From: Rothia dentocariosa ATCC 17931
GTDB taxonomy: Bacteria; Actinomycetota; Actinomycetes; Actinomycetales; Micrococcaceae
Assembly: GCF_000164695.2 (NCBI RefSeq)
Contig: NC_014643.1
Span: 2,442,026 to 2,506,025, forward strand
Length of the DNA stretch: 64,000 bases
Direction of reading: 5' to 3'
The translations under genes were made by a program, and so were the position numbers. Shown piece after piece: positions 1-64,000 of the stretch (its first letter is position 1; each line of letters begins with the position of its first letter). The notes under the pieces were generated by a model. It was not told where the DNA came from. It worked only from the letters and a program-made list of their open reading frames with translations, and did not search any database.

Positions 1-783
1 GGCACAGGCTCGGTTGAGCATATGCTCCATACCGTGCCCGTACCAGACTTCACCGTCGAAGAGGATAAAGAGCGGAGAATCAGGATGTGGGTTTCCTACT
101 CGTCCCAACAAATATTCATGCCCGTCCGCAGTAGTCATCCAGTGCGGTTCAGGAAGGCTGTCGAGTTCCTGCTGGGTGAGCAGAAACTCATGAACCGGCG
201 CATCGGCAAGCTCAACCACGCCCATACAACGGCCAATACGGTTGCAGACGGTCTTCGGGTTAAGCGGGTCGCCTTCACCAGAATCGAGAGCGGTGCGCAG
301 TGTCACCTGATCGTCCTCCCCCAGCCAGATCGGGCGTTCCCCTGGCGGTGTGGGAATAAAGTTATAGGAAGCCCGCCAGTCGGTGCGCATCTGGAAGCTC
401 AGCTCCCACCAATCGGTGCCTGGAATACGTTCCATCAGAGACAACGGCAGGTTTTTCTCATCTGTCAGTCTATTGACAAAAATGAGAACCTGCTCTGCCG
501 TGGCATGCCGATACAGGAATGTGACAATGCGTTCGTTCTCATTCGCTGTTCCGTCGTCATAGTAAGCCTGCTCTATAAGTGGAGTCCCATCCGCTACGAT
601 CTCTGTGATGCGGGCGTTAAGTTCTTGCGCGTCCACGGCTTCGTTTACTATGCGCGTCATCAGCGGGCTGGGTACGCGCGGGGCAGGTGTTGGGCGCGGG
701 GTTTTAGGCGGCATAGGACGCGCCATGATCTTTGACTTGAGATTCTGTGTGGTTTTATGTGGAAGGGTCTCAAAATCACCCAT
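1..783 (-). CDS. fes: Enterochelin (ferric catecholate siderophore) esterase Fes, 5' part only
   Basis: Reverse-strand frame open from an ATG at 783 to the window edge (261 codons, no stop), so the C-terminal part is missing. The start has AAGGAG six bases upstream and lies 10 bases after fepC. The translation matches the N-terminal domain of enterochelin esterases: 'VTFLYRH' near residue 87, the 'PGTDWWELSF' block, and 'TDWRASYNF', followed by 'PLFILFDGE', which resembles the first strand of the alpha/beta-hydrolase esterase domain. The family cleaves the trilactone backbone of imported ferric enterobactin-type siderophores in the cytoplasm so that iron is released. It is the last gene seen in the fep operon, which fits that role. 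The catalytic Ser-His-Asp residues lie outside the window, so activity cannot be judged. Confidence 0.85.
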   Translation of the reverse strand, partial: MGDFETLPHKTTQNLKSKIMARPMPPKTPRPTPAPRVPSPLMTRIVNEAVDAQELNARITEIVADGTPLIEQAYYDDGTANENERIVTFLYRHATAEQVLIFVNRLTDEKNLPLSLMERIPGTDWWELSFQMRTDWRASYNFIPTPPGERPIWLGEDDQVTLRTALDSGEGDPLNPKTVCNRIGRCMGVVELADAPVHEFLLTQQELDSLPEPHWMTTADGHEYLLGRVGNPHPDSPLFILFDGEVWYGHGMEHMLNRACA

Positions 784-793
784 AAAAGGCTCC

Positions 794-1645
794 TTAGTGA
801 CCTTCGCGGGCGGCGGCAATTGCGTCCGCGGCAGTAGTAATCTCTTGGTGAGCTGCCGGAACTACCAGTGGTGTTCCGGTACAGGGGTCATCGCATATAA
901 CAGATTCTAGGTCGAAAACTTCCTGAATTAGCTCGGCAGTGACAATTTCCTGAGGATCACCCTGAGCGATAATCCTACCTTCCTTCATGAGCACCGCATG
1001 AGTGGCGTATCGGAAAGCTAGGTTCAGATCGTGTAGCACAACCGCAACGGTATGCCCCTCAGAGTGGAGCTTCTTGGTAAGGTTTAGCACCTCAATCTGG
1101 TGGGTAATATCCAGGTAGGTGGTTGGCTCGTCCAACAGAATCAAAGGCGTCTGCTGGGCAAGGGTCATGGCAATCCACACGCGCTGACGCTGACCGCCGG
1201 AAAGCGCCTCAATAGGACGTTCGGCCAGTTCCAACACGTTCGCGGCTTCCATAGCCTCAACGCAGGCCGCCTCATCTTTCTCAGACCAGGAACGCAGAAG
1301 GGATTGATGCGGGTACCGGCCGCGTGCCACAACATCCGCCACGGTCAACCCGGTGGGTGCCTCCGGCGTTTGAGGAAGCATGGCGAGAATCTGCGCGATG
1401 GAGCGGGATTTCATCTTTGAAAGCGGCAGACCATCAAGAAAGACCTTTCCGCCTTTGAGAGGATTCACACGCGCCAGAGCTTTGAGTAAGGTAGATTTAC
1501 CGCAGGCGTTAGGACCCAAAATAACGGTAAGCTCACCCTCAAGCACCTTGAAGTCTATACCGCTGAGCACTGTGTGGTCGCCATAGGCTACGACCATGTC
1601 TTCGCCTGCGAGTCGGCTTTCGCTAATCTCTGCACAAGCCTTCAC
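794..1645 (-). CDS. fepC: Iron-siderophore ABC transporter ATP-binding protein FepC
   Basis: 283 aa, GTG start at 1645 that shares one base with the fepG stop (TAGTG), so translation is probably coupled. Walker A 'GPNACGKST' lies near residue 44, the signature 'LSGGQRQRVWIA' near 148 and Walker B 'LILLDEPT' near 168, followed by the H-loop 'VVLHDLN'. This order and length are typical of FecE/FepC ATPases that power FecCD-type permeases. It should dimerise on the cytoplasmic face of the FepD-FepG heterodimer and drive import of a ferric siderophore delivered by FepB. The fes gene next door points to a catecholate substrate, which is inference. The name follows the E. coli orthologue by family and context. 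Confidence 0.9.
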   Translation of the reverse strand: MKACAEISESRLAGEDMVVAYGDHTVLSGIDFKVLEGELTVILGPNACGKSTLLKALARVNPLKGGKVFLDGLPLSKMKSRSIAQILAMLPQTPEAPTGLTVADVVARGRYPHQSLLRSWSEKDEAACVEAMEAANVLELAERPIEALSGGQRQRVWIAMTLAQQTPLILLDEPTTYLDITHQIEVLNLTKKLHSEGHTVAVVLHDLNLAFRYATHAVLMKEGRIIAQGDPQEIVTAELIQEVFDLESVICDDPCTGTPLVVPAAHQEITTAADAIAAAREGH

Positions 1646-2760
1646 TAGCTCTTCTTCCTTTCAAGGTAAATCAGGTAAATCAGATATAAACCGCCCAGGG
1701 CGCCGGTAACCACACCGACCTGTAGGGTACGGCCGGGAATTGCAAACCTTCCAATAAGGTCTGAAGCCAGCACCATCAACGCACCCATGAGGGCAGATCC
1801 GAAAAGGGTAACGCCGCCGCTTCGCCCCAGAGTTTTCACGATATGCGGGGCAGCAAGTGCCACGAATGCTATGGGACCGGTAGTCGCGGTGGCTAGGGAT
1901 ACGAGAAGCACGCCGAGGAAGAGCGCACACACCCGATAAGCGTTGACATTCACGCCTAGTCCTGACGCCACGCTATCGCCAAACCGAATGGCCCCGAGAG
2001 GGCGTACCAGGGCGAGAAGCGCGGGAACTGTGACGATCAGAAAAATCATCAGTGTAATCGTACGCGGCCACGACATATCATCGAGAGAACCAGCGAGCCA
2101 GGATGCCGCCGTCTGCGCCTGAGTCAGTGATGCCCGAACTACTAACAGTGAGTTGAACGCCGCAAGAGTCGATCCTACACCAATACCCACAAGCACTAGG
2201 CGGAATCCGCGTAAACCTGTATGTCGAGTCAGTAACCACACCGTAATGGATGTTGCGATACCGCCAATGAGGGCACCGATAGCAACTTCTACTGGACCAG
2301 AGTCGAAGACGATAATCTGCAGGAGTGCACCAGTTGCAGCACCGTGTGTAAAGCCGATAATATCCGGTGAGCCCAGCGGGTTACCCGAGATTACCTGGAA
2401 CAGCGCCCCTGAAAGCCCTAAAGCTGCGCCCACAAGCAGAGCTGCCACGATGCGCGCTTCACGCTTCTGTACTAAGACCACTGTGATGCGTTTACCCCGC
2501 CCAACGAGGGCATTAATGACGTCCATCGTCGTCACTTTGTATTCGCCCTGTTGCAGCCCCCACAGGCTAAGTGCCACGATGAGAGCGATCAGCACAATGT
2601 ACAGCGTCAAAACCCGCCAGGGAACCTGCGCCTGAATGAGTCCGCGTGAGTTAAGAACAAGCCTGCCAGCCAAGTCGTGACCGCGCCGTGCACCTCGAGG
2701 GCGCGAAGATTCCTGTTTCTGAGTCTTGAGGTTCGTCGCCTTAGTCTGTGTATCTGTCAT
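1645..2760 (-). CDS. fepG: Iron-siderophore ABC transporter permease FepG (FecCD family)
   Basis: 371 aa, ATG at 2760 overlapping the fepD stop by one base (TGATG). About 65 basic or polar N-terminal residues precede the first membrane segment ('VLTLYIVLIALIVALSLWGL'). The rest shows the FecCD pattern of about ten segments, with conserved 'SGALFQVISGNPLGSPDIIGFTHGA' features near residues 120-145 and 'TGPIAFVALAAPHI' near 290, the region that contacts the ATPase. It should form the membrane channel together with FepD. The long polar N-terminus is unusual for the family; internal starts exist but none has a better ribosome site that I could see. Very close spacing on both sides indicates one transcript with fepD and fepC. 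Confidence 0.9.
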   Translation of the reverse strand: MTDTQTKATNLKTQKQESSRPRGARRGHDLAGRLVLNSRGLIQAQVPWRVLTLYIVLIALIVALSLWGLQQGEYKVTTMDVINALVGRGKRITVVLVQKREARIVAALLVGAALGLSGALFQVISGNPLGSPDIIGFTHGAATGALLQIIVFDSGPVEVAIGALIGGIATSITVWLLTRHTGLRGFRLVLVGIGVGSTLAAFNSLLVVRASLTQAQTAASWLAGSLDDMSWPRTITLMIFLIVTVPALLALVRPLGAIRFGDSVASGLGVNVNAYRVCALFLGVLLVSLATATTGPIAFVALAAPHIVKTLGRSGGVTLFGSALMGALMVLASDLIGRFAIPGRTLQVGVVTGALGGLYLIYLIYLERKKS

Positions 2761-3821
2761 CAGAGAGCCTCCACCTTACGACGAGTCATCAGGAATAGGA
2801 AGAGGGGTGCCCCTGCAAGGGTAGCGATAATTCCTACCTGAGTTTCCTGCGGGTGCTCCGGGGTCGCCATAATAACACGGGCTAAGACATCGGACATGAG
2901 CAGCCAGACAGGACCTAGAAGCGCAGAGCCGTAGTTAACCCAGCGTACGTCATTACCCATAATGGCACGCACGACGAAGGGAACCGCTAAACCGACAAAT
3001 GAGATCGGCCCGATAGCAGCGGTTGCCGCACCTGCAAGAAGCGTTACGGCAAGAAGTGTGAGGTTTTGGGTCCGATATACCCGTACGCCTAGGGATATAG
3101 CGGCTTCTTCACCCATACTTAGCGCGTTGATCGAGGGTGCTACAAAAAACGCTAAAAGGAGACCCACGAAGATCACGGGGGCAATAGCCTGTGCGACTGA
3201 TATATCACGCCCTTCTAAAGACCCGGTAACCCACACACGAAATTCGTCAAAAGCATCTTGGTTCGAGAGCATAAGTCCCTGTGCTACAGCAGCAAGGGCG
3301 GCAGAGATAGCCACACCGGCGAGAGCTAATTTAACAATTGAGCCGTCTCGACCACGCCCGAGGGTATAGACGACAGTAGCGGCTATAGCGCCCCCAACAG
3401 CAGCGGCAATCATATACTGCCAGATGCCGAGAACACCAAAAAGTACAACAGTGAGGATGACTGCAACGGCGGCACCGGCGTTGACACCCATCAGACCAGG
3501 TTCGGCGAGTGGGTTACGGGTGAGTGACTGCATGAGTGATCCGGCAACTGCGAGGGCCGCCCCGCAGGCTATCCCGATGAGTGTCCGCGGAATGCGCTGC
3601 TCAAAGATAATGGCATGACTTTCGGGGGTTGATTGCCCCGCTAAGGTTTCTACGATGCTGTCGGGGGAGAGTGATTTTAGCCCAATAGTTAGCGAGGCAA
3701 GAATACTCACGCCGAGCAGAACCGCGAAAATAATAAGCCAGGTTATTCGTCGGCCGTTTTTTTCGTTGCGCCCACTTTTCATGGTTCGTGAGGCTCCTGT
3801 GCGTTCCAAGGTTACGCTCAA
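2760..3821 (-). CDS. fepD: Iron-siderophore ABC transporter permease FepD (FecCD family)
   Basis: 353 aa from a TTG at 3821. The TTG is preferred because AAAGGAG sits about five bases upstream; an ATG at 3782 (residue 14) lacks such a site. FecCD hallmarks are present: 'GSLMQSLTRNPLAEPGLMGVNAGA' features near residues 90-115 and 'IGPISFVGLAVPFVVRAIMG' features near 270-290. About ten transmembrane segments are predicted by eye. It pairs with FepG as the channel for the ferric siderophore. The stop overlaps the fepG start. The TTG overlaps the stop of a 67-codon frame upstream (TTGA), suggesting that coupled translation may begin even earlier in the operon. Confidence 0.88.
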   Translation of the reverse strand: MSVTLERTGASRTMKSGRNEKNGRRITWLIIFAVLLGVSILASLTIGLKSLSPDSIVETLAGQSTPESHAIIFEQRIPRTLIGIACGAALAVAGSLMQSLTRNPLAEPGLMGVNAGAAVAVILTVVLFGVLGIWQYMIAAAVGGAIAATVVYTLGRGRDGSIVKLALAGVAISAALAAVAQGLMLSNQDAFDEFRVWVTGSLEGRDISVAQAIAPVIFVGLLLAFFVAPSINALSMGEEAAISLGVRVYRTQNLTLLAVTLLAGAATAAIGPISFVGLAVPFVVRAIMGNDVRWVNYGSALLGPVWLLMSDVLARVIMATPEHPQETQVGIIATLAGAPLFLFLMTRRKVEAL

Positions 3822-4021
3822 CGAGACTCCTTTATTATGTGTGGTCTAAGATACAGTGCTATCAACAACGCTACCGTAAAGGTAGCTAAGACCGCCTTAT
3901 CTCGATACCGTGTCTTGATCCCTATGGCGTTAGGGTACCTTTGGTTCTTCTCCTGAGCAAGAGTGCCAAACGCGCGTCGCAAAGGAGCGTTATCTCCCCT
4001 GCGGCGCGCGCTTATCACCAT
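3818..4021 (-). CDS. Possible 67-aa small membrane protein between a surface protein gene and fepD
   Basis: A 67-codon frame exactly fills the gap: its ATG (4021) is three bases after the upstream stop and its stop overlaps the fepD TTG by four bases. The N-terminal half is basic and polar; residues about 44-58 ('AVLATFTVALLIALYL') form a single hydrophobic segment followed by a short basic tail. No good ribosome site is visible, so it would depend on coupling to the upstream gene. I do not recognise it. It may be a real small membrane peptide of the siderophore locus or a chance frame; the tight tiling is the main argument in favour. Confidence 0.4.
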   Translation of the reverse strand: MVISARRRGDNAPLRRAFGTLAQEKNQRYPNAIGIKTRYRDKAVLATFTVALLIALYLRPHIIKESR

Positions 4022-4024
4022 TGT

Positions 4025-4960
4025 CTATGGACGCTTCCGAATAATCAGTACAGCAATAGCACCGATAATAGCAACGCCAAGCACAGATACGCCCAACCAT
4101 GGGAATTCCTGCCCGTACGTTACCGTTGTGTTGCTGGTTTTATGGCTATCTGCCTGTGTCTTTGCGGAGCTAGAGGCCGACGCGCTGCTCTTCGCACTGC
4201 TGGATGCAGAGGGGCTGGCGGTCTTCTTCTGTTCGCCCTTGTTAGTGTTCTGGTCGTTTTTCTGATCGGAGGAATCTTTATTCCCGCCCTCGTCAGCCTC
4301 AGCGTTCAAACGATCATACTCTTCTTTAGAGATAGGGTTGCCATCAGCATCAAGATAGACGGTCTCTTGCTCAGATGAACTACCGTCCTGTGCCGAGTTA
4401 CCGCCGTTATCTTCGGAACCATTATTACCCGAACCTTCAGATCCGGCGTTATTGTTGGACGAAGAATCGGAGCCGCCCTTAGAGGACCCTCCGTTATTTG
4501 ACGAGCCGCCATTATTGCCGCCCCCGTTATCGGATTCTCCAACGGTAAATACAGGGCTCTTATTGGTGGTACCTGGTTCCTGTCCCATCTTTTTTCCGTT
4601 GGCATCGTATTTAGCTGCACCGGGCGCCAAAAAACGCAAAGTATGTTCTCCAGAGCCAACGGATTCTGGTAAAACAAAGGATCCGTTCAGATTACCCTTG
4701 CTATCAGCCTGTTGCTGATGTACACGACCTTCATCGTCGATCTTGACCGTCACGGTAGAGTTGGGTGGAAAACCGGATAGCGTAAAGTTCACTACTCCGC
4801 CGGGAGTCACATGAGGACTTACAGTTGAGCTAGTTCCTGGAGAGTTGTTAGATGCACCTCCGGGTGGGATCGCATTCGCAGCTCCCATCCCCAGGCCAAG
4901 ACTAAGGGATATTGCCGCGCAGGCAGTGAGCGCCTTTGATACTGTCTTTGTGGTTCGCAT
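4025..4960 (-). CDS. Secreted Ig-like surface protein with C-terminal membrane anchor
   Basis: 311 aa, ATG at 4960 with GAGGAAAC upstream. Residues 1-30 form a Sec signal peptide ending 'GAANA'. Residues about 45-120 resemble the short actinobacterial Ig-like fold ('VTPGGVVNFTLSGFPPNSTV', then 'GSGEHTLRFLAPG'). Next comes a long Gly/Asn/Ser-rich and then Ser/Ala-rich stretch (about 140-275), a C-terminal membrane segment (about 288-306) and a basic 'RKRP' tail. No LPXTG motif precedes the anchor, so sortase attachment is unlikely. It sits inside the siderophore locus between a larger surface protein and fepD, so a role in holding or passing siderophore or haem through the wall is possible but is inference. 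Confidence 0.75.
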   Translation of the reverse strand: MRTTKTVSKALTACAAISLSLGLGMGAANAIPPGGASNNSPGTSSTVSPHVTPGGVVNFTLSGFPPNSTVTVKIDDEGRVHQQQADSKGNLNGSFVLPESVGSGEHTLRFLAPGAAKYDANGKKMGQEPGTTNKSPVFTVGESDNGGGNNGGSSNNGGSSKGGSDSSSNNNAGSEGSGNNGSEDNGGNSAQDGSSSEQETVYLDADGNPISKEEYDRLNAEADEGGNKDSSDQKNDQNTNKGEQKKTASPSASSSAKSSASASSSAKTQADSHKTSNTTVTYGQEFPWLGVSVLGVAIIGAIAVLIIRKRP

Positions 4961-4998
4961 GAGTTTCCTCTTCTGTGCGACTAGTGGTAATTTATACC

Positions 4999-5033
4999 GG
5001 TTCCCTCCCCCACCGACGGTGTGGGAGGGAACC
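4999..5033 (-). terminator. Intergenic hairpin between the two surface-protein genes
   Basis: An 11-bp perfect GC-rich stem (GGTTCCCTCCC / GGGAGGGAACC), extended by imperfect pairs, lies between the stop of the repeat protein (5080) and the start of the next gene (4960). There is no U-run after it on the minus strand, so it may attenuate or protect mRNA rather than terminate fully. Confidence 0.55.
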
Positions 5034-5079
5034 CTGATGTTTGAGATATTGTGTATATTTCCTCAGGTGTGAGAGGTGA

Positions 5080-7497
5080 TTACGCCCTCTTGCGGAAGGT
5101 TAGTGCAAGCACCAAGATAATCAGACCCGCTATAGAGAGCAACACGTTATTTGCATTGTTCGCGAACCAGCGCGAGAAGCCGCTAAGCTCAGCGCCAATG
5201 ATATTGGGGGCGCTATTGCTGTCGGACTGTGTTGCCGCGGTAGTTGCATTGCCTTGGGTACCGTTTTTACCGGGCGCGGCCTTGGCCGTGTGAGTTTTCT
5301 TGGGTGCGCTCTTGGCGTGGGCACCGCTGTTACTACCGTTCTTTGCGGCAGCTTTAGCGCGTGCCTGCACACGGTTGATGAGCGTATCGTTTTCCAGTTC
5401 AGCAGCAGCCCCAAGAGAAGCCTGCTTCGTAATGGTGCCTTGACGGGCTGTAAAGTTGATTCCGGAGCTCTGGGTGGGAATAGGTGCCACAGAGCCATAT
5501 CCTGATCCGTTGTTACCCGACCCGGCATCATAGCCGCCTGCGATTGAACCATTGTTAGAGGCGTGATTACTACTTACAGGGGCTAACGTGGAGCCGTCAG
5601 CGCCAGCAATCGTAACGGACAACGTCACCGAATGCTGCTCGTCGCCCTTCTGTAAACTACCGGTCAGGAACGTGATATCGTGAACGGTGCCCACGCCCCA
5701 TTTATCGCTATTTGGGAACGGCAAAGTATAGGTAAAATTGCCATCAGCATCAGCCTGAATAATGGCCACAACACCACGAGACGCATAGTCTTTACCGTTA
5801 TAAACCACGGCACGGTCAAGTTTGATGTCACCGCTATCGTATTTAACGGCGATAACGCTATAGGGGCTCCATCCAGAACCGTTAACGACGATTCCCTGAC
5901 CGTGGGTCACAGTCTTAGGACCGGTTACGGTAGCATTACCGTCGGACGCCGTCTGAGTCTCAACGACAGGGGCGGGATTAGGTGCAGGTGCGTTATTTTG
6001 TACACCCTGGTTCGCAGCCCCACCCTGATTATCTGCTGGGCTAGGCTGAGCGCCGGCGTTACCGTCTTTCTGATGATCCTGTGCAGAAGGTTCAGTAGGT
6101 TGAGGCTCTAGTTTCTTGGTGTCATTAGCTGAAGGGTTACCTGGCTGCTGACCATTATCCTTTGGATCCTCGGCAGTGGCAGGAGCATCACCTATGGTCA
6201 CCTTGAGAGTTGCCGAATGCTTCGCAGCGTTGCCCTTTTGCAAACTGCCACTCAGGAAATTAATCTCGTGCTGTGAACCATCCGTCCACTTCTCAAACCC
6301 GGTTGAATTCTCAGCGTTCGGGAACGGCAGCTTTGCGGTGAATGTACCATCAGGATTAGCCGTAACGACGGCTACAACACCGCGTCCAGCCCAATCATTA
6401 CCGTCATATGTTACGGGATTCGTAGACTTGACTTCACCGCCGTCGTACTTCACGGCGATCACAGAACCGGTACCGTCGGCATTCTTCCAGCCGGTACCGC
6501 TAACCTCGATTTCCTGACCATTTTTCGCGTATTTCACACCGGTCACGGTAACGCCGTCGGACTCAACAGTCTGCGAGTTCTCAGAAGCGGCAGGAGCAGG
6601 ATTATTTTCTGCCGGTTGAGGAGCTGGTTTCTCATCTGCTTTAGGCTGCTTCTCTGCTTCGTTCTTAGCAGCGTCGTTAGCCTTGGGCTGTACCGGAGTT
6701 TCCTCAGCTTTAGGAGTTTCTTCTGCCTTCGGAGTATCAGCAGGAGTCTCATCCTTAGCTACCTCATCAGTCTGAGGCTGCTGTGCAGGCGTTTCTTCAG
6801 CCTTTGGAGCTTCTGCAGGGGCCTCATTCTTGGGGGTTTCTTTCACCTGAGGCTGTTCAGGAGTCTCCTCCTTTGGAGTTTCTTCTACCTTCGGAGTTTC
6901 GGCTGCCGGAGCTTCCTCGCTCACGGTCACCTTGTGAGTTGCTGAGTGCTGCTCATCCCCTTTCTGCAGACTGCCGCTCAGGAAATTAATCTCGTGTTCT
7001 GAGCCGACGGCCCAGTTAGCATTGGTGGGGAAAGGGATGGTTGTGGTGAAGTTACCGTTCGCGTCTGCCTTAATAACCGCTATAACACCGCGTGCTGACA
7101 GATCCTTACCGTCGTGCGTCACCGGTTCTGTGGGTTTAACATTACCGCCATCATATTTCACAGCGATAAAGGTATTAGCTCCCCACCCCGAGCCACTAAT
7201 CTCAAGACCCTGACCGTTCTTAATAATCGCGGATCCGGTAACAGTAGCAGTATCGTTTGCTTTCGCGGCGGGTTGTTCTACCTTACCTTGAGGCATTCTC
7301 TCGTTGCCTTCACCCGGAACCTTCACAGCAGGATCCTGTGCCTGCACATTATTACCGGCTTGGGCGGGGGTAGCATCCGGAGTTTGGCCCGGATCCTCAA
7401 GAGCGGTTGCGGGAGTTGTTACGCCGGGTGCAAGCAAAGCACCCGCAAGCGCTACCACGGCACTGTAGCGGGCGGCATGATGTGCGTGCTGTGTCAT
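5080..7497 (-). CDS. Large surface protein with three repeated domains and C-terminal membrane anchor
   Basis: 805 aa from ATG 7497 (a TTG at 7530 would add 11 residues ahead of the signal peptide). Residues 1-33 are a signal peptide ending 'TTPATA'. Three copies of a roughly 110-120-residue beta-rich domain follow at about 84-192, 315-436 and 521-630. They share 'GQ.(I/L)..(S/N)G(S/T)GW', 'VIAVKYD.G', 'HEINFLSGSLQKG' (or 'HDITFLTGSLQKG') and a closing 'H(S)(A/V)T..VT'. Copies are joined by Pro/Glu/Lys-rich and Pro/Gln/Asn-rich linkers. The end has a hydrophobic segment ('VLLSIAGLIILVLALTF') plus 'RKRA', with no LPXTG. I do not recognise the domain. Placement right after fepB suggests a wall-spanning siderophore or haem capture protein, which is inference. 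Confidence 0.8.
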   Translation of the reverse strand: MTQHAHHAARYSAVVALAGALLAPGVTTPATALEDPGQTPDATPAQAGNNVQAQDPAVKVPGEGNERMPQGKVEQPAAKANDTATVTGSAIIKNGQGLEISGSGWGANTFIAVKYDGGNVKPTEPVTHDGKDLSARGVIAVIKADANGNFTTTIPFPTNANWAVGSEHEINFLSGSLQKGDEQHSATHKVTVSEEAPAAETPKVEETPKEETPEQPQVKETPKNEAPAEAPKAEETPAQQPQTDEVAKDETPADTPKAEETPKAEETPVQPKANDAAKNEAEKQPKADEKPAPQPAENNPAPAASENSQTVESDGVTVTGVKYAKNGQEIEVSGTGWKNADGTGSVIAVKYDGGEVKSTNPVTYDGNDWAGRGVVAVVTANPDGTFTAKLPFPNAENSTGFEKWTDGSQHEINFLSGSLQKGNAAKHSATLKVTIGDAPATAEDPKDNGQQPGNPSANDTKKLEPQPTEPSAQDHQKDGNAGAQPSPADNQGGAANQGVQNNAPAPNPAPVVETQTASDGNATVTGPKTVTHGQGIVVNGSGWSPYSVIAVKYDSGDIKLDRAVVYNGKDYASRGVVAIIQADADGNFTYTLPFPNSDKWGVGTVHDITFLTGSLQKGDEQHSVTLSVTIAGADGSTLAPVSSNHASNNGSIAGGYDAGSGNNGSGYGSVAPIPTQSSGINFTARQGTITKQASLGAAAELENDTLINRVQARAKAAAKNGSNSGAHAKSAPKKTHTAKAAPGKNGTQGNATTAATQSDSNSAPNIIGAELSGFSRWFANNANNVLLSIAGLIILVLALTFRKRA
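5608..5937 (-). repeat. Domain repeat copy 3 of the large surface protein
   Basis: Encodes residues about 521-630, from 'NATVTGPKTVTHGQ' to 'TLSVTI'. It is closest to copy 1 in length and lacks the insert seen in copy 2. Confidence 0.75.
6190..6555 (-). repeat. Domain repeat copy 2 of the large surface protein
   Basis: Encodes residues about 315-436. It carries two small insertions relative to copies 1 and 3 ('KNADGTG' after the GW motif and 'ENSTGFEKWTD' before 'GSQHEINF'). Confidence 0.75.
6922..7248 (-). repeat. Domain repeat copy 1 of the large surface protein
   Basis: Encodes residues about 84-192, from 'ATVTGSAIIKNGQG' to 'THKVTV'. It is followed by a roughly 110-residue linker with repeated 'EETPK' and 'KAEETP' units. 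Confidence 0.75.
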
Positions 7498-7621
7498 CGT
7501 TATGTTCCGTTTCGTGTATAAGGTTTTCAAGCTCTTTCAAGACAGCCCCAGGGGCATGTTGCTGTCTTTCAAAAGCATTTTGTGTATCTTCAGCGTATTC
7601 GTCGTTGAGTATTCAAGAGCC

Positions 7622-7658
7622 TAGATGCGGCACCTCCTCAAGCGAGGTGCCGCGTCTA
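7622..7658 (-). terminator. Hairpin just after fepB
   Basis: A 15-bp stem (one G-T pair) with a 7-base loop begins 11 bases past the fepB stop. No U-run follows, so partial termination or 3' stabilisation of a separate fepB transcript is likely. That would fit higher expression of a binding protein than of its permeases. Confidence 0.6.
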
Positions 7659-7668
7659 AAATCTAATC

Positions 7669-8742
7669 CTACTGTCCCTGATTATTGTTTTGATTTTCGA
7701 GTAGTTTGCTGCGAACATCCGCAACAATACCGTTCATCAACAGGGGACCACCGGTTGAGGTCCATTTAGAACCCTCAACCGTAATAATATGTTCGTTCTG
7801 GTAGGCTTTCAAATTCGTGAAGCCAGATGTGGCCTCTGCCTTCTTCAAAACTTCTGATGCACCATTGGCGCTAGCATCACCTTGAACATTCGGGTTCTTC
7901 TGGCTTGCGCCACCCAAAGTACCGATAAACATGTAGTCTGCGTCAATATCCGAGAGGTTCTCCAAAGAGACCGGCTCTGAGTGACCCTGCCCTTCACGAT
8001 CCTGTGCCGGGGGACGCTGCAGCCCCAAATCTGAAAGCACCTGACCGGCAGGGAGTTCCTTCAAGATCAGTGCGGGGCCGTTACCTGCCCAACGCACGAT
8101 CGAGAAGGTCTTATCACCGTACAGAGGTTCTAGCTCCTTCTTGAGCTGCTCAGTAAGTTTTTCGTAGTCTTCCTCAACCTTCTTACCCTGGTCTACCAGG
8201 TTAAGAGCATCCGCTACCCTCTCAAAGTTGATGGTCCAATCACCGCCAGCGTATCCGGTATACACCACGGGAGCAATATCCTGCAGAGTCTTGTATGCCT
8301 CTGAACGTTTATCCACGCCTGTGGAATCAGCCAGAATAAGGTCGGGCGTGAGGGAGGCAACCTTATCGTAGTTAACCTCAGACACAGAACCGACAAGTGT
8401 AACGTCGTCTCCTACCTTATCTTTGAGGTAGTTAGGCACAGTCTGCTGACCGCGACCAGAAATAGCGCCTACAGGCTTAACACCAAGTGCGAGTACCGCG
8501 TCCAAAGTAGGTTCTGAGAGAACTACAACGCGCTGCGGTTTAGTAGGTACCGTAATTTCTTCCTCATCTACATTCTTAACGACGCGAGTCTCACTTTCGG
8601 GAGATTCCGAAGAGTCAGAAGTCGTAGATTCCTGGCTGCATGCTGCAAGTGTAAATGCAGTGCCCGAGGCAAGCGCCATACCTAGAAAGTTACGGCGATT
8701 TACCATGAATTGAGCTAGTGACGCTGGGTGTTCAAAAGACAT
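7669..8742 (-). CDS. fepB: Iron-siderophore binding lipoprotein FepB (Tat-exported)
   Basis: 357 aa, ATG 8742 with AGGAG seven bases upstream. The N-terminus has a twin-arginine motif ('NRRNFLGMA', residues 15-23) and a lipobox 'TLAAC' with Cys35, so it should be folded before export and lipid-anchored outside the membrane. The mature part is a class III periplasmic-binding-type protein: 'PQRVVVLSEPTLDAVLALGVKPVGA', 'LTPDLILAD', 'YTGYAGGDW', and a C-terminal 'GGPLLMNGIVADV' segment. Such proteins bind ferric siderophores and hand them to FecCD permeases, which are encoded downstream. It is the first gene of the locus behind an IdeR-like box. The catecholate preference comes from the neighbouring fes gene, not from residues seen here. 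Confidence 0.87.
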   Translation of the reverse strand: MSFEHPASLAQFMVNRRNFLGMALASGTAFTLAACSQESTTSDSSESPESETRVVKNVDEEEITVPTKPQRVVVLSEPTLDAVLALGVKPVGAISGRGQQTVPNYLKDKVGDDVTLVGSVSEVNYDKVASLTPDLILADSTGVDKRSEAYKTLQDIAPVVYTGYAGGDWTINFERVADALNLVDQGKKVEEDYEKLTEQLKKELEPLYGDKTFSIVRWAGNGPALILKELPAGQVLSDLGLQRPPAQDREGQGHSEPVSLENLSDIDADYMFIGTLGGASQKNPNVQGDASANGASEVLKKAEATSGFTNLKAYQNEHIITVEGSKWTSTGGPLLMNGIVADVRSKLLENQNNNQGQ

Positions 8743-8759
8743 ATTTCTCCTAAGACAAA

Positions 8760-8801
8760 TAAACTCTACCTAACCTTACCGTCATATATGCCCTACTTCA
8801 A
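8760..8801 (-). promoter_or_regulatory. fepB promoter overlapped by an IdeR/DtxR-like iron box
   Basis: Read on the minus strand: -35 TTGAAG (8796-8801), 17-base spacer, -10 TAAGGT (8773-8778). A 19-base site, TAAGGTTAGGTAGAGTTTA (8760-8778), starts at the -10 element and matches the DtxR/IdeR consensus TTAGGTTAGSCTAACCTWA at 13 of 19 positions, with the first half nearly perfect. Iron-loaded repressor bound here would block the promoter. The consensus is established; the site itself is inferred. Confidence 0.65.
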
Positions 8802-8983
8802 GGAAAAACTCTCATGGTTAACGTTAAGAATCGTCAATCTTTTTACCGATATGTGGTTTTTTCATTGGAAATACAGGTTTTTTATAGTCATTGCATAAAG
8901 CTATAAAGACATTATGTCATCAAAAATATTTCACGCTTTAACCGTTTACAGCGTCACAATACGCGCACAATGCACTCAAATTT

Positions 8984-9703
8984 TTAAGAACAACTGCATC
9001 CATCAGAGAGATTTATCCCGGTGTGAGGATGTGACCTCCACTTCTTTCGTACACTCTCTCCTAGAGAACGCAAAGCAGCAATCGCGGTCTGCGGATCTTC
9101 TGCCCCATACACCGAGCTGCCTGCAACGAAACAGTCCGCTCCGGCTTCCGCAGCTCGCACAATCGTTTCCTCCGTAATCCCGCCATCAACCTGAAGTCGC
9201 ACCGGGATACCGGACCCTTCAAGCGCTGATGCGGCGCGACGGATTTTAGGCAAAGTGACATCAAGAAATTTCTGCCCGCCGAAGCCTGGTTCCACTGTCA
9301 TAATCAGGAGCATATCTATTTCTGTAAGCAGATCGAGATATGGTTCTACGGCAGTTGCCGGGCGTAATGCCAACCCAGCTTTTGCCCCGGATTCTCGCAG
9401 AGTACGTGCCAGTTTAATAGGTGCGGTAGCCGCCTCCGCGTGGAAGGTTACCGATTCGCTGCCTACGTCGGCATACTGGGGAGCCCAACGATCAGGATCA
9501 TCAATCATCAAGTGCACGTCAAAAGGCACGGGCGAAACTTCGCGCAGACGCTTAACAACCGGAGGCCCCCACGTCAGATTTGGTACAAAGTGGTTATCCA
9601 TCACGTCAATATGTGCCGCATCCGCAGTCGAAATGCGTTCTAACTCGTGCTGTAAATTTGCAAAGTCGGCAGAGAGTATAGACGGATTAATAGCAACAGA
9701 CAT
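8984..9703 (-). CDS. rpe: Ribulose-phosphate 3-epimerase
   Basis: 239 aa, ATG 9703 with GAGGAGG upstream. The TIM-barrel enzyme interconverts ribulose 5-phosphate and xylulose 5-phosphate in the pentose phosphate pathway. Family signatures are clear: '[12 protein letters not shown]' at the N-terminus, '[17 protein letters not shown]' (metal His and catalytic Asp), 'FDVHLMI', '[12 protein letters not shown]', 'LQVDGGI' (second catalytic Asp) and the phosphate-binding 'FVAGSSVYG'. The C-terminal tail of about 15 residues beyond 'GESVRKK' is not conserved in the family as I know it. It follows rsmB by 81 bases in the common actinobacterial def-fmt-rsmB-rpe order and probably shares the transcript. 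Confidence 0.95.
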
Positions 9704-9784
9704 GAGAAAACCTCCTCAACATGACATACGGATATTCGGATAACAATAATCGCCGCACTAAAAATACGGTTGCATTGCGCGATT

Positions 9785-11527
9785 CTAATTCTTACGGAAA
9801 AGTGCGAGGAACATAGCATCAGTACCATGAATATGCGGCCACAGCTGTGCAGTCGTTGATGCTTCATCAAGAATATCTTCCTGACGAACCGAGGAGGATT
9901 TTTTAAGGCGCACCTGTGGACGATACCCGGGAGCCTTATCGCCCGCAAGAGCGCTTCGTCCTTCATCGCTCGGCAAGGCAACGCGTTGAAGTATCGACTG
10001 TGTATCCAGCAGACGCACTTTTCCAGTCTCCAGTATCTCCGCAACAATATTTTGAGTCTCAGCAGCATGCGGTGAGCAGGTTACATAAGCGATCACACCG
10101 CCAGGTCGCGTAACTTCACACGCAGCTTCCAGAAGCTGACGCTGCAGAGGCAGCAAATCGGCAATATCACGCGGGGATTTACGCCAGCGTGCCTCCGGAC
10201 GCCTGCGAAGGGCGCCTAGCCCCGAGCAGGGAACATCAACCAGAACACGGTCAAATTTCTGTTCCGGCTCGATGCCCGCGGGTAACCGCTCAGCATTTTG
10301 TGCAAGCGTTTGGGATATCTCACGCCCGTCCCCGGTAAGAACAACGTACTCGTCGGGAGAAAGCGGACGTAAAGATTGTGAAACCAGTTTTGCACGATGC
10401 GCTGCCGACTCATTCGCCACCACCCGAGCACCACGCTGCGCGCCCAAAGCCGCCAACAGTGCAGCCTTACCGCCCGGACCGGCACACAAATCAAGCCACG
10501 CAGAGTCTTGCCCTTCAAGAGGAGCTGCAGCAAGCGCGCGAGTAACCAGCTGCGAACCTACATCCTGTGCGCGCACAGTACCCTCACGAACACTTTTCAA
10601 CCTGCCTAAATCGCCAGCAGAATATAAAGCGGAGTCCTCCACCAGTTCGCCCTCTACCGCGCCTTTCTCGAAGGCTTCCTGCAGGTCGCCTATTCCGGGA
10701 AGTGCTATAAGGTTTACCACAGGTGCCTGGTTATCGGCCTCAAGAAGCTCCTGGATTTCGGCCGGAGACCTGCCATGAGCCGCAAGCGCTTGGCGCATGG
10801 AACGCACAATCCAGGTTGGATGCGATTTTGCGAGCGCAAATTTTTCGGTGTCGTCCTTGGCATCAGCTTCCAGACGGGCGTACCACTCCTCACGGCTACG
10901 CTCACTGACGCGTCGCAGCACCGCATTCACAAAGTTCGCGGGACCACCGCCGATCTGAGCACGGGCTAATGCGACGCTTTGGTTAAGGGCTGCATGGGCA
11001 GGCACGCGCATACTCAAGAGCTGGTGAACGCCCATACGCAGTACAATCAACGTGGTTGTACCGATTTTCTCTAACGGACGATCCGCACAATGCGCTAAAA
11101 TGGCGTCGTAGGTGCCTTGGCTACGCAGGGTTCCGTAGGTGAGTTCGGTGGCAAAGCCCGCATCCCGATGGTCAAGATGATGGGCACGAATCGTGCCGGG
11201 CAACACGAGATTTGCGTAGGAGTCGTTTTGCGCTACCGCGTTGAGAACCTCAAATGCGACGAGGCGCGCGGGGTCTGCAGAGCGTGAGCGCTGTGAGGGC
11301 GCAGTCGCAGAGAACTCACGGGACGAAAGCTGCTTACGGTTGCGCTCATGCCCACTCTTATTGCGTTTGGAAGCACCACCTCCGCCGCGTTTCATGCCAT
11401 CGTGGGAGCGCTGGGCACGTTCGTTTCGGCGTTGTTCACTAGTCTTACCGTCAAATCGTTTCGATGATGTACCGCGATTTCGCGGATTCCGTGAGCCATT
11501 CTTATCGTTATAACGTCGCTCCGTCAT
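9785..11527 (-). CDS. rsmB: 16S rRNA (cytosine-5) methyltransferase RsmB (Sun)
   Basis: 580 aa. The first 80 or so residues are highly basic and low in complexity ('KRGGGGASKRNKSGHERN'), an actinobacterial extension that may bind RNA. A NusB-like helical domain follows (about 85-220), then the Rossmann methyltransferase domain: SAM motif 'DLCAGPGGKAALLAALG', the motif IV cysteine in 'VDVPCSGLGALRR' and the motif VI catalytic cysteine in 'YVTCSPHAAET'. Both cysteines needed for m5C formation are present. The known family role is methylation of C967 (E. coli numbering) of 16S rRNA. Its ATG overlaps the fmt stop (ATGA), so the two are translationally coupled. Confidence 0.93.
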   Translation of the reverse strand: MTERRYNDKNGSRNPRNRGTSSKRFDGKTSEQRRNERAQRSHDGMKRGGGGASKRNKSGHERNRKQLSSREFSATAPSQRSRSADPARLVAFEVLNAVAQNDSYANLVLPGTIRAHHLDHRDAGFATELTYGTLRSQGTYDAILAHCADRPLEKIGTTTLIVLRMGVHQLLSMRVPAHAALNQSVALARAQIGGGPANFVNAVLRRVSERSREEWYARLEADAKDDTEKFALAKSHPTWIVRSMRQALAAHGRSPAEIQELLEADNQAPVVNLIALPGIGDLQEAFEKGAVEGELVEDSALYSAGDLGRLKSVREGTVRAQDVGSQLVTRALAAAPLEGQDSAWLDLCAGPGGKAALLAALGAQRGARVVANESAAHRAKLVSQSLRPLSPDEYVVLTGDGREISQTLAQNAERLPAGIEPEQKFDRVLVDVPCSGLGALRRRPEARWRKSPRDIADLLPLQRQLLEAACEVTRPGGVIAYVTCSPHAAETQNIVAEILETGKVRLLDTQSILQRVALPSDEGRSALAGDKAPGYRPQVRLKKSSSVRQEDILDEASTTAQLWPHIHGTDAMFLALFRKN

Positions 11528-12465
11528 GAGAGCATTACCTTTCCTTCGGCGAGGTTGCTACCGAGACCGCGTGCCCAGGCGAGCGCGTCCATCATTTTTT
11601 TACCAGCAGGTTGTACACGTACCAGTTCTAAAGCGCCGTCCGCCGTACCCACATAGAGTTTTTTACCACGAAGTTCAAGCTGTCCAGGAGCCAAGGTACC
11701 GGCCTGATCGCTCAGACGCACACCGCCGATCTTAAGTCGGTTCCCCGAAAATTCACACCAGGCGCCAGGTTCCGGGGTTACTGCGCGAACTTGAGCAAGA
11801 ATTTTGTGGGCGCTTTGGGTGAAATCTATGCGCGCATCGGCGTTGGTCACCTTTGCCGCGTAACTGACGGATTTGTCCTCGCGCTGCGCGGTTCCGGGCT
11901 CACCTGCCTCAAGCCGTACAAAGGTATTCGCCAACAGCTCTCCCCCGCTTTGCGCTAGACGTGTGAGAATGCTCCCGGCAGTATCGTCTTCCGTCACCAG
12001 CGTGGATTCTTCTTCGAAGACCGCGCCAGTATCCAACCCGGCTTCTAGAAGGAAGGTATTCGAGAAAATCTCGTTTTCTCCCGCCATGAGAGCACGCTGT
12101 ACGGGTGCGGCCCCTCGCCACGCGGGCAGCTTCGAAAAGTGCAGATTAACCCAGCCGTAAGGAAGCATATCGAGCGCATGTTGCGGCAGAATTGTGCCAT
12201 ATGCGACCACGGCAGCAGCTTCGGCTCCCAGAGGGGCTATCTGCTGTTGGGTCTCCGGCAACCACCGGTTCGCTTTAACGATAGGCAGCCCGAGCTCTTC
12301 AGCGCGTTGTGCTACGGGCGAGGGGGTCAGGATGCGTTTTCGACCTACCGGCGCGTCCTCACGCGTGAGCACTCCAACCACCTGAACCCGCGGGGACTGG
12401 ACAAGCGCATCGAGAGGGTGCACAGCGATCTCGGGGGTTCCCGCGTAGAGAATTTTGAGGGTCAT
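11524..12465 (-). CDS. fmt: Methionyl-tRNA formyltransferase
   Basis: 313 aa, ATG 12465 with GGAGG five bases upstream. It transfers a formyl group from 10-formyl-THF to initiator Met-tRNA. The N-terminal hydrolase fold begins 'LKILYAGTPEIAVHPLDALV'. The catalytic region shows 'GWVNLHFSKLPAWRGAAPVQRAL' features (Asn and His conserved, with 'FSKLP' in place of the usual 'PSLLP') and 'EAGLDTGAVF' with the catalytic Asp. The C-terminal OB-like domain contains 'AKVTNADARIDF' and 'AVTPEPGAW'. Length is normal. It lies between def and rsmB, so initiator formylation and deformylation genes are adjacent. Confidence 0.95.
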   Translation of the reverse strand: MTLKILYAGTPEIAVHPLDALVQSPRVQVVGVLTREDAPVGRKRILTPSPVAQRAEELGLPIVKANRWLPETQQQIAPLGAEAAAVVAYGTILPQHALDMLPYGWVNLHFSKLPAWRGAAPVQRALMAGENEIFSNTFLLEAGLDTGAVFEEESTLVTEDDTAGSILTRLAQSGGELLANTFVRLEAGEPGTAQREDKSVSYAAKVTNADARIDFTQSAHKILAQVRAVTPEPGAWCEFSGNRLKIGGVRLSDQAGTLAPGQLELRGKKLYVGTADGALELVRVQPAGKKMMDALAWARGLGSNLAEGKVMLS

Positions 12466-12504
12466 GGGTGCCTCCTTAAACCTGGTGGAATACGGTAGGT
12501 ATGT

Positions 12505-13077
12505 CTATGCTCTGAAGCTGCCTAGGGAGGCGCCGAAGCTTCCTCCAACCCGCATTGCTCGTTCGGCAGAGGTCTGCGCTGCCACCTTGTTGTAGTCTGC
12601 AGCTCGGATGGTGCGCATAACCCGTTTACGATCTTCGCCGACAAGGCGATCGATAAAGAGTTTGCCGTGAAGATGGTCGGTTTCGTGTTGGAGCATACGC
12701 GCAAATAGTCCTTCCCCTTCAAGCACTAGGGGCTTTCCCGTCTTGTCTACGCCTCTCACCCGTGCCCAGTTCATGCGCGGAGTATCTGATTTTATACCGG
12801 GTACCGACAGGCATCCTTCCCCTCCCTCTTGAGGCTCCGTTCCGGTCTCAAGTACGGGATTGATAATATATCCTTCGCGGCCGTCAATGCCGCCAAAGGT
12901 AAAAATTTGTTTGGAGATACCAATCTGAGGCCCAGCCAGCCCGACTCCCTCAACGTCGTACATGGTGTCAAGCATATCGTCGATCAGTTTGGCAAGCTCC
13001 CGATCAAAAACGGTGATAGGCTCACATTCGCTGCGAAGAACGGGGTCGCCTACGGTACGGATACTCAGAATTGTCAT
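12505..13077 (-). CDS. def: Peptide deformylase
   Basis: 190 aa, ATG 13077 with AGGGAG upstream. The metal enzyme removes the N-formyl group from new proteins. All three motifs are visible: 'GVGLAGPQIG' (Gly where most enzymes have the second Ala), 'EGCLSVPG' with the metal Cys, and 'QHETDHLHG' with the metal His pair and catalytic Glu. The C-terminal 'MRVGGSFGASLGSFRA' tail is an actinobacterial-style extension. It is the first gene of the def-fmt-rsmB-rpe group, 39 bases upstream of fmt. Confidence 0.95.
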   Translation of the reverse strand: MTILSIRTVGDPVLRSECEPITVFDRELAKLIDDMLDTMYDVEGVGLAGPQIGISKQIFTFGGIDGREGYIINPVLETGTEPQEGGEGCLSVPGIKSDTPRMNWARVRGVDKTGKPLVLEGEGLFARMLQHETDHLHGKLFIDRLVGEDRKRVMRTIRAADYNKVAAQTSAERAMRVGGSFGASLGSFRA

Positions 13078-13224
13078 ATGTCTCCCTGATGCGCTTGTTA
13101 TGGTACGCAGATATGCTCCAAATAGGGTGAAGGGCTGTCAAATACCAGCATTCTATTGTACCGGCTGAGGTATTCGTCCAAATAGAACACTCGTGATTAT
13201 TTTGTTGTTCTTCTACCGGGTTTA

Positions 13225-14109
13225 CTAGGCTACCTGTGTGTGATCTCCCGAAGACGGTTGACCTGCCACAGGAGGCGGAACTACCGGCATGAGCGCGTCG
13301 TCCGGGAATTCGTGAACTGTACGGTTATACTCCCAGACCCTCCGCAATGCACAGAATTTATACCAGTTCTGTTCAAGAATCTTTGGATTTGCCTGATGCG
13401 GCACCACCTGTGTTTCGCCCAGCGCCACACCCATCAGGATGGGGGCATCACCGTATTTCCAGGGTTCCCAGGTTCCCGCGACGGGATCTACCAGCGATTC
13501 TTCGGCTTTGAGCCCGGCAACCAGTTGCATAACCACCTTGTCGTCAAGGGGTTTAACACGCCCTCGCCGGTCGGTGCCTTTAGTTTTATAGTCAATAATG
13601 CAGATTCGTCCGGCGATCTGGGCGACAAGGTCCAGCGTTCCGGCGTAACCTACGGACTTATTCCAGATAGTAATTTCTGCGGCGAGTGGTTGAGGGCGAA
13701 AAGCGTCCCACCATTCATCGAACCTATCCGCATAGGCTTGTTCGCCGTTGCGGATAAGCTGTTCTCGACATCCTTCGACGTTGTGTTCCGCTCCCATGGC
13801 GCGTAACGCAATATTCTCGGCGTAATTATGTACCCTGTCACCACGCTCAGCCGCAGCATCTCGGTACCGTTCGGATGCGGCCGCCGCGTCACGAATAATA
13901 GCGTACTTGAGCCCCGAGGATCCGGCAGCACGATAAGCTCTCTGGTCTTCGAGAGCAGCTTTTGCAGCCATATAGCCGTGCCACCCGCTCATATCGGTAG
14001 CGTGCTGACCGATAACGGTTGTGATGGAAGGAACTAGCAGCTCTCCGCCGCGTTTACGGGAGTACATGCGGCCGTAATCGGTTGGATTTGCTAGTTCTGG
14101 TGCTGTCAC
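13225..14109 (-). CDS. PD-(D/E)XK superfamily nuclease-like protein
   Basis: 294 aa from a GTG at 14109 (AAGG about nine bases upstream). The frame is open to 14259, but that would run through tRNA-Val and its terminator, so the longer form is rejected. Residues about 155-190 carry the nuclease core: 'SVGYAGTLDLVAQI' then 'ICIIDYKTKG', giving the Asp...Asp-x-Lys metal site. A helical region rich in Ala, Arg and Glu precedes it. This is the pattern of RecB- or Cas4-like and phage exonuclease-like proteins. No helicase partner is adjacent. It could act in DNA repair or be an old phage-derived gene; the position beside a tRNA is compatible with the latter, but no attachment site was found. Specific function unknown. 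Confidence 0.65.
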   Translation of the reverse strand: MTAPELANPTDYGRMYSRKRGGELLVPSITTVIGQHATDMSGWHGYMAAKAALEDQRAYRAAGSSGLKYAIIRDAAAASERYRDAAAERGDRVHNYAENIALRAMGAEHNVEGCREQLIRNGEQAYADRFDEWWDAFRPQPLAAEITIWNKSVGYAGTLDLVAQIAGRICIIDYKTKGTDRRGRVKPLDDKVVMQLVAGLKAEESLVDPVAGTWEPWKYGDAPILMGVALGETQVVPHQANPKILEQNWYKFCALRRVWEYNRTVHEFPDDALMPVVPPPVAGQPSSGDHTQVA

Positions 14110-14152
14110 CGAGTACCTTCTTGATCTGCGGATAGTGATTGGGGCTGTATAC

Positions 14153-14184
14153 AAAAACCCCCGTTGCGGATGTACAAACGGGGG
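14153..14184 (-). terminator. Terminator after tRNA-Val
   Basis: Stem CCCCCGTT / AACGGGGG with an 11-base loop, followed on the minus strand by TTTTTG. It lies five bases past the tRNA 3' end. Confidence 0.85.
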
Positions 14185-14189
14185 ACTCG

Positions 14190-14261
14190 TGCGTGATACT
14201 GGGTTCGAACCAGTGACCTCTTCGGTGTGAACGAAGCGCGCTACCACTGCGCCAATCACGC
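14190..14261 (-). tRNA. tRNA-Val (anticodon CAC)
   Basis: 72 bases. The cloverleaf reads acceptor GCGTGAT/ATCACGC with A73, D-stem GCGC/GCGC, anticodon stem CTTCG/CGAAG around loop TTCACAC, and T-stem ACTGG/CCAGT. CCA is not encoded. Confidence 0.95.
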
Positions 14262-14273
14262 CTACAGATAAAC

Positions 14274-14303
14274 ACTATACCGAGTGGGGAGATAGCGCGT
14301 CAA
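14274..14303 (-). promoter_or_regulatory. tRNA-Val promoter
   Basis: -35 TTGACG (14298-14303), 18-base spacer, -10 TATAGT (14274-14279). The predicted start is only about five bases before the tRNA. The -10 is followed by GTTTATCTGT, as at the tRNA-Lys promoters. Confidence 0.8.
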
Positions 14304-14365
14304 ATATGGGTTGTTGCCCTTGTTTGAGGCGTCAGAAGGGCATTTGGCGTCCCGTTAAAAGGCAA

Positions 14366-14398
14366 CAAAAATCCCCAGATCTCCGTGATCTGAGGATT
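14366..14398 (-). terminator. Terminator after the tRNA-Gln/tRNA-Glu unit
   Basis: Stem AATCCTCAGATC / GATCTGGGGATT with a 5-base loop, then TTTTTG on the minus strand. Confidence 0.85.
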
Positions 14399-14408
14399 AT
14401 TCCTAGTG

Positions 14409-14481
14409 TGACCCCAACCGGATTTGAACCGGTGTTGCCGCCGTGAGAGGGCGGAGTACTAGGCCGCTATACGATGGGGCC
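14409..14481 (-). tRNA. tRNA-Glu (anticodon CTC)
   Basis: 73 bases. Acceptor GGCCCCA/TGGGGTC with A73, anticodon stem CCGCC/GGCGG around loop CTCTCAC, T-loop TTCAAAT. CCA is not encoded. It is 20 bases downstream of tRNA-Gln and shares its transcript. Confidence 0.95.
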
Positions 14482-14501
14482 ATAGCATCGAGTGATGCTC
14501 G

Positions 14502-14573
14502 CTGGGGTACCAGGACTCGAACCTAGAATGACGGTACCAGAAACCGTTGTGTTGCCAATTACACCATACCCCA
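14502..14573 (-). tRNA. tRNA-Gln (anticodon CTG)
   Basis: 72 bases. Acceptor TGGGGTA/TACCCCA with the U1-A72 pair and G73 typical of tRNA-Gln; anticodon stem ACGGT/ACCGT around loop TTCTGGT. CCA is not encoded. Charging in this group probably uses GluRS plus GatCAB, since gltX is nearby and no glnS is seen. Confidence 0.95.
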
Positions 14574-14630
14574 CTATTTCATTATGTTGTTCCGGTAAAA
14601 CCTCAACGATTTTCGCCGCAACGAGTAATA

Positions 14631-14660
14631 ACTATACCGGTGCTTTGTTGCATCATGCAA
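14631..14660 (-). promoter_or_regulatory. Promoter of the tRNA-Gln/tRNA-Glu unit
   Basis: -35 TTGCAT (14655-14660), 18-base spacer, -10 TATAGT (14631-14636). Transcription would begin about 50 bases before tRNA-Gln. Confidence 0.7.
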
Positions 14661-14741
14661 CTTCGTACCTTGAGATGGTCGTCACAAAAGTCTGCCCAAA
14701 ATTTATACCCAGCCTCTAGAACCTCCGAATGCACGCCATTC

Positions 14742-14770
14742 GGTGAAGGCATCCAAGAGATGCCTTCACC
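14742..14770 (-). terminator. Perfect 12-bp hairpin downstream of the SLH protein gene
   Basis: GGTGAAGGCATC / GATGCCTTCACC with a 5-base loop, 76 bases past the stop of the SLH gene. It has no U-run on either side, so it may end or stabilise that mRNA. Confidence 0.5.
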
Positions 14771-14845
14771 CGACGCATACATGTTATTCAAGCGGCAATA
14801 TAAACTTACCGGCTAAGCAACGATAGTCATCTCACCTGCTATGCG

Positions 14846-16759
14846 CTATTTTGCGGGTTCGGGCGCTGAAACCTTCACGGAATCAAAATTACCCATGTAA
14901 CGCATCATATAGGCTGCCATAGCATCGCGCTTGACCGAGTCATGCGGACGGAACGTACTGTCAGGCCAACCGGTGGAGAGCTTCGAGAACTGGAACCACG
15001 AAATTTCCTTGACAAAGGGGCTTCCCGAAACATCCGTAAAGGTTGCTTTCTGCTGAACTTCCGGGGATCCTGCGGCACGATAGAAGAAGGCCGCCATAGC
15101 CTCGCGGTTTATTGAGTCTTCAGGACGGAAGGTACCGTCTTCCCAACCTGTCGTAATACCGGTTGCCTTCAGCCACGCAATTTCCTTATAGAAGGGGTGG
15201 GTTGTAGGAACATCACTGAAAGGAGATTCCGCGGGTGCCTCAAATTCAGGAGAACCCGCCAGGCGATATAGGTACGCTGCCATTGCTCCACGTTCGATGC
15301 TCTCCAAGGGATGGAATCCGCCATCGGGGTAACCGGTTGTGATGCTCTTCTCCCCCAGCTTGATGATGTCGTTCTCAAAGAGGTTGCCAGCAATATCGTT
15401 ATACGACACGTTGGTCAGGGTCCTGTTATCGCCGCCCGTCAGAGGGGCAGGGTAACCCGCAAAGGTTTCCTGCTGCGGGGTGATCTGCTTGACCTCTACC
15501 TCTGGATTTTCCACTGTCATATTCTCCGGGGTAACCTTCACCTTGGTAATAGAATCAGCAGTTTCTTCTTTGGAAGTTAGCGTTCCCTGGGCGTAATCCA
15601 TACCGAAGGGAATGGTCGTATCGGGGGCAAAACCATCCTTATTAGCGATATAAACCTCACCATCAGCACCCAAGGTAATATCGTTGGCACCCTTAGATGC
15701 TGACTGCACTTCTCCAATAAGACGATCAGCGCGACCATCAATCACGCCAACCTTACCGGTAGCAAAATCCGTAACGTATACGAGGTCACGATCTTCATCA
15801 TTGACAAGCGAAAGTGCCTGCTTACCGAAAGGAATAGACTTCTTATATTCTCCAGTCTTGAGGTCATACACAGTCACCCCGGAATTACCCTTAGACTCGC
15901 CGCTCTGACGGTCATAACTGCCTTGTGCAGAGACGTAGATCTCCTGTTCAGAAATATCAATGGCAATATCGGAAGGAAGAACATCAACGCCTTCGACATC
16001 GGCGTGGGTCTGAATTTCCTGCAAAACCTTAAAAGTGCTCGTGTCAATCACATAGATTTTGCCGGTGGTGCGCTCGGGAACGTAAAGTTTACCATCATGA
16101 ATAGTGGTATTCATACTGATATAGCGCTTACCTTCTTCGTCTCCACCCACTTTGATCTTCTCGACCTTATGGGTCTTCAGATCAATGGCAGATACGAAGT
16201 AACGACCCGTCACAAATGCTTTGCCGGAGGCAGCATCCACCTTTACCTCGCGCGGATGCTCGATCCAACTTTCATCTCCCTCTTGAGCTCCGTAGTTGGT
16301 CCACAAGAGATTGAGATTATTCTGATCGTACACAGACACAGCGTTATCACGAGTATTCGTAACCCAAATGGTGCCATTCTCATCGTCAACATCAATACCA
16401 AAGGCACCCAAATTCTTATACCCAGCGTTGTATCCGGTACCGGCTCGGGTGATAGGTAAGGTGGCTATTGCTTCTATCTGGAGAGTCTTCTCATCCAGAC
16501 GCGCAATAGTCGATACGGACATATCGCGGTTAGAGCCAGCAATGAAGATTTTGCCGTTCTTTGAATGGCGAATCTGATACTGCCCTGGAATCCCCTGCAC
16601 CTGTTGAGCCTGAGCAGCAGTAATCTGCTGCGGGGCAGGAGACTCTACCGCAAAGGACGCGGGCACTGCAAAAGGTGCCCCCATGAGCGACATCGAAAGT
16701 GCCCCAACGGTAGCTGCTTTGAAAGGCTTACGCTGAGCTTTAGTGAGCAAAAGAACCAT
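14846..16759 (-). CDS. Secreted YncE-like beta-propeller protein with three C-terminal SLH domains
   Basis: 637 aa, ATG 16759 with AGGGAG five bases upstream. Residues 1-36 are a signal peptide. Residues about 50-400 are repeated blades of the YVTN/YncE type ('GTIWVTNTRDNAVSVYD', 'GKAFVTGRYFVSAIDL', 'RDLVYVTDFATGKVGVIDGRADRLIGEV', each with a strand ending in the D..T / ID motif). Three SLH repeats follow at about 447-498, 507-560 and 570-622, each with 'TTG(Y/W).DG.F.P..S..R.AMAA'. SLH domains tether proteins to secondary cell-wall polymers. The upstream region has a strong IdeR-like box, so it is probably induced by iron limitation. Function is unknown; a haem- or metal-related or adhesive role is possible. 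Confidence 0.85.
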   Translation of the reverse strand: MVLLLTKAQRKPFKAATVGALSMSLMGAPFAVPASFAVESPAPQQITAAQAQQVQGIPGQYQIRHSKNGKIFIAGSNRDMSVSTIARLDEKTLQIEAIATLPITRAGTGYNAGYKNLGAFGIDVDDENGTIWVTNTRDNAVSVYDQNNLNLLWTNYGAQEGDESWIEHPREVKVDAASGKAFVTGRYFVSAIDLKTHKVEKIKVGGDEEGKRYISMNTTIHDGKLYVPERTTGKIYVIDTSTFKVLQEIQTHADVEGVDVLPSDIAIDISEQEIYVSAQGSYDRQSGESKGNSGVTVYDLKTGEYKKSIPFGKQALSLVNDEDRDLVYVTDFATGKVGVIDGRADRLIGEVQSASKGANDITLGADGEVYIANKDGFAPDTTIPFGMDYAQGTLTSKEETADSITKVKVTPENMTVENPEVEVKQITPQQETFAGYPAPLTGGDNRTLTNVSYNDIAGNLFENDIIKLGEKSITTGYPDGGFHPLESIERGAMAAYLYRLAGSPEFEAPAESPFSDVPTTHPFYKEIAWLKATGITTGWEDGTFRPEDSINREAMAAFFYRAAGSPEVQQKATFTDVSGSPFVKEISWFQFSKLSTGWPDSTFRPHDSVKRDAMAAYMMRYMGNFDSVKVSAPEPAK

Positions 16760-16815
16760 ATAAACTCCCTAAGAGAATGACGGACACTAAAAATTAGTTA
16801 CCCTATAGTTAAAAC

Positions 16816-16834
16816 TTAGGGTAGGAGTACCTAA
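16816..16834 (-). promoter_or_regulatory. IdeR/DtxR-like iron box upstream of the SLH-propeller gene
   Basis: The plus-strand site TTAGGGTAGGAGTACCTAA matches the DtxR/IdeR consensus TTAGGTTAGSCTAACCTWA at 15 of 19 positions, including both outer TTAGG/CCTAA arms. It is centred about 65 bases before the start codon. An adjacent inverted repeat (TACCCTAT / TTAGGGTA, 16799-16823) overlaps it. Confidence 0.65.
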
Positions 16835-17003
16835 GAAGGTGTACCCCCTATATTCACGTCTTTCCTCCCAAAAAGCAATAGAAATATCATCTATGACGTT
16901 TATTTTCTTAGAGACTTATCGTCATCAAAATCTTGGAGCACGGCAGAATCTCCGAATTTTCACGGAAGATAAACCAACATTTACGATTCCTTACGACATA
17001 CAC

Positions 17004-17033
17004 AAAAAGCCCTGAAGATTACTTCAGGGCTTT
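17004..17033 (-). terminator. Terminator after tRNA-Gly
   Basis: Stem AAAGCCCTGAAG / CTTCAGGGCTTT with a short loop, then a T-run on the minus strand. Confidence 0.9.
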
Positions 17034-17038
17034 CGCAG

Positions 17039-17111
<73 letters not shown>

Positions 17112-17174
17112 AATATTCTGTTTTCACAAAATAACGAGCCGGAATCTTTCATTCCGACGCGCTCACAAGTAAAT

Positions 17175-17203
17175 ACTATACTGTACCGTTTGATGGCCCG
17201 CAA
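17175..17203 (-). promoter_or_regulatory. tRNA-Gly promoter
   Basis: -35 TTGCGG (17198-17203), 17-base spacer, -10 TATAGT (17175-17180). Confidence 0.7.
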
Positions 17204-17364
17204 CTCTTACACGCATAAATCTTTTCTTGACATTCTCCAGCTCACTATTTTCCCCATGTCTACAGCACGCTGACTAGGGCTTATAGGCATGATAGCAAGC
17301 ACGTATATTTTCTACATGATGCCCTTTACAGAAGCTTAGAGCACGCCAATACGCTACAGGATGT

Positions 17365-17730
17365 TCACGAGTTTGAGGATTCCTGCCGACGATGATGCTG
17401 ATGTCCCAGGTGATGCGCGTGCTCAGCAGAAGACTCAACGGCTGCATCCGCGATGGATTCCGCATGCGAATTACGTTCGGATCCCGTACCAATCCCAGTG
17501 CGGCGTTCCCCTTCGCTGGGCGTTACGCCATCCTCAGTCATCTCATCTACCATGCGGATCAAGAACGACTTCGCATAAATAATGCCAAACCCAAAGAGAA
17601 GCGCGGCCAGAACCCAAATGACGAAGGTTACCCAGTCCCAGTGACCGCCCAACCAAACCTTTACGCCCATGTAAACTGCCAATGCTACGGCAGACATGAT
17701 GGCGGCGAATGTTACATCGCGTCGAGTCAT
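17365..17730 (-). CDS. Small membrane protein with His-rich C-terminal tail
   Basis: 121 aa. Its ATG (17730) overlaps the stop of the upstream small membrane protein (ATGA), so translation is coupled. Two hydrophobic segments at about residues 8-25 and 32-52 are followed by a charged cytoplasmic or external tail. The tail ends in a cluster of His residues ('AEHAHHLGHQHHRRQ', about 102-116), which could bind metal. I do not recognise the family. Two TM segments plus a charged tail, next to a paralogue-like partner, suggests that the pair forms one membrane complex, which is inference. The 250 bases between its end and tRNA-Gly contain nothing I can name. Confidence 0.6.
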   Translation of the reverse strand: MTRRDVTFAAIMSAVALAVYMGVKVWLGGHWDWVTFVIWVLAALLFGFGIIYAKSFLIRMVDEMTEDGVTPSEGERRTGIGTGSERNSHAESIADAAVESSAEHAHHLGHQHHRRQESSNS

Positions 17731-18038
17731 GCTTTATCCTCCTCACCAATTTCCAGCCGCTCTTGGGCGTTTTCTATGGGTTTGTCCCCCACCAGGGCTT
17801 CGCCTCCCGGCTGGTGGCCGCCTACTTCGCGTTCACGTGCAATCTGTTCATCATCAAACTTAGCTTCATGATACGCCGCGAAATACGCTAAGGCGCTGGC
17901 TAACACAATTATCACAATGGTCCAGATAGATCTCACTGCATCCGCAATAGTGGCAATAAGCAATACAATTGATGCATTCGCAAATGCCATCACGGTTCCT
18001 TTGCGCAAAGCACGCACGATGTATTTGTTATGGTTCAC
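17727..18038 (-). CDS. Small membrane protein, coupled to the next gene
   Basis: 103 aa from a GTG at 18038, chosen because GGGAGG sits five bases upstream; the frame is open to 18182, but the extra N-terminus has no ribosome site and overlaps the gltX terminator. Two hydrophobic segments lie at about residues 18-34 ('FANASIVLLIATIADAV') and 38-57 ('IWTIVIIVLASALAYFAAY'). The rest is a charged tail ('FDDEQIAREREVGG...') rich in Glu. The stop overlaps the start of the following gene. The two-TM plus charged-tail plan is the same in both proteins. I do not recognise the family. Confidence 0.6.
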   Translation of the reverse strand: MNHNKYIVRALRKGTVMAFANASIVLLIATIADAVRSIWTIVIIVLASALAYFAAYHEAKFDDEQIAREREVGGHQPGGEALVGDKPIENAQERLEIGEEDKA

Positions 18039-18146
18039 CTTCACCTCCCACGATGCACAACCATATAACCAGCATAAGCCGAGAGCCATACATTCCTCTA
18101 GCGCACAATGTGTAAGGCTTATATCTGCATCCGACTCTTGCGCGCA

Positions 18147-18188
18147 GAAAAACCCGGTGGCTCGCGCAAACTCGTGAACCACCGGGTT
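18147..18188 (-). terminator. gltX terminator
   Basis: Stem AACCCGGTGG / CCACCGGGTT with an 18-base loop and a following TTTTTC on the minus strand, 33 bases after the gltX stop. Confidence 0.88.
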
Positions 18189-18220
18189 ACCCTCAGAAAA
18201 GATGCAGCTATGCGTTCGGG

Positions 18221-19735
18221 CTACCCCCCGAGCTCAGCAGCCAAAGCCCGCACACGGTTGAGAGAAGATTCCTTCCCCAGAATCTCCATGGATTCAAAGA
18301 GCGGGGGCGAAATACGCTCACCTGAAACGGCGATACGTACCGGTCCGAATGCCAAACGCGGTTTGATCTCAAGCCCCTCCACGATAGCGGAGCGCAGGGC
18401 AGATTCGATACTTGCCGCATCCCAGACTTCGAGGGCTTCAAGTGCCTCTAAAGCGGCAGCAAGAACCTGAGGTGCAGATTCTTTAAGCTGTTTACGGGCG
18501 TCATCGGCAATCGTGATCTCTTCATCAGCTTTGAAGAGGAATGCAAGAAGCTTCGGGGCTTCACCCAAGAGCTGCATACGTTCCTGCACCAAGGGAGCAG
18601 CCTCTGTCAGAATCTGCTCTTCATGTGCTGAAAGTTCCTCACCAACAACGCCAGCGGCCTGCAGATAGGGCACCAGGCGGTTTCGGAAATCGTCCGCCTC
18701 CAAACGACGAATATGATCGCCGTTAATAGCCTCTGCCTTCTTGACGTCAAAACGTGCCGGATTGCCTACCACATCGTGAATGTCGAAGTGCGCCACTAGG
18801 TCATCGACTGAGAAAACGTCCTGATCTGCGGATAGTGACCAGCCTAGCAGAGACAGGTAATTCAGCAGACCTTCTTTAATAAATCCGGCATCGCGCAGCA
18901 GGAAGAGATTCGATTCGGGATCGCGCTTCGACAGTTTCTTATTACCCTGCCCCATCACATAGGGAAGATGCCCAAACTCGGGGATAAATGTGGTAACGCC
19001 CGTATCAATCAGTGCCCGGTACAGTGCAATTTGGCGCGGAGTTGAAGACAATAGATCTTCGCCGCGAAGCACGTGGGTTACGCCCATCAAAGCATCGTCC
19101 ACAGGGTTCACGAAAGTATACAGGGGGTCACCGCTAGAACGCACCACAACGTAGTCCGGGACAGACCCGGCTTTGAAGGTAATCTCACCACGTACAAGGT
19201 CGTTGAACGTAATATCCTCATCGGGCATACGCAAACGCCATACGGGTTTACGGCCTTCGGCGCGGAAAGCCTCTTTCTGCTCGTCACTCAGGTGACGATC
19301 ATAGTTATCGTAGCCGAGCTGAGGATCCTGCCCCGCTGCTTTACGGCGTTCCCGCACCTCATCGGGGGTCGAGAAATCCTCATAGACATACCCGCCCTCA
19401 ATGAGCTTCTCGAAAACCTTCTGGTAAATGTCCTCACGTTTGCGTTCAGACTGACGATACGGTTCATGGGGGCCGCCTACGCCCACACCTTCGTCCCAGT
19501 TAATGCCCAGCCAGTGCAGACTGTCGAGCACTTGGTTGAACGATTCTTCCGAATCGCGTGCCGCATCGGTATCCTCAATACGGAAAATGAGCTTACCGCC
19601 GGTATGGCGCGCATAAGCCCAGTTAAACAGGGCTGTACGTACCATGCCCACATGCGGAGTTCCGGTCGGTGAAGGGCAAAAACGTACGCGAGTTTCGCGT
19701 GAATCGTGCAGATCGGGACCGGGATATTCGGTCAT
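18221..19735 (-). CDS. gltX: Glutamyl-tRNA synthetase
   Basis: 504 aa, ATG 19735, AGGAG about eleven bases upstream. The class I enzyme attaches Glu to tRNA-Glu. The HIGH-type motif is in '[25 protein letters not shown]' features (HVG form, residues about 19-31). The glutamate-binding 'RIEDTD' follows, then '[30 protein letters not shown]' features and the KMSKS-type 'KLSKRD' near residue 265. The C-terminal anticodon-binding helical domain is complete. With tRNA-Gln present and no glnS seen, it may be non-discriminating as in most actinobacteria (inference from the group). It is followed by its own terminator. Confidence 0.95.
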
Positions 19736-19835
19736 AGTAGGTTTTCTCCTGAACTTATGTATCTCAAAATCATGCTGCTGTGCGGCCTATAGCGCTGAGG
19801 AATCTATGTTTAGCACTCTCAGCCTAAACTAGGCT

Positions 19836-20612
19836 CTAACTGCGGATGCGGGTTACCAGGGCCCCAATGCCTTCGACCTCAACCTCGACCTCATGACCAT
19901 CACGAAGGACGCTGATACCCGCCGGGGTTCCGGTCAAGATAATATCTCCGGGAAGAAGGGTAAAGATCTCGGATGCTGCGGACACGAGCTCCGCCACCGA
20001 GTAGTGCATATCAGAGGTGTTGCCTTCCTGCACCACGTCACCATCAACCCAGCTCGTGATATTCAGCGAGTCGGTATCAAGCTCCGTTTCGATCCAGGGC
20101 CCCAGTGGGGTTGAGCCGTCAAAGCTTTTCGCACGAGTCCACTGTGTGTCCGTCTCCATCACGTCACGTGCCGTCAGATCGTTGGCTACAGTGTATCCAA
20201 AAACAACCTCATGCACACGTTCCAGCGGAACCGACTTTGCAATACGACCGATGATAACCGCCAGTTCGCCTTCAACGCTGACCGCTTCGGAATACTCGGG
20301 GAGAGTCACTGGATCACCAGGGCCGACCACCGTCGTATTTGGCTTGATGAAGAACTGCGGGGCGGCAGGAGCCGGAGTACCCGCCCAATTAGCAAGAGCA
20401 CCAATCACCTTGGAGCGTGGAATGATGGGGGCAAGCAAGCGAACATCCTCAAGCTGATAAGTCTTCGAGGTGGTTTCAACACCGGAGTAAAACGGATCGC
20501 CCGCGAGAACATGCAAAACTTCGCTGCCGTCCCCTCCTTCAACCACACCATAATGAAGATCGTTATCTACGGTAAATCGTGCAATACGCATACCTTCTAG
20601 AGTACCAGTCAT
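19836..20612 (-). CDS. Fumarylacetoacetate hydrolase (FAH) family protein
   Basis: 258 aa, ATG 20612 with GAGAGGGG upstream (an ATG at residue 8, 'MRIARF', is the usual family start and remains possible). FAH-domain signatures: 'PSEAVSVEGELAVIIG'-type region seen as 'EYSEAVSVEGELAVIIGR' (metal Glu residues), 'GYTVANDLTARD' and 'GDIILTGTPAG' near the C-terminus. The family covers acylpyruvases, oxaloacetate decarboxylases and decarboxylating hydrolases of aromatic catabolism. No catabolic genes lie nearby, so a housekeeping acylpyruvate or oxaloacetate activity is more likely than a pathway role. In actinobacteria such a gene often neighbours gltX, as here (100 bases upstream). Confidence 0.88.
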   Translation of the reverse strand: MTGTLEGMRIARFTVDNDLHYGVVEGGDGSEVLHVLAGDPFYSGVETTSKTYQLEDVRLLAPIIPRSKVIGALANWAGTPAPAAPQFFIKPNTTVVGPGDPVTLPEYSEAVSVEGELAVIIGRIAKSVPLERVHEVVFGYTVANDLTARDVMETDTQWTRAKSFDGSTPLGPWIETELDTDSLNITSWVDGDVVQEGNTSDMHYSVAELVSAASEIFTLLPGDIILTGTPAGISVLRDGHEVEVEVEGIGALVTRIRS

Positions 20613-20631
20613 TCACACCCCTCTCGATACG

Positions 20632-20682
20632 CAAAAAGTGACTTTCCGATTGAAAAGTAGAGCTTATCGTCGGAAAGTCACT
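20632..20682 (-). terminator. ilvE terminator
   Basis: 13-bp perfect stem AGTGACTTTCCGA / TCGGAAAGTCACT with a 20-base loop, then TTTTTG on the minus strand. It lies between ilvE and the FAH-family gene. Confidence 0.85.
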
Positions 20683-20727
20683 CTCTGCACGTTTCACGGA
20701 TGCGCCCGGCGCAGTAACCGGGGGTTA

Positions 20728-21825
20728 TTAGACGAGGCGGGTCATCCAGCCATGACGGTCCTCTACTGTACCGGTCTGAATACCCACGAGCTCTTCACGC
20801 AGGCTCTTGGAAATCTCGCCAAATCCTTCGGAAGCCGCAGGAATCTCAAAATCAGTAGCCTTGAGCTTTCCAATAGGGGCAATAACCGCTGCGGTACCGC
20901 AGGCACACACCTCTGTAATATCGCCAGAAGCCACACCGTCACGCCACTCGCTGAGGGTGATGGGGCGTTCCTCAACGGTCATTCCGCGATCCTTCGCCAG
21001 CTGCAAAATCGAGGAACGGGTAACGCCCTCTAGAATAGTTCCGGTAAGTTCGGGGGTTACCAACTTATTCTCTTTACCGTAGATGAAGAATACGTTCATG
21101 CCGCCCAGCTCTTCAAGAGCATCGTTACGGTGCGGGTCTTTGAAGATCACCTGTTTACAGCCGTTTTCTTCACCTTCAAGTTGGGCGATCATGGCGGCAG
21201 CATAGTTACCGCCGCATTTTGCGGTGCCAGTACCGCCTTCACCAGCGCGAGCATACTTCGTGGACAGCCAGATGTCCACCGGCTCGGGGGTACCGAAGTA
21301 GTTGCCAGCAGGCGACCCAATCACGTGATACTCCACGTGACGAGCAGGGCGAACCCCCAGATATGCCTCGGTCGCAATCATAAACGGACGGAAGTAAAAC
21401 GCCTCTCCCTCACCGCTGGGAACCCATTTTTCGTCTGCCTGTACCAGCTGCTTCAGGGACTCGATAAAGGTCTCTTCGGGCAGCTGAGGCAGTGCCATAC
21501 GATGCGCCGAGCGGTTCAGGCGCGCCGCGTTCTTCTCAGGTCGGAATGTCCACACTGACCCATCCGAATGACGGTAGCCTTTAATACCCTCGAAGATTTC
21601 CTGGCCATAGTGAAAAACCGCAGCGGCGGGATCTAAACTGAGCGGACCGTAGGCGTGCACCCGCGCATTCGACCATTCACCGCCGGTTTTATAATCACCG
21701 TTCCAGTCGATGCTGACCATATGATCCGTAAAATAGTCGCCAAATCCGGGGTCGGCAAGAATCTCGGCTCGGCGTTCGTCACTCGCGGGGGCGGGGTTCT
21801 TTTCACGGCTAAATTCAAGTGCCAT
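20728..21825 (-). CDS. ilvE: Branched-chain amino acid aminotransferase
   Basis: 365 aa, ATG 21825. The PLP enzyme makes Ile, Leu and Val from their 2-oxo acids, and the reverse. Class IV features: 'HYGQEIFEGIKGYR' near residue 73, 'FYFRPFMI', the PLP lysine in 'GGTGTAKCGGNYAAA' (about residue 203), 'EELGGMNVFF' and the C-terminal 'EVCACGTAAVIAPIG'. Length fits the bacterial/mitochondrial BCAT type. It belongs to the same pathway as leuB upstream and ilvBNC at 39-42 kb. The start is either leaderless (-10 six bases before ATG) or uses the overlapping AGGA. It ends in its own terminator. Confidence 0.95.
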   Translation of the reverse strand: MALEFSREKNPAPASDERRAEILADPGFGDYFTDHMVSIDWNGDYKTGGEWSNARVHAYGPLSLDPAAAVFHYGQEIFEGIKGYRHSDGSVWTFRPEKNAARLNRSAHRMALPQLPEETFIESLKQLVQADEKWVPSGEGEAFYFRPFMIATEAYLGVRPARHVEYHVIGSPAGNYFGTPEPVDIWLSTKYARAGEGGTGTAKCGGNYAAAMIAQLEGEENGCKQVIFKDPHRNDALEELGGMNVFFIYGKENKLVTPELTGTILEGVTRSSILQLAKDRGMTVEERPITLSEWRDGVASGDITEVCACGTAAVIAPIGKLKATDFEIPAASEGFGEISKSLREELVGIQTGTVEDRHGWMTRLV

Positions 21826-21831
21826 GGTGTA

Positions 21832-21859
21832 ATCCTATTCTGTCAATTCTCTCTGCCAA
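21832..21859 (-). promoter_or_regulatory. ilvE promoter, probably leaderless mRNA
   Basis: -35 TTGGCA (21854-21859), 16-base spacer, -10 TAGGAT (21832-21837), six bases before the ATG. The AGGA inside the -10 could also act as a ribosome site if transcription starts further upstream. Confidence 0.6.
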
Positions 21860-22074
21860 TAGCATCGGCGGCGCGAACCTCAAGGTGGGAGGCAGAAGCG
21901 GCATCGCTTACGAAGCTCATCAGTGCGGCTTGTGACCACGCCAGCGGACGACGGGGCGGATGTGCCCGTTGCACATGTTTTAGAGTACCTGATGAATAGG
22001 CACAACGCACACGCAACCCACCGCCGCCCATATCGTGAAAATCGAAGGCGGGGCGTAAGCTGCCTCAGCCTTAA
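21860..22074. other. leuB-ilvE interval without a firm gene
   Basis: The interval is GC-rich for intergenic DNA and holds a 62-codon minus-strand frame (21843-22031) with no ribosome site and no recognisable motif. A weak hairpin (TGTGC / GCACA, near 21960-21975) is present. No terminator with a U-run follows leuB, so read-through from leuB towards ilvE is possible. Confidence 0.4.
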
Positions 22075-23130
22075 CTAGCTTAGGAACCCTAAGACATCGT
22101 TACCAACTTCGTCGGTGCCTCGGGTGCGGGCGCCGTTGGCACGCATATCAGCCTCGACCGCATCCTCAATACGGACCGCCGTCAACTCATAGCCTAGGTG
22201 CCGCAGAAGCATTGCTCCCGCGAGGATTGCGGCGGTCGGGTTTGCTTTGTTCTGCCCCGCGATGTCGGGGGCTGAACCATGCACGGGCTCAAACATTGAG
22301 GGGAACTCCCCTACCGCGTTAATATTGCCTGAGGCTGCGTAGCCAATACCTCCGGTCACTGCACCCGCCTGATCGGTCAGGATGTCGCCAAACAGGTTAT
22401 CGGTTACGATCACGTCGAAACGCGAGGGATCGGTGGTCATGAAAATTGTTGCCGCATCAACATGCAGGTAATCGGTTTGCACTTCGGGGAATTCGCGCCC
22501 GATCTCTTCAAAAAGACGGGTGTACAAACGACCAGCGTGTACGAGTACATTTGTTTTGTGGATGAGGGTCAGCTTCTTACGGCGGGACTGTGCCAGTTCG
22601 AAGGCGTACCGGATCAGCCGACGAACACCGTGGGCTGTATTGATGGATACTTCGGTTGCGATTTCGGCATCGGTACCGCCGCGAATAGTTCCTCCATTAC
22701 CCACGTAGGGCCCTTCGGTACCTTCGCGCACCACCACGAAGTCGATCTCTCCAGGGTTGCTCAGCGGCGACACTGCCCCCGGGTACAGCCGTGCGGGACG
22801 CAGGTTAATGTAATGGTCGAAAGAGAAGCGCAGCTTCAAAAGCATTTCACGTTCGATCAGCCCTGAGGGAATCTTACCGCTGCGCGGATCGGCGCCAATA
22901 GCGCCGAAAAGAATCGCATCGTGCTGTTTGAGAGACTCCATCGTACTCTCGGGCAGGGTTTCGCCGGTTTTAAGCCAGTGCTCGGCGCCAAGTTTATAGT
23001 CGGTGGAATCTACGCGAATAGAATCAAGCTCGCAGGCGCGTTGAAGCACACGCTGCGCCTCGGTAATAATTTCAGGTCCGATGCCGTCGCCAGCGATCAC
23101 GGCAAGGTTGATGGAACGTTCAGTAGTCAT
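22075..23130 (-). CDS. leuB: 3-isopropylmalate dehydrogenase
   Basis: 351 aa, ATG 23130. It oxidatively decarboxylates 3-isopropylmalate with NAD+ in leucine synthesis. Signatures: '[13 protein letters not shown]' at the N-terminus, '[21 protein letters not shown]' features, '[17 protein letters not shown]' near 133-149, catalytic 'HKTNVL', and '[13 protein letters not shown]' near 247 with the metal Asp. '[14 protein letters not shown]' lies in the cofactor region. The form with '[13 protein letters not shown]' is typical of actinobacteria. It is divergent from the histidine kinase gene and upstream of ilvE in the same direction. Confidence 0.95.
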
Positions 23131-23298
23131 ACCTCTACCCTACTGCTGGCACGAACAATTGCGCAGATTTTAGGCCATGATTCTCAGAGTATGGGCATAT
23201 ATATTCCCGCATAATCTCGCAGTTTTGAGAGGTCTTATTCCAGATTTTGCAGCCTCATGACCTACACGAGTACATACAAAATTCATCCTTCCGAGTGA

Positions 23299-23327
23299 TT
23301 ACCTGTTTTGAGGGCGAACGTTACACT
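23299..23327 (+). promoter_or_regulatory. Histidine kinase promoter, probably leaderless mRNA
   Basis: -10 TACACT (23322-23327) lies six bases before the ATG at 23334. A weak -35 TTACCT (23299-23304) is 17 bases upstream. No ribosome site precedes the start. Confidence 0.5.
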
Positions 23328-23333
23328 TAACCC

Positions 23334-24605
23334 ATGGATCTAACGAGCCGAATTAACAACTACATAGATAGGAACTACCGCTGGTTTAATATCACGGTAG
23401 TTGCTTTCATGCAGATGTTTGTTCTGCTCATAGCTCTTGCAATGTCCTATAGGGATAGCGGCATTACTTTTTTCATTGCATGCATCAATACGACCGCCCT
23501 TTATTTTCGGTACCGGCATCCTTATGGGTCAATCTGGTTTGTTCTCGTCTCCACCGCTCTCACTCTATTTATTCCGGATGTTTTGCCCGTTCATCTGTAT
23601 TTTCCGGTAGGCGTAGCGGCTTATCATATCGGCAGGCACTGGAAGAAGAAGCTGCGGGTTCGCATGTTTATTGCGGGCTGGGTTGGTGCCTTTGCGGTAG
23701 GGGCTCAGCTTTTTATCATGCTGCTTCCGCGGGGCGAACAATTTGCCGCTGTTATAAGCTCGATTATCATTACAACCTTATGCGGTGCGATTTATTCCGT
23801 GCTCTGGTTTATCGGTGATTCAAGGCGTACTCGCATTATTCGCCAGGATGAGCTTCGAGAGCGAGCGATGCGCCTCGAATTTGAGCAGGAACAGGAACGG
23901 CGTCTTGCGGCGCAGGACGAGCGCACCCGCATCGCCCGCGAAATGCACGATATTGTGGCGCATTCACTTTCCAGCATCATTACGCAGGCTGACGGCGCCA
24001 GGTATGCCGCAGCCGCGATACGGACCACGACGACTCAGCCCGCCGAAACGACTAACCTTCAAGAGCATGACGCCTCTATCGCGGAACAGACGCTTGAAAC
24101 TATTGCAGTCACCGCACGCGATTCTCTCACGCAGATGCGTTCCCTTCTGGGGGTTCTTCGTACCGGTGAAGACACCATGTACGCTCCAGCGCCTACAATT
24201 CACGAAATTCCCGCTCTGGTTGCGCAGGCTCGCAGGTCAGGAGTTAATATCGACTTCGCTGGTATTACCGGTACCATAAGTGGCGCCCTCCCTCAGGGAG
24301 CTGATCTAGCGGCATATCGTGTAATCCAGGAAGCGCTCACCAATATCGTTAAACACGCCCGCGATGCTGAGATCGTTACCCTCTCGGCTGTGTGGAAACG
24401 AGATGGCCTGTATTTGGACGTGTACAACAGCGCTCCAGCGCATCACAATAGCTCGGATGCTCCATATTCCTTCGTGCCGGGCAGCGGTAACGGTCTCTTG
24501 GGTATGCGCGAGCGCATCACAATGTATGACGGAACCCTGCATTACGGCCCGGATCTGCAGGGTGGTTTTAGCGTGAAGGCCTGGCTGCCGTACCGCGAAA
24601 CGTAA
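23334..24605 (+). CDS. Two-component sensor histidine kinase (NarL/DesK-like class)
   Basis: 423 aa. The N-terminal 160 residues hold five or six membrane segments with short loops, so the signal is probably sensed in the membrane. A charged coiled-coil linker (about 163-198, 'RQDELRERAMRLEFEQEQERR') leads into the HisKA_3 domain 'ERTRIAREMHDIVAHSLSSI' with phosphoacceptor His205. The ATPase domain has the N-box 'QEALTNIVKHA' and the G-box 'SGNGLLGMRER'. The gene is followed 48 bases later by its response regulator. Systems of this type next to MacB-like ABC genes often respond to antimicrobial or envelope stress; the stimulus here is unknown. Confidence 0.92.
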   Translation: MDLTSRINNYIDRNYRWFNITVVAFMQMFVLLIALAMSYRDSGITFFIACINTTALYFRYRHPYGSIWFVLVSTALTLFIPDVLPVHLYFPVGVAAYHIGRHWKKKLRVRMFIAGWVGAFAVGAQLFIMLLPRGEQFAAVISSIIITTLCGAIYSVLWFIGDSRRTRIIRQDELRERAMRLEFEQEQERRLAAQDERTRIAREMHDIVAHSLSSIITQADGARYAAAAIRTTTTQPAETTNLQEHDASIAEQTLETIAVTARDSLTQMRSLLGVLRTGEDTMYAPAPTIHEIPALVAQARRSGVNIDFAGITGTISGALPQGADLAAYRVIQEALTNIVKHARDAEIVTLSAVWKRDGLYLDVYNSAPAHHNSSDAPYSFVPGSGNGLLGMRERITMYDGTLHYGPDLQGGFSVKAWLPYRET

Positions 24606-24653
24606 TGGGAACCCAGTATTGTAAAAGTGACAGAACATATTAAAGGAAATCCT

Positions 24654-25379
24654 ATGAACGAACAGATTACCGTGATGCTGGTTGATGACCAGCAGCTTGT
24701 ACGCGGCGGTTTGAAGATGCTTATCAATTCGCAACCTGATCTGCAGGTTGTTCTCGAAGCTGATGACGGCGCAGCGGCGGTTGATAGCTATGCCCGTATG
24801 GCTGAAGAAGGTACCGCCCCTCAGGTGGTTCTTATGGATGTTCGTATGCCTATTATGGATGGGCTGGAGGCTGCAAAAAGTATTCTAGAGCTCAACGTTC
24901 CTGATTCCAGGGTTATTATGCTGACTACCTTCGACGTCGACGAATATGTCTATGCGGCGGTACGTGCCGGGGCAAGCGGTTTTTTGCTGAAAGATGCGCC
25001 TCCCGAAGAACTTCTGGGGGCGATTCGGACAATACACCGCGGTGATGCGGTGATCGCCCCTTCCGCTACACGCCGCCTGCTGGAACATATGATTCCGGTG
25101 TTGGAGGTTCATTCGGAACAGGATTCTGCCAGTGTTGCCCCCACTCCTCAGGAGGAGCCGCAGCTTCTGCATCAGGAACTCATGCAGACTCTTTCGCCGC
25201 GTGAGCATGAGGTACTTCGTCTGATTGCGCAGGGTCTTTCCAATGTGGAGATCAGCCGCGCGCTCGTGCTGTCAGAGGCCACGATTAAGACCCACGTCTC
25301 GCATGTTCTGTCAAAACTTGATGCCCGCGATAGGGTTCAGGCCGTGATTATGGCCTATGAGGCTGGGATCGTTTCGTAG
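24654..25379 (+). CDS. NarL/FixJ-family response regulator
   Basis: 241 aa from ATG 24654 with AAAGGA eight bases upstream; a GTG at 24627 would add nine residues without a ribosome site. The receiver domain has the acidic pair 'LVDDQQLVRGG' (residues 9-19), phosphoacceptor Asp62 in 'VVLMDVRMP', and Lys in 'GFLLKDAPPEE'. A variable linker (about 145-172) precedes the LuxR-type helix-turn-helix 'LSPREHEVLRLIAQGLSN' to 'TIKTHVSHVLSKLDARDRVQAV'. It should be phosphorylated by the adjacent kinase and control the ABC genes that follow; candidate operators are described at 25435, 28503 and 32410. Confidence 0.93.
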   Translation: MNEQITVMLVDDQQLVRGGLKMLINSQPDLQVVLEADDGAAAVDSYARMAEEGTAPQVVLMDVRMPIMDGLEAAKSILELNVPDSRVIMLTTFDVDEYVYAAVRAGASGFLLKDAPPEELLGAIRTIHRGDAVIAPSATRRLLEHMIPVLEVHSEQDSASVAPTPQEEPQLLHQELMQTLSPREHEVLRLIAQGLSNVEISRALVLSEATIKTHVSHVLSKLDARDRVQAVIMAYEAGIVS

Positions 25380-25434
25380 GCTCCTTGTGTCTACATCTAC
25401 CGTTGAAGACAGAACCTGTGAAAAGGCTGAAAAA

Positions 25435-25450
25435 TCATTCTTGGGAATGA
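25435..25450. promoter_or_regulatory. Short inverted repeat upstream of the first permease gene
   Basis: TCATTC TTGG GAATGA is a perfect 6-bp inverted repeat 56 bases after the regulator stop and 79 bases before the permease start. It may be a response-regulator operator. Confidence 0.3.
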
Positions 25451-25528
25451 TGAATATCCGTCGAGCCAACATTTACGGTTATATAGTAGACCGATATTTA
25501 TGATGTAATACGCCACAGGATTTTTTAC

Positions 25529-28345
25529 ATGATCTCCTCTCTGCTCTCGCTGATATATGCAAATCTGCGCGCATCTTGGCGTAAATATATTTTGACGGGA
25601 CTGGGCATTGCGGTTGCAGCTTTTTTCCTGAGTGCCGTGCTTCTTCTCAATACAATCATTTCCGCCACATATGTGGCGCACTACGGCAATCAGGTACGTA
25701 ACAGCGATGCGGTTGTTGCTACCAACATCTCGGGGCAAGCCAAGGAGAACTCGTCAGGCGCTCTTTCGGTTGAGGAAGTTGAAGATATCCGTAATAGCCC
25801 CCAGGTGGCTGGTATCCGGGAAGACTCGGTAGTTTCAGCCATGTATCATGACGCGCCGGGCGACCCTGTGCCCTATGCGATTTCTCAAGCTCCCACTGAC
25901 CCGGATTTGTTTCCTTATCAGATACAGGGGCGAATGCCACAGAATGATCATGAAATTCTGCTCCCAGAGTCGCTTCGTGAGTCTTTGCATCTCAACATAG
26001 GCGATAAATTTCACGGCATTGACCCGGTCGCAACAATAAAGCTGCCCACTCCCACGTCCATTACAAATTTTGAGGGCGGCACACTATCTTTAGAAGATTC
26101 TTTGCCCACCAAGGAATATACGATCACTGGTACTTTCCGCTCTCCGGACCTGGGGTCTGAAGATTCAATAACAATTTTTGCCGGTGGCACTATGCTGACA
26201 ACGGTATCGAAAATTGCTCATCGCGAGCATAAAACAAATATTGTTCATGATGCGCATATAGTTGCGGTCAAGCTCCGTGAGGGTGTTTCGGTTGAAGATT
26301 TTAAGCGGGAATTTACCGCGCACCACGACGATCATGGGTATGTAGTGCCAGCGCATGAATATGCCCACAAATTAGAACCGGACATAGGTTTTGCCAATGA
26401 TCTGCTCACCGCAGCCCTTTTAGGTCTGGCAGCATTAGCCCTCATGGTCTCTGCTTTTGTTATCACCAATACATTTAGCGTGTTGCTTTCTCAGCGCACC
26501 CGCGAGCTCGCTCTGCTGCGTACTTTAGGAGCCAGCCGCCCCAATCTTCTCACTATAGTGCTGGCAGAATCTACGGTTTTGGGAGTTCTCGCAGCTTCTT
26601 TAGGTATTACACTTGCCTACGCTCTTTGGGCGGTTATCACGTCGTGGGCCGCTCATACATTGGTTTTCACTTTTTCCCTGGTCCCTTTGGGAGTTACTCT
26701 GCCAGTGTGTGTTGCCGTCACCTGGATCGCCGCTCTTAAACCCGCCTATGCAGCATCAAAAGTATCGCCTGTGCAAGGGCTTCGTGATGGCGTAGTACAG
26801 CAGGTTTCTACCTACGGTAAGCGTCAGGGGGTTATCGCTCTGTTATTGCTTGTGGCGGGTATTGTGGCGTATGCAGTCTTCATAAGTAAATCCTCTGAGC
26901 ACGTGCCTGATGGCATGGAGGGCACCCATAGCGTTCAAGTGCTTATTGTGGGTATTATTGCTGATGCTCTCTTATGCTTTGCTATTTTGACGGCAGCCCA
27001 TAAAATACTTTCACCGCTCGTGAAGTTCTGGTCCTCTCTGATAGCGCGTACCCTAACGGGGTCTATCGCGTGTAAAAATGCGCTGCGTTCTCCGGCACGT
27101 ATGGTGTCGACCGGGCGAGCCCTCCTCGTAGGAATGATGCTTATAGCTATGGTGCTTACAGGTTATGTGACCCTTAAGGCATCTGTCACAAGCTTTATAC
27201 AGCAGACAGACCATCCGGCAGCGGTTCTAACGTTTAATGGCTCCAAGGATACGGAGGGTAACTCCTCTACTGCACGCAATTCTCAGAATTCTGAATCCAC
27301 TGCAGAACGGTATATGCACCAGGCACAGGATGCGCAGCGCAGGGTCCAAGAACTGCCGTCCGTACAGTCTGAAGCGTTTGTACAATATGCGGGAAACCTC
27401 ACCTGCGATGATGATTCTCATACTCTCACAACTTCAGATGGGCCGGTGAATGAAGCAGGCAGTAATCCCAGCGCTGCAGCTGGCACTCCTGACCATACTG
27501 ATCTTCCCGCTGCCTATGCGGTTTCACCCCAGGATATTGACATAGTATTGCCTGGTACCTCCGAAACGATATTGCAGGGTGATGTGGTGGTTCTGCCTCG
27601 CTCAGAACAACATGCCTTGCAAGGGCATAAGCCACCTAGTTTTACACTTCATGGACCGCGTGGAGACCTACGACTTACTGCGGTGTACTCACAAACTGAT
27701 GACCATACCCCCTATATCTCACGTGAGACCGCCGCCAATGTACAGGATCTTGATCATCCCCAGCTTCTTGAAGGTTCTTCTTCCACTGGAGAGTCCTATG
27801 TGGTAGTGCGCGCCAAACAGGGATTGAGTTCTGATGAAAGTACAGAATTACGGAATGATCTAACGGATATTTCCCGTACAACACACGGGTTATATCTCGC
27901 GGGCATTCTAGAGATGCGCGCTGCTGTCGAAATTTCCCTTATCGTTATCATGTATACCATTCTGGCTATTATCGCTCTTATGGTACTGATTTCGGTGTTA
28001 GGGGTAAGTAATACTTTGGTGCTCTCAGCCCATGAACGAAGCCGCGAAAACGCACTCCTCCGCACTCTGGGGCTTTCGCGTCAGCAGTTACGTTCAGTCA
28101 TTATGATTGAAGCTATTCTTATCACGCTCTCAGCGCTGCTGGTTGCTCTCATCGGCGGCACGCTTGCCGGGTTTATCCTGACACGCGCTATCACGCCACA
28201 TAGCATTGAGATCATCTACCGAATTCCCCTGACGGAATACTGTATAGCCTTCTTCGGCGCTTTAGGGATTGCTGTCTTAGCTTCGTGGGTTCCCTCCGTA
28301 CGCGCTTCAAAAATCTCACCGGTTCAGGCGCTTCGAGACGATTAA
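25529..28345 (+). CDS. MacB/FtsX-type ABC transporter permease without its own ATPase
   Basis: 938 aa, ATG 25529 (AGGA about nine bases upstream). The N-terminal segment 'ILTGLGIAVAAFFLSAVLLLN' is followed by an extracytoplasmic MacB_PCD-like domain of about 220 residues and an FtsX block: 'TFSVLLSQRTRELALLRTLGASRPNLL'. A second half repeats the plan and ends with 'NTLVLSAHERSRENALLRTLGLSRQQLRSV' and 'RASKISPVQALRDD'. This two-FtsX-block design is typical of actinobacterial ABC exporters. No ATPase lies within 250 bases; it may use one of the two ATPases downstream. It is more divergent than the two permeases at 29361 and 33278, which resemble each other strongly. Confidence 0.88.
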   Translation: MISSLLSLIYANLRASWRKYILTGLGIAVAAFFLSAVLLLNTIISATYVAHYGNQVRNSDAVVATNISGQAKENSSGALSVEEVEDIRNSPQVAGIREDSVVSAMYHDAPGDPVPYAISQAPTDPDLFPYQIQGRMPQNDHEILLPESLRESLHLNIGDKFHGIDPVATIKLPTPTSITNFEGGTLSLEDSLPTKEYTITGTFRSPDLGSEDSITIFAGGTMLTTVSKIAHREHKTNIVHDAHIVAVKLREGVSVEDFKREFTAHHDDHGYVVPAHEYAHKLEPDIGFANDLLTAALLGLAALALMVSAFVITNTFSVLLSQRTRELALLRTLGASRPNLLTIVLAESTVLGVLAASLGITLAYALWAVITSWAAHTLVFTFSLVPLGVTLPVCVAVTWIAALKPAYAASKVSPVQGLRDGVVQQVSTYGKRQGVIALLLLVAGIVAYAVFISKSSEHVPDGMEGTHSVQVLIVGIIADALLCFAILTAAHKILSPLVKFWSSLIARTLTGSIACKNALRSPARMVSTGRALLVGMMLIAMVLTGYVTLKASVTSFIQQTDHPAAVLTFNGSKDTEGNSSTARNSQNSESTAERYMHQAQDAQRRVQELPSVQSEAFVQYAGNLTCDDDSHTLTTSDGPVNEAGSNPSAAAGTPDHTDLPAAYAVSPQDIDIVLPGTSETILQGDVVVLPRSEQHALQGHKPPSFTLHGPRGDLRLTAVYSQTDDHTPYISRETAANVQDLDHPQLLEGSSSTGESYVVVRAKQGLSSDESTELRNDLTDISRTTHGLYLAGILEMRAAVEISLIVIMYTILAIIALMVLISVLGVSNTLVLSAHERSRENALLRTLGLSRQQLRSVIMIEAILITLSALLVALIGGTLAGFILTRAITPHSIEIIYRIPLTEYCIAFFGALGIAVLASWVPSVRASKISPVQALRDD

Positions 28346-28596
28346 GTCTGTGCAGATGCTATGCAGCATATAAAAATTACTACCTGTACCAAGTATTTAA
28401 TAGAACACATTCCTACTTATATATTATTCTCGCATACATTCCTGAGAAAGTACTCTACTTATAATATTGCCTGTATTTTCACTAACTTTACCTTGAAAAT
28501 AGTTACGGTTATTTTAGAGACAGAACTCCAGAAATCACCCAAAAGTATGATAAAACCTCCCACAGGTTTTCATTCTAGTTTGGGATAATTGGTGTT
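28346..28596. promoter_or_regulatory. AT-rich control region before the first ATPase gene
   Basis: 251 bases without a credible gene. It contains TTACGGTTAT (28503-28512), also present upstream of the first permease (25473-25482), and TCACCCAAAAGTATGA (28535-28550), which matches a site before the second ATPase at 15 of 16 positions. A GATAAT (28583-28588) lies eight bases before the ATG, with no ribosome site, so the mRNA may be leaderless. Confidence 0.45.
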
Positions 28597-29358
28597 ATGA
28601 CTACTACATTAGATACTTCTGTTAAACCAGCTGTTACCGCCCAAAACCTGAGCAAGACTTACGGCACAGGTGAGGCGACGGTACATGCCCTCAATAACGT
28701 AACAGTTTCTTTCGAACAGGGTAAATTTACCGCTATTATGGGGCCTTCCGGCTCCGGTAAATCTACCCTTATGCAGACTTTGGCAACCCTAGATACTCCG
28801 GATGTTAACCCCAAAACCAGCATCAAAATTGCCGATACCGAGCTATACGGTCGGCGGGATAAAGAGTTAACCGAGTTTCGTCGCGAACATATCGGCTTTA
28901 TTTTCCAGGCCTTCAACCTGGTACCCACCCTCACCGCCGGGCAGAATATCGACTTACCGCTTGGCCTGGCAGGCAAAAAGCCTGATCCTATTTGGCGCGA
29001 TTATCTTGTGGAGACTTTGGGTCTAACAAAACGGCTCAGCCACCGTCCCGAACAGCTCTCCGGTGGTCAGCAACAACGCGTCGCCATCGTACGCGCACTA
29101 CTCTCCCGCCCGGACGTCGTCTTCGCCGACGAGCCCACCGGTAACCTCGATTCAAACTCTGGTACCGAAGTACTCAAGCTCCTGCGAACCGCGGCAAACG
29201 AACATCAGCAAACCATCCTCATGGTGACCCACGATGCACACGCAGCATCCTACGCAGACCGCGTGGTCTTCCTCAAAGACGGTGCCATAGCTGGCGAAAT
29301 GCTCAAACCCACCCACGATGCTGTTCTAAACGCCATGGGACAGTTGGAAGGTGAATAA
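28597..29358 (+). CDS. ABC transporter ATP-binding protein (MacB/LolD-like), module 1
   Basis: 253 aa. Walker A 'GPSGSGKSTLMQTL' near residue 49, Q-loop 'IGFIFQAFNLVPTLTA', signature 'LSGGQQQRVAIVRALL' near 153 and Walker B 'VVFADEPTGNLDS' near 173, then 'MVTHDAHAASYADRVVFLKDG'. This is the MacB/LolD ATPase subfamily that pairs with FtsX-type permeases for mechanotransmission or export. The permease begins three bases after the stop, and its ribosome site lies in the end of this gene. The protein is nearly the same as the product of 32514-33275. No ribosome site is obvious at its own ATG. Confidence 0.93.
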   Translation: MTTTLDTSVKPAVTAQNLSKTYGTGEATVHALNNVTVSFEQGKFTAIMGPSGSGKSTLMQTLATLDTPDVNPKTSIKIADTELYGRRDKELTEFRREHIGFIFQAFNLVPTLTAGQNIDLPLGLAGKKPDPIWRDYLVETLGLTKRLSHRPEQLSGGQQQRVAIVRALLSRPDVVFADEPTGNLDSNSGTEVLKLLRTAANEHQQTILMVTHDAHAASYADRVVFLKDGAIAGEMLKPTHDAVLNAMGQLEGE

Positions 29359-29360
29359 CA

Positions 29361-32117
29361 TTGGCTACAACGCTTAATACGGTGGGGCGCGCTAATTTAC
29401 GCGCGTCTAAAGGAAAATATATTCTTACTGGAATCGGTATCGCAATTTCTTCATTTTTTATTGCTGCCGTTATTGTATTAGTCAGCTCTTTGCAGGGAAC
29501 TCTAAATGCATCGGTAAATGGCATTCTTTCCAAAGCAGATAACGTTGTTGTCTCTTCCTATGCGCGCGATAACTCTAACACTGAAGCAAATATCTATCTG
29601 GATGAAGAGAGCATCAAAAATATTCAGAATGATGATTCAGTCGATCAGTCGTGGATTGTCTACCAGGGCCGGGGTAAGTTTGGTCCCGATAAAACTCAAG
29701 TTTCTTATACCCAAGCGCCTAACAGTGCAGATCTTTTTCCCTTCGACTTTGAAGGTAAATTGCCGACCTCAGACACCGAGCTGATGATCTCGAAAGATTT
29801 TGCACAAAAGCATAATCTTCAACTTAATTCTAAGGTCAGTTCCCCCGATATAGTCGCGTCGATCTCTGACCCAAATACAGGAACTACGCGCGAGTACACC
29901 ATCACCGGTATTTTTGATGTCGGATTCTCAGGCTCCGATACGAATAACGCTATGTTTATTGGCGGAACTTCCTATGGGGAGGCAGCTAACAAGGTACTCA
30001 AAAATGCTGGGGGTGCTTCTTCTGCAAACTACGCCGTTCCCGGTGCCAGCATGGCATACGTCAAGTTCAAAGGAACGGACGACGCTGCTGCTCGCGCAGA
30101 GCTGCAGAAGAAACTCAACACGGGTGACAAAAAAACTGAGCCTTCTGTTATGTCCGGTCCTGAGTACATGGAGGTTGTGAAGAAACAGCTCTCCACGATG
30201 TTCACATTCCTCGGTGTCATCTTAGGCGCCTTTGCCGCACTAGCGCTGCTGGTTTCTTCGTTCGTCATTTCGAACACCTTCGCGGTGCTGGTGGGACAGC
30301 GCATCCGCGAGCTGGCGTTGTTACGTACTCTAGGGGCACAGGGCTCGTCCTTGGTACGTATGCTTGTGGTTGAATCGCTTGTTGTGGGCGTCATCTTCTC
30401 CACTATCGGCGCGGTTCTCGTGTATCCGATCGCGGCATTGCTGAGTGCGCTATCCAATAATAGTTTCATGGTTTCTTACGATCCGATGGCTTTTGTTGTC
30501 GGTGTTGTACTGTGCACCTTGGTCACGGTTATTGCCTCGCTCGCTCCAGCACGTACCGCTTTGAAGATTTCTCCCATCAGCGCGATGGGCGAAACTACGG
30601 CTCAGGCGGTCAAGAAGCCGAACATCGCAGGCCTTATTGCGGGTCTTATTATCGGTGCTGGCGGCGGTGCACTCATGATCCTTGCGTTCAATACCATCAC
30701 GCAGAATAACGATAGCTCAAATGCAGGGACCTCTGTTCTTCTCGTTATGATTGCCGCGCTTCTGCTGGGCATTGCGGTCTTTATGCTGACCCCGTGGCTT
30801 CTTCTGCCCCTTGTCCGTGTCCTGGGCTCAGTCTTCCGCAACCAGACCGGAAAATTGGCGGTAGCAAATGCATTGCGTTCCCCGAAACGTACCGTTTCGA
30901 CCGGGCGCGCGGTCTTGGTAGGCGCGCTTGTCGTCACCGCAGTACTGACCGGATATTCCATCATGACGTCCACCGTGGCGAACGCGATGGATAAGCTATA
31001 CCCGATCTCTGCGGCAGCCACCTACGGTACCGGACCTACAGCAGGATCTGAGAGCGTCAATAAGGCGCGCTCTGTCGCTGATAAAGTTCGCGGTTTGGAA
31101 AACGTCGATAGTGTTGCTGTGGCTTCTGCAGCGGGTACCGTTGATTTCACGGTCCCTCCGAAAGACGGTGGTGAAGCACAGAATCGCACCGAGAATCTGG
31201 TAGCACTCAGCCACGACGATCTCACAAAGGTCATTCCGACTGAAGGGTCACATCAGCTTGAAGATGATACCGTGCTTGTCTCGGCTGCCCTTTATGATAA
31301 TGCCCACTTCAATGACTCCACTCGCCTTAAAGCACGTGGTCCCTTGGGGACGGTAGAGTTAAAACCTATCAAGTCCACCAGCAGCAATATGTCGCTATAT
31401 ATTGTGAATCCCACGACCGGTACCAAGCTGCAGAACGCCTCAGATCCAACGCCTCTGCTAGATTCATCACAGGCTCCTGAAAACGCTCAGGTTCCTGCAG
31501 AAGCTACCCCAGATGCTGGGGAGCAGAGCTCTGCTGCATCATCGACAAGTGGTGCTACCGGTGCCCAGACTATGGTGCTCGTTCACGCCAAGTCACCGCT
31601 TTCCTCAAGTGCAAACTCGACTCTTCAGGAACAGCTCACCAAGGCTAATGACGGTAACGAATTCACCGGTGGTTTGCAGGGACGCCAGCAATTTGATCAG
31701 ATTATGATGATCATGCTGATCTTCACCTTAGTTCTTCTTGCCCTGGCCGTAGTCATCTCGATTATCGGTGTAGCCAATACGATGACTTTGTCGGTGAACG
31801 AGCGTCGCCGCGAGAATGCGATGCTTCGCTCACTGGGTCTCTCCCGCAAACAGCTGCGTCGCATGATTTCAGCCGAGGCAATTCTGATTACCTTAGGAGC
31901 CGTGATCCTAGGCATCCTCGCGGGTGTTGGAATTGGTATTGCCGCCGCTAAAGTTGTGATTGCAGGTACCAGTTCTTCTACTGAAGTCGTCATTGATCTT
32001 CCTTACCTTGGATTGTTCTTTGTTCTGCTGGTAGGTCTGGTATCGGCGTTCGTTGCCTCGATATTACCAGCGGCCCGATCGGCCCGTCTCTCCCCTGTGG
32101 AGGGCATGCGAGGCTAG
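29361..32117 (+). CDS. MacB/FtsX-type ABC transporter permease, module 1
   Basis: 918 aa from a TTG at 29361; GGAAGGTGA in the end of the ATPase gene acts as ribosome site. Structure: N-terminal TM ('YILTGIGIAISSFFIAAVIVL'), external domain, first FtsX block ('VISNTFAVLVGQRIRELALLRTLGAQGSSLVRM'-type region), a set of middle TM segments (about 415-490), a second external domain with a Ser/Ala/Thr-rich stretch (about 690-725), and a second FtsX block ('MTLSVNERRRENAMLRSLGL' near 810) ending 'ARSARLSPVEGMRG'. It should form the membrane half of an exporter or mechanotransmission complex with the ATPase just upstream. Substrate unknown. A strong terminator follows. Confidence 0.9.
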   Translation: MATTLNTVGRANLRASKGKYILTGIGIAISSFFIAAVIVLVSSLQGTLNASVNGILSKADNVVVSSYARDNSNTEANIYLDEESIKNIQNDDSVDQSWIVYQGRGKFGPDKTQVSYTQAPNSADLFPFDFEGKLPTSDTELMISKDFAQKHNLQLNSKVSSPDIVASISDPNTGTTREYTITGIFDVGFSGSDTNNAMFIGGTSYGEAANKVLKNAGGASSANYAVPGASMAYVKFKGTDDAAARAELQKKLNTGDKKTEPSVMSGPEYMEVVKKQLSTMFTFLGVILGAFAALALLVSSFVISNTFAVLVGQRIRELALLRTLGAQGSSLVRMLVVESLVVGVIFSTIGAVLVYPIAALLSALSNNSFMVSYDPMAFVVGVVLCTLVTVIASLAPARTALKISPISAMGETTAQAVKKPNIAGLIAGLIIGAGGGALMILAFNTITQNNDSSNAGTSVLLVMIAALLLGIAVFMLTPWLLLPLVRVLGSVFRNQTGKLAVANALRSPKRTVSTGRAVLVGALVVTAVLTGYSIMTSTVANAMDKLYPISAAATYGTGPTAGSESVNKARSVADKVRGLENVDSVAVASAAGTVDFTVPPKDGGEAQNRTENLVALSHDDLTKVIPTEGSHQLEDDTVLVSAALYDNAHFNDSTRLKARGPLGTVELKPIKSTSSNMSLYIVNPTTGTKLQNASDPTPLLDSSQAPENAQVPAEATPDAGEQSSAASSTSGATGAQTMVLVHAKSPLSSSANSTLQEQLTKANDGNEFTGGLQGRQQFDQIMMIMLIFTLVLLALAVVISIIGVANTMTLSVNERRRENAMLRSLGLSRKQLRRMISAEAILITLGAVILGILAGVGIGIAAAKVVIAGTSSSTEVVIDLPYLGLFFVLLVGLVSAFVASILPAARSARLSPVEGMRG

Positions 32118-32513
32118 TCGATTGGCAAAATGACCTGCATCGAAAAGGGCGAACTCCCCACATTAGGGAGTTTGCCCTTTTTATGTGGTTCGTGCTCCCG
32201 AATTATTTTTACGTGTAGAAGTCCCAGATATAAAACTTAGAAAACCCACTTTTATAGATCTAAATAGTCTATATATTCTTACTTTCTAGGGATCAAAATA
32301 CCGTCCATAATTATTGCATAGACTCTAAATTTTTTATTTTAATTATTTTTCTTCTTCGTGGGTATTTTCATCCTTACGGAGGCTTGCTTTTTTCGATCCC
32401 TAGTATTTCTCATCCAAAAGTATGAGTGCCATTTATTTTGCCTTCAAGAATTTCAGCTCAAAGGATGACAAATGTCAGGGGATATATTTTTGCAATCTTG
32501 AAACAATTAACTC
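32118..32513. promoter_or_regulatory. AT-rich control region before the second ATPase gene
   Basis: 396 bases without a gene. After the module 1 terminator it holds an inverted pair CTAGGGATC (32286-32294) and GATCCCTAG (32395-32403) about 100 bases apart. TCATCCAAAAGTATGA (32410-32425) is the near copy of the site upstream of module 1. No ribosome site is obvious before the ATG at 32514. Confidence 0.45.
32144..32183 (+). terminator. Module 1 terminator
   Basis: 15-bp stem AAAGGGCGAACTCCC / GGGAGTTTGCCCTTT (one mismatch-type G-T pair), 7-base loop, followed by TTTTT. Confidence 0.9.
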
Positions 32514-33275
32514 ATGAGCACATCAACAATTCCCGCATACGAACCTGCGGTAGCAACACGTAATCTGTCCAAGACCTACGGCACGGGCGAAGCCATCGTT
32601 CATGCCCTTAACAATGTGAACATCGACTTCGAGTACGGCAAGTTCACCGCCATCATGGGGCCTTCCGGCTCTGGTAAATCAACCCTGATGCAAACTCTCG
32701 CCACGCTCGATACTCCTGATCGTAATCCAGAGACGATTATTCGCATCGGCGATACCGACCTCTACGGCCAAAAAGATAATCAGCTTACCGAATTCCGCCG
32801 TGAGCATGTCGGGTTCATTTTCCAGGCCTTCAACCTAGTTCCAACCCTTACCGCCGGGCAGAATATCGATTTGCCGCTCGGCTTGGCCGGTAAAAAGCCC
32901 GATTCGGTGTGGCGCGACTACCTTGTTCAAACCCTAGGGCTGCAAAAACGTCTGGATCACCGTCCCGAACAGCTCTCCGGTGGTCAACAGCAACGCGTCG
33001 CTATTGTGCGTGCGTTGCTCTCCCGCCCGGACGTCGTCTTCGCCGACGAGCCCACCGGCAACCTCGATTCAAACTCCGGAGCTGAGGTTCTACGGCTTCT
33101 CCGGGATGCAGCAACCGAGCACCAGCAGACCATCCTCATGGTAACGCACGATGCACACGCAGCATCCTACGCAGACCGCGTGGTCTTCCTCAAAGACGGC
33201 ATGATTGCTGGCGAAATGCTTAATCCCACCCACGACGCGGTGCTTCAGGCTATGGGCCAGTTGGAAGGTGAATAA
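32514..33275 (+). CDS. ABC transporter ATP-binding protein (MacB/LolD-like), module 2
   Basis: 253 aa, the same length as the module 1 ATPase and identical over most of its core. Walker A 'GPSGSGKSTLMQTL', Q-loop 'VGFIFQAFNLVPTLTA', signature 'LSGGQQQRVAIVRALL', Walker B 'VVFADEPTGNLDS' and the H-loop 'MVTHDAHAAS' are intact. Differences cluster in the first 30 residues and in positions 75-90 and 140-150. The last 100 or so bases, and the junction into the permease, match module 1 almost base for base, pointing to recent duplication or gene conversion. Its permease starts three bases after the stop. Confidence 0.93.
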   Translation: MSTSTIPAYEPAVATRNLSKTYGTGEAIVHALNNVNIDFEYGKFTAIMGPSGSGKSTLMQTLATLDTPDRNPETIIRIGDTDLYGQKDNQLTEFRREHVGFIFQAFNLVPTLTAGQNIDLPLGLAGKKPDSVWRDYLVQTLGLQKRLDHRPEQLSGGQQQRVAIVRALLSRPDVVFADEPTGNLDSNSGAEVLRLLRDAATEHQQTILMVTHDAHAASYADRVVFLKDGMIAGEMLNPTHDAVLQAMGQLEGE

Positions 33276-33277
33276 CA

Positions 33278-36004
33278 TTGGCTGCAACGCTTAATACGGT
33301 GGCGCGGGCAAATATCCGCTCCTCCAAGAAGAAATACATTCTCACGGGTATTGGTATCGCCATTTCATCGTTCTTCATCTCGGCGGTGCTGATGCTTACC
33401 GCATCGCTTCAGGCCACGATGGATGCGACTATCGGTGATGTCTACGCTAACTCCGAGAACATGGTGGTCTCTGCGGGTGTCATGGACCAGGATAATCAGA
33501 ACTCAACCGCTAAGTTCCCGATGTCCAATGACACGGTTAAGAAGATTCAGGAATCTCCTGAGGTTAGCTCATCCTGGATTCTATACACTTTTTCCGGCAC
33601 CTACGGAGCCGATAAGGAGAAGGTAGCATACGGTTCTGCGCCACCGTCAAAGGACCTTTCACCCTTTGATATTGAGGGGAATCTCCCGTCCACAGACACC
33701 GAACTCCTGGTCGCTAAGAGTTTCGCCGAGAAACACAACCTGAAAATTGGCGATAAGGTAACCATGCCCAATATCGTCACCTCAGCCACCGATAAGGATA
33801 GCGCGAAAGACACCGAGTACACCCTCACAGCTACCTTTAACACCGGTATCTCAGATTCACAGATGAGCGACAACGTTTTTATTGGTGGCACCGGTCTTGC
33901 GGATACCGCGCGTCAGCTTGCAGAGGAAGAGGGCGGGATCGTCTCAGACCCCGCTAAACCCATGGCGCCTCAGGCGTTCATTAAGCTCAAGAACAATACT
34001 CAGGACTCGCGTGACGCGCTGCAGAAAGAACTGAACACCGGTGATAAAAACACCACCCCCAAGGTGCTCTCTAACACGCAGATGATAGATCACCTTAAGA
34101 AACAGTTCTCAACGCTCTTCAACTCGCTGAATACCATTCTTATCGCCTTCGCAATTCTGGCTCTGTTGGTTTCTTCGTTCGTCATTTCGAACACCTTCGC
34201 GGTGCTGGTGGGGCAGCGTGTACGCGAACTCGCCCTGCTGCGTACTCTCGGTGCCCGCGGTGGTTCGCTGGTGCGGATGCTCCTCATAGAATCACTAATA
34301 ATTGGGGTCTTCTTCTCAGTCATCGGTTCAGGACTGGTATACGCGGTCGGTGGCATTCTAAACGCGATGTTCAGCTCGTTCATCGTCAATTTCTCCCCCA
34401 CGGCGTTTATTGCAGGCGTACTCATGTGCACCGCTGTGACCGTACTCGCTTCACTTATACCGGCGCGCACCGCACTGAGTATTTCCCCTATTAGTGCCAT
34501 GAGCGCAAGCACAAGCCAGGCGGTCAAGAAACCTAGCGTTTTAGGAGGAATCTTCGGTGTTCTCTCCGCTCTTGCAGGCGTTATTATCGCTATCGCGGCT
34601 ATAGGGAATAAAGACGGCGGATCCGCTATCTCTTCCGTACTGCTGGCATGCCTCTTCCTCGGCATAGCAGTCTTTCTTCTCACCCCGTGGGTTCTCATCC
34701 CTCTGGTTCGTTTTTTCGGCGTAGCTCTGCGCGGGCAAACGGGTAAACTGGCGTTAGCAAATTCCTTGCGCTCACCCAAACGCACGGTTTCCACTGGGCG
34801 AGCCGTGCTGGTAGGAACCTTGGTTATTTCCGCTGTTCTCACCAGCCACTCAGTGATGAGCGCCTCCATTGCCCAAGAGATTGATAGGATATCGCCGATT
34901 TCGGCATACGCTCCTTTCGGTGAATCTACCACAACTAACGGCAGCGCAAGCGTGACAAAGGCTCACGAAGTTGCTGATAAGATCAGGGGCACGAAGAATG
35001 TTGAGGCTGTCAGCGTCGGTTCGGCTGCGGGCGTTATCGAATACACAGCAAAACCCGATAACGCAGACTCCGCCAATCTCAAAGACAATGTAATCGCGCT
35101 TAGCAACGATGATCTGCACAAGGTAGCAACCGGAGAATCAGGTACCAATTTAAAGAATGATGAGGTACTCGTCCCCCAGGATATTTGGGATCTGGGTAAG
35201 TTCGATAACAACACTCGTCTTAAGGTCAGCGGCCCTCTTGGCGAGATTGAGCTCAAACCCGTCAAGGCAAACACTAAGGAACCATTCTTCGTGGTATCAC
35301 CGGAAACCGGTGCCCAGGTACAGAATGCATCTGATCCGCAGGCCGCTAGTAATCAGGCATTGCCAGACGATCCCGCCGCCCAAGAAGCGCTCATGAAAGC
35401 GGCTCAGGAAAACCCCGCCTTGGCGCGTAGTTTCGCAGCACGCGGTACAGCAACCATGGTTCTGGTGCGGGCAAGCACTCCACTGTCATCAAGCGATAAT
35501 ACCGAGCTTCAAGGGGAGCTTGCCAAGGCAAACAACGGAACCGATTTTCAAGGTGGTCTTCAGATTCGCAAGAATAATGACCAAATGCTGACTATTATGC
35601 TCAGTGGTGCCTTGATCCTGCTGGCACTGGCTATTGTGATCGCCATTATCGGTGTGGCGAATACTATGACCCTATCGGTGAACGAACGTCGCAGGGAGAA
35701 TGCGATGCTCCGCTCGCTGGGCCTGTCCCGCAAGCAGCTGCGGCGTATGGTTTCGACCGAGGCTGTCATGATTACTCTCGGCGCGTTGGCGATGGGTATC
35801 GTTTCGGGTGTGGGTATAGGCCTTGTACTTTCTCAAGTACTGGTACACGCTACTCGCGAGTCCATGGCGATGGCAGTAGTTCTACCTGTCAGCGGTCTGG
35901 TTCTCGTGCTCATCGTGGGTATCATCGCTGCGTTCGCGGCATCAGCTATCCCAGCCTTCCGGTCGGCGCGACAATCCCCGGTAGAGGGGCTGAGTTCCCA
36001 CTAA
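33278..36004 (+). CDS. MacB/FtsX-type ABC transporter permease, module 2
   Basis: 908 aa, TTG at 33278 with the ribosome site inside the end of the ATPase gene, as in module 1. Same plan as module 1: N-terminal TM ('YILTGIGIAISSFFISAVLML'), external domain, first FtsX block ('VLVGQRVRELALLRTLGARGGSLVRM'-type region near 320), middle TM set, second external domain, and a C-terminal FtsX block ('MTLSVNERRRENAMLRSLGLSR' region near 795). The external domains differ clearly from module 1 while the membrane blocks are close, suggesting different ligands or partners on one core. Substrate unknown. Two terminators follow. Confidence 0.9.
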   Translation: MAATLNTVARANIRSSKKKYILTGIGIAISSFFISAVLMLTASLQATMDATIGDVYANSENMVVSAGVMDQDNQNSTAKFPMSNDTVKKIQESPEVSSSWILYTFSGTYGADKEKVAYGSAPPSKDLSPFDIEGNLPSTDTELLVAKSFAEKHNLKIGDKVTMPNIVTSATDKDSAKDTEYTLTATFNTGISDSQMSDNVFIGGTGLADTARQLAEEEGGIVSDPAKPMAPQAFIKLKNNTQDSRDALQKELNTGDKNTTPKVLSNTQMIDHLKKQFSTLFNSLNTILIAFAILALLVSSFVISNTFAVLVGQRVRELALLRTLGARGGSLVRMLLIESLIIGVFFSVIGSGLVYAVGGILNAMFSSFIVNFSPTAFIAGVLMCTAVTVLASLIPARTALSISPISAMSASTSQAVKKPSVLGGIFGVLSALAGVIIAIAAIGNKDGGSAISSVLLACLFLGIAVFLLTPWVLIPLVRFFGVALRGQTGKLALANSLRSPKRTVSTGRAVLVGTLVISAVLTSHSVMSASIAQEIDRISPISAYAPFGESTTTNGSASVTKAHEVADKIRGTKNVEAVSVGSAAGVIEYTAKPDNADSANLKDNVIALSNDDLHKVATGESGTNLKNDEVLVPQDIWDLGKFDNNTRLKVSGPLGEIELKPVKANTKEPFFVVSPETGAQVQNASDPQAASNQALPDDPAAQEALMKAAQENPALARSFAARGTATMVLVRASTPLSSSDNTELQGELAKANNGTDFQGGLQIRKNNDQMLTIMLSGALILLALAIVIAIIGVANTMTLSVNERRRENAMLRSLGLSRKQLRRMVSTEAVMITLGALAMGIVSGVGIGLVLSQVLVHATRESMAMAVVLPVSGLVLVLIVGIIAAFAASAIPAFRSARQSPVEGLSSH

Positions 36005-36029
36005 TCAGGTAGGCTAGATCCTGCAACGG

Positions 36030-36071
36030 GTGAGGGCTCCCGGTGTTTTAGACAATACCGGGAGCCCTCAC
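36030..36071 (+). terminator. Module 2 terminator
   Basis: 15-bp perfect stem GTGAGGGCTCCCGGT / ACCGGGAGCCCTCAC, 12-base loop. No long U-run follows on the plus strand. Confidence 0.8.
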
Positions 36072-36078
36072 TATCAAA

Positions 36079-36114
36079 AATATCCCGGAACCTCTTTGGA
36101 GGTTCCGGGATATT
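36079..36114 (-). terminator. metG terminator
   Basis: 16-bp perfect stem AATATCCCGGAACCTC / GAGGTTCCGGGATATT, 4-base loop, then TTTTTG on the minus strand. It also faces the convergent ABC operon and may serve both sides. Confidence 0.9.
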
Positions 36115-36134
36115 CTGTACTTTATAGTGTGATT

Positions 36135-37682
36135 CTATGCCTCTTTTGGCGCTTCGTATCGCGGGAAAACCGGTGTCGGTGCAGGAAGCTCCTTCCCAGC
36201 TGTCAGGTTCTTAGGGAGCGCAGCGAAAAGGCGTTCCTCCCCTTCTGCTACCCCCAGCAAGTCAAGAAGTTTCTCCATCGAACCGGGCATCACCGGCTGC
36301 ATCAGAATGGCAACCTGACGGACCACCTCAAGAGTCACATAGAGTACGGTATTCATGCGCTCAAACTCGCCGTTTTTGCGCAGAGTCCACGGTTCCTGTT
36401 CCGCAAAGTAAGCATTCGTATCGGCAAGCACAGTCCAGATGCGCTCTAGGGCACGGTGGAACGCCTGCTCATCATAGTCTGCCCGCACCGGTTCATAAAG
36501 TGCGGAAGCACCGGCCAGAATCTTGCGGTCAGCCTCAGTAAATTCTCCAGGGGTCGGTACCCTACCGTCGCAGTTCTTGGCAACCATTGAGAGCGAACGC
36601 TGCGCCAGATTACCCAGGTTATTCGCAAGATCAGAATTGATGCGGTTGATAATGGATTCTTCGGAATACGAGCCGTCTTGTCCGAAAGAGACCTCGCGCA
36701 TCAGGAAGAATCGGACCTGATCCAGCCCGAACGCTGCCACAAGATCCGCGGGATCCACCACGTTACCCACCGACTTCGACATTTTCTCGCCATTGACCAG
36801 AAGGAACCCATGCCCAAAAACACGTTTGGGCAGCTCAAGACCGGCAGACCAGAGGAAGGCAGGCCAATAGATAGAGTGGAATCGAGTAATATCCTTACCG
36901 ATCAGGTGCAGATCAGCGGGCCAATATTTCGTGAACAGTTCCCCGTCCGTATTGGGGTAGCCAAGCCCGGTTAGGTAGTTAGTCAGCGCATCCACCCACA
37001 CGTACATGACATGTTTATCGTTGCCGGGCACGGGGACACCCCAGTCGAAGGTGGTGCGTGAAATCGAAAGGTCATTCAAACCGCCCTTGACGAATGAGAT
37101 CAGCTCATTGCGACGCGATTCAGGGAAAACATACCCTTCATTTTTATAGAGTTCTAGAAGTTTATCGGCGTACTTTGAGAGGCGGAAGAAATAAGATTCT
37201 TCCTCAGTCCATTCGACTTCCGTTCCGGTAGAAATGGCGTAGCGCTGCCCGTCGCGTTCTTCGGTCTCGTCCTCGGCGTAATAGGCTTCATCCCGCACAG
37301 AGTACCATCCGGCATATTTATCGAGGTAGATATCCCCGTTCTCTTCCATACGCTTCCAGATTGCTTGGGATGCCTCATAATGGTCCGGATCCGTAGTGCG
37401 AATAAAGCGATCGTAGCTAATACCGAGAGCATCGTTCATAGCTTTAAAACGGGCGGAGTTCTCATCGGCGAGTTCTTTGGCGGTTTTCCCCTGTTTCTCA
37501 GCGGTGGTCTGCATCTTCTGCCCGTGTTCGTCGGTGCCCGTCATAAAGCGCACGTCAAAACCGTCGAGTCGCTTGAAACGTGCCAGCACATCGGCGGCAA
37601 TGGTCTCATAGGCATGACCGATGTGGGGGTTTCCGTTGGGGTAAGAAATCGCAGTCGTGATGTAGAAGGGGGTAACACTCAT
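36135..37682 (-). CDS. metG: Methionyl-tRNA synthetase
   Basis: 515 aa. The class I enzyme charges tRNA-Met. HIGH motif in '[18 protein letters not shown]' (residues about 13-31), '[11 protein letters not shown]' near 46, '[12 protein letters not shown]', '[18 protein letters not shown]' features, and KMSKS in '[11 protein letters not shown]' near 300. The connective region '[16 protein letters not shown]' lacks the zinc-binding Cys pairs, as in the short MetRS type. No C-terminal tRNA-binding EMAP-like domain is present. No ribosome site precedes the ATG; a TAAGAT eight bases before the ATG suggests a leaderless mRNA. Confidence 0.95.
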
Positions 37683-37782
37683 AATTATTAATCTTACCGC
37701 AGTTTTTCAGCATAGATGCGGCGAAACAGTAATGCGACAAGCCGCCGTCATGTACCCACACACAACCACAGCTGCAGTAGCA

Positions 37783-37825
37783 GGCCCCCTCCGCAGGCAG
37801 AATGTGCGAAGGGGCTGCCTGCGTT
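37783..37825 (-). terminator. Imperfect GC-rich hairpin after the DUF1963-like gene
   Basis: GCAGGC-CCCCTCCGCA pairs with TGTGCGAAGGGGC-TGCCTGC with small bulges, 30 bases beyond the stop at 37854. There is no U-run. Confidence 0.45.
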
Positions 37826-37853
37826 TACAACAGTACGCTGTACGCCGGGCCCG

Positions 37854-38657
37854 CTAGCTGCATGACCACTCATAGAAGACCTGTGAGAAGTCACGTGCTG
37901 CCAACCGGTCCGGGGCGATCACCCAGTTCGCTGTACCACAATCACCCCAGAGCACGCCTATGTTCGAGTTTATCGTTAACAGGTTCACGGTACGCCTGCG
38001 GATATCAGAGTTTTCAGGCTCTTCTCGGCGTGGATCACCCTGTATAAAGTCCGGTAACCCACCAAGCCTTGAGTAGTTCCCTGAACCAGTAAAATCCTCA
38101 ATTTCTTCCACATATACATCAAAGTCATCAAGACTCGTAATAGCCTGTTCCGGGTATGCCTGGTTCCACTTCTCAAGCAGCGGGTGATTTATCGAATCGT
38201 TCGGGGCAAATATTTCCCGCCCAGGCGTCGTAAATTCGAGTGCACACTCACTTTTGATAGGCCACCAGAAGTCTCGCTCATGATCCTCCCAAGTCGCTAC
38301 CGCATCCGGATTCGCTTCACCCAGCTGAGGATAGTAGATCACACGGTGATTCTCTTCCTTATCTATCCCCCAACATACGTTTGTGCTCACCCAGAACTGC
38401 ACCATGCCGGTAGGCGGATAAATGGGATTCTCAGGTAGTTCAGTACAGTTGATTTGCGCAACCATGCCCATCGGCACCCCGTCCGAGTCGGTGGGCGCCT
38501 CCACCCCAGCGGGCAGATACGGCACTCCCCCGAACTTCGAGACGGTCACCGGCAGCGGCTCAGCAGCCTCAGAGGGCTTAATCCTAATAGTGGGTAATGG
38601 GTTTTCAGCATAGAGCTCTTCAACAAGGGCAGTAGCTTTCTCAACAATATCGCTCAC
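37854..38657 (-). CDS. DUF1963 (YwqG-like) protein, dispersed copy
   Basis: 267 aa from a GTG at 38657, chosen because GAAGGAG lies eight bases upstream and the N-terminus 'MSDIVEKATALVEELYAE' then lines up with three paralogues at 60.7-63.5 kb. The frame stays open to 38909. Shared motifs: 'LPVTVSKFGGVPYLPAG', 'MVAQINCTELPENPIYPPTGMVQFW' features, 'RVIYYPQLGEA', 'RLGGLPDFIQGDPR', 'LLTI.S' and the C-terminal 'WGDCGTANWVIAPD' / 'ARDFSQVFYEWSC'. The family has no established enzyme activity as far as I know. It lies downstream of ilvC in the same direction, separated by a hairpin. Function unknown. Confidence 0.8.
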   Translation of the reverse strand: MSDIVEKATALVEELYAENPLPTIRIKPSEAAEPLPVTVSKFGGVPYLPAGVEAPTDSDGVPMGMVAQINCTELPENPIYPPTGMVQFWVSTNVCWGIDKEENHRVIYYPQLGEANPDAVATWEDHERDFWWPIKSECALEFTTPGREIFAPNDSINHPLLEKWNQAYPEQAITSLDDFDVYVEEIEDFTGSGNYSRLGGLPDFIQGDPRREEPENSDIRRRTVNLLTINSNIGVLWGDCGTANWVIAPDRLAARDFSQVFYEWSCS

Positions 38658-38912
38658 AGGAAGCTCTCCTTCAACGTTTCTATCTATGGTCATTGCTGGG
38701 TTGTGCAGGTGTTTCCACCTGCGCCCTGGTTTAATGAGAGCACCTTCCCGAGCCAGCACACAACCGATTTCGTCATTACCTGTTTTGTCCAGTAACAGGA
38801 ACAGCACCATATAGCTCCAGCCGCTCAGGTAGGTGGTATATACGATAGGAAAGAAATTCCAGAGCATTGCTATTAGTAGCCGTAAATATCTCAAAGGCCA
38901 AGCACACACGAA
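38658..38912 (-). other. In-frame upstream extension with a hydrophobic segment
   Basis: The frame of the DUF1963-like gene continues upstream to 38909 and would encode about 84 residues, with a membrane-like stretch (about 11-40) and a charged 'DKTGNDEIGCVLAREGALIK' segment. The paralogues lack this and no ribosome site is seen at the upstream start. It may be the remnant of another gene. Confidence 0.35.
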
Positions 38913-38942
38913 GGGGTGCCTACCATCATGATAGACACCCCC
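38913..38942 (-). terminator. ilvC downstream hairpin
   Basis: GGGGTGTCTA / TAGGCACCCC arms with interior pairing, 22 bases after the ilvC stop. There is no U-run, so the ilvBNC transcript may read into the next gene in part. Confidence 0.5.
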
Positions 38943-38964
38943 AGAAACGCTAGTAGCTTAGTGC

Positions 38965-40002
<1,038 letters not shown>

Positions 40003-40089
40003 TCAAAATAATAGGTTTAGCCCGAACTCAGGCTCAGGCGTTAAGTTTACTAGACGTGGCGCCGCTCATGGGCGTTCTGTGATAAATCT

Positions 40090-40136
40090 CAGGATGCGGG
40101 AAGTATCGAACCGTGGGCGGCGCCTCCCACATCCTG
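40090..40136 (-). terminator. Hairpin between ilvN and ilvC
   Basis: CAGGATG-GGGA pairs with TCCC-CATCCTG around a 23-base loop. There is no U-run; it may process the transcript or set ilvC levels. Confidence 0.5.
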
Positions 40137-40150
40137 ACAGGGTTTTAGCG

Positions 40151-40651
40151 TTAGATACGTTCACTCATGGAACGTGGACCACGAGAGAGTGCAATGGTCC
40201 CAGCACGCACGATCTCTCGCACTCCGTAAGGTTCAAGAACATCAAGCAAGGCGTTAAGCTTTTCGGGAGAACCGGTTGCCTCAATCACTACGGACTCGGT
40301 AGAGACATCAATAACCGAAGCACGGAAAAGGTCAGCGGCCTGCACAACCTGCAGGCGAGCGGCGGCATCCGCCTTGACCTTAACCATGATGTGATCACGC
40401 TGTGTTGAAGTCTCTGGGGCTAACTCCACCACCTTAAGCACATGGATCAGCTTGTTGAGCTGCTTAGTAAGCTGTTCCAAAGTCTCAGGCTCACCATCAG
40501 CAACAATTGTGATGCGCGAAACGTCGGGAACCTCAGTGGGACCCACCGCCAAAGACTGAATATTGAACATGCGGCGAGAGAACAAACCGGTCACGCGTGA
40601 GAGCACACCGGGTTTGTCTTCAACTAAAACGGATAGGGTGTGCAGGCTCAT
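40151..40651 (-). CDS. ilvN: Acetolactate synthase, regulatory small subunit
   Basis: 166 aa. Its ATG overlaps the ilvB stop by one base (TAATG), so the two subunits are made by coupled translation. The N-terminal ACT domain ('LSVLVEDKPGVLSRVTGLF' to 'NIQSLAVGPTE') binds valine for feedback inhibition, and a second ACT-like domain follows ('RDHIMVKVKADAAARLQVVQ' region). Length is normal. It activates the catalytic subunit and gives it valine sensitivity. Confidence 0.95.
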   Translation of the reverse strand: MSLHTLSVLVEDKPGVLSRVTGLFSRRMFNIQSLAVGPTEVPDVSRITIVADGEPETLEQLTKQLNKLIHVLKVVELAPETSTQRDHIMVKVKADAAARLQVVQAADLFRASVIDVSTESVVIEATGSPEKLNALLDVLEPYGVREIVRAGTIALSRGPRSMSERI

Positions 40652-42471
40652 TAGTTTTCTCCCTCTTCTCGACCGAAATCGGGTGACGTGTTTTTAGCGA
40701 TTTGGATGAGGTCGTTCGATACACCGGCGGGCACCATCGGCCATACCATGGCATCGGGGCTCACGGTAAAGTCAATCACCACGGGACGGTCGTTGATAGC
40801 GAGCGCTTGTTTGATAACCTCGTCCACGTCTTCGTCCCTCTCGCAGCGGAAAGTGGCGCATCCATAGGCGTCGCCAAGCTTCACAAAGTCAGGGATGCGG
40901 TCGGTTCCGTGCCCGGTGCGCAGATGGGTGTTGGAGTATCGACCATCGTAGAAGAGTGCCTGCCACTGACGCACCATACCCAGCGAGGAGTTATTGACCA
41001 CGGCAACCTTGATGGGAATGTTGTTCTGTGCGCAGGTGGCAAGTTCCTGGTTGGTCATCTGAAAACAACCGTCACCATCAATAGCCCACACAACGGAGTC
41101 TGGGTTGGCAACTTTCACGCCCATAGCGGCGGGAACGCAGTATCCCATAGTGCCGAGTCCTGCTGAGCTGAGGAAATGCCGCGGTTTCTCTTGGCCGATG
41201 AAATGTGCGCCCCACATTTGATGCTGTCCCACGCCGGTCACGTAGAAAGCATCGGGACCGGTGAGGGCGCTCAGGCGCTCCAATACGTGCTGGGGGGATC
41301 CCAAGCCGTCGTCGGTCTTGGTGTACCCAAGGGGGTAGTCGTTCTTGATGGTATCAAGTTCAACCCACCACTCGCCTAAGTTCGGCAACTTATTGGCGAA
41401 CTCGGTGGAGAGCAGTTCGTTGAGTTCGGGGAGCACATAGCGCAAATCACCCACGATCGGCACGTCTGCGAAGCGAATCTTGGAGATTTCTGCCGGGTCT
41501 ACGTCAATGTGGATGACCTTGGCTTCGGGGGCGAAAGAGTCGAGTTTACCGGTCACGCGGTCGTCAAAACGAGCCCCTAGAGTAATCAGCAGATCGGATT
41601 TCTGCATAGCGAACACGGCGGGAACGGTGCCGTGCATACCAGGCATGCCCAGGTTTTGCGGGTTGGAGTCTGGGAAAGCACCACGGGCGTTCAACGTGGT
41701 CACCACGGGAGCCCCGGTAATTTCGGCGAGCTTTGCCAGCTCCTCGGATGCACCGGAGCGGATAATACCGCCGCCAACGTACAGTACGGGACGTTTGGAT
41801 TCACTGATGAGCTTGGCCGCTTCACGAATCTGCTTGGAGTGACCACGGGTTACGGGAGTGTACCCGCGTACCTCAACCTTGGGGGGCCAGTTGAACTCCA
41901 TCATACCGACCTGCGCGTCCTTGGTGATGTCCACGAGCACGGGGCCGGGGCGTCCGGTGGAGGCGATATGGAACGCGGCAGAGAGCGCACGCGGAATATC
42001 CTGCGGATCAGAAATCATGAAGGAGTGCTTGGTAATCGGCATAGTCATGCCCACCACATCCGCTTCTTGGAAGGCGTCGGTGCCCAGAAGTTTGGTGGAA
42101 ACCTGACCGGTGATAGCTACCAGCGGAACGGAGTCCATATTGGCGTCCGCGATCGCGGTGATCAGGTTTGTGGCGCCCGGCCCTGATGTTGCAATACACA
42201 CGCCGACTTTGCCGGTGGAAGTTGCATACCCTTGAGCCGCATGCCCTGCCCCCTGCTCATGACGAACGAGGATGTGGTTAATTTTGGAAGAATCCATCAA
42301 GGGGTCGTAGGTGGGCAGAATTGCGCCACCTGGCAGACCGAAGACATCGGTAACACCCAAAAGTTCGAGTGTACGAATAATCGCTTGCGAGCCGGTCATG
42401 CGTTCGGCAGCAGGGGCTTTTTCTTCAGCCTGCCCACTACCCGCGGAGTTAATCGAAAATCCCGTGGTCAT
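40651..42471 (-). CDS. ilvB: Acetolactate synthase, catalytic large subunit
   Basis: 606 aa, ATG 42471, GAGG about ten bases upstream. The ThDP/FAD enzyme condenses pyruvate with pyruvate or 2-oxobutyrate, the first step of Val/Leu/Ile synthesis. Features: '[14 protein letters not shown]', catalytic Glu in '[14 protein letters not shown]' (about residue 71), '[17 protein letters not shown]', the FAD domain '[16 protein letters not shown]', and the ThDP/Mg motif '[32 protein letters not shown]' region near 470-500. A 15-25-residue polar N-terminus precedes the core. A leader peptide and attenuator lie upstream, so expression should respond to charged branched-chain tRNAs. Confidence 0.96.
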
Positions 42472-42593
42472 AATAATGATGCCTCGTTTGTATTGTTTTC
42501 TAGTTCTCGACAGATGCGCGTGAAGCCCGTCTGTTCGGGTATCTTACGCACTGTTTCGCTCGCTGTAGGCTCCGGTCGGGCGCCTTTAGCTAT

Positions 42594-42625
42594 AAAAATA
42601 CCCTCCGCTATGGTGTTGCGAAGGG
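42594..42625 (-). terminator. ilvB attenuator terminator
   Basis: Stem CCCTTCGC / GCGGAGGG (one G-U pair) with a 9-base loop, followed by TATTTTTAT on the minus strand. It lies 41 bases past the leader-peptide stop and 120 bases before ilvB. Its 5' arm overlaps the antiterminator arm. Confidence 0.75.
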
Positions 42626-42667
42626 CGCACATTCTATTCACAGAAAATCTACCTTGTGAAGCGCCCT
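42622..42667 (-). promoter_or_regulatory. ilvB attenuator antiterminator stem
   Basis: AGGGCGC (42661-42667, overlapping the leader stop codon) pairs perfectly with GCGCCCT (42622-42628). The second arm shares four bases with the terminator's 5' arm, so the two structures exclude each other. A ribosome at the leader stop would mask the first arm and favour termination; one stalled upstream would leave it free. Confidence 0.7.
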
Positions 42668-42716
42668 AGGCGACGACGACAAGGCCAAGAATTCGCTGCG
42701 TCTTGCGTGTTTGCAC
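42666..42716 (-). CDS. ilvBNC leader peptide, 16 aa
   Basis: GTG at 42716 and TAG at 42666 encode MQTRKTQRILGLVVVA. Seven of the last eight residues before the final Ala-stop are Ile, Leu, Gly or Val, with three consecutive Val codons (all GTC) plus one Ile and two Leu. This is the arrangement of ribosome-stalling leaders that sense branched-chain aminoacyl-tRNA. The start lies six bases after the -10 element, so it is probably read from a leaderless transcript; no ribosome site is present. Attenuation of ilvBNC with such a leader is known in Corynebacterium glutamicum. The terminator and antiterminator follow directly. Confidence 0.75.
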   Translation of the reverse strand: MQTRKTQRILGLVVVA

Positions 42717-42722
42717 CTTTAT

Positions 42723-42751
42723 ATAGTCTCGCTCTTGATGTCATGAGTCAA
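42723..42751 (-). promoter_or_regulatory. ilvBNC promoter
   Basis: -35 TTGACT (42746-42751), 17-base spacer, -10 GACTAT (42723-42728; conserved A2 and T6). The overlapping TATATA (42720-42725) is an alternative -10. The GTG of the leader peptide is at the expected transcription start. Confidence 0.6.
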
Positions 42752-42969
42752 ATTTCCACGCCGTTTTTATGAGAGTTTCTCTAATTTCTTCGCATTGCGT
42801 GTACTTTCGATATATTTTCGAGCTCTTACCCAGCTCTGTAGGATATCCTGTTGTATGCCCAGCGCCCAAGAGAGCCTGACTCAGGTCAGCACCGGCACAG
42901 ACAATAATTGATTCTTGCGGTAATCTGCGAGCTCCAGTAATCCCCCAGGTAAATATGTGACGTGATACA

Positions 42970-42998
42970 GTGACGTAGAACGCCTTCGCCGGTAAGAT
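42970..42998 (+). promoter_or_regulatory. Promoter of the 43005-43523 gene, leaderless
   Basis: -35 GTGACG (42970-42975), 17-base spacer, -10 TAAGAT (42993-42998), six bases before the ATG. Confidence 0.6.
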
Positions 42999-43004
42999 GA
43001 GTAC

Positions 43005-43523
43005 ATGACCGACTCGCAAAACCTGGCTGCTTCACCCTCCCCTACACCAGAGCAGTCTAACCAACCACAGAGCGCCGAGGCTCTTACGGGAGAACAGCTC
43101 ATCAAGGTGCTCCACCCTGCATTCGATGAGCAGATTATTAACTATGGGGCCTACGACTTGGTCTACGCTACCGGAAGCGCCATCTACCGTAACCCTGATA
43201 TCGACCAACACCAAGAACCTATGCAGGAGCATTTTTTGGTGGGCTACCAAGAGGTTCCTGACGAGGTTATTATCGCCCCTATCCGCATGCCAGATGTTAC
43301 GCCTGCTGGCACCGCATCCACCATTGATAACACAAATGCGCTGCACGCATACCGGGTAGGTGAACATTCGGTGGCTATTGAATCGGTGAACGGCAGCTCT
43401 TTCCTGCTTATTTTTGAGGATGCGCCTGAGATTACCACCATTCACGGGACCGGTGTTCTCAACCAGAGTCGCGACGTCTCTGCTTTCCGCGAGTTTGTAA
43501 CCTCACGCTGGCCTGTTCTCTAG
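43005..43523 (+). CDS. Conserved-looking protein of unknown function
   Basis: 172 aa. The first 30 residues are Ser/Pro/Gln-rich and probably disordered. The rest is a mixed alpha/beta soluble domain with 'HPAFDEQIINYGAYDLVYATG', 'EHFLVGYQEVPDEVIIAP' and 'VAIESVNGSSFLLIFEDAPEITTIHG'. No signal peptide, TM segment or known motif is visible. The opposite strand is also open (43032-43445), but the plus frame has a good promoter with standard spacing to the ATG, and its translation has normal composition. Divergent from ilvBNC, convergent with tRNA-Lys. I do not recognise it. Confidence 0.65.
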   Translation: MTDSQNLAASPSPTPEQSNQPQSAEALTGEQLIKVLHPAFDEQIINYGAYDLVYATGSAIYRNPDIDQHQEPMQEHFLVGYQEVPDEVIIAPIRMPDVTPAGTASTIDNTNALHAYRVGEHSVAIESVNGSSFLLIFEDAPEITTIHGTGVLNQSRDVSAFREFVTSRWPVL

Positions 43524-43594
43524 GCTCTTAAACGGCCTGTACCATACAGGGCTGTCACGGATAATGCATATACACTAATCCAGCCGGACTGTAT

Positions 43595-43630
43595 AAAAAG
43601 CAAACCCCGTCACAGATAGTGACGGGGTTT
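43595..43630 (-). terminator. Terminator after tRNA-Lys copy A
   Basis: 12-bp perfect stem AAACCCCGTCAC / GTGACGGGGTTT, 5-base loop, then TTTGCTTTTTA on the minus strand. Confidence 0.9.
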
Positions 43631-43636
43631 ATTCTG

Positions 43637-43709
43637 TGCGCCCTCTGGGACTCGAACCCAGAACCCATTGATTAAGAGTCAATTGCTCTGCCAATTGAGC
43701 TAAAGGCGC
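43637..43709 (-). tRNA. tRNA-Lys (anticodon CTT), copy A
   Basis: 73 bases. Acceptor GCGCCTT/AGGGCGC with A73, anticodon stem ATTGA/TCAAT around loop CTCTTAA, T-stem CTGGG/CCCAG. CCA is not encoded. Same as copy B apart from the acceptor-stem pair at 6-67. Confidence 0.95.
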
Positions 43710-43752
43710 TTAGGTAACAAATATTGCAGCTTCGCAACGGCAACAGATAAAT

Positions 43753-43781
43753 ACTATACGAGCATCAAGCGCGTTTTGCAA
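43753..43781 (-). promoter_or_regulatory. tRNA-Lys copy A promoter
   Basis: -35 TTGCAA (43776-43781), 17-base spacer, -10 TATAGT (43753-43758), followed by ATTTATCTGTTG. Confidence 0.8.
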
Positions 43782-43863
43782 CTTATGAACACGGCTGTAG
43801 TCAGCGATTTTGGCGAACATCGACGTCCAGCATCACGATTGCAAATCACTATGGTATACAACA

Positions 43864-43889
43864 AAACCCCGCCATAACCGACGGGGTTT
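43864..43889 (-). terminator. Terminator after tRNA-Lys copy B
   Basis: Stem AAACCCCG / CGGGGTTT with a 10-base loop, followed by TGTTGT on the minus strand, so a weaker U-run than at copy A. Confidence 0.75.
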
Positions 43890-43895
43890 ATTTTG

Positions 43896-43968
43896 TGCGC
43901 CCCCTGGGACTCGAACCCAGAACCCATTGATTAAGAGTCAATTGCTCTGCCAATTGAGCTAGAGGCGC
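43896..43968 (-). tRNA. tRNA-Lys (anticodon CTT), copy B
   Basis: 73 bases. Acceptor GCGCCTC/GGGGCGC-type pairing with A73; D-arm, anticodon arm and T-arm are identical to copy A. CCA is not encoded. It has its own promoter and terminator, so the two genes are independent units. Confidence 0.95.
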
Positions 43969-44011
43969 TTACTTGGGGTGATGTATCGCATTCGTACGAC
44001 AACAGATAAAT

Positions 44012-44040
44012 ACTATACGGATAATTAATATTTCACGCAA
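44012..44040 (-). promoter_or_regulatory. tRNA-Lys copy B promoter
   Basis: -35 TTGCGT (44035-44040), 17-base spacer, -10 TATAGT (44012-44017), followed by ATTTATCTGTTG as in copy A. Confidence 0.8.
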
Positions 44041-44235
44041 GTTACATATAAGTGACGCTTCACACAAACTCTTATTTCTTGCTGTCGCTCATGCTCTCGA
44101 TGGCACCGCAGCGCCTCATCTCATGGCGCACCCTCACAAAAAAATATCCCAGAGATCCTATAAACCCCGTACACTAAAGAGAACGTTTACGGCAACACAT
44201 GCAATACCGAGAACCTCTACTTTTAAGGAGAAACC

Positions 44236-44712
44236 ATGAGCACCCGACTAGAACCAGGCACAAAAGCCCCAAGTTTTACCCTGGAAGATTATACCGGTCA
44301 GCAATATTCCCTAGCGGATTACGCAGGGCATAAGGTCATTCTCTACTTCTATCCCAAGGCATCAACACCCGGATGCACCAAAGAAGCTTGCGATTTTCGA
44401 GATAACCTTGCCTCTTTGAAATCGCTCGGATACGTTGTCTTAGGCGTTTCTCCCGACAAACCCGCAGCCCTAGAGAAGTTCACCACCAAAGAGTCTCTCA
44501 CTTTCCCCCTTCTCTCCGATGCCGATCACGCTGTTGCGCTTGTCTATGGCGCATGGGGCGAGAAGAAAAACTATGGCAAAGTCTACGAAGGACTTATCCG
44601 ATCTACATTCGTCATCAATGAGCAGGGCATCATAGAGCTGGCGCAATATAATGTACGCGCCACCGGCCATGTTGCTAAGCTACGCCGTGACCTTGGCATT
44701 GACCCCAAATAG
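44236..44712 (+). CDS. bcp: Thioredoxin-dependent thiol peroxidase (Bcp/PrxQ peroxiredoxin)
   Basis: 158 aa, ATG 44236 with AAGGAG six bases upstream. It reduces hydrogen and organic peroxides with thioredoxin. Thioredoxin fold: 'PSFTLEDYTGQQYSL', 'VILYFYPKASTPGCTKEACDFRD' region with peroxidatic Cys47 and resolving Cys52 in the PrxQ spacing, and 'FPLLSDADHAVALVYGAWGEK'. 'RSTFVINEQGII' completes the fold. Length is typical of Bcp. It stands alone between tRNA-Lys and tRNA-Leu. No OxyR-type site was recognised upstream. Confidence 0.95.
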   Translation: MSTRLEPGTKAPSFTLEDYTGQQYSLADYAGHKVILYFYPKASTPGCTKEACDFRDNLASLKSLGYVVLGVSPDKPAALEKFTTKESLTFPLLSDADHAVALVYGAWGEKKNYGKVYEGLIRSTFVINEQGIIELAQYNVRATGHVAKLRRDLGIDPK

Positions 44713-44726
44713 TCGGATTTTTCCGT

Positions 44727-44755
44727 TTGTATAGTCTTACGTCCTCGTGTAGACT
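44727..44755 (+). promoter_or_regulatory. tRNA-Leu promoter
   Basis: -35 TTGTAT (44727-44732), 17-base spacer, -10 TAGACT (44750-44755). It differs from the TATAGT used by the other tRNA genes here. Confidence 0.55.
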
Positions 44756-44777
44756 TTCCTAGGTAGCTTTGCTCCCC

Positions 44778-44862
44778 GCGCGAGTGGTGAAATTGGCAGA
44801 CACGCAGGATTTAGGTTCCTGTGCCTTACGGCGTGGGGGTTCAAGTCCCCCCTCGCGCACCA
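44778..44862 (+). tRNA. tRNA-Leu (anticodon TAG)
   Basis: 85 bases with the long variable arm of class II tRNAs. Acceptor GCGCGAG/CTCGCGC with A73 and an encoded CCA (44860-44862), the only encoded CCA among the tRNAs here. Anticodon stem CAGGA/TCCTG around loop TTTAGGT; T-loop TTCAAGT. Confidence 0.95.
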
Positions 44863-44871
44863 ATCTTGGGT

Positions 44872-44910
44872 CCGCAACGTCTTCTTATCGAAGAAGTTGC
44901 GGGCTTTTTG
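44872..44910 (+). terminator. tRNA-Leu terminator
   Basis: CCGCAAC(GT)CTTCTT pairs with AAGAAGTTGCGG (two-base bulge), 4-base loop, then GCTTTTTG. Confidence 0.85.
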
Positions 44911-45116
44911 TTATATACCGCACAGCAGAGTACCCTGGCGCTATATCCCTAAGCCTATAATTCGCTGTGAGTCGTGCCTAAAACCCTCTTTGAGTATCGC
45001 GACATTAAATCGTGACGTTGTATTCTAAAAGAATAGTGTTTTCGCCCAGACATAAACGCCTTATCAACCACGCATTACCTATCACGGTTCAGTAATCACC
45101 ATGGAAGGGTTTGTCC

Positions 45117-47099
45117 GTGAATCATCTCTCCCCAACCGATGCCTCCGGTATCAGCTATAGCGGTATCAGCCGCCGCACTGCGCTGCGGTTAGGGTCTCTT
45201 CTGGCAGCGGGTTATACTTTGACGGCCTGCGGTGATTCGGCACCCGACAACGGTTCAGGAGAGACCCGCAGGATCTTTAGATTTGCTCAAGGCGCGGCAC
45301 CTTACTCTCTTGATCCCGCCTTTGACCCGGTCTCTCCGACGTACCGTGTAACAGCACAGATTCTTGAAACTCTCGTGAGTGCCGACCATTACACGGGCGT
45401 TCCGCAGGAGGCGCTTGCCTCCTCGTGGACGATTAGCCCAGATGGTCTGACCTATACGTTTACGCTCCGGGAAGGGGTCTCATTTAGCGATGGCACTCCC
45501 CTTACGGCAGAAGCCGTACTGCGTAATGTACAGCGGTGGCAGGCGTTAGCAACATCCCCAGAAACGGCGGCTCGCTGCGTTCCCTTTCAGCCACTCTACG
45601 GCTGGGGTTTTGGTAATATTGTGCACTCCAACTCGCCACACGCAGGTAAAGCATCACAGGAGACAAGCTCTTCACCGTCTGCCGCCGCAACGCAAACCCC
45701 TGCGGCTCAGGAAGACACAGATACACCCAAGGCCGATACACCAAAGACTGATGAACGCACCGAGCAGATACCTTTACGTTATGCTCCCCTAGTTTCCGAT
45801 GTGCGCGTCACCGACTCCAAACTTGTGTTTACGCTTGTACGTCCTTCACAAGCGTTCTTGCGGATTCTGACCCAACCAGCTTTCGGCATCGTTTCACCCG
45901 AGGCACTTACCGAGAACCACCGTATCAAAGAGATGCCCATCGGTACTGGGCCCTTTAAAATCTCAACGCCCGCTTCGCAAAATACCGATATCGTTCTCAT
46001 ACGCAACGATAAATTTGTGAGTATCAAGCAGGAAAAGATTGAACTCGACGAAATACATTTCTCGACTCTCAATTCTTCCGACAAGCGTTACTATGCTCTC
46101 GTAGACAATAAAGTTGATGCCTGCGATCAAGTAAGCGGCAATGACTTAGGGCCGCTGGGGCGTGAAGGGTTCCTGTACCCGCTGCGTGATCCCTTCTCGC
46201 TTCTTTATCTGGGGTTCAACCTTGCGCATCCGGTTCTTAAAGATATTTCGGTGCGCCGAGCTATCGCGCGAGCTGTCGATCGCGGTGCCCTCATCCGATA
46301 TTACCTTTCTGGAACTTCTGAAGCACTGCACCTTATGCCTAGGCTTTTTCGTACCTCGGACGACTCTCTGGAACGTCTCTATAAGCGAGACGTTGACCAA
46401 GCAAAATCGTTGCTCGCGGCCTCAGGATATACAGGCGAAACCATCGAATGCTACTACCCTATTGATGTTTCGCTTCCGTGGATTATGTCGCCCCAAAAAG
46501 TCTACTCTGAGATGATCGGAGCTCTTCTCGATATTGGGCTCAATATTAAACCTATTCCGCTGAACTGGTCCGATTATCATACCCGCGCTACGGAAATAAA
46601 TACTACTCGCGGCATTCTCCTCGGTGGTTTCTACGGAACCTATCGTGATCCTTACGCTTTTCTTGGGCCGGTTCTTGCGCCTCTTCTGGTGGCGCAGTGG
46701 ATCGATGCTATGGGATTAAACCCCGTATCGCACGATACCCCCGAGTCGAAGGCGCATCCCACCGATTCTCCGATTCCATCACCGTCAGCAAGCGCTGCCC
46801 CGAAGGACAGTTCCGAAGCCGAGACATCACCTACCCCGTCTCCCAGCATTACTCCTGCAAAGGTAGAACCTGCGCCTACGCTGGAACAGATTATGAGTAA
46901 GATTCGCGAAGCCGATAGCGCCACTTCTTTAGACGAACAGCGTGAAAAATATCGTTCCATCAACCATGATTTAGCGGCATTTATGCCTGCGGTCCCACTT
47001 TTGAACGTTACGTCTAACATAGGTATTAATCGACGCATTATTGGCTACGAAACCGAACAAAGCGCTATCGAGCTCTTTGCTAAAGTGCGAATTTCCTAA
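45117..47099 (+). CDS. ABC transporter substrate-binding lipoprotein, SBP_bac_5 (dipeptide/oligopeptide) family
   Basis: 660 aa from GTG 45117 with GGAAGGG about seven bases upstream (a TTG at 45111 is too close to it). Tat motif 'SRRTALRLG' (18-26) and lipobox 'LTAC' with Cys38 show a Tat-exported lipoprotein. Family 5 features: 'LDPAFDPVSPTYRVTAQILETLV', 'GLTYTFTLREGVSFSDGTPLTAEAV', 'MPIGTGPFKI' and 'YLGFNLAHPVLKDISVRRAIARAVD' regions. Two unusual Ser/Pro/Thr-rich insertions are present, at about 170-215 and 540-590. No permease or ATPase genes are adjacent, so it is an orphan binding protein; peptide or a peptide-like ligand is the family expectation. Confidence 0.87.
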   Translation: MNHLSPTDASGISYSGISRRTALRLGSLLAAGYTLTACGDSAPDNGSGETRRIFRFAQGAAPYSLDPAFDPVSPTYRVTAQILETLVSADHYTGVPQEALASSWTISPDGLTYTFTLREGVSFSDGTPLTAEAVLRNVQRWQALATSPETAARCVPFQPLYGWGFGNIVHSNSPHAGKASQETSSSPSAAATQTPAAQEDTDTPKADTPKTDERTEQIPLRYAPLVSDVRVTDSKLVFTLVRPSQAFLRILTQPAFGIVSPEALTENHRIKEMPIGTGPFKISTPASQNTDIVLIRNDKFVSIKQEKIELDEIHFSTLNSSDKRYYALVDNKVDACDQVSGNDLGPLGREGFLYPLRDPFSLLYLGFNLAHPVLKDISVRRAIARAVDRGALIRYYLSGTSEALHLMPRLFRTSDDSLERLYKRDVDQAKSLLAASGYTGETIECYYPIDVSLPWIMSPQKVYSEMIGALLDIGLNIKPIPLNWSDYHTRATEINTTRGILLGGFYGTYRDPYAFLGPVLAPLLVAQWIDAMGLNPVSHDTPESKAHPTDSPIPSPSASAAPKDSSEAETSPTPSPSITPAKVEPAPTLEQIMSKIREADSATSLDEQREKYRSINHDLAAFMPAVPLLNVTSNIGINRRIIGYETEQSAIELFAKVRIS

Positions 47100-47281
47100 G
47101 GCTTCTGTTGTGGAATTTAATGTATTTTGCAGAATTTCCTCACTCTTTTGTGAACTACATTACTGATTCTGGATTTTTCTCAGTGGAATGTGTACCTACA
47201 GACCCTCAGGGAGTACGCTAGAGTCATACAACTGTCATATGACCGTGCCCAAAGCCGGGCACCAAACCCCTGGGAGTATCA

Positions 47282-48763
47282 GTGGTAGCACGTACTGAAC
47301 AGACCGATGTCGTCCTTGTGGGCGGCGGTATTATGAGCGCAACGCTTGGTGTCTTTTTGAAGGAATTGGAGCCCACCTGGAATATTACTCTTCTGGAACG
47401 CCTCGATAAACCTGCGCAGGAATCCTCGAACCCGTGGAATAACGCTGGCACCGGTCATTCTGCACTGTGCGAGTTGAATTACGCCCCCGCTGGTCCCGAC
47501 GGAAAAGTAAGCACCGATAAAGCCTTGGGTATTAATGAGCAGTTCCAGATTTCACGTCAGTTATGGGCTTCCCTTGTGAATGAAGGTATTCTGCCCAATA
47601 ACGATTTCATCCACCCTGTACCCCATATGTCCCTTGTATTCGGCGAAGATCATTCCAAGTACCTTGCGGCACGTTACGATTCTTTCCGTCAGCAGAAGCT
47701 CTTCGAGCGAATGCAGTTCTCCACGGAACGCGACCAAATTGCTCAATGGGCGCCCTTGACGGTCAAGGGCCGCTCCGAAGGAGAACCGGTCGCAGCTACC
47801 TGGGCTCCGGAAGGTACCGACGTTGATTTTGGTGCGCTTACCTCCGGCATGATCGACTATCTGCAATCTCAGGGAGTCGAAGTACGCTACGGCTACGAGG
47901 TTAAGAACCTTGATCGTGAATCTGACGGTACGTGGACTGTCTCTGCCATTAACCGCATTAATACCGAAGAGCCCCTGAAAATCCACGCTAAATTTGTTTT
48001 TCTCGGCGCTGGAGGCGGTGCTTTGCATCTGCTCCAAAAGTCTGGGATTGAGGAAGGTAAGGGATACGGCGGCTTCCCGGTTTCGGGTCTGTTCCTGCGC
48101 AACACCAATGAAATTACCGCCGCTAAGCACAATGCAAAGGTGTATGGTCAGGCGTCCGTAGGCGCTCCTCCCATGTCTGTTCCACATTTGGATACTCGGT
48201 ATGTTAACGGCAAGCGCTCTCTGCTTTTCGGGCCTTATGCTGGGTTCAAGACTAATTTCCTGAAGCAAGGGTCTCTCCTTGACCTGCCTCTCTCACTTCG
48301 TCTGCACAATATTTATCCCATGACTCGTGCGGGTCTCGATAACCTGTCGCTCGTCAAATATCTGCTCACCGAGTTGGTTAAAGATAAGAATGCGCGTCTG
48401 GAGTCCCTGCACCGCTACTACCCTGAGGCTAACGGCGACGAGTGGGAACTCATTGAAGCGGGTCAACGTGTGCAAATTATGAAGAAGGACGCGAAGAAGG
48501 GCGGAATTCTGCAATTTGGCACCGAGGTTGTTTCTTCGGCCGATGGTTCTATCGCCGCTCTGCTTGGCGCATCACCGGGGGCTTCAACCGCAGCACCCAT
48601 TATGCTGAACCTGCTCAAGAGGTGCTTTCCCTCTCAGTTTGCAGGTTGGGAGTCGCGCATCCGTGCTCTGGTTCCGGGGTATGGGGTTAAACTCAACGAT
48701 AATCCGGATCTCGCTGACGAAATTATGGCTCACACTGCACATACATTAGATATCGCCAACTAA
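47282..48763 (+). CDS. mqo: Malate:quinone oxidoreductase
   Basis: 493 aa, GTG 47282 with GGGAG six bases upstream. The membrane-associated FAD enzyme oxidises malate to oxaloacetate and passes electrons to the quinone pool, replacing or supporting malate dehydrogenase in the TCA cycle. Features: FAD-binding '[22 protein letters not shown]' region at residues 10-31, '[20 protein letters not shown]' region, '[30 protein letters not shown]' region, '[17 protein letters not shown]' and the C-terminal '[17 protein letters not shown]'. Length matches the family. A hairpin follows. Confidence 0.95.
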
Positions 48764-48784
48764 GATACACTTGAGGTGCTGACT

Positions 48785-48839
48785 CGAAAACCTTCGTCCT
48801 GTTCCCTGCCATACACAGGTTTTTGGATGGAGGTTTTCG
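48785..48839 (+). terminator. mqo downstream hairpin
   Basis: CGAAAACCTTCGTCC pairs with GGATGGAGGTTTTCG (G-U pairs allowed) around a 25-base loop, 22 bases after the stop. There is no U-run. Confidence 0.5.
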
Positions 48840-48994
48840 CTGTTAAGTAATAGTAAAACTCTTCAGTGGAGAGAACTCATACGTGCCGCGCTCTATCGTT
48901 CCTCCTCATGAGAAAAACTATTTCCTGTATTATTGCCACAAGTACTTGGTACTCCTAAGCGCCGCAAGCAAACACCAAGACAAGGAACGCTCCT

Positions 48995-50290
48995 ATGGCA
49001 CGACGCCGCAAAAAATCACTTCCTCATTCAGAATATGTAAAAATACGCGAATTTCCTCAGGGCAGTATCGCCTATATCTTTCGACGCGCGGGTTTTTCCT
49101 TTGGAGCGCACGGGGGAACAGATCTAGCCGCAGCACTCACCTATTTCACGGTGCTCTCTGCATTTCCTGCTCTGCTCGCGATCCTATCACTCCTGGGAAT
49201 TTTTGGGCAGGGAGAAGACAGCGCCAAGGTAATCTTAGAGTTCCTCCAAGAGCGTGCCCCTCAGCAAATGTACTCGATTCTGGAAGGACCTATTCATCAG
49301 CTAACCAATGGACAAGGCGCCGGGTTTGCATTAATCATTGGTATTCTCAGTGCGCTCTGGTCTGCCTCCGGATATGTAGGGTCTTTCGGGCGTGCGCTCA
49401 ATAACGTATACGGAGTACGCGAAGGACGACCCGGGTGGTTCCTCAAACCCTATAACGTACTCATCACTACCGGGGTGATAGTGCTTGTGGTTCTCATGAT
49501 GCTGATGTTCCTCTTGGGAGCCTCAGTTCTCGACTGGGCTGCGCCCTATATGCCTGGAGTAGATATAGAACTCATCAAGGTTCTGTGGCTCAATGGACGT
49601 TGGGTTTTAATTCTCATTCTTGCGGTATTTCTCATTGCGATGCTCTACACTGCAACGCCCAATGTGCGGCGTCTTAAAATTCGGTGGACCTCGCCGGGAG
49701 CCGTTATCGCCTTGTTTGGCATGGGATTAGGCGGACTAGGCTTTACCATCTACACCAATAATTTCAGCAAATATAACGCTACCTACGGACTTATCGGTGG
49801 TGTCATCGTCATGCTGGTGTTCCTCTGGATCATGAACAATATGCTGGTCTTTGGCGCTCATGTCGATGCTGAATTTGAACGGATGCGCCAAATTGTGGCG
49901 GGTGAGGATATCGACGGAAAACTGCGTGTAGAGCCCCGCGACACCCGAGCCATTACCAAGTACCAGGAAAAATTAGAGGCCCTAAGCTCAAGTGCCCAAG
50001 AGATCCAAGACCTTGCAAGCGGTCAGCAGACGCTTCCCAAACCGCCCGAGCCCTCAATCCTCGAACGGGTGCAGACTGCTGTTTCTACCAACACTGAGAT
50101 GCTTCGACAGGCTGTTTCCGATACCCGTGCAGGGGCGACGGAGACACAATCCTCTGAGGATTCTGGGGACGTGAAGGAGAAGGCTTCGGAGTCCTCTCAA
50201 AAACATACCCGCGATTCCACTCCACACAGCGATAATCCTCAAAACGGCAGCTCCAAGCGTCAAGACTCTTCGCGAGACACGCTTTTTTAA
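48995..50290 (+). CDS. YihY/BrkB-family inner membrane protein
   Basis: 431 aa, ATG 48995 with AAGGA upstream. About 300 residues form six membrane segments in the YihY/UPF0761 pattern: 'HGGTDLAAALTYFTVLSAFPALLAILSLLG' region near 37-66, 'LSALWSASGYVGSFGRALNNVYGVREGRPGWFLKPYNV' region, and 'NFSKYNATYGLIGGVIVMLVFLWIMNNMLVFGAHVDAE' region near 265-305. The C-terminal 110 residues are charged, Ser/Thr-rich and probably disordered. The family was once called ribonuclease BN in error; its true role is not established (transport or envelope functions have been suggested). It stands alone. Confidence 0.87.
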   Translation: MARRRKKSLPHSEYVKIREFPQGSIAYIFRRAGFSFGAHGGTDLAAALTYFTVLSAFPALLAILSLLGIFGQGEDSAKVILEFLQERAPQQMYSILEGPIHQLTNGQGAGFALIIGILSALWSASGYVGSFGRALNNVYGVREGRPGWFLKPYNVLITTGVIVLVVLMMLMFLLGASVLDWAAPYMPGVDIELIKVLWLNGRWVLILILAVFLIAMLYTATPNVRRLKIRWTSPGAVIALFGMGLGGLGFTIYTNNFSKYNATYGLIGGVIVMLVFLWIMNNMLVFGAHVDAEFERMRQIVAGEDIDGKLRVEPRDTRAITKYQEKLEALSSSAQEIQDLASGQQTLPKPPEPSILERVQTAVSTNTEMLRQAVSDTRAGATETQSSEDSGDVKEKASESSQKHTRDSTPHSDNPQNGSSKRQDSSRDTLF

Positions 50291-50454
50291 GTGCAGCATG
50301 AGCGGCACATGCACTACCGGATAGACCCGTGGTAGTTGGCGGAAATATACCGCACCCACCACGATTGTGTTTGTCATAAACGTGATTTTTCGCCCCACAC
50401 GTCATATATATTTTCCTCTACACAATCAGCACGCGCAGGTGCAAAAATATACAT

Positions 50455-51390
50455 ATGTGTGAGACTCCCATACCGCCTTTTGAATACACCCGCTACACAC
50501 CTGCAAACGCGGAAAAAGGTACAACTCCCGTTCTGTTTCTGCACGGCTTTGCAACCCGTAGCGACCAGCTCTGGGGCGGTACCGGCTGGATTCGTCAGTA
50601 CATTCGGGCGGGTATACCCGTGCTAACCGTCGATTTACCTTTTCACGGGCGAAAATACCTCAAAGACTCCAACTTTACGGTACATGCCAAACTCCCGGTG
50701 GGAACAATCGAAGAACACGGTATTTTTCCGGTCGTCCAGACCACAGTGTCAGAAGATGGTTCACCGCAGAACGGCATGGTTCTCTTTGCTGATACGCTTT
50801 CTGCTCTCCTTGACGAACTTGCTATCCAGCAAGTACATGGTGTGGGTTTTTCCTTCGGATCTAGGGTAGGGTGGGAGCTCGCTCTGAGGCACCCATCTCG
50901 CGTTGCATCGCTTATTCTGGGCGGTATGCCCCTGCACAATCACCTCGAAGCCTTGCGCTCTATGCTTTCTGCCTCGTGTGCTGATGATGCCATTGCCCAA
51001 GATCCTGCGACAGCAGAAGCCTTTACCAGCATTATTGAATCCTCACCTTTGCGCACCGATGCTCTTCTTGATTTTGTGCATATACCCTTCGGCGAGTTCT
51101 TCTCACTGCCGTCTGCGCTTGCAGACTCTACGCGCATTCCCGTTATTCACGCTGCGAACCCGCCTTTCCCGTACCCTCATGTTCCTCTGCTGATCGCAAT
51201 CGGTTCCGAAGACTCCATCGCTGCCGACGGGCGTAGGCTATATCCCCTGCTCCAGAGGGTACATCCGTATCTAAAATTTCTTGATATTCCGGGGCGGGAT
51301 CATGTGAGCGCCTTAACCTCAGGCGTTTTTAGGCGCAACGCTTTAGCCTTTGCGCACGATTCTCAGGGAAGTAACCGGCAAGCAGTATAA
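50455..51390 (+). CDS. Alpha/beta hydrolase-fold protein
   Basis: 311 aa. 'TTPVLFLHGFATRSDQLW' is the HG oxyanion region, 'VLTVDLPFHGRK' follows, the nucleophile elbow is 'GVGFSFGSRVGWELAL' (G-x-S-x-G form GFSFGS, Ser about 150), the acid is likely Asp in 'IAIGSEDSIA' and the His is in 'IPGRDHVSAL'. All triad residues are visible. An insertion between strand 4 and the elbow (about 80-125) and a lid of about 70 residues distinguish it. No signal peptide. It stands alone, no ribosome site is strong at ATG 50455, and the substrate is unknown; an esterase or a lactonase-type activity are both possible. Confidence 0.82.
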   Translation: MCETPIPPFEYTRYTPANAEKGTTPVLFLHGFATRSDQLWGGTGWIRQYIRAGIPVLTVDLPFHGRKYLKDSNFTVHAKLPVGTIEEHGIFPVVQTTVSEDGSPQNGMVLFADTLSALLDELAIQQVHGVGFSFGSRVGWELALRHPSRVASLILGGMPLHNHLEALRSMLSASCADDAIAQDPATAEAFTSIIESSPLRTDALLDFVHIPFGEFFSLPSALADSTRIPVIHAANPPFPYPHVPLLIAIGSEDSIAADGRRLYPLLQRVHPYLKFLDIPGRDHVSALTSGVFRRNALAFAHDSQGSNRQAV

Positions 51391-51587
51391 GCATCTTTCA
51401 TGCGCACCAACACGCTTAGCTTATAGCTATTCATATGTACAGACCCTAGTGATAGCCCTAGAATGGAAAGACGTATCAAGAAATCTTGATGCGTCAGAAC
51501 ATGTGGTCATACATGCTCTATGCGACGGGTAAAGCCGCACGAGGTCCCGAAACTTCTTCAACGATCCCGAAGGGAATAAGCCAAAGC

Positions 51588-52679
51588 ATGCACAAGGTTA
51601 AAGCTGTTGTAGCGCTCGCTAAGAACGAGCCCGTTACTGTAACGACTATTAATGTACCCGATCCCGGTCCGGGCGAGGCTCTCGTGAAGGTTCTTACCTG
51701 CGGTGTTTGCCAGACAGATCACCACTATGTTGCAGGCGGTGTGGGCGATGATTTCCCCTACCTGCTGGGGCACGAATCAGCAGCCGTAGTGGAGGCAATT
51801 GGCGATAACGTAACCGATATTGCCCCCGGAGATCTTGTGATCCTCAACTGGCGTGCGGTCTGCGGTGAATGCCGTGCATGCCGTAAGGGCGAGCCGCAGT
51901 ACTGTTTCGCGACCCATAACGCAACCCAGAAAATGACTCTGGAGGATGGCACCGAACTCACTGCTGCCCTAGGCATTGGCTCTTTTGCCGAGAAAACCCT
52001 TGTCGCAGCGGGTCAGTGCACGAAGATTACCGCCGATATTTCCCCCGAGCAGTACGCCGCTATTGGACTGCTCGGGTGCGGTGTGACCGCAGGCCTGGGT
52101 GCTGTTCTCAACACGGGTGCGCTCAAACGCGGAGAATCTGTGGCCGTTATTGGATGCGGCGGCGTGGGCACCGCTGCAATTGCCGGAGCGCAGCTGGGCG
52201 GGGCAACTACCATTATCGCCGTTGATATTGATGACGATAAGCTCGAACGCGCACGCCAGCAGGGTGCAACCCACACCGTAAACTCAGCCAAGGTAGACCC
52301 GGTCGAGGCTATTCGGGAGCTGACCGGCGGGTTTGGTGCGGATCTGGTAATAGATGCCGTAGGTATCGCACCCACCTTCAAGCAGGCTTTCGAGGCACGC
52401 GATCTTGCCGGGCGCGTGGTACTTGTGGGAGTTCCTGAACCTGGCACTACCTGGGATATTCCTCTGGATGAGGTTTTTGGACGCGGCGGATCCATTAAGA
52501 GTGCCTGGTACGGTGACACCCTGCCTTCGCGCGACTTCCCCGAGTTCGTAAACCAGTACCTGCTCGGTCGCCTCGATCTAGACGGTTTTATCTCCGAGCG
52601 TATTAAACTGGAAGACGTCAATGATGCCTTTGAAACCATGAAGACCGGGCGCGTGTTGCGCTCCGTTGTAGAACTCTAA
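51588..52679 (+). CDS. mscR: S-(hydroxymethyl)mycothiol dehydrogenase / zinc-dependent alcohol dehydrogenase
   Basis: 363 aa from ATG 51588 (AAGGGA about twelve bases upstream); the frame is open to 51486 but that extension is not conserved-looking. Medium-chain zinc ADH: catalytic zinc '[11 protein letters not shown]' and '[12 protein letters not shown]', structural zinc '[15 protein letters not shown]', Rossmann '[17 protein letters not shown]' near 176, and '[19 protein letters not shown]'. Actinobacterial members with this profile oxidise the formaldehyde-mycothiol adduct and can reduce S-nitrosomycothiol. The metallo-hydrolase 22 bases downstream is the usual partner, which strengthens the call. 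Substrate specificity is inferred from family and context. Confidence 0.85.
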
Positions 52680-52701
52680 AAACCGGGGAAGGAACTTTTT
52701 C

Positions 52702-53349
52702 ATGGCTGAGACTATCGAACGGGTCGTCACGCACGGAACTTTTTCGCTTGACGGCGGTACCTGGGAAGTCGATAACAACGTCTGGATTATCGGCGATAAT
52801 AAACACGTAACCATTATCGACCCCGCGCATAATATAGATAAGATTGCGAAAAAAGTGGGTGAGCGTACGGTCGAAAAAATTCTGCTGACCCATGCCCATG
52901 ACGATCATATTCGTTCCGCGAAGGAAGCCGCCGAGCGCTTCAAAGCACCCGTCTACCTGAACCCTGAGGATCGGGTGCTCTGGGAGATGGTGTACCCCTC
53001 CTGGGACTTCGACGAGTCCCTGCATGACGGGCAGAAAATCCGTGTTGGCGCTACGGAGCTTCATGTGATCGCAACCCCCGGGCACTCCCCCGGCTCAGTC
53101 TGCTTCTACGCCCCTGAACTGAGCTGGGAGAACAGCGAAGGCGTACTCTTTTCGGGCGATACTCTCTTCAAGGGCGGTCCCGGAGCGACTGGGCGCTCAT
53201 ACAGTAACTTCGACACTATTATCGATTCCATCGAGTCGAAGTTACTCACTCTCCCTGCTTCTACGGCGGTTCTCACGGGTCACGGAGACTCCACAGGCAT
53301 CGGTGTAGAGGCACCCGATCTAGACGCTTGGAAAAAACGCGGGCACTAA
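52702..53349 (+). CDS. Metallo-beta-lactamase-fold hydrolase, partner of MscR
   Basis: 215 aa, ATG 52702 with GGAAGGAAC upstream. Zinc site 'LLTHAHDDHIRSA' (H-x-H-x-D-H), then 'VIATPGHSPGSVCFY', 'VLFSGDTLF' and 'VLTGHGDSTG' give the full set of metal ligands of the glyoxalase II-like group. In many actinobacteria this gene follows the mycothiol-dependent formaldehyde dehydrogenase and is thought to hydrolyse S-formylmycothiol to formate and mycothiol. That role is inferred from the neighbour. The two genes form one unit closed by a strong terminator. Confidence 0.85.
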   Translation: MAETIERVVTHGTFSLDGGTWEVDNNVWIIGDNKHVTIIDPAHNIDKIAKKVGERTVEKILLTHAHDDHIRSAKEAAERFKAPVYLNPEDRVLWEMVYPSWDFDESLHDGQKIRVGATELHVIATPGHSPGSVCFYAPELSWENSEGVLFSGDTLFKGGPGATGRSYSNFDTIIDSIESKLLTLPASTAVLTGHGDSTGIGVEAPDLDAWKKRGH

Positions 53350-53377
53350 GAATCTCACGGCTCTTTTGCTCATATAT

Positions 53378-53418
53378 GAGGTGGTACAGGTTTTCCTCTC
53401 GAAAACTTGTACCACCTC
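53378..53418 (+). terminator. Terminator of the mscR unit, convergent region
   Basis: 18-bp stem GAGGTGGTACAGGTTTTC / GAAAACTTGTACCACCTC (one mismatch), 5-base loop, then ATTATATTATT. It also faces the convergent MFS gene. Confidence 0.85.
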
Positions 53419-53454
53419 ATTATATTATTCACGAGGGTAAGCCCTACTGGCTGA

Positions 53455-54972
53455 TCAGTCATCTAATGGCGCCAGTTGTTCCTCGTAGCGGCGGCGCCAG
53501 AGATACCCGTAAAGATGCCCCATGCAGAAGTACAGGCAAGCGGCAACGATCGGAACGATAAAGGCGTTACGGTAGTAGGGGCCGCTTCCCAGGTACCCTC
53601 CCCAGGTAGCGCCAAAAGTAAGCCCTAGCGCCATAGCACCACTAATATAGAAGCTCATCTGGGTGTCGGGAGTGCGTACCAGCACATGCGCCAAAGCTAA
53701 TTTATGGCCGCCAACAACAATTCCTAACGCCACGCCGTAGATTGCTAGGCCTACCATCATCATTGATATTCGATCGACAGTAGGCAGTAAAAGTGCAGCC
53801 AGTGTGAGCACAACGCCGCTCGAAAGCCAACCGTGCCAAGGAACAATTTTATCTGCGCCTAAAAGCACCGGAAGCATAGTGATAACAGCTGTCCCCAAGC
53901 ATATTGTAATCATCAAAGGGTAGAGCGATAATGCATTGTGATTGAGAGCGAATCCCAGCAGAGCTGAACCGATAGATCCGATGCATCCGCTGATAACCAT
54001 GAGTCCCAAGATCAGAACCATACTTATAGAATCTGAGGGTGTCTCCTGTACATGCAGTTGTGCGGTTCCATCTGCTCGCGCCACGTCTGAATCTGAGGGG
54101 AGCGACTTTGGAGTTCTAGGAAGTACGTTGGGGATAAGAACGACAACAAATATTAACAAACCAGCCAATAAAATAGCCGCCCAGAACCCAGCGTTAATAC
54201 CCATAAGGCTGTTCAGAAGCACCAAGACAAATGCAGCCAGAGGATATAGCGCCAGCTTTTCGACGTTCGTCCATGCAACCATGGCAAAAAGCCACTCAGG
54301 ATCAGAAGTTTTTGTGGGATTATACCGAGCTTCATGCACAATCACAGGCCATGGCGGAAGGGTGTAGCCCGCCAGCATACATGCCGCCGCATACTCAAAA
54401 GTCGTGACTGAGACTGCGGCCTCCGTAGCCAGCATATTTGACAGATGCATGAGGTACAGTACCGCAGGAATATGCAGAACCGCACTGCCTCCTAATACGA
54501 GTCTAAGACCGCAATAACGCTCCAAAATCGGGGTTGTCGATATCTTGAGGGTATAGGCAAAGGCAAGAGCCCCTACAGCATAGCCGCCATCATGCACTGT
54601 ATGCAGATTTCGTGCAATTACTAGAAAAAGGGTCATACCGATCAGGGCAACAGGCATGTGCATCATAACGTCAAATGCGCTGTAAAGAAATCCTTCTTCG
54701 CGCCGTGTGCGGATAAGGTATCTTAGGCGAATCCTCAACATTCCCAGAAAGCTGCGACCGTGAGCACGGGTCGCTTCTCGCAGATCGTATTCTTCGTGAG
54801 GAACCACAATATTTGTCTGAAGCCCAGAGCTCCAGCGGGGTACCCCGGTCCCTAAAGAGCTATGCCGCTGTTGCGAGGGCTTGTTAGTAATGCGCGTACC
54901 AGACGCACCAGAACCTAACGGTGTAGGTGAGGTTCTCTCACCGCCGTCTCTTCCGGATGTGGTGGGGCGCAT
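53455..54972 (-). CDS. MFS-like multi-pass transporter
   Basis: 505 aa from ATG 54972, chosen because AAGGAG lies six bases upstream; a TTG 87 bases earlier would add 29 residues. Residues 1-90 are polar and basic and probably cytoplasmic. Twelve hydrophobic segments follow in two halves, with a central polar loop (about 270-315, 'NVLPRTPKSLPSDSDVAR'). The layout and 'GGYAVGALAFAYTLKISTTPILERYCGLR' region (segment 2-3 loop) resemble drug-type MFS exporters. No substrate can be assigned. Lies convergent to the mscR unit and downstream of sbcC in the same direction, but a 90-base gap and a good ribosome site suggest it may be expressed alone. Confidence 0.8.
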   Translation of the reverse strand: MRPTTSGRDGGERTSPTPLGSGASGTRITNKPSQQRHSSLGTGVPRWSSGLQTNIVVPHEEYDLREATRAHGRSFLGMLRIRLRYLIRTRREEGFLYSAFDVMMHMPVALIGMTLFLVIARNLHTVHDGGYAVGALAFAYTLKISTTPILERYCGLRLVLGGSAVLHIPAVLYLMHLSNMLATEAAVSVTTFEYAAACMLAGYTLPPWPVIVHEARYNPTKTSDPEWLFAMVAWTNVEKLALYPLAAFVLVLLNSLMGINAGFWAAILLAGLLIFVVVLIPNVLPRTPKSLPSDSDVARADGTAQLHVQETPSDSISMVLILGLMVISGCIGSIGSALLGFALNHNALSLYPLMITICLGTAVITMLPVLLGADKIVPWHGWLSSGVVLTLAALLLPTVDRISMMMVGLAIYGVALGIVVGGHKLALAHVLVRTPDTQMSFYISGAMALGLTFGATWGGYLGSGPYYRNAFIVPIVAACLYFCMGHLYGYLWRRRYEEQLAPLDD

Positions 54973-55061
54973 CCTGTTCTCCTTGGGGGTGTTTGAGGCC
55001 GGTCTTCTCAACCGTCTAAGTGATATCTCTTTGGATAGTTTACCCCCGCATTCGTCCAAAC

Positions 55062-58000
55062 CTAAACGTTAACTCGAAGAGTCGAGCCATTTTGTCGCTT
55101 TTCTATACTGACTTGGGCAGAAATACGCTCTTTCATATCTTCAACGTGTGATATAAGTCCAATAACACGACCGTTCTCTCGAATATTCTCCAGTGTTTCC
55201 ATTACAAGCTCCAGAGTCTGCGCATCGAGAGTTCCAAAACCTTCATCAATGAAAAGTGTTTCAATCTCTATACCGCCGTTACGTGCTTGAACAACTTCGG
55301 CAAGACCCAAGGCTAATGAAAGCGATGCGAGGAAAGACTCGCCGCCGGAAAGAGAATTCACCTCACGCTGGTCGTTATTCCAGTTATCCTCAACGCTAAT
55401 ACTCAGACCGCCGCCAATACGCGCTCGTTTCTCTCGTTTGTCGCTGAGTACCAAACGGTAACGATTATCGCTCATACGCTGCAGATGCTCAGAAGCCACT
55501 TGCAAGACTTGCTCAAATTCACCGCCGAGCACATAGCTCACAAGATCTATCTGATGGTTTTTATCAGGATTGTCACCCCGAGCGATGCTCGCTAGCCCGG
55601 CGTAAAGATTGGCCTGTTCCACGGCATGGGCTGATTCCCCTTGCTGTTCTTGGTAGTCCTGAAGCAGAGATTCTAAAGTTTCAATACCATTTGTACGAAT
55701 ACCCTCGCGTGTCATCAAAGTTTCATACTGTTGCTCAACATTATCGCGTTCTTGACGTATGCGGGTAAGTTCTTCTTGGGAAGGAGCCTTCTGTCCATGC
55801 TCAATAAGCGTGGCAACGGTACGCATGGCTGGTCGGTCAAGAGAGGCTTGAAGAGTGGCATGTTCTTCTCGATAAGCCGAAATAGCCTGCTCAAGATGCT
55901 GTTGCTGTACCTCTGTGAGAACCGCCTGCTGAACCGCCTCGAAAGTCTCGAAAACCGACCGTTCCAGACTTTGCTGTGCCTGATGTGCGCTCTCTGCTGC
56001 GCTAATTGTGGCATCGTCAAGACGACGGCTTGCATCAACAGCACGATGCGCCTGCTCCACGTAGCTTTCAAGCATGCGTACCCGGTCGGCAAAACTTATG
56101 GTAGCCACCACCTGACAAAGTTTTTTCTCAAGCTTTTTCAGGGTTTGCTGCTCACTCGCCTGCTGAGTCTGCAGTTGGGTTAAAGATGTACGCGCCTGGG
56201 TCTGCTCTTCCGAAATTTTCTGAAGTTCAAGCGTCTCTTTTTCCTGTTGATGCTGCGCTTCACGCTTGTGTTTTAAGGCTTCTTGAGCCTGGTTATAGAT
56301 ATTTTGTACTTCTGTCACCTGACGCTGTGCTTCTTGAGAATCAGGTATGTGAAACTCCTTGAGCTGATCCATAACGGCCTGGGTTTGCGCCACGGAAGTA
56401 GCTGCTACCGATGCTTTCTGCTGCTCCCGGTGGGCACGTTCCTCGGCGGCATCAATCTCAGATTGTTCCACTAAGGTAATGCCGTTGACGCTGGGCTGGG
56501 CCGGTTGCGGATGCTCCCGAGAGCCGCACACCATGCAGGGCTGTCCTTCGTCCAGCTCCTCTGCAAGTGTGAAGGCGACCTGTTCTAAGCGCCGTTTTTG
56601 AAGCCTCGTGTACTCTTCCGATGCGGTGATAGATACCCGCTGAATTAGCTCATACGCCTGCACGGCCTGGTCGTGAGCAGCTTGCGCCTGCTCTAATTTT
56701 TCTGCTTGGGCAGCGACTTCTTGCTGGGTCTTTTTCGCAGTTTCTAGGGCAAGTTGGGCCCGAGCGTAGTTCTGTTCAACATCGTGCAGGGAGCTTAGCC
56801 GCTTGCTAATATCACTGAGTTTTTGCTGGCTCTGGAGCTCGCGTTTCGCAATTCCATCCACCGTCCGTTGCGCTTTCTCGGAGTCCCGCTTGAGCGCTGT
56901 AAGGGCTGCTTTTGTCTCTTCTAAAGCTTGTTCATCGTGCTGGTATACCCGAAGCTGCGCCATCACGCTTGGAGCTTGATTGAGAACCCGTTGAAGATCC
57001 TGCGCCGTGTCTATCCGGTACAGTGAAGCCTCAAGGTGCTCGGTGCAGTCCCCTAGGGCTTCTAGAGCTTGTGAGGCGCTGCTCCGAGCCATGTTCAGCG
57101 TATCCTGTGCGTGCTCGGCGGCGTGCATCCGGCGTTCCTCATCACGACGAGAACGTTCCAGTTCAGCCTCCACAGGGGCTGCTGCCCGAGAGTTACTGAG
57201 CGTTCGGCACTGTTTCTTATGTTCCTCTTCCTGGGATTCGTGTCGCGCCCATGCCGACTGCAGTTTCTCATATTCCGCCCAATCCTGTATTCGCTGGGCT
57301 ATGTCCTGCTGTTGCGCGGCAAGTTTTTCACGTTTATGTTTGAGGTCGGTCAGGGCGTGCTCATCCTGCTGTTCTTGCTGGCGTACAGCGTGAAGATGCT
57401 CCGTGAACCACCCCTCGAAATCATGCCGTGCAGTCTCAAGATCGGTCGCTAGGCCAAGTTTGGTATGTGCTTCAGAAACTTCACGCTCCTGCGCATCAAC
57501 GATATTTTTGTTGTCGTCAAGGTCTGTGCCGCTGCGCGAAAGTCGTTCACATAGTTTTGTGTACGTCGTGACGGTCTGCTCAAGAGTCCTGTCTAAAGCA
57601 TGTTTAATATCCTGTACAGCACGCTCACTAATCTGTTCTTTCTCTCGAAGCCTATTCATTACCTGTTCATAGGTATCAACCGGAAAAAGCTGTTTAAGCA
57701 ACGGAATTCGGTCTTTACTGCGAGCCTTAAGAAAATCTGCGAACTGCCCCTGCGGTAAGAGCATAACCTTCAAGAATTGTTCTCGGTTGAGTCCTATAAG
57801 TTTTGTCAGGTAGTCCGCCGAGTCTGCCATGCCCTCCGCTGCTTTACGCCAGGATTGTTCATCCTGCGGGTCTCTGCCCGGGATAAGTTCAGAAACTAAT
57901 GCCTGCGGATTTTCGAGGGTGGGTGTTCCTTTATTTTTCCCGCGTGTGATGAGCCGACGGTACGCTGGGGTTCGGTCGATCCTTAGACGACGATTCTGTA

Positions 58001-58253
58001 TGCTCAACTCCAGAAAAATATGGGGTTTTATTTTTCCAGGGGGCACATGGGTAGAGCACAAAGAACCTGTATCTCGCCCTGAAGAGGGCATTCCGTACAG
58101 TGCATAACAGATAGCGTCGAGTACGGTCGTTTTTCCCGACCCGGTGGGACCATTAAGAAGAAAAATACCGGCTTCGTTGAGGGCATCAAAGTCTATGACC
58201 TCTCGCTTGGGGTAGGCCATGAATGCTTCAAATTCTAGGCGATGAAAAATCAT
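55062..58253 (-). CDS. sbcC: Exonuclease SbcCD ATPase subunit SbcC
   Basis: 1063 aa. SMC/Rad50-type ATPase of the SbcCD nuclease that opens hairpins and trims DNA ends. Walker A 'LLNGPTGSGKTTVLDAICYALYG' region (about 33-55); long coiled-coil arms rich in Gln, Glu and Ala; a Rad50 zinc hook 'EGQPCMVCGSREHP' near residue 560; C-terminal signature 'NSLSGGESFLASLSLALG' and Walker B 'LFIDEGFGTLD'. All parts are intact and length is normal. Its ATG overlaps the sbcD stop (ATGA), so subunits are made by coupled translation. The protein ends close to the MFS gene, with no clear terminator between. Confidence 0.95.
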   Translation of the reverse strand: MIFHRLEFEAFMAYPKREVIDFDALNEAGIFLLNGPTGSGKTTVLDAICYALYGMPSSGRDTGSLCSTHVPPGKIKPHIFLELSIQNRRLRIDRTPAYRRLITRGKNKGTPTLENPQALVSELIPGRDPQDEQSWRKAAEGMADSADYLTKLIGLNREQFLKVMLLPQGQFADFLKARSKDRIPLLKQLFPVDTYEQVMNRLREKEQISERAVQDIKHALDRTLEQTVTTYTKLCERLSRSGTDLDDNKNIVDAQEREVSEAHTKLGLATDLETARHDFEGWFTEHLHAVRQQEQQDEHALTDLKHKREKLAAQQQDIAQRIQDWAEYEKLQSAWARHESQEEEHKKQCRTLSNSRAAAPVEAELERSRRDEERRMHAAEHAQDTLNMARSSASQALEALGDCTEHLEASLYRIDTAQDLQRVLNQAPSVMAQLRVYQHDEQALEETKAALTALKRDSEKAQRTVDGIAKRELQSQQKLSDISKRLSSLHDVEQNYARAQLALETAKKTQQEVAAQAEKLEQAQAAHDQAVQAYELIQRVSITASEEYTRLQKRRLEQVAFTLAEELDEGQPCMVCGSREHPQPAQPSVNGITLVEQSEIDAAEERAHREQQKASVAATSVAQTQAVMDQLKEFHIPDSQEAQRQVTEVQNIYNQAQEALKHKREAQHQQEKETLELQKISEEQTQARTSLTQLQTQQASEQQTLKKLEKKLCQVVATISFADRVRMLESYVEQAHRAVDASRRLDDATISAAESAHQAQQSLERSVFETFEAVQQAVLTEVQQQHLEQAISAYREEHATLQASLDRPAMRTVATLIEHGQKAPSQEELTRIRQERDNVEQQYETLMTREGIRTNGIETLESLLQDYQEQQGESAHAVEQANLYAGLASIARGDNPDKNHQIDLVSYVLGGEFEQVLQVASEHLQRMSDNRYRLVLSDKREKRARIGGGLSISVEDNWNNDQREVNSLSGGESFLASLSLALGLAEVVQARNGGIEIETLFIDEGFGTLDAQTLELVMETLENIRENGRVIGLISHVEDMKERISAQVSIEKRQNGSTLRVNV

Positions 58254-59437
58254 GCTGACCTCCCGCTGCTGATAACCTCATCAACAATATGTTCAAGGGC
58301 TCGGGTTTCTGCCGCCTCCATCGGATGCGCCCGCACAGTAGCGTAGAATTCCTCGCACACATGCGCCGGGTTAGTGGTTTCGGTGATGCGCGGGCGAGTG
58401 TTTGCGCGCGGTTGTTGATGCAGAGGCTCAAAAACGAACGAGGCAATATTCTCATATCGTTTACGGAGCTCGTCGAGAGTACCTACCGGCTGCTTATCAT
58501 CGCGCAGGATAATACGGCAAAAATACTCGGTTTCGTAGGGCGAGAATTCGTCGCTTTCCATCAGTTCATCGAAAGTTCCCGTCAGGGTCTTGAGGGGCAG
58601 CCGAGTGCGCCATTCATGGGATTCGACCTGCAGTTCCATGCCCCCGTCGCGTGCTGTGAGGTTCAGTAAATAGGCTCCGTTCTTATTAGCTTCTTCGCTG
58701 AAGGAAAAAGGTAGCGGCGAGCCGCTGTATCGTACACGATCCGTCACCGGGTAGCGGCGGTGAATATGTCCTAATGCCATGTAATCGAATCCCTCGAAGA
58801 GCGCAGCTGGCACCCAGTCCACGCCGCCTACGCTGATATTTCGTTCCGAAGAAGAACGCACAGATTCATTGAAGTCACCGTGCTCACTCACGGTGGCATG
58901 GGCCATGACAATGGTGAAATCTGCGGGGTTCTCCCCTGCGTTCCGTTTCTCATTGTCTTCTCGAATTCGTGTGCAGACCTCTCCCAGCACGGCTGCATGG
59001 GTGGGCTCAACATCAAGCTGACGCCCATAATAACGTGGGTTTAGGTAAGGCACGGCATAAATACGCACTCGTATATCGTCCCGGGTGAGCTCTACCGGTT
59101 CAAATGTTTCCTTCAAAGTCGTCACAGGGTATATACCCTGCCGCGCTAAAGTACCTGCCCCATACCCTAACCTACGAGCGGAATCATGATTTCCCGCGCT
59201 CAGAACTACCTGAATTCCCGCGAGCGCCAGACGGTCTAAAGTCTTGCCAAGAAGCTCGGTGGTTTCGGCACTGGGGTGGGCGCTATCGTACACGTCTCCG
59301 CTAATAAGGAGCACATCAATCTTTTCGGCAGTCGCATAGTCGATAAGTTCATCGATGAACCGTTGATGCCATTCGTGCAGGCTGTGCCGGTGGAAGGTAC
59401 GCCCTAAATGCCAGTCGGAGGTGTGCAGAATCTTCAT
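58250..59437 (-). CDS. sbcD: Exonuclease SbcCD nuclease subunit SbcD
   Basis: 395 aa from ATG 59437, the start conserved in the family ('MKILHTSDWHLGR'); a GTG at 59473 would add 12 residues and has a slightly better AGGG upstream, so the start is uncertain. Mre11-type phosphoesterase motifs: 'SDWHLGRTFH', 'LLISGDVYDSAHP', 'VVLSAGNHDSARRL', 'FTIVMAHATVSEHG' and 'YMALGHIHRRYPV'. The C-terminal capping domain follows. It provides the Mn-dependent nuclease activity of the complex with SbcC, encoded with a 4-base overlap downstream. Confidence 0.94.
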   Translation of the reverse strand: MKILHTSDWHLGRTFHRHSLHEWHQRFIDELIDYATAEKIDVLLISGDVYDSAHPSAETTELLGKTLDRLALAGIQVVLSAGNHDSARRLGYGAGTLARQGIYPVTTLKETFEPVELTRDDIRVRIYAVPYLNPRYYGRQLDVEPTHAAVLGEVCTRIREDNEKRNAGENPADFTIVMAHATVSEHGDFNESVRSSSERNISVGGVDWVPAALFEGFDYMALGHIHRRYPVTDRVRYSGSPLPFSFSEEANKNGAYLLNLTARDGGMELQVESHEWRTRLPLKTLTGTFDELMESDEFSPYETEYFCRIILRDDKQPVGTLDELRKRYENIASFVFEPLHQQPRANTRPRITETTNPAHVCEEFYATVRAHPMEAAETRALEHIVDEVISSGRSA

Positions 59438-59517
59438 AGTTTTTAGTATTACATTGGGTGCTGGAACATGCACCCTGATTTCATCATGTACGTAACTTAC
59501 GCCCGTGCTTTGGCGTT

Positions 59518-60675
59518 ATGGGGTATGGGATAATGTGCGTTATGGGTGATTTTACTCGGGTGCCTCATATTTCTTCTCCAATGTATGCCGAACGCCTTCG
59601 GTCTGCCCTGATTGCGGGTACACTAGGCGATGCGCTCGGGTATCCTTTAGAGCTTCTGAGCGCCGCCGAGATCGCGGAACGCCCGCAGAACATCGTAACG
59701 GAAAATGCCCCATTGGTCTTTAGCGATGACACCCAGCTGACCTGCTATACCGTTGATGCCCTGACCGAGGTTTTGGAGTGGAACAATCAAGGGGCAGCTG
59801 CCGATGAAGCGGCATGTCTGTGGCTCGCCTATCTGCGCTGGTACCGAGGTATGGGTTTCGTTTTACCCGAGAACGCTCCTTATGCTCTGCCTCGTACCAT
59901 CGATCATGGTACGTATATGACCCGAAAGGAAGGTCCAGGGAAAGCAACTCTGCGTGCTTTAGCAAGCGGAGAGATGCAGACCGCTACGCAGAACATTAAT
60001 CCTGAGGGGCTAGGTTCTGGTGCTCTTGTACGGTCGGTTGCCTTCGGGTTTTTACCGGTGGAGCAGGAACGTACAGTTGTATCGTTGGCGGTACGTGGCG
60101 CGGCGCTCACACATGGGCATCCGGAGGCGCTAGTTTCTGCAGCAGCATATGCTCTGCTGGTTCGTGATGTTCTGGGTCGGGTAACTTCGGACCAACCTTC
60201 ACGATCTTCAGACATACTCGCCGCATCAGTAAAGACAATTATCGAGTGGTGCGGCACGGTAAATGCGGATAGTGTGTTTCCCGGTGACGGTTCGCAGACC
60301 CGCTATGTTCTAGAGCAGGCGCTTCGTCTCGGGAGCGGAGAACATCCTGTAGAGCCCTCTGCGGAGACAGTAGCACAAGAGTTCGGTACCGATTGGATGG
60401 CTACGACGGTGTTGGGGATCGCCGTGTGGGTGGCGCTCTACGCGGAATCGCGCGCCCGCGTCTCCTCCGGTCTAGCCCGTCATATTTTGCTCGATGCTTA
60501 CACGCAGGCCATATCGGTAGATTCCGATTCGGATTCCATCGGGTCTATGATGGGTTCTCTCATGGCGCTTTGTTTTCAGCTTGGCAACTTGGTGGAGCCG
60601 CAGATAAAACGTGTTCGGGGTCTTGATGAAGTGCAGGCCGTTGCTGAGCGGTTTCTTGCTCAACTTGGACTATAG
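59518..60675 (+). CDS. ADP-ribosylglycohydrolase-family protein
   Basis: 385 aa if read from ATG 59518; several in-frame ATGs (59533, 59542, 59581) make the start uncertain and none has a clear ribosome site. The DraG-type fold is indicated by 'GTLGDALGYPLE' near residue 34, 'VFSDDTQLTCYTVDAL' near 67 (the metal Asp residues), 'LGSGALVRSVAFGFL', 'LTHGHPEALVSAAAYA' near 198 and 'SDSDSIGSMMGSLMAL' near 340 (second metal site, S-D-S-D form of the usual D-T-D-T). The family removes ADP-ribose from proteins or small molecules in a di-Mg-dependent way. No ADP-ribosyltransferase is adjacent, so the target is unknown. Confidence 0.85.
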   Translation: MGYGIMCVMGDFTRVPHISSPMYAERLRSALIAGTLGDALGYPLELLSAAEIAERPQNIVTENAPLVFSDDTQLTCYTVDALTEVLEWNNQGAAADEAACLWLAYLRWYRGMGFVLPENAPYALPRTIDHGTYMTRKEGPGKATLRALASGEMQTATQNINPEGLGSGALVRSVAFGFLPVEQERTVVSLAVRGAALTHGHPEALVSAAAYALLVRDVLGRVTSDQPSRSSDILAASVKTIIEWCGTVNADSVFPGDGSQTRYVLEQALRLGSGEHPVEPSAETVAQEFGTDWMATTVLGIAVWVALYAESRARVSSGLARHILLDAYTQAISVDSDSDSIGSMMGSLMALCFQLGNLVEPQIKRVRGLDEVQAVAERFLAQLGL

Positions 60676-60709
60676 ACTATATTTCACGCAAACAATCGGT
60701 GCGAAGCAG

Positions 60710-61594
60710 CTAGCCACAGGACCATTCAAAAAGGACTTTCGAGAAGTCTCGGTTATTCAGCTGTTCCGGAGTTATCAGCCAGTTTGCTGTGCCCTGATCT
60801 CCCCAAACAGTAACAAATTTTTCAGCATCCTCAGAGAACATGGTGAGCAGGTTGATTGTGTAGTTATCGAACCCATCATGCTCTTGACGCGGGTCTTGCT
60901 GGGTAAACTCTGGGTGTCCGCCAAGTTTGTGGTAACTTCCCTGATCTATGTCGCGGTAAAACGTCACGCTCGTGCGTTCCTCATCTGTGGGCGCGTATGC
61001 ATCAATACCCGCGAAATCGCCGATAGGCTGCTGGGGGTATAGTTCATTCCACAACTCTACAAACCGGCTCTGGTAGACCCACCAATTCTGTGGAGTTATT
61101 CCTTCTGAGGCTTCTTCAAAGCTGAGTCCGATTTCCCATCCCTGATCCATGTGTACTGGCCAGGCCATAAATTCCACCTCGGTTTGTTTCTCTTGATCTG
61201 GCATAACAAGAGTGTGGGTACATGGGTTTGTTTCCTCAAGATTAGGATAATAGATCACGCGAGTATTGACCTGCGACACCGGGTTCTTCAGATCGACGCC
61301 CAGTCCCAAATCATCATACGGATCCAGCCAGAACTGAAGCATCCCAGTCTGCGGATAGACCGTGTTCTGCAGCAGGTCGGCACAGTTAATCTGCGCGACC
61401 ATACCCAGCGGCCTACCGTTCTGGTTAGTGGGGGCCTGAGCCCCGGCGGGCAGGTACGGCACTCCCCCAAATTTAGAGGCGGTCACCGGCACAGTTCCCT
61501 GAGCTGCGCGAGGAATGACGCGCACAGTGGGTTTGCAATCCTGCTGGCTCAGCAGATAATTAAGGTGTTTGACCCGCTCAAAAATAGTGCTCAT
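60710..61594 (-). CDS. DUF1963 (YwqG-like) protein, tandem copy 3
   Basis: 294 aa, ATG 61594, weak ribosome site. Motifs shared with the other copies: 'VPVTASKFGGVPYLPAG' near 36, 'GMVAQINCADLLQNTVYPQTGMLQFW' region, 'RVIYYPNLEE', 'YHKLGGHPEFTQQDPR', and 'WGDQGTANWLITPEQLNNRDF' region at the C-terminus. It is the last of three genes in the same direction and follows copy 2 by only 12 bases, so they probably share a transcript. No signal peptide; cytoplasmic. The family has no assigned reaction that I know of. Converges with the ADP-ribosylglycohydrolase-family gene (34 bases apart). Confidence 0.82.
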   Translation of the reverse strand: MSTIFERVKHLNYLLSQQDCKPTVRVIPRAAQGTVPVTASKFGGVPYLPAGAQAPTNQNGRPLGMVAQINCADLLQNTVYPQTGMLQFWLDPYDDLGLGVDLKNPVSQVNTRVIYYPNLEETNPCTHTLVMPDQEKQTEVEFMAWPVHMDQGWEIGLSFEEASEGITPQNWWVYQSRFVELWNELYPQQPIGDFAGIDAYAPTDEERTSVTFYRDIDQGSYHKLGGHPEFTQQDPRQEHDGFDNYTINLLTMFSEDAEKFVTVWGDQGTANWLITPEQLNNRDFSKVLFEWSCG

Positions 61595-61606
61595 GGTGTA
61601 TTTTCT

Positions 61607-62461
61607 TTAGCAGCTATCCCACGAATAAAAGACCTTAGAGAAATCTAAATTCCTCAGCTGCTCTGGGGTAATCAGCCAGTTTGCCGCTCCGGCATCGCCC
61701 CACATGATGGTTATGGTGTCACCTTCATACGCAGAGACAAGAGTGAGCAGATTAATCGTGTAGTCTTTCCATTCTTCCTTGTCATCTCGGGGGTCCCAGT
61801 CGATATACTCGGGAACACCGCCCAGCTGGTGGTGGTCAAGATCTTCGTAAAAGGTGCTCGCAAGGCCATCGCCTTCAAGCCCTGCAAGCTCATCAAGATC
61901 CCAAGGACTTTCAATCTGCTCCTGCGGGTAACGTTCATTCCACAACCGCGTAAATAACTGCCCGGTACTGTATTGTTTAAGTTTTAGCCCGGGCTCTAGA
62001 TTTTCAGGCTCAAAACTCAGGGCGTATTCTCCGCCCAAAAGAGGCCATATAAAGCCATTATCCTCGGTAATGACTAGTTTATGAGCCTTCCTGTTCGCTT
62101 TTCCTAGCTCAGGATAGTAAATCACGCGATCATATCGTGATGAGGTGTAATCTTCCGTATCGGTCTCGGTCGGGCTAATCCAGAACTGCAGCAGCCCCTC
62201 CGCCGGGTAAATACTATTCGGTGGCAGATCGGCGCAGTTAATCTGCGCAATCATGTGCAAAGGTTCACCGTTAACGTCTACGGGACCGTCCTGGCCCTTG
62301 GGCAGGTACGGCACTCCCCCGATTTTGGAGGCGGTGACCGGCAATGTCTTGTACTTAGCGAATTGTGTATTGATACGCATTGCAGGAACTTGATGTCCCA
62401 CATTCATCTCAGCCAGTAAAGCGCGAGCCCGTTCTAGTATCTCTGCCTGTTTATTCGTCAC
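61607..62461 (-). CDS. DUF1963 (YwqG-like) protein, tandem copy 2
   Basis: 284 aa from GTG 62461 with GAGGAG five bases upstream; the frame is open to 62521 but the extra residues lack conservation and a ribosome site. Motifs: 'LPVTASKIGGVPYLPKG' near 39, 'MIAQINCADLPPNSIYPAEGLLQFW' region, 'RVIYYPELGKA', 'HQLGGVPEYIDWDPR', and 'WGDAGAANWLITPEQLRNLDF' region. It is closest to copy 3 in the C-terminal block. Acidic in its second half. Function unknown. Confidence 0.82.
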   Translation of the reverse strand: MTNKQAEILERARALLAEMNVGHQVPAMRINTQFAKYKTLPVTASKIGGVPYLPKGQDGPVDVNGEPLHMIAQINCADLPPNSIYPAEGLLQFWISPTETDTEDYTSSRYDRVIYYPELGKANRKAHKLVITEDNGFIWPLLGGEYALSFEPENLEPGLKLKQYSTGQLFTRLWNERYPQEQIESPWDLDELAGLEGDGLASTFYEDLDHHQLGGVPEYIDWDPRDDKEEWKDYTINLLTLVSAYEGDTITIMWGDAGAANWLITPEQLRNLDFSKVFYSWDSC

Positions 62462-62605
62462 GCGTTCTCCTCGTTGGGTTGGGTGCCCAGTATTATATAA
62501 AGATGACTCACACCTTAGCATGAAGCATTATCTTTACACCCGGTCGGAGAAGATACACGCCGGAGAATTTTGTGTGTACAGCCAGCTGGTCCTAAGTATT
62601 GGACC

Positions 62606-63493
62606 TTATGACCATTCGAAGAGAACCTTCGAGAAGTCTCGGTTCTTAAGCTGGTGCGAGGTCACCATCCAGTTTGCGGTTCCCATATCGCCCCACATAA
62701 TGCCCTCATGGCTACCTGACTCCACCCGTGATATAAGCGTCAGCAGATTCACGGTGTACTGAGTAAGAGCCGCATCACCATCACGCGGATCGCGTTGCTC
62801 GAAGAGGGGGTAACCACCAATTTTGTGATGGGTATAGCTTTCGGGGGTGCCCGTCATATCGCGTAAAGTCTTGAGAGTGTCAGCACCGCCGTCGAACTTT
62901 CGAAGGTCCCAAATGCTCGCTATAAGCTGCTCGGGGTACATATCGTTCCAGATTCGAGTAAATTCCGAATGTGGGCGTCCGTCAAAAATCCATTCTTCAT
63001 TACTCTGGGATTTGGCGATAAGACCATACCCATGACGTCCGCTGACCGGCCAATATAAGTCATCTTGAGGATTATTAACTATAAGTTCCGTTACGGCGGT
63101 ACCGACCCCGGAGTCTGGCGCATCCAGAGTCGGATAATAGACAACTCGAGTTTTTTGTTGGCTGGTGGGATCGTCTAAGTTTAGCCCCCACAAGTCTTCG
63201 TGCGGATCAAGCCAGAACTGTAGGATTCCGGTTTCGGGGTAAATGTCGTTTGTGGGAAGCTCAGAACAATTAATCTGGGCAATAAGCCCCAAATTCTGTC
63301 CACTGCCGTTGGTCGGCGCCGCGGTACCAACCGGAACGTAGGGAACACCTCCAACCTTAGAAGCGGTCACTGGTAGAGGTTCTGATGTCTGCTGAGTGTC
63401 AAAGAAAATAACAGGCGATATCTGCTGTGCATTGATGCGGTCAATAACGTTCAGAGCTTGTTGTTCAAGAGCGGTCTTTTCAAGAATACTCAC
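62606..63493 (-). CDS. DUF1963 (YwqG-like) protein, tandem copy 1
   Basis: 295 aa, GTG 63493 with AGGGGA eight bases upstream. Motifs: 'LPVTASKVGGVPYVPVG' near 39, 'LIAQINCSELPTNDIYPETGILQFW' region, 'RVVYYPTLDAPD', 'HHKIGGYPLFEQRDPR', and 'WGDMGTANWMVTSHQLKNRDF' region with a final 'LFEWS'. It is the first gene of the tandem set; 144 bases separate it from copy 2, so copy 2 may have its own promoter. Function unknown. Confidence 0.82.
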   Translation of the reverse strand: MSILEKTALEQQALNVIDRINAQQISPVIFFDTQQTSEPLPVTASKVGGVPYVPVGTAAPTNGSGQNLGLIAQINCSELPTNDIYPETGILQFWLDPHEDLWGLNLDDPTSQQKTRVVYYPTLDAPDSGVGTAVTELIVNNPQDDLYWPVSGRHGYGLIAKSQSNEEWIFDGRPHSEFTRIWNDMYPEQLIASIWDLRKFDGGADTLKTLRDMTGTPESYTHHKIGGYPLFEQRDPRDGDAALTQYTVNLLTLISRVESGSHEGIMWGDMGTANWMVTSHQLKNRDFSKVLFEWS

Positions 63494-63839
63494 AGTATCG
63501 TCCCCTATCGGTGATGTGGATGTGGGATGCGGTTGTTGGTTGCATTTCCGGAAAAAATGCGGGTTCGTTATCTTGTGGTAACCACTACTTCTAGGTAATC
63601 ACAGATAAACACGCTATGCCATACCTTGCGTTCCGTGTCGTGTATCTGCAGGGTCGACTTTATACGCACGAACATGCCTCAGATTTGCGTTGTTTACCAC
63701 CGCCTTGTTAGCGGGCCCTTCTAAGCCGCAACAGCGCGGTATTCAAGGCTGCGAGTTACGCTCTTTCACCCTCAAGATAGATTTCAGCAGGGGTGTTTTC
63801 TATTCGCATACTGCTTAATTGTATTAAGTGTTATACGTA
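63494..63839. other. Gene-free interval between rpoD and the DUF1963 array
   Basis: No credible coding frame. On the minus strand, CATAGCGTGTTTATCTGT (63600-63617) resembles the -10 plus downstream segment of the tRNA-Val and tRNA-Lys promoters, but no matching -35 is visible. It may be the promoter of the DUF1963 array or of a small RNA. Confidence 0.35.
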
Positions 63840-63873
63840 AGTGCGCCCATCAGAAAGGTCTGATGGGCGCACT
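63840..63873 (-). terminator. rpoD downstream hairpin
   Basis: 15-bp perfect stem AGTGCGCCCATCAGA / TCTGATGGGCGCACT with a 4-base loop, 30 bases after the rpoD stop. The T-content downstream is only moderate. Confidence 0.75.
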
Positions 63874-63902
63874 CAACACGTTACGACTAGGGGGTATTGT
63901 CT

Positions 63903-64000
63903 CTAGTCTAGATAGTCACGTAAAACCTGCGAACGCGAGGGGTGACGCAGTTTCGACATGGTCTTTGATTCGATCTGACGAATACGCTCACGCGTCACGC
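63903..64000 (-). CDS. rpoD: Principal RNA polymerase sigma factor, C-terminal end
   Basis: Only the last 31 codons and stop are in the window. The residues ('[12 protein letters not shown]', '[15 protein letters not shown]') are the end of sigma region 4.2, the recognition helix for the -35 element and the conserved C-terminus of actinobacterial primary sigma factors. This match is very distinctive despite the short length. The rest of the gene lies to the right. Reading this helix is consistent with the TTGAC-like -35 sites seen across the window. Confidence 0.9.

Follow-up and report, generated by a model that had tools for sequence, protein, structure and literature searches.

A probable leaderless attenuator of the ilvBNC operon in Rothia dentocariosa and related leaders in the Micrococcaceae

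The window, a stretch of 64,000 nucleotides of Rothia dentocariosa ATCC 17931 (positions 2,442,026–2,506,025 of NC_014643.1, in a genome consisting of one contig of 2,506,025 bases), contains on its minus strand three genes that were identified by their Pfam domains and follow each other in the order ilvB-ilvN-ilvC. The ilvB gene (40651–42471) encodes the 606-residue large subunit of acetohydroxyacid synthase (AHAS; TPP_enzyme N, M and C), ilvN (40151–40651) its small subunit (ACT_AHAS_ss, ALS_ss_C), and ilvC (38965–39993) a ketol-acid reductoisomerase (KARI_N, KARI_C). The nearest named IlvB found, that of R. aeria, was 89% identical, records very near the window's own having possibly been excluded. 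The element studied here precedes ilvB, its putative first regulated gene, and occupies the minus strand from 42751 to about 42594, between ilvB and a divergent open reading frame (43005–43523, plus strand) for which no Pfam match was found. Two tRNA-Lys(CUU) genes are located near the leader on the minus strand (43636–43709 and 43895–43968), about 185 nt apart.

All parts of the element lie on the minus strand. It begins with a putative promoter in which the -35 hexamer TTGACT (42746–42751) and the -10 hexamer GACTAT (42723–42728) are separated by 17 nt. Six nucleotides beyond the latter a GTG at 42716 opens a reading frame (42666–42716) that ends with TAG and encodes MQTRKTQRILGLVVVA, a probably leaderless peptide of 16 residues beginning 245 nt before ilvB. 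It contains the run ILGLVVVA, in which six of eight residues are branched-chain, as is expected of the leader peptide of an ilvB attenuator. The promoter and the GTG-initiated peptide with its branched-chain run had been proposed in an earlier, sequence-only reading; every base quoted there is present, and the strand, which was not given, is the minus one. The -10 hexamer matches TATAAT at three of six positions only, and a generic promoter scan did not include the GACTAT/TTGACT pair in its list. Over the 92 leaders described below, the -10 region is outlined by an A at -11 (61 leaders) and a T at -7 (59 leaders).

Three hairpins can be formed by the leader RNA. In the first, the anti-antiterminator, the left arm CCUUGU (42679–42684), lying in the Gly-Leu-Val codons, pairs with the right arm ACAAGG past the stop codon (42652–42657; p 0.03 in the duplex test for the window sequence), and inner pairs CGCC/GGCG (42672–42669 and 42665–42662) belong to the same fold of -14.2 kcal/mol. 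The second, the antiterminator (-16.7 kcal/mol), is composed of AGGGCGC (42661–42667), which begins inside the UAG stop codon, and GCGCCCU (42622–42628). The third is an intrinsic terminator between the mini-ORF and the gene, another feature expected of ilvB attenuators: its 5' arm CCCUUCGC (42618–42625) and 3' arm GCGGAGGG (42601–42608) form a stem that in DNA letters reads CCCTTCGC/GCGGAGGG, with eight pairs including one G-U, and is followed by TATTTTTATA. The U-rich tract UAUUUUUAUA occupies 42591–42600, and the hairpin energy varies from -12.4 to -15.1 kcal/mol with the number of flanking bases folded. The antiterminator and the terminator have CCCU (CCCT in DNA) in common, so that, as judged from sequence and ribosome geometry, they would be mutually exclusive and gated by the ribosome. 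The antiterminator arms, the terminator with its U-run and the four shared bases had all been pointed out before, and we found them base by base. The description of the attenuator as complete was nevertheless an understatement, since the anti-antiterminator, which joins the Leu/Val codons to the RNA beyond the stop, had been overlooked. It should be mentioned that the 143-nt leader, when folded in full, has no unusual stability (z -1.07) and that a generic terminator scan did not report the window terminator, probably because its loop limit is 8 and the loop here is 9.

Comparison with other Rothia leaders revealed that in R. aeria (L003) the anti-antiterminator arms read CCUCGU/ACGAGG, with both sides changed relative to the window. 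TAGGG is invariant in 10 aligned Rothia leaders, a chosen set (L010, whose stop reads TAGAACC, was left out), and the spacer between the antiterminator arms diverges. For the R. nasimurium-like and R. halotolerans-like leaders, the predicted stalled-state arm is located upstream of the stop, inside the peptide codons. In L005-L008 the right arm of the antiterminator carries an extra C (GCGCCCCTA) opposite the same TAGGGCG left arm, so its pairing would keep a one-base bulge.

A chance origin of this layout was considered and rejected on the basis of a window scan and of the shuffle controls given below. On both strands of the window, TTGAC or TTGAT stands 34–38 nt before the start of a branched-chain mini-ORF (at least five of eight residues) at two places, and only the ilvB leader has a strong terminator in the next 130 nt (-14.4 kcal/mol, versus -3.6 for the other place). 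It is hardly credible that the terminator is controlled not by a leader peptide but by a ligand-sensing riboswitch or a T-box. Such control has precedents, in that ppGpp riboswitches and other RNA motifs are reported to precede ilvB in some bacteria (PMC10272879); here the reading frame rich in Ile, Leu and Val is conserved and no aptamer is seen. An Rfam search of 42441–42860 gave no family up to E 10 except a sub-threshold nuoG match outside the leader, and in the whole window only tRNAs reached the gathering threshold. With no Rfam match in the leader, the riboswitch and T-box candidates were rejected.

To describe the distribution of the leader, we used the DNA upstream of ilvB from 34 of the genus's 35 genomes (33 and, in addition, R. 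kristinae L064, whose coordinates are those of G010; G023 was left out), from 80 named contigs, many of which represent the same genomes, and from 40 further regions, mostly of other genera of the family. After removal of near-identical sequences (e.g., L015, a duplicate of L014), 127 distinct regions remained out of 159. A leader was defined as a mini-ORF of 8–40 codons with at least four Ile, Leu or Val among eight residues and with TTGAC or TTGAT 34–38 nt before its start codon. Leaders were revealed in 92 of the 127 regions, as against 13 of the reverse complements and 3, 1 and 2 in sets of dinucleotide shuffles; with at least five of eight residues required, the numbers were 85 against 3 and 0, 0 and 0. 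The distance between the -35 motif and the start codon varied in the 92 leaders from 35 to 38 nt only (36 in 46, 35 in 28, 37 in 16 and 38 in 2), that of the window being 35. When no spacing was required, 46 mini-ORFs with at least six of eight residues showed a TTGAC peak at -35 to -38 (43 counts), with 0–4 counts per position elsewhere from -9 to -43; more counts, up to 8 at one position, were seen farther upstream (-69 to -82) because alternative in-frame starts were included.

As a rule the leaders start with ATG (84), while seven have GTG, namely the leader of the window, that of R. aeria and those of five relatives (L004-L008); the single TTG start is probably a chance hit. Within the genus, a branched-chain leader is present in 33 of the 34 genomes examined, L015 being counted by way of L014, which it duplicates. 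Of the 92 leaders, 88 are followed by a terminator; the search found none in L023, L073, L106 and L128, which were left out of later counts, and L106 looks like a chance hit in a coding sequence. The 35 regions without a leader by this definition come mostly from Microbacteriaceae or from records assigned no further than Micrococcales or Actinomycetota, but they also include R. kristinae L064, Auritidibacter L075 and Micrococcus L086. In five of the 35 (L078, L092, L100, L101 and L108) less than 270 nt of upstream sequence was available, and a leader could be missed. Most Microbacteriaceae loci among L081-L120 lack a leader by this definition, some of their contigs having little upstream sequence. 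The element therefore looks like a feature of Micrococcaceae that was lost, or is absent, in the neighbouring Microbacteriaceae.

Several Rothia loci were unusual. In L004 (the same as L042, Rothia sp. MAG S7M_St_001) the leader peptide is degenerate (MLMMCSPTVGVRVLSPTGR), with scattered Val and Leu codons only, despite which the GTG, the promoter spacing, the TAGGGCG arm and the terminator are kept. R. kristinae L064 contains a leader-like frame, MARRASSALTDARIPLIPAERGVRGVR, at the right spacing (TTGATC) with few branched-chain codons and a terminator-like hairpin downstream. The mini-ORF of L023 (the same as L052, Rothia sp. MAG S11A_Sa_8) has no stop at the usual place (...ITLLVVLEGADK...) and continues for 36 residues through the hairpins, pointing to a sequencing error or a broken attenuator. 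L071 (the same as L036), recorded as Curtobacterium sp. S6, groups in the genus of the window (G022), and its leader resembles the one in R. koreensis (L035); the record name looks wrong.

Transcription normally starts about 6 nt after the -10 hexamer, which in the window is where the start codon begins. The base preceding the GTG is G, unlike the C or T found at this position in 85 of the 92 leaders, and the exact start could thus be 1–2 nt upstream. A calibration is provided by Streptomyces-type loci, i.e., the 11 distinct loci, among 20 fetched, that encode exactly the S. lividans IlvL peptide (MRTRILVLGKRVG): all 11 have TTGAC at -37, and ilvL of S. lividans is transcribed leaderless according to an RNA-seq-based reannotation (PMC8079986). 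From this calibration and the conserved distance between promoter and start codon, transcription in the window probably starts at the GUG or within about 2 nt of it. The GTG need be no obstacle to a leaderless start in actinobacteria, given that in mycobacteria an ATG or GTG at the 5' end was described as necessary and sufficient for leaderless initiation, even though E. coli uses a leaderless GTG poorly (PMC4633059).

It is very unlikely, in our estimate, that the attenuator is real but its peptide is read from an mRNA that has a 5' untranslated region, short or longer, the GTG being reached by an internal or Shine-Dalgarno-like start. The poor -10 hexamer and the AAAG preceding the GTG would agree with such a start, as would the C. 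glutamicum ilvBNC operon, whose transcription start was placed one nucleotide from the leader start codon (PMC11857589). Yet AAAGG spans up to and includes the G of the GTG, touching the start codon and leaving no room for the usual spacer, and the spacing is held at 35–38 nt in 92 leaders of several genera and at 37 in the 11 Streptomyces-type loci, whose peptide is leaderless by RNA-seq. We therefore retain the leaderless start, which had already been suggested for this leader and is backed by the conserved spacing; the special status assigned to it was wrong. Leaderless ilvB leaders are published for C. diphtheriae and S. lividans, and with the C. glutamicum start lying next to the leader codon, leaderlessness as an exceptional trait was rejected. 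A 70S or specialised initiation step might, as supposed in the sequence-only reading, take part in the sensing.

The computed layout and hairpins make it very probable that ilvBNC is controlled by a ribosome-mediated transcription attenuator whose leader peptide is leaderless, with the start, the stalling, the short terminated RNA and the response to amino acids being predicted from them; it very probably would switch the genes on when isoleucine, leucine or valine is short. In this scheme the ribosome would load straight onto the GUG at the 5' end and translate MQTRKTQRILGLVVVA. Shortage of charged Ile-, Leu- or Val-tRNA would make it stall in the ILGLV stretch, where it would sit on the anti-antiterminator's left arm and keep AGGGCGC, at the stop codon, free; AGGGCGC/GCGCCCU would then form ahead of the complete terminator, and RNA polymerase would read into ilvBNC. 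With plentiful amino acids, the ribosome would reach the UAG and cover AGGGCGC, so that the terminator CCCUUCGC/GCGGAGGG with its U-tract could stop transcription. Without translation, the Leu/Val codons would pair with the RNA past the stop and the terminator would also be freed.

The positions of the ribosome were modelled with a footprint reaching 12 nt past the first base of the A-site codon, a value uncertain by perhaps 3 nt. Under this model, a stall at Ile9, Leu10, Leu12 or Val13 leaves AGGGCGC wholly free with CCUUGU under the ribosome, and the antiterminator that can form before the terminator is complete has an energy of -20.7 at Ile9 and Leu10 and of -16.8 to -17.2 at Leu12 and Val13. 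A stall at Val14 leaves part of the arm free (-9.3), one at Val15 exposes next to nothing of it, and at the stop codon the ribosome hides the arm entirely, so that the terminator forms. Thus only the first Val codon would be fully effective, and isoleucine and leucine should be stronger signals than valine, a prediction that depends on the assumed footprint. If the fold includes the terminator up to its last G, stalls at Ile9 and Leu10 still favour the antiterminator, which at Leu12 and Val13 no longer prevails in full; with a slightly longer terminator end, the leader of the window at Ile9 folds to the terminator instead. When the terminator has been completed, it survives to at least 90% in the minimum-energy folds computed for the stalled state of all 31 Rothia leaders. 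Full-length RNA thus reverts to the terminator, and the choice between the two hairpins would have to be made kinetically, as it is by classical attenuators.

The overlap between the two hairpins was then compared with chance. In each of the 31 Rothia leaders folded and in 16 of 18 Kocuria leaders, 3 nt or more of the terminator 5' arm also belong to the stalled-state hairpin. An overlap of at least 4 nt was found in 30 of the 31 Rothia leaders, whereas shuffled upstream segments reach it in 19.7 on average and in 26 at most, so that the Rothia value is moderately above chance; in Kocuria the overlap (16 of 18, shuffled mean 14.3, maximum 18) does not exceed chance. The Kocuria result and the return of full-length folds to the terminator lowered our confidence in the attenuator. 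The same observations, together with the moderate excess in Rothia, speak for a leader and terminator that exist without codon-specific stalling being the means of regulation, as does S. coelicolor ilvB, whose regulatory codons were changed without effect, as cited by Seliverstov et al. (2005; PMC1262725). We consider this quite unlikely for the window: the Streptomyces-type geometry is non-overlapping, whereas the window matches the mutually exclusive design, and in C. glutamicum replacement of three Val codons was reported to abolish valine-dependent expression (PMC11857589). Attenuation of ilvBNC, as asserted in the sequence-only reading, is well supported by the conservation of the layout and by the ribosome geometry.

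That reading had also called for a comparison of relatives with regard to the peptide and covarying stems. The layout and the type of peptide proved to be conserved (92 of 127 regions); the covariation of the stems is weak because the arms hardly vary in the chosen Rothia alignment. Of the 11 stop-anchored Rothia leaders prepared, all except L010 were used for counting pairs, which makes 10. In the antiterminator one pair is changed on both sides, UA for CG in one sequence (L016 by alignment), and 28 of 500 shuffles reach this score; sliding the alignment by +1 to +3 columns gives scores higher than the true register. In the terminator two pairs are changed on both sides (14 of 500 shuffles). 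Consensus folding of the anti-antiterminator stretch by RNAalifold recovered four inner pairs and not the outer stem, the right arm of which is misaligned by MAFFT.

Pairing between the codons and the RNA past the stop was significant in a shuffle test (p ≤ 0.05) in 11 of 31 Rothia leaders (L002, L003, L005-L011, L013 and L016), in 2 of 18 from Kocuria and in 17 of 39 from other genera; no R. nasimurium-like (L014, L017-L027) or R. halotolerans-like (L028-L036) leader reached this level. Over all 88 leaders, the duplex test is weak (mean z -0.7), and only one of the 88 had p ≤ 0.05 in antiterminator shuffles with the free RNA taken from the stop codon on.

Leaders of other genera are organized differently. 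Among 39 leaders that are neither Rothia nor Kocuria, an overlap of at least 4 nt was found in 5, versus a mean of 26.4 for shuffled upstream segments. Of these, the Arthrobacter-type group consists of 27 leaders (L131-L157): in only two of them does the stalled-state hairpin take in 3 nt or more of the terminator arm, 20 have a hairpin of at least six pairs that shares no terminator base, and both hairpins are kept in the full fold in 25. In the mixed group of the 12 others, four Nesterenkonia leaders overlap, seven Yaniella-like ones (MSKTL...) share 1 nt, and one shares none.

In the Arthrobacter-type hairpin, the Lys-Arg-Val-Ala codons (AAGCGCGUGGC) are paired with GUCACGCGC. Counted in 25 of the 27 leaders (L145 and L147 left out), 92.4% of cells pair, a value reached by 0 of 500 shuffles, and two of nine pairs are changed on both sides (39 of 500 shuffles). 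Of L131-L159, 28 leaders have the arm pattern, two Kocuria-group leaders included, and in 26 of them 0–5 nt separate the end of the hairpin from the terminator. The corresponding count for the Arthrobacter-type terminator (60.7% paired, 0 changed on both sides) is invalid, its register having been taken from an out-of-step row. A pseudoknot between the post-stop CUGGU and the terminator loop of this type, noticed by eye only, did not hold across sequences and was rejected.

Similarly, in all 11 Streptomyces-type loci (among L161-L179), AGCGCGUCGG pairs at 10 of 10 positions with the ten nucleotides directly before the terminator. In many Streptomyces-type genomes a second match (ATCCTCGTCATCGGCAAGCGCGTCGG; e.g., G321:C1:6152691-6152716) was found about 80–115 kb from ilvL where both are on the same contig; it is probably an unrelated coding sequence.

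In most Arthrobacter-type leaders (20 of 27) and in all 11 Streptomyces-type ones the gated hairpin abuts the terminator without a shared base, and textbook exclusion by base sharing cannot explain them. A tentative and rather doubtful reading would be that two designs exist and that a change between them took place inside one family: overlapping hairpins in Rothia, Kocuria and Nesterenkonia, acting by base-pair exclusion, and abutting hairpins in the Arthrobacter and Streptomyces types, which would antiterminate without competition for bases. In the abutting class, a rigid helix joined to the terminator stem might not fit the exit channel of RNA polymerase while the terminator closes; no paper on such steric antitermination was found in a literature search. 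If true, the two-design reading would fit the failure of S. coelicolor ilvB to behave as a textbook attenuator.

Attenuator-type ilvB leaders were predicted for Corynebacterium, Mycobacterium and Streptomyces by Seliverstov et al. in 2005 (PMC1262725), C. glutamicum leader peptides were reported from RNA-seq (PMC3890552), and the ilvB-II motif was described in the genus Corynebacterium (PMC10272879). The window resembles C. glutamicum (IlvL MTIIRLVVVTARRLP) in its operon, its short branched-chain peptide, a transcription start, predicted in the window, at or within 1–2 nt of the leader codon and the three hairpin types, an anti-antiterminator, an antiterminator and a terminator having been proposed there (PMC11857589). 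The peptides have 15 residues in C. glutamicum, usually 15–17 in ilvB-II and 16 in the window, and the distance from leader start to ilvB is 292 nt in C. glutamicum versus 245 nt here (PMC11857589; PMC10272879). The two peptides differ, and in the window the antiterminator arm starts inside the stop codon. The GTG start of the window has counterparts among the ilvB-II uORFs, which also include GUG (PMC10272879).

S. lividans ilvL likewise has a leaderless branched-chain peptide, a near-equal spacing (37 versus 35 in the window) and an intrinsic terminator (PMC8079986), but in the Streptomyces-type loci the hairpin stands 0 nt from the terminator with no shared base, whereas that of the window overlaps it. 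The C. diphtheriae ilvB leader (MNIIRLVVITTRRLP) is also leaderless and branched-chain, with the transcription start at the leader start (PMC5784534); the peptide is different, and the likeness is drawn from leader peptide and transcription start alone. The M. tuberculosis ilvB1NC attenuator, which was tested experimentally whereas that of the window is computed, is described as having a uORF with LVVI regulatory codons, on whose stop codon the ribosome masks the antiterminator, and a short terminated RNA of about 120 nt; the excerpted text of this source does not call the uORF leaderless (PMC13236596). Among the matches listed in a search of the open-licence PMC literature by title, we found no description of an ilvB attenuator in Rothia or Micrococcaceae. 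The leaderless ilvB attenuator as such is thus already known, and its occurrence in Rothia and across the family seems to be undescribed in the literature searched.

With these data the Micrococcaceae, Rothia among them, join the actinobacteria whose ilvB attenuator is probably leaderless, and exact arms are given for it. The split between overlapping and abutting hairpins makes testable an old puzzle, that of a Streptomyces ilvB that seemingly disobeys classical attenuation. Micrococcaceae, Corynebacterium and Streptomyces represent three lineages, which suggests that direct loading of the ribosome on the 5' end may be general for these sensors.
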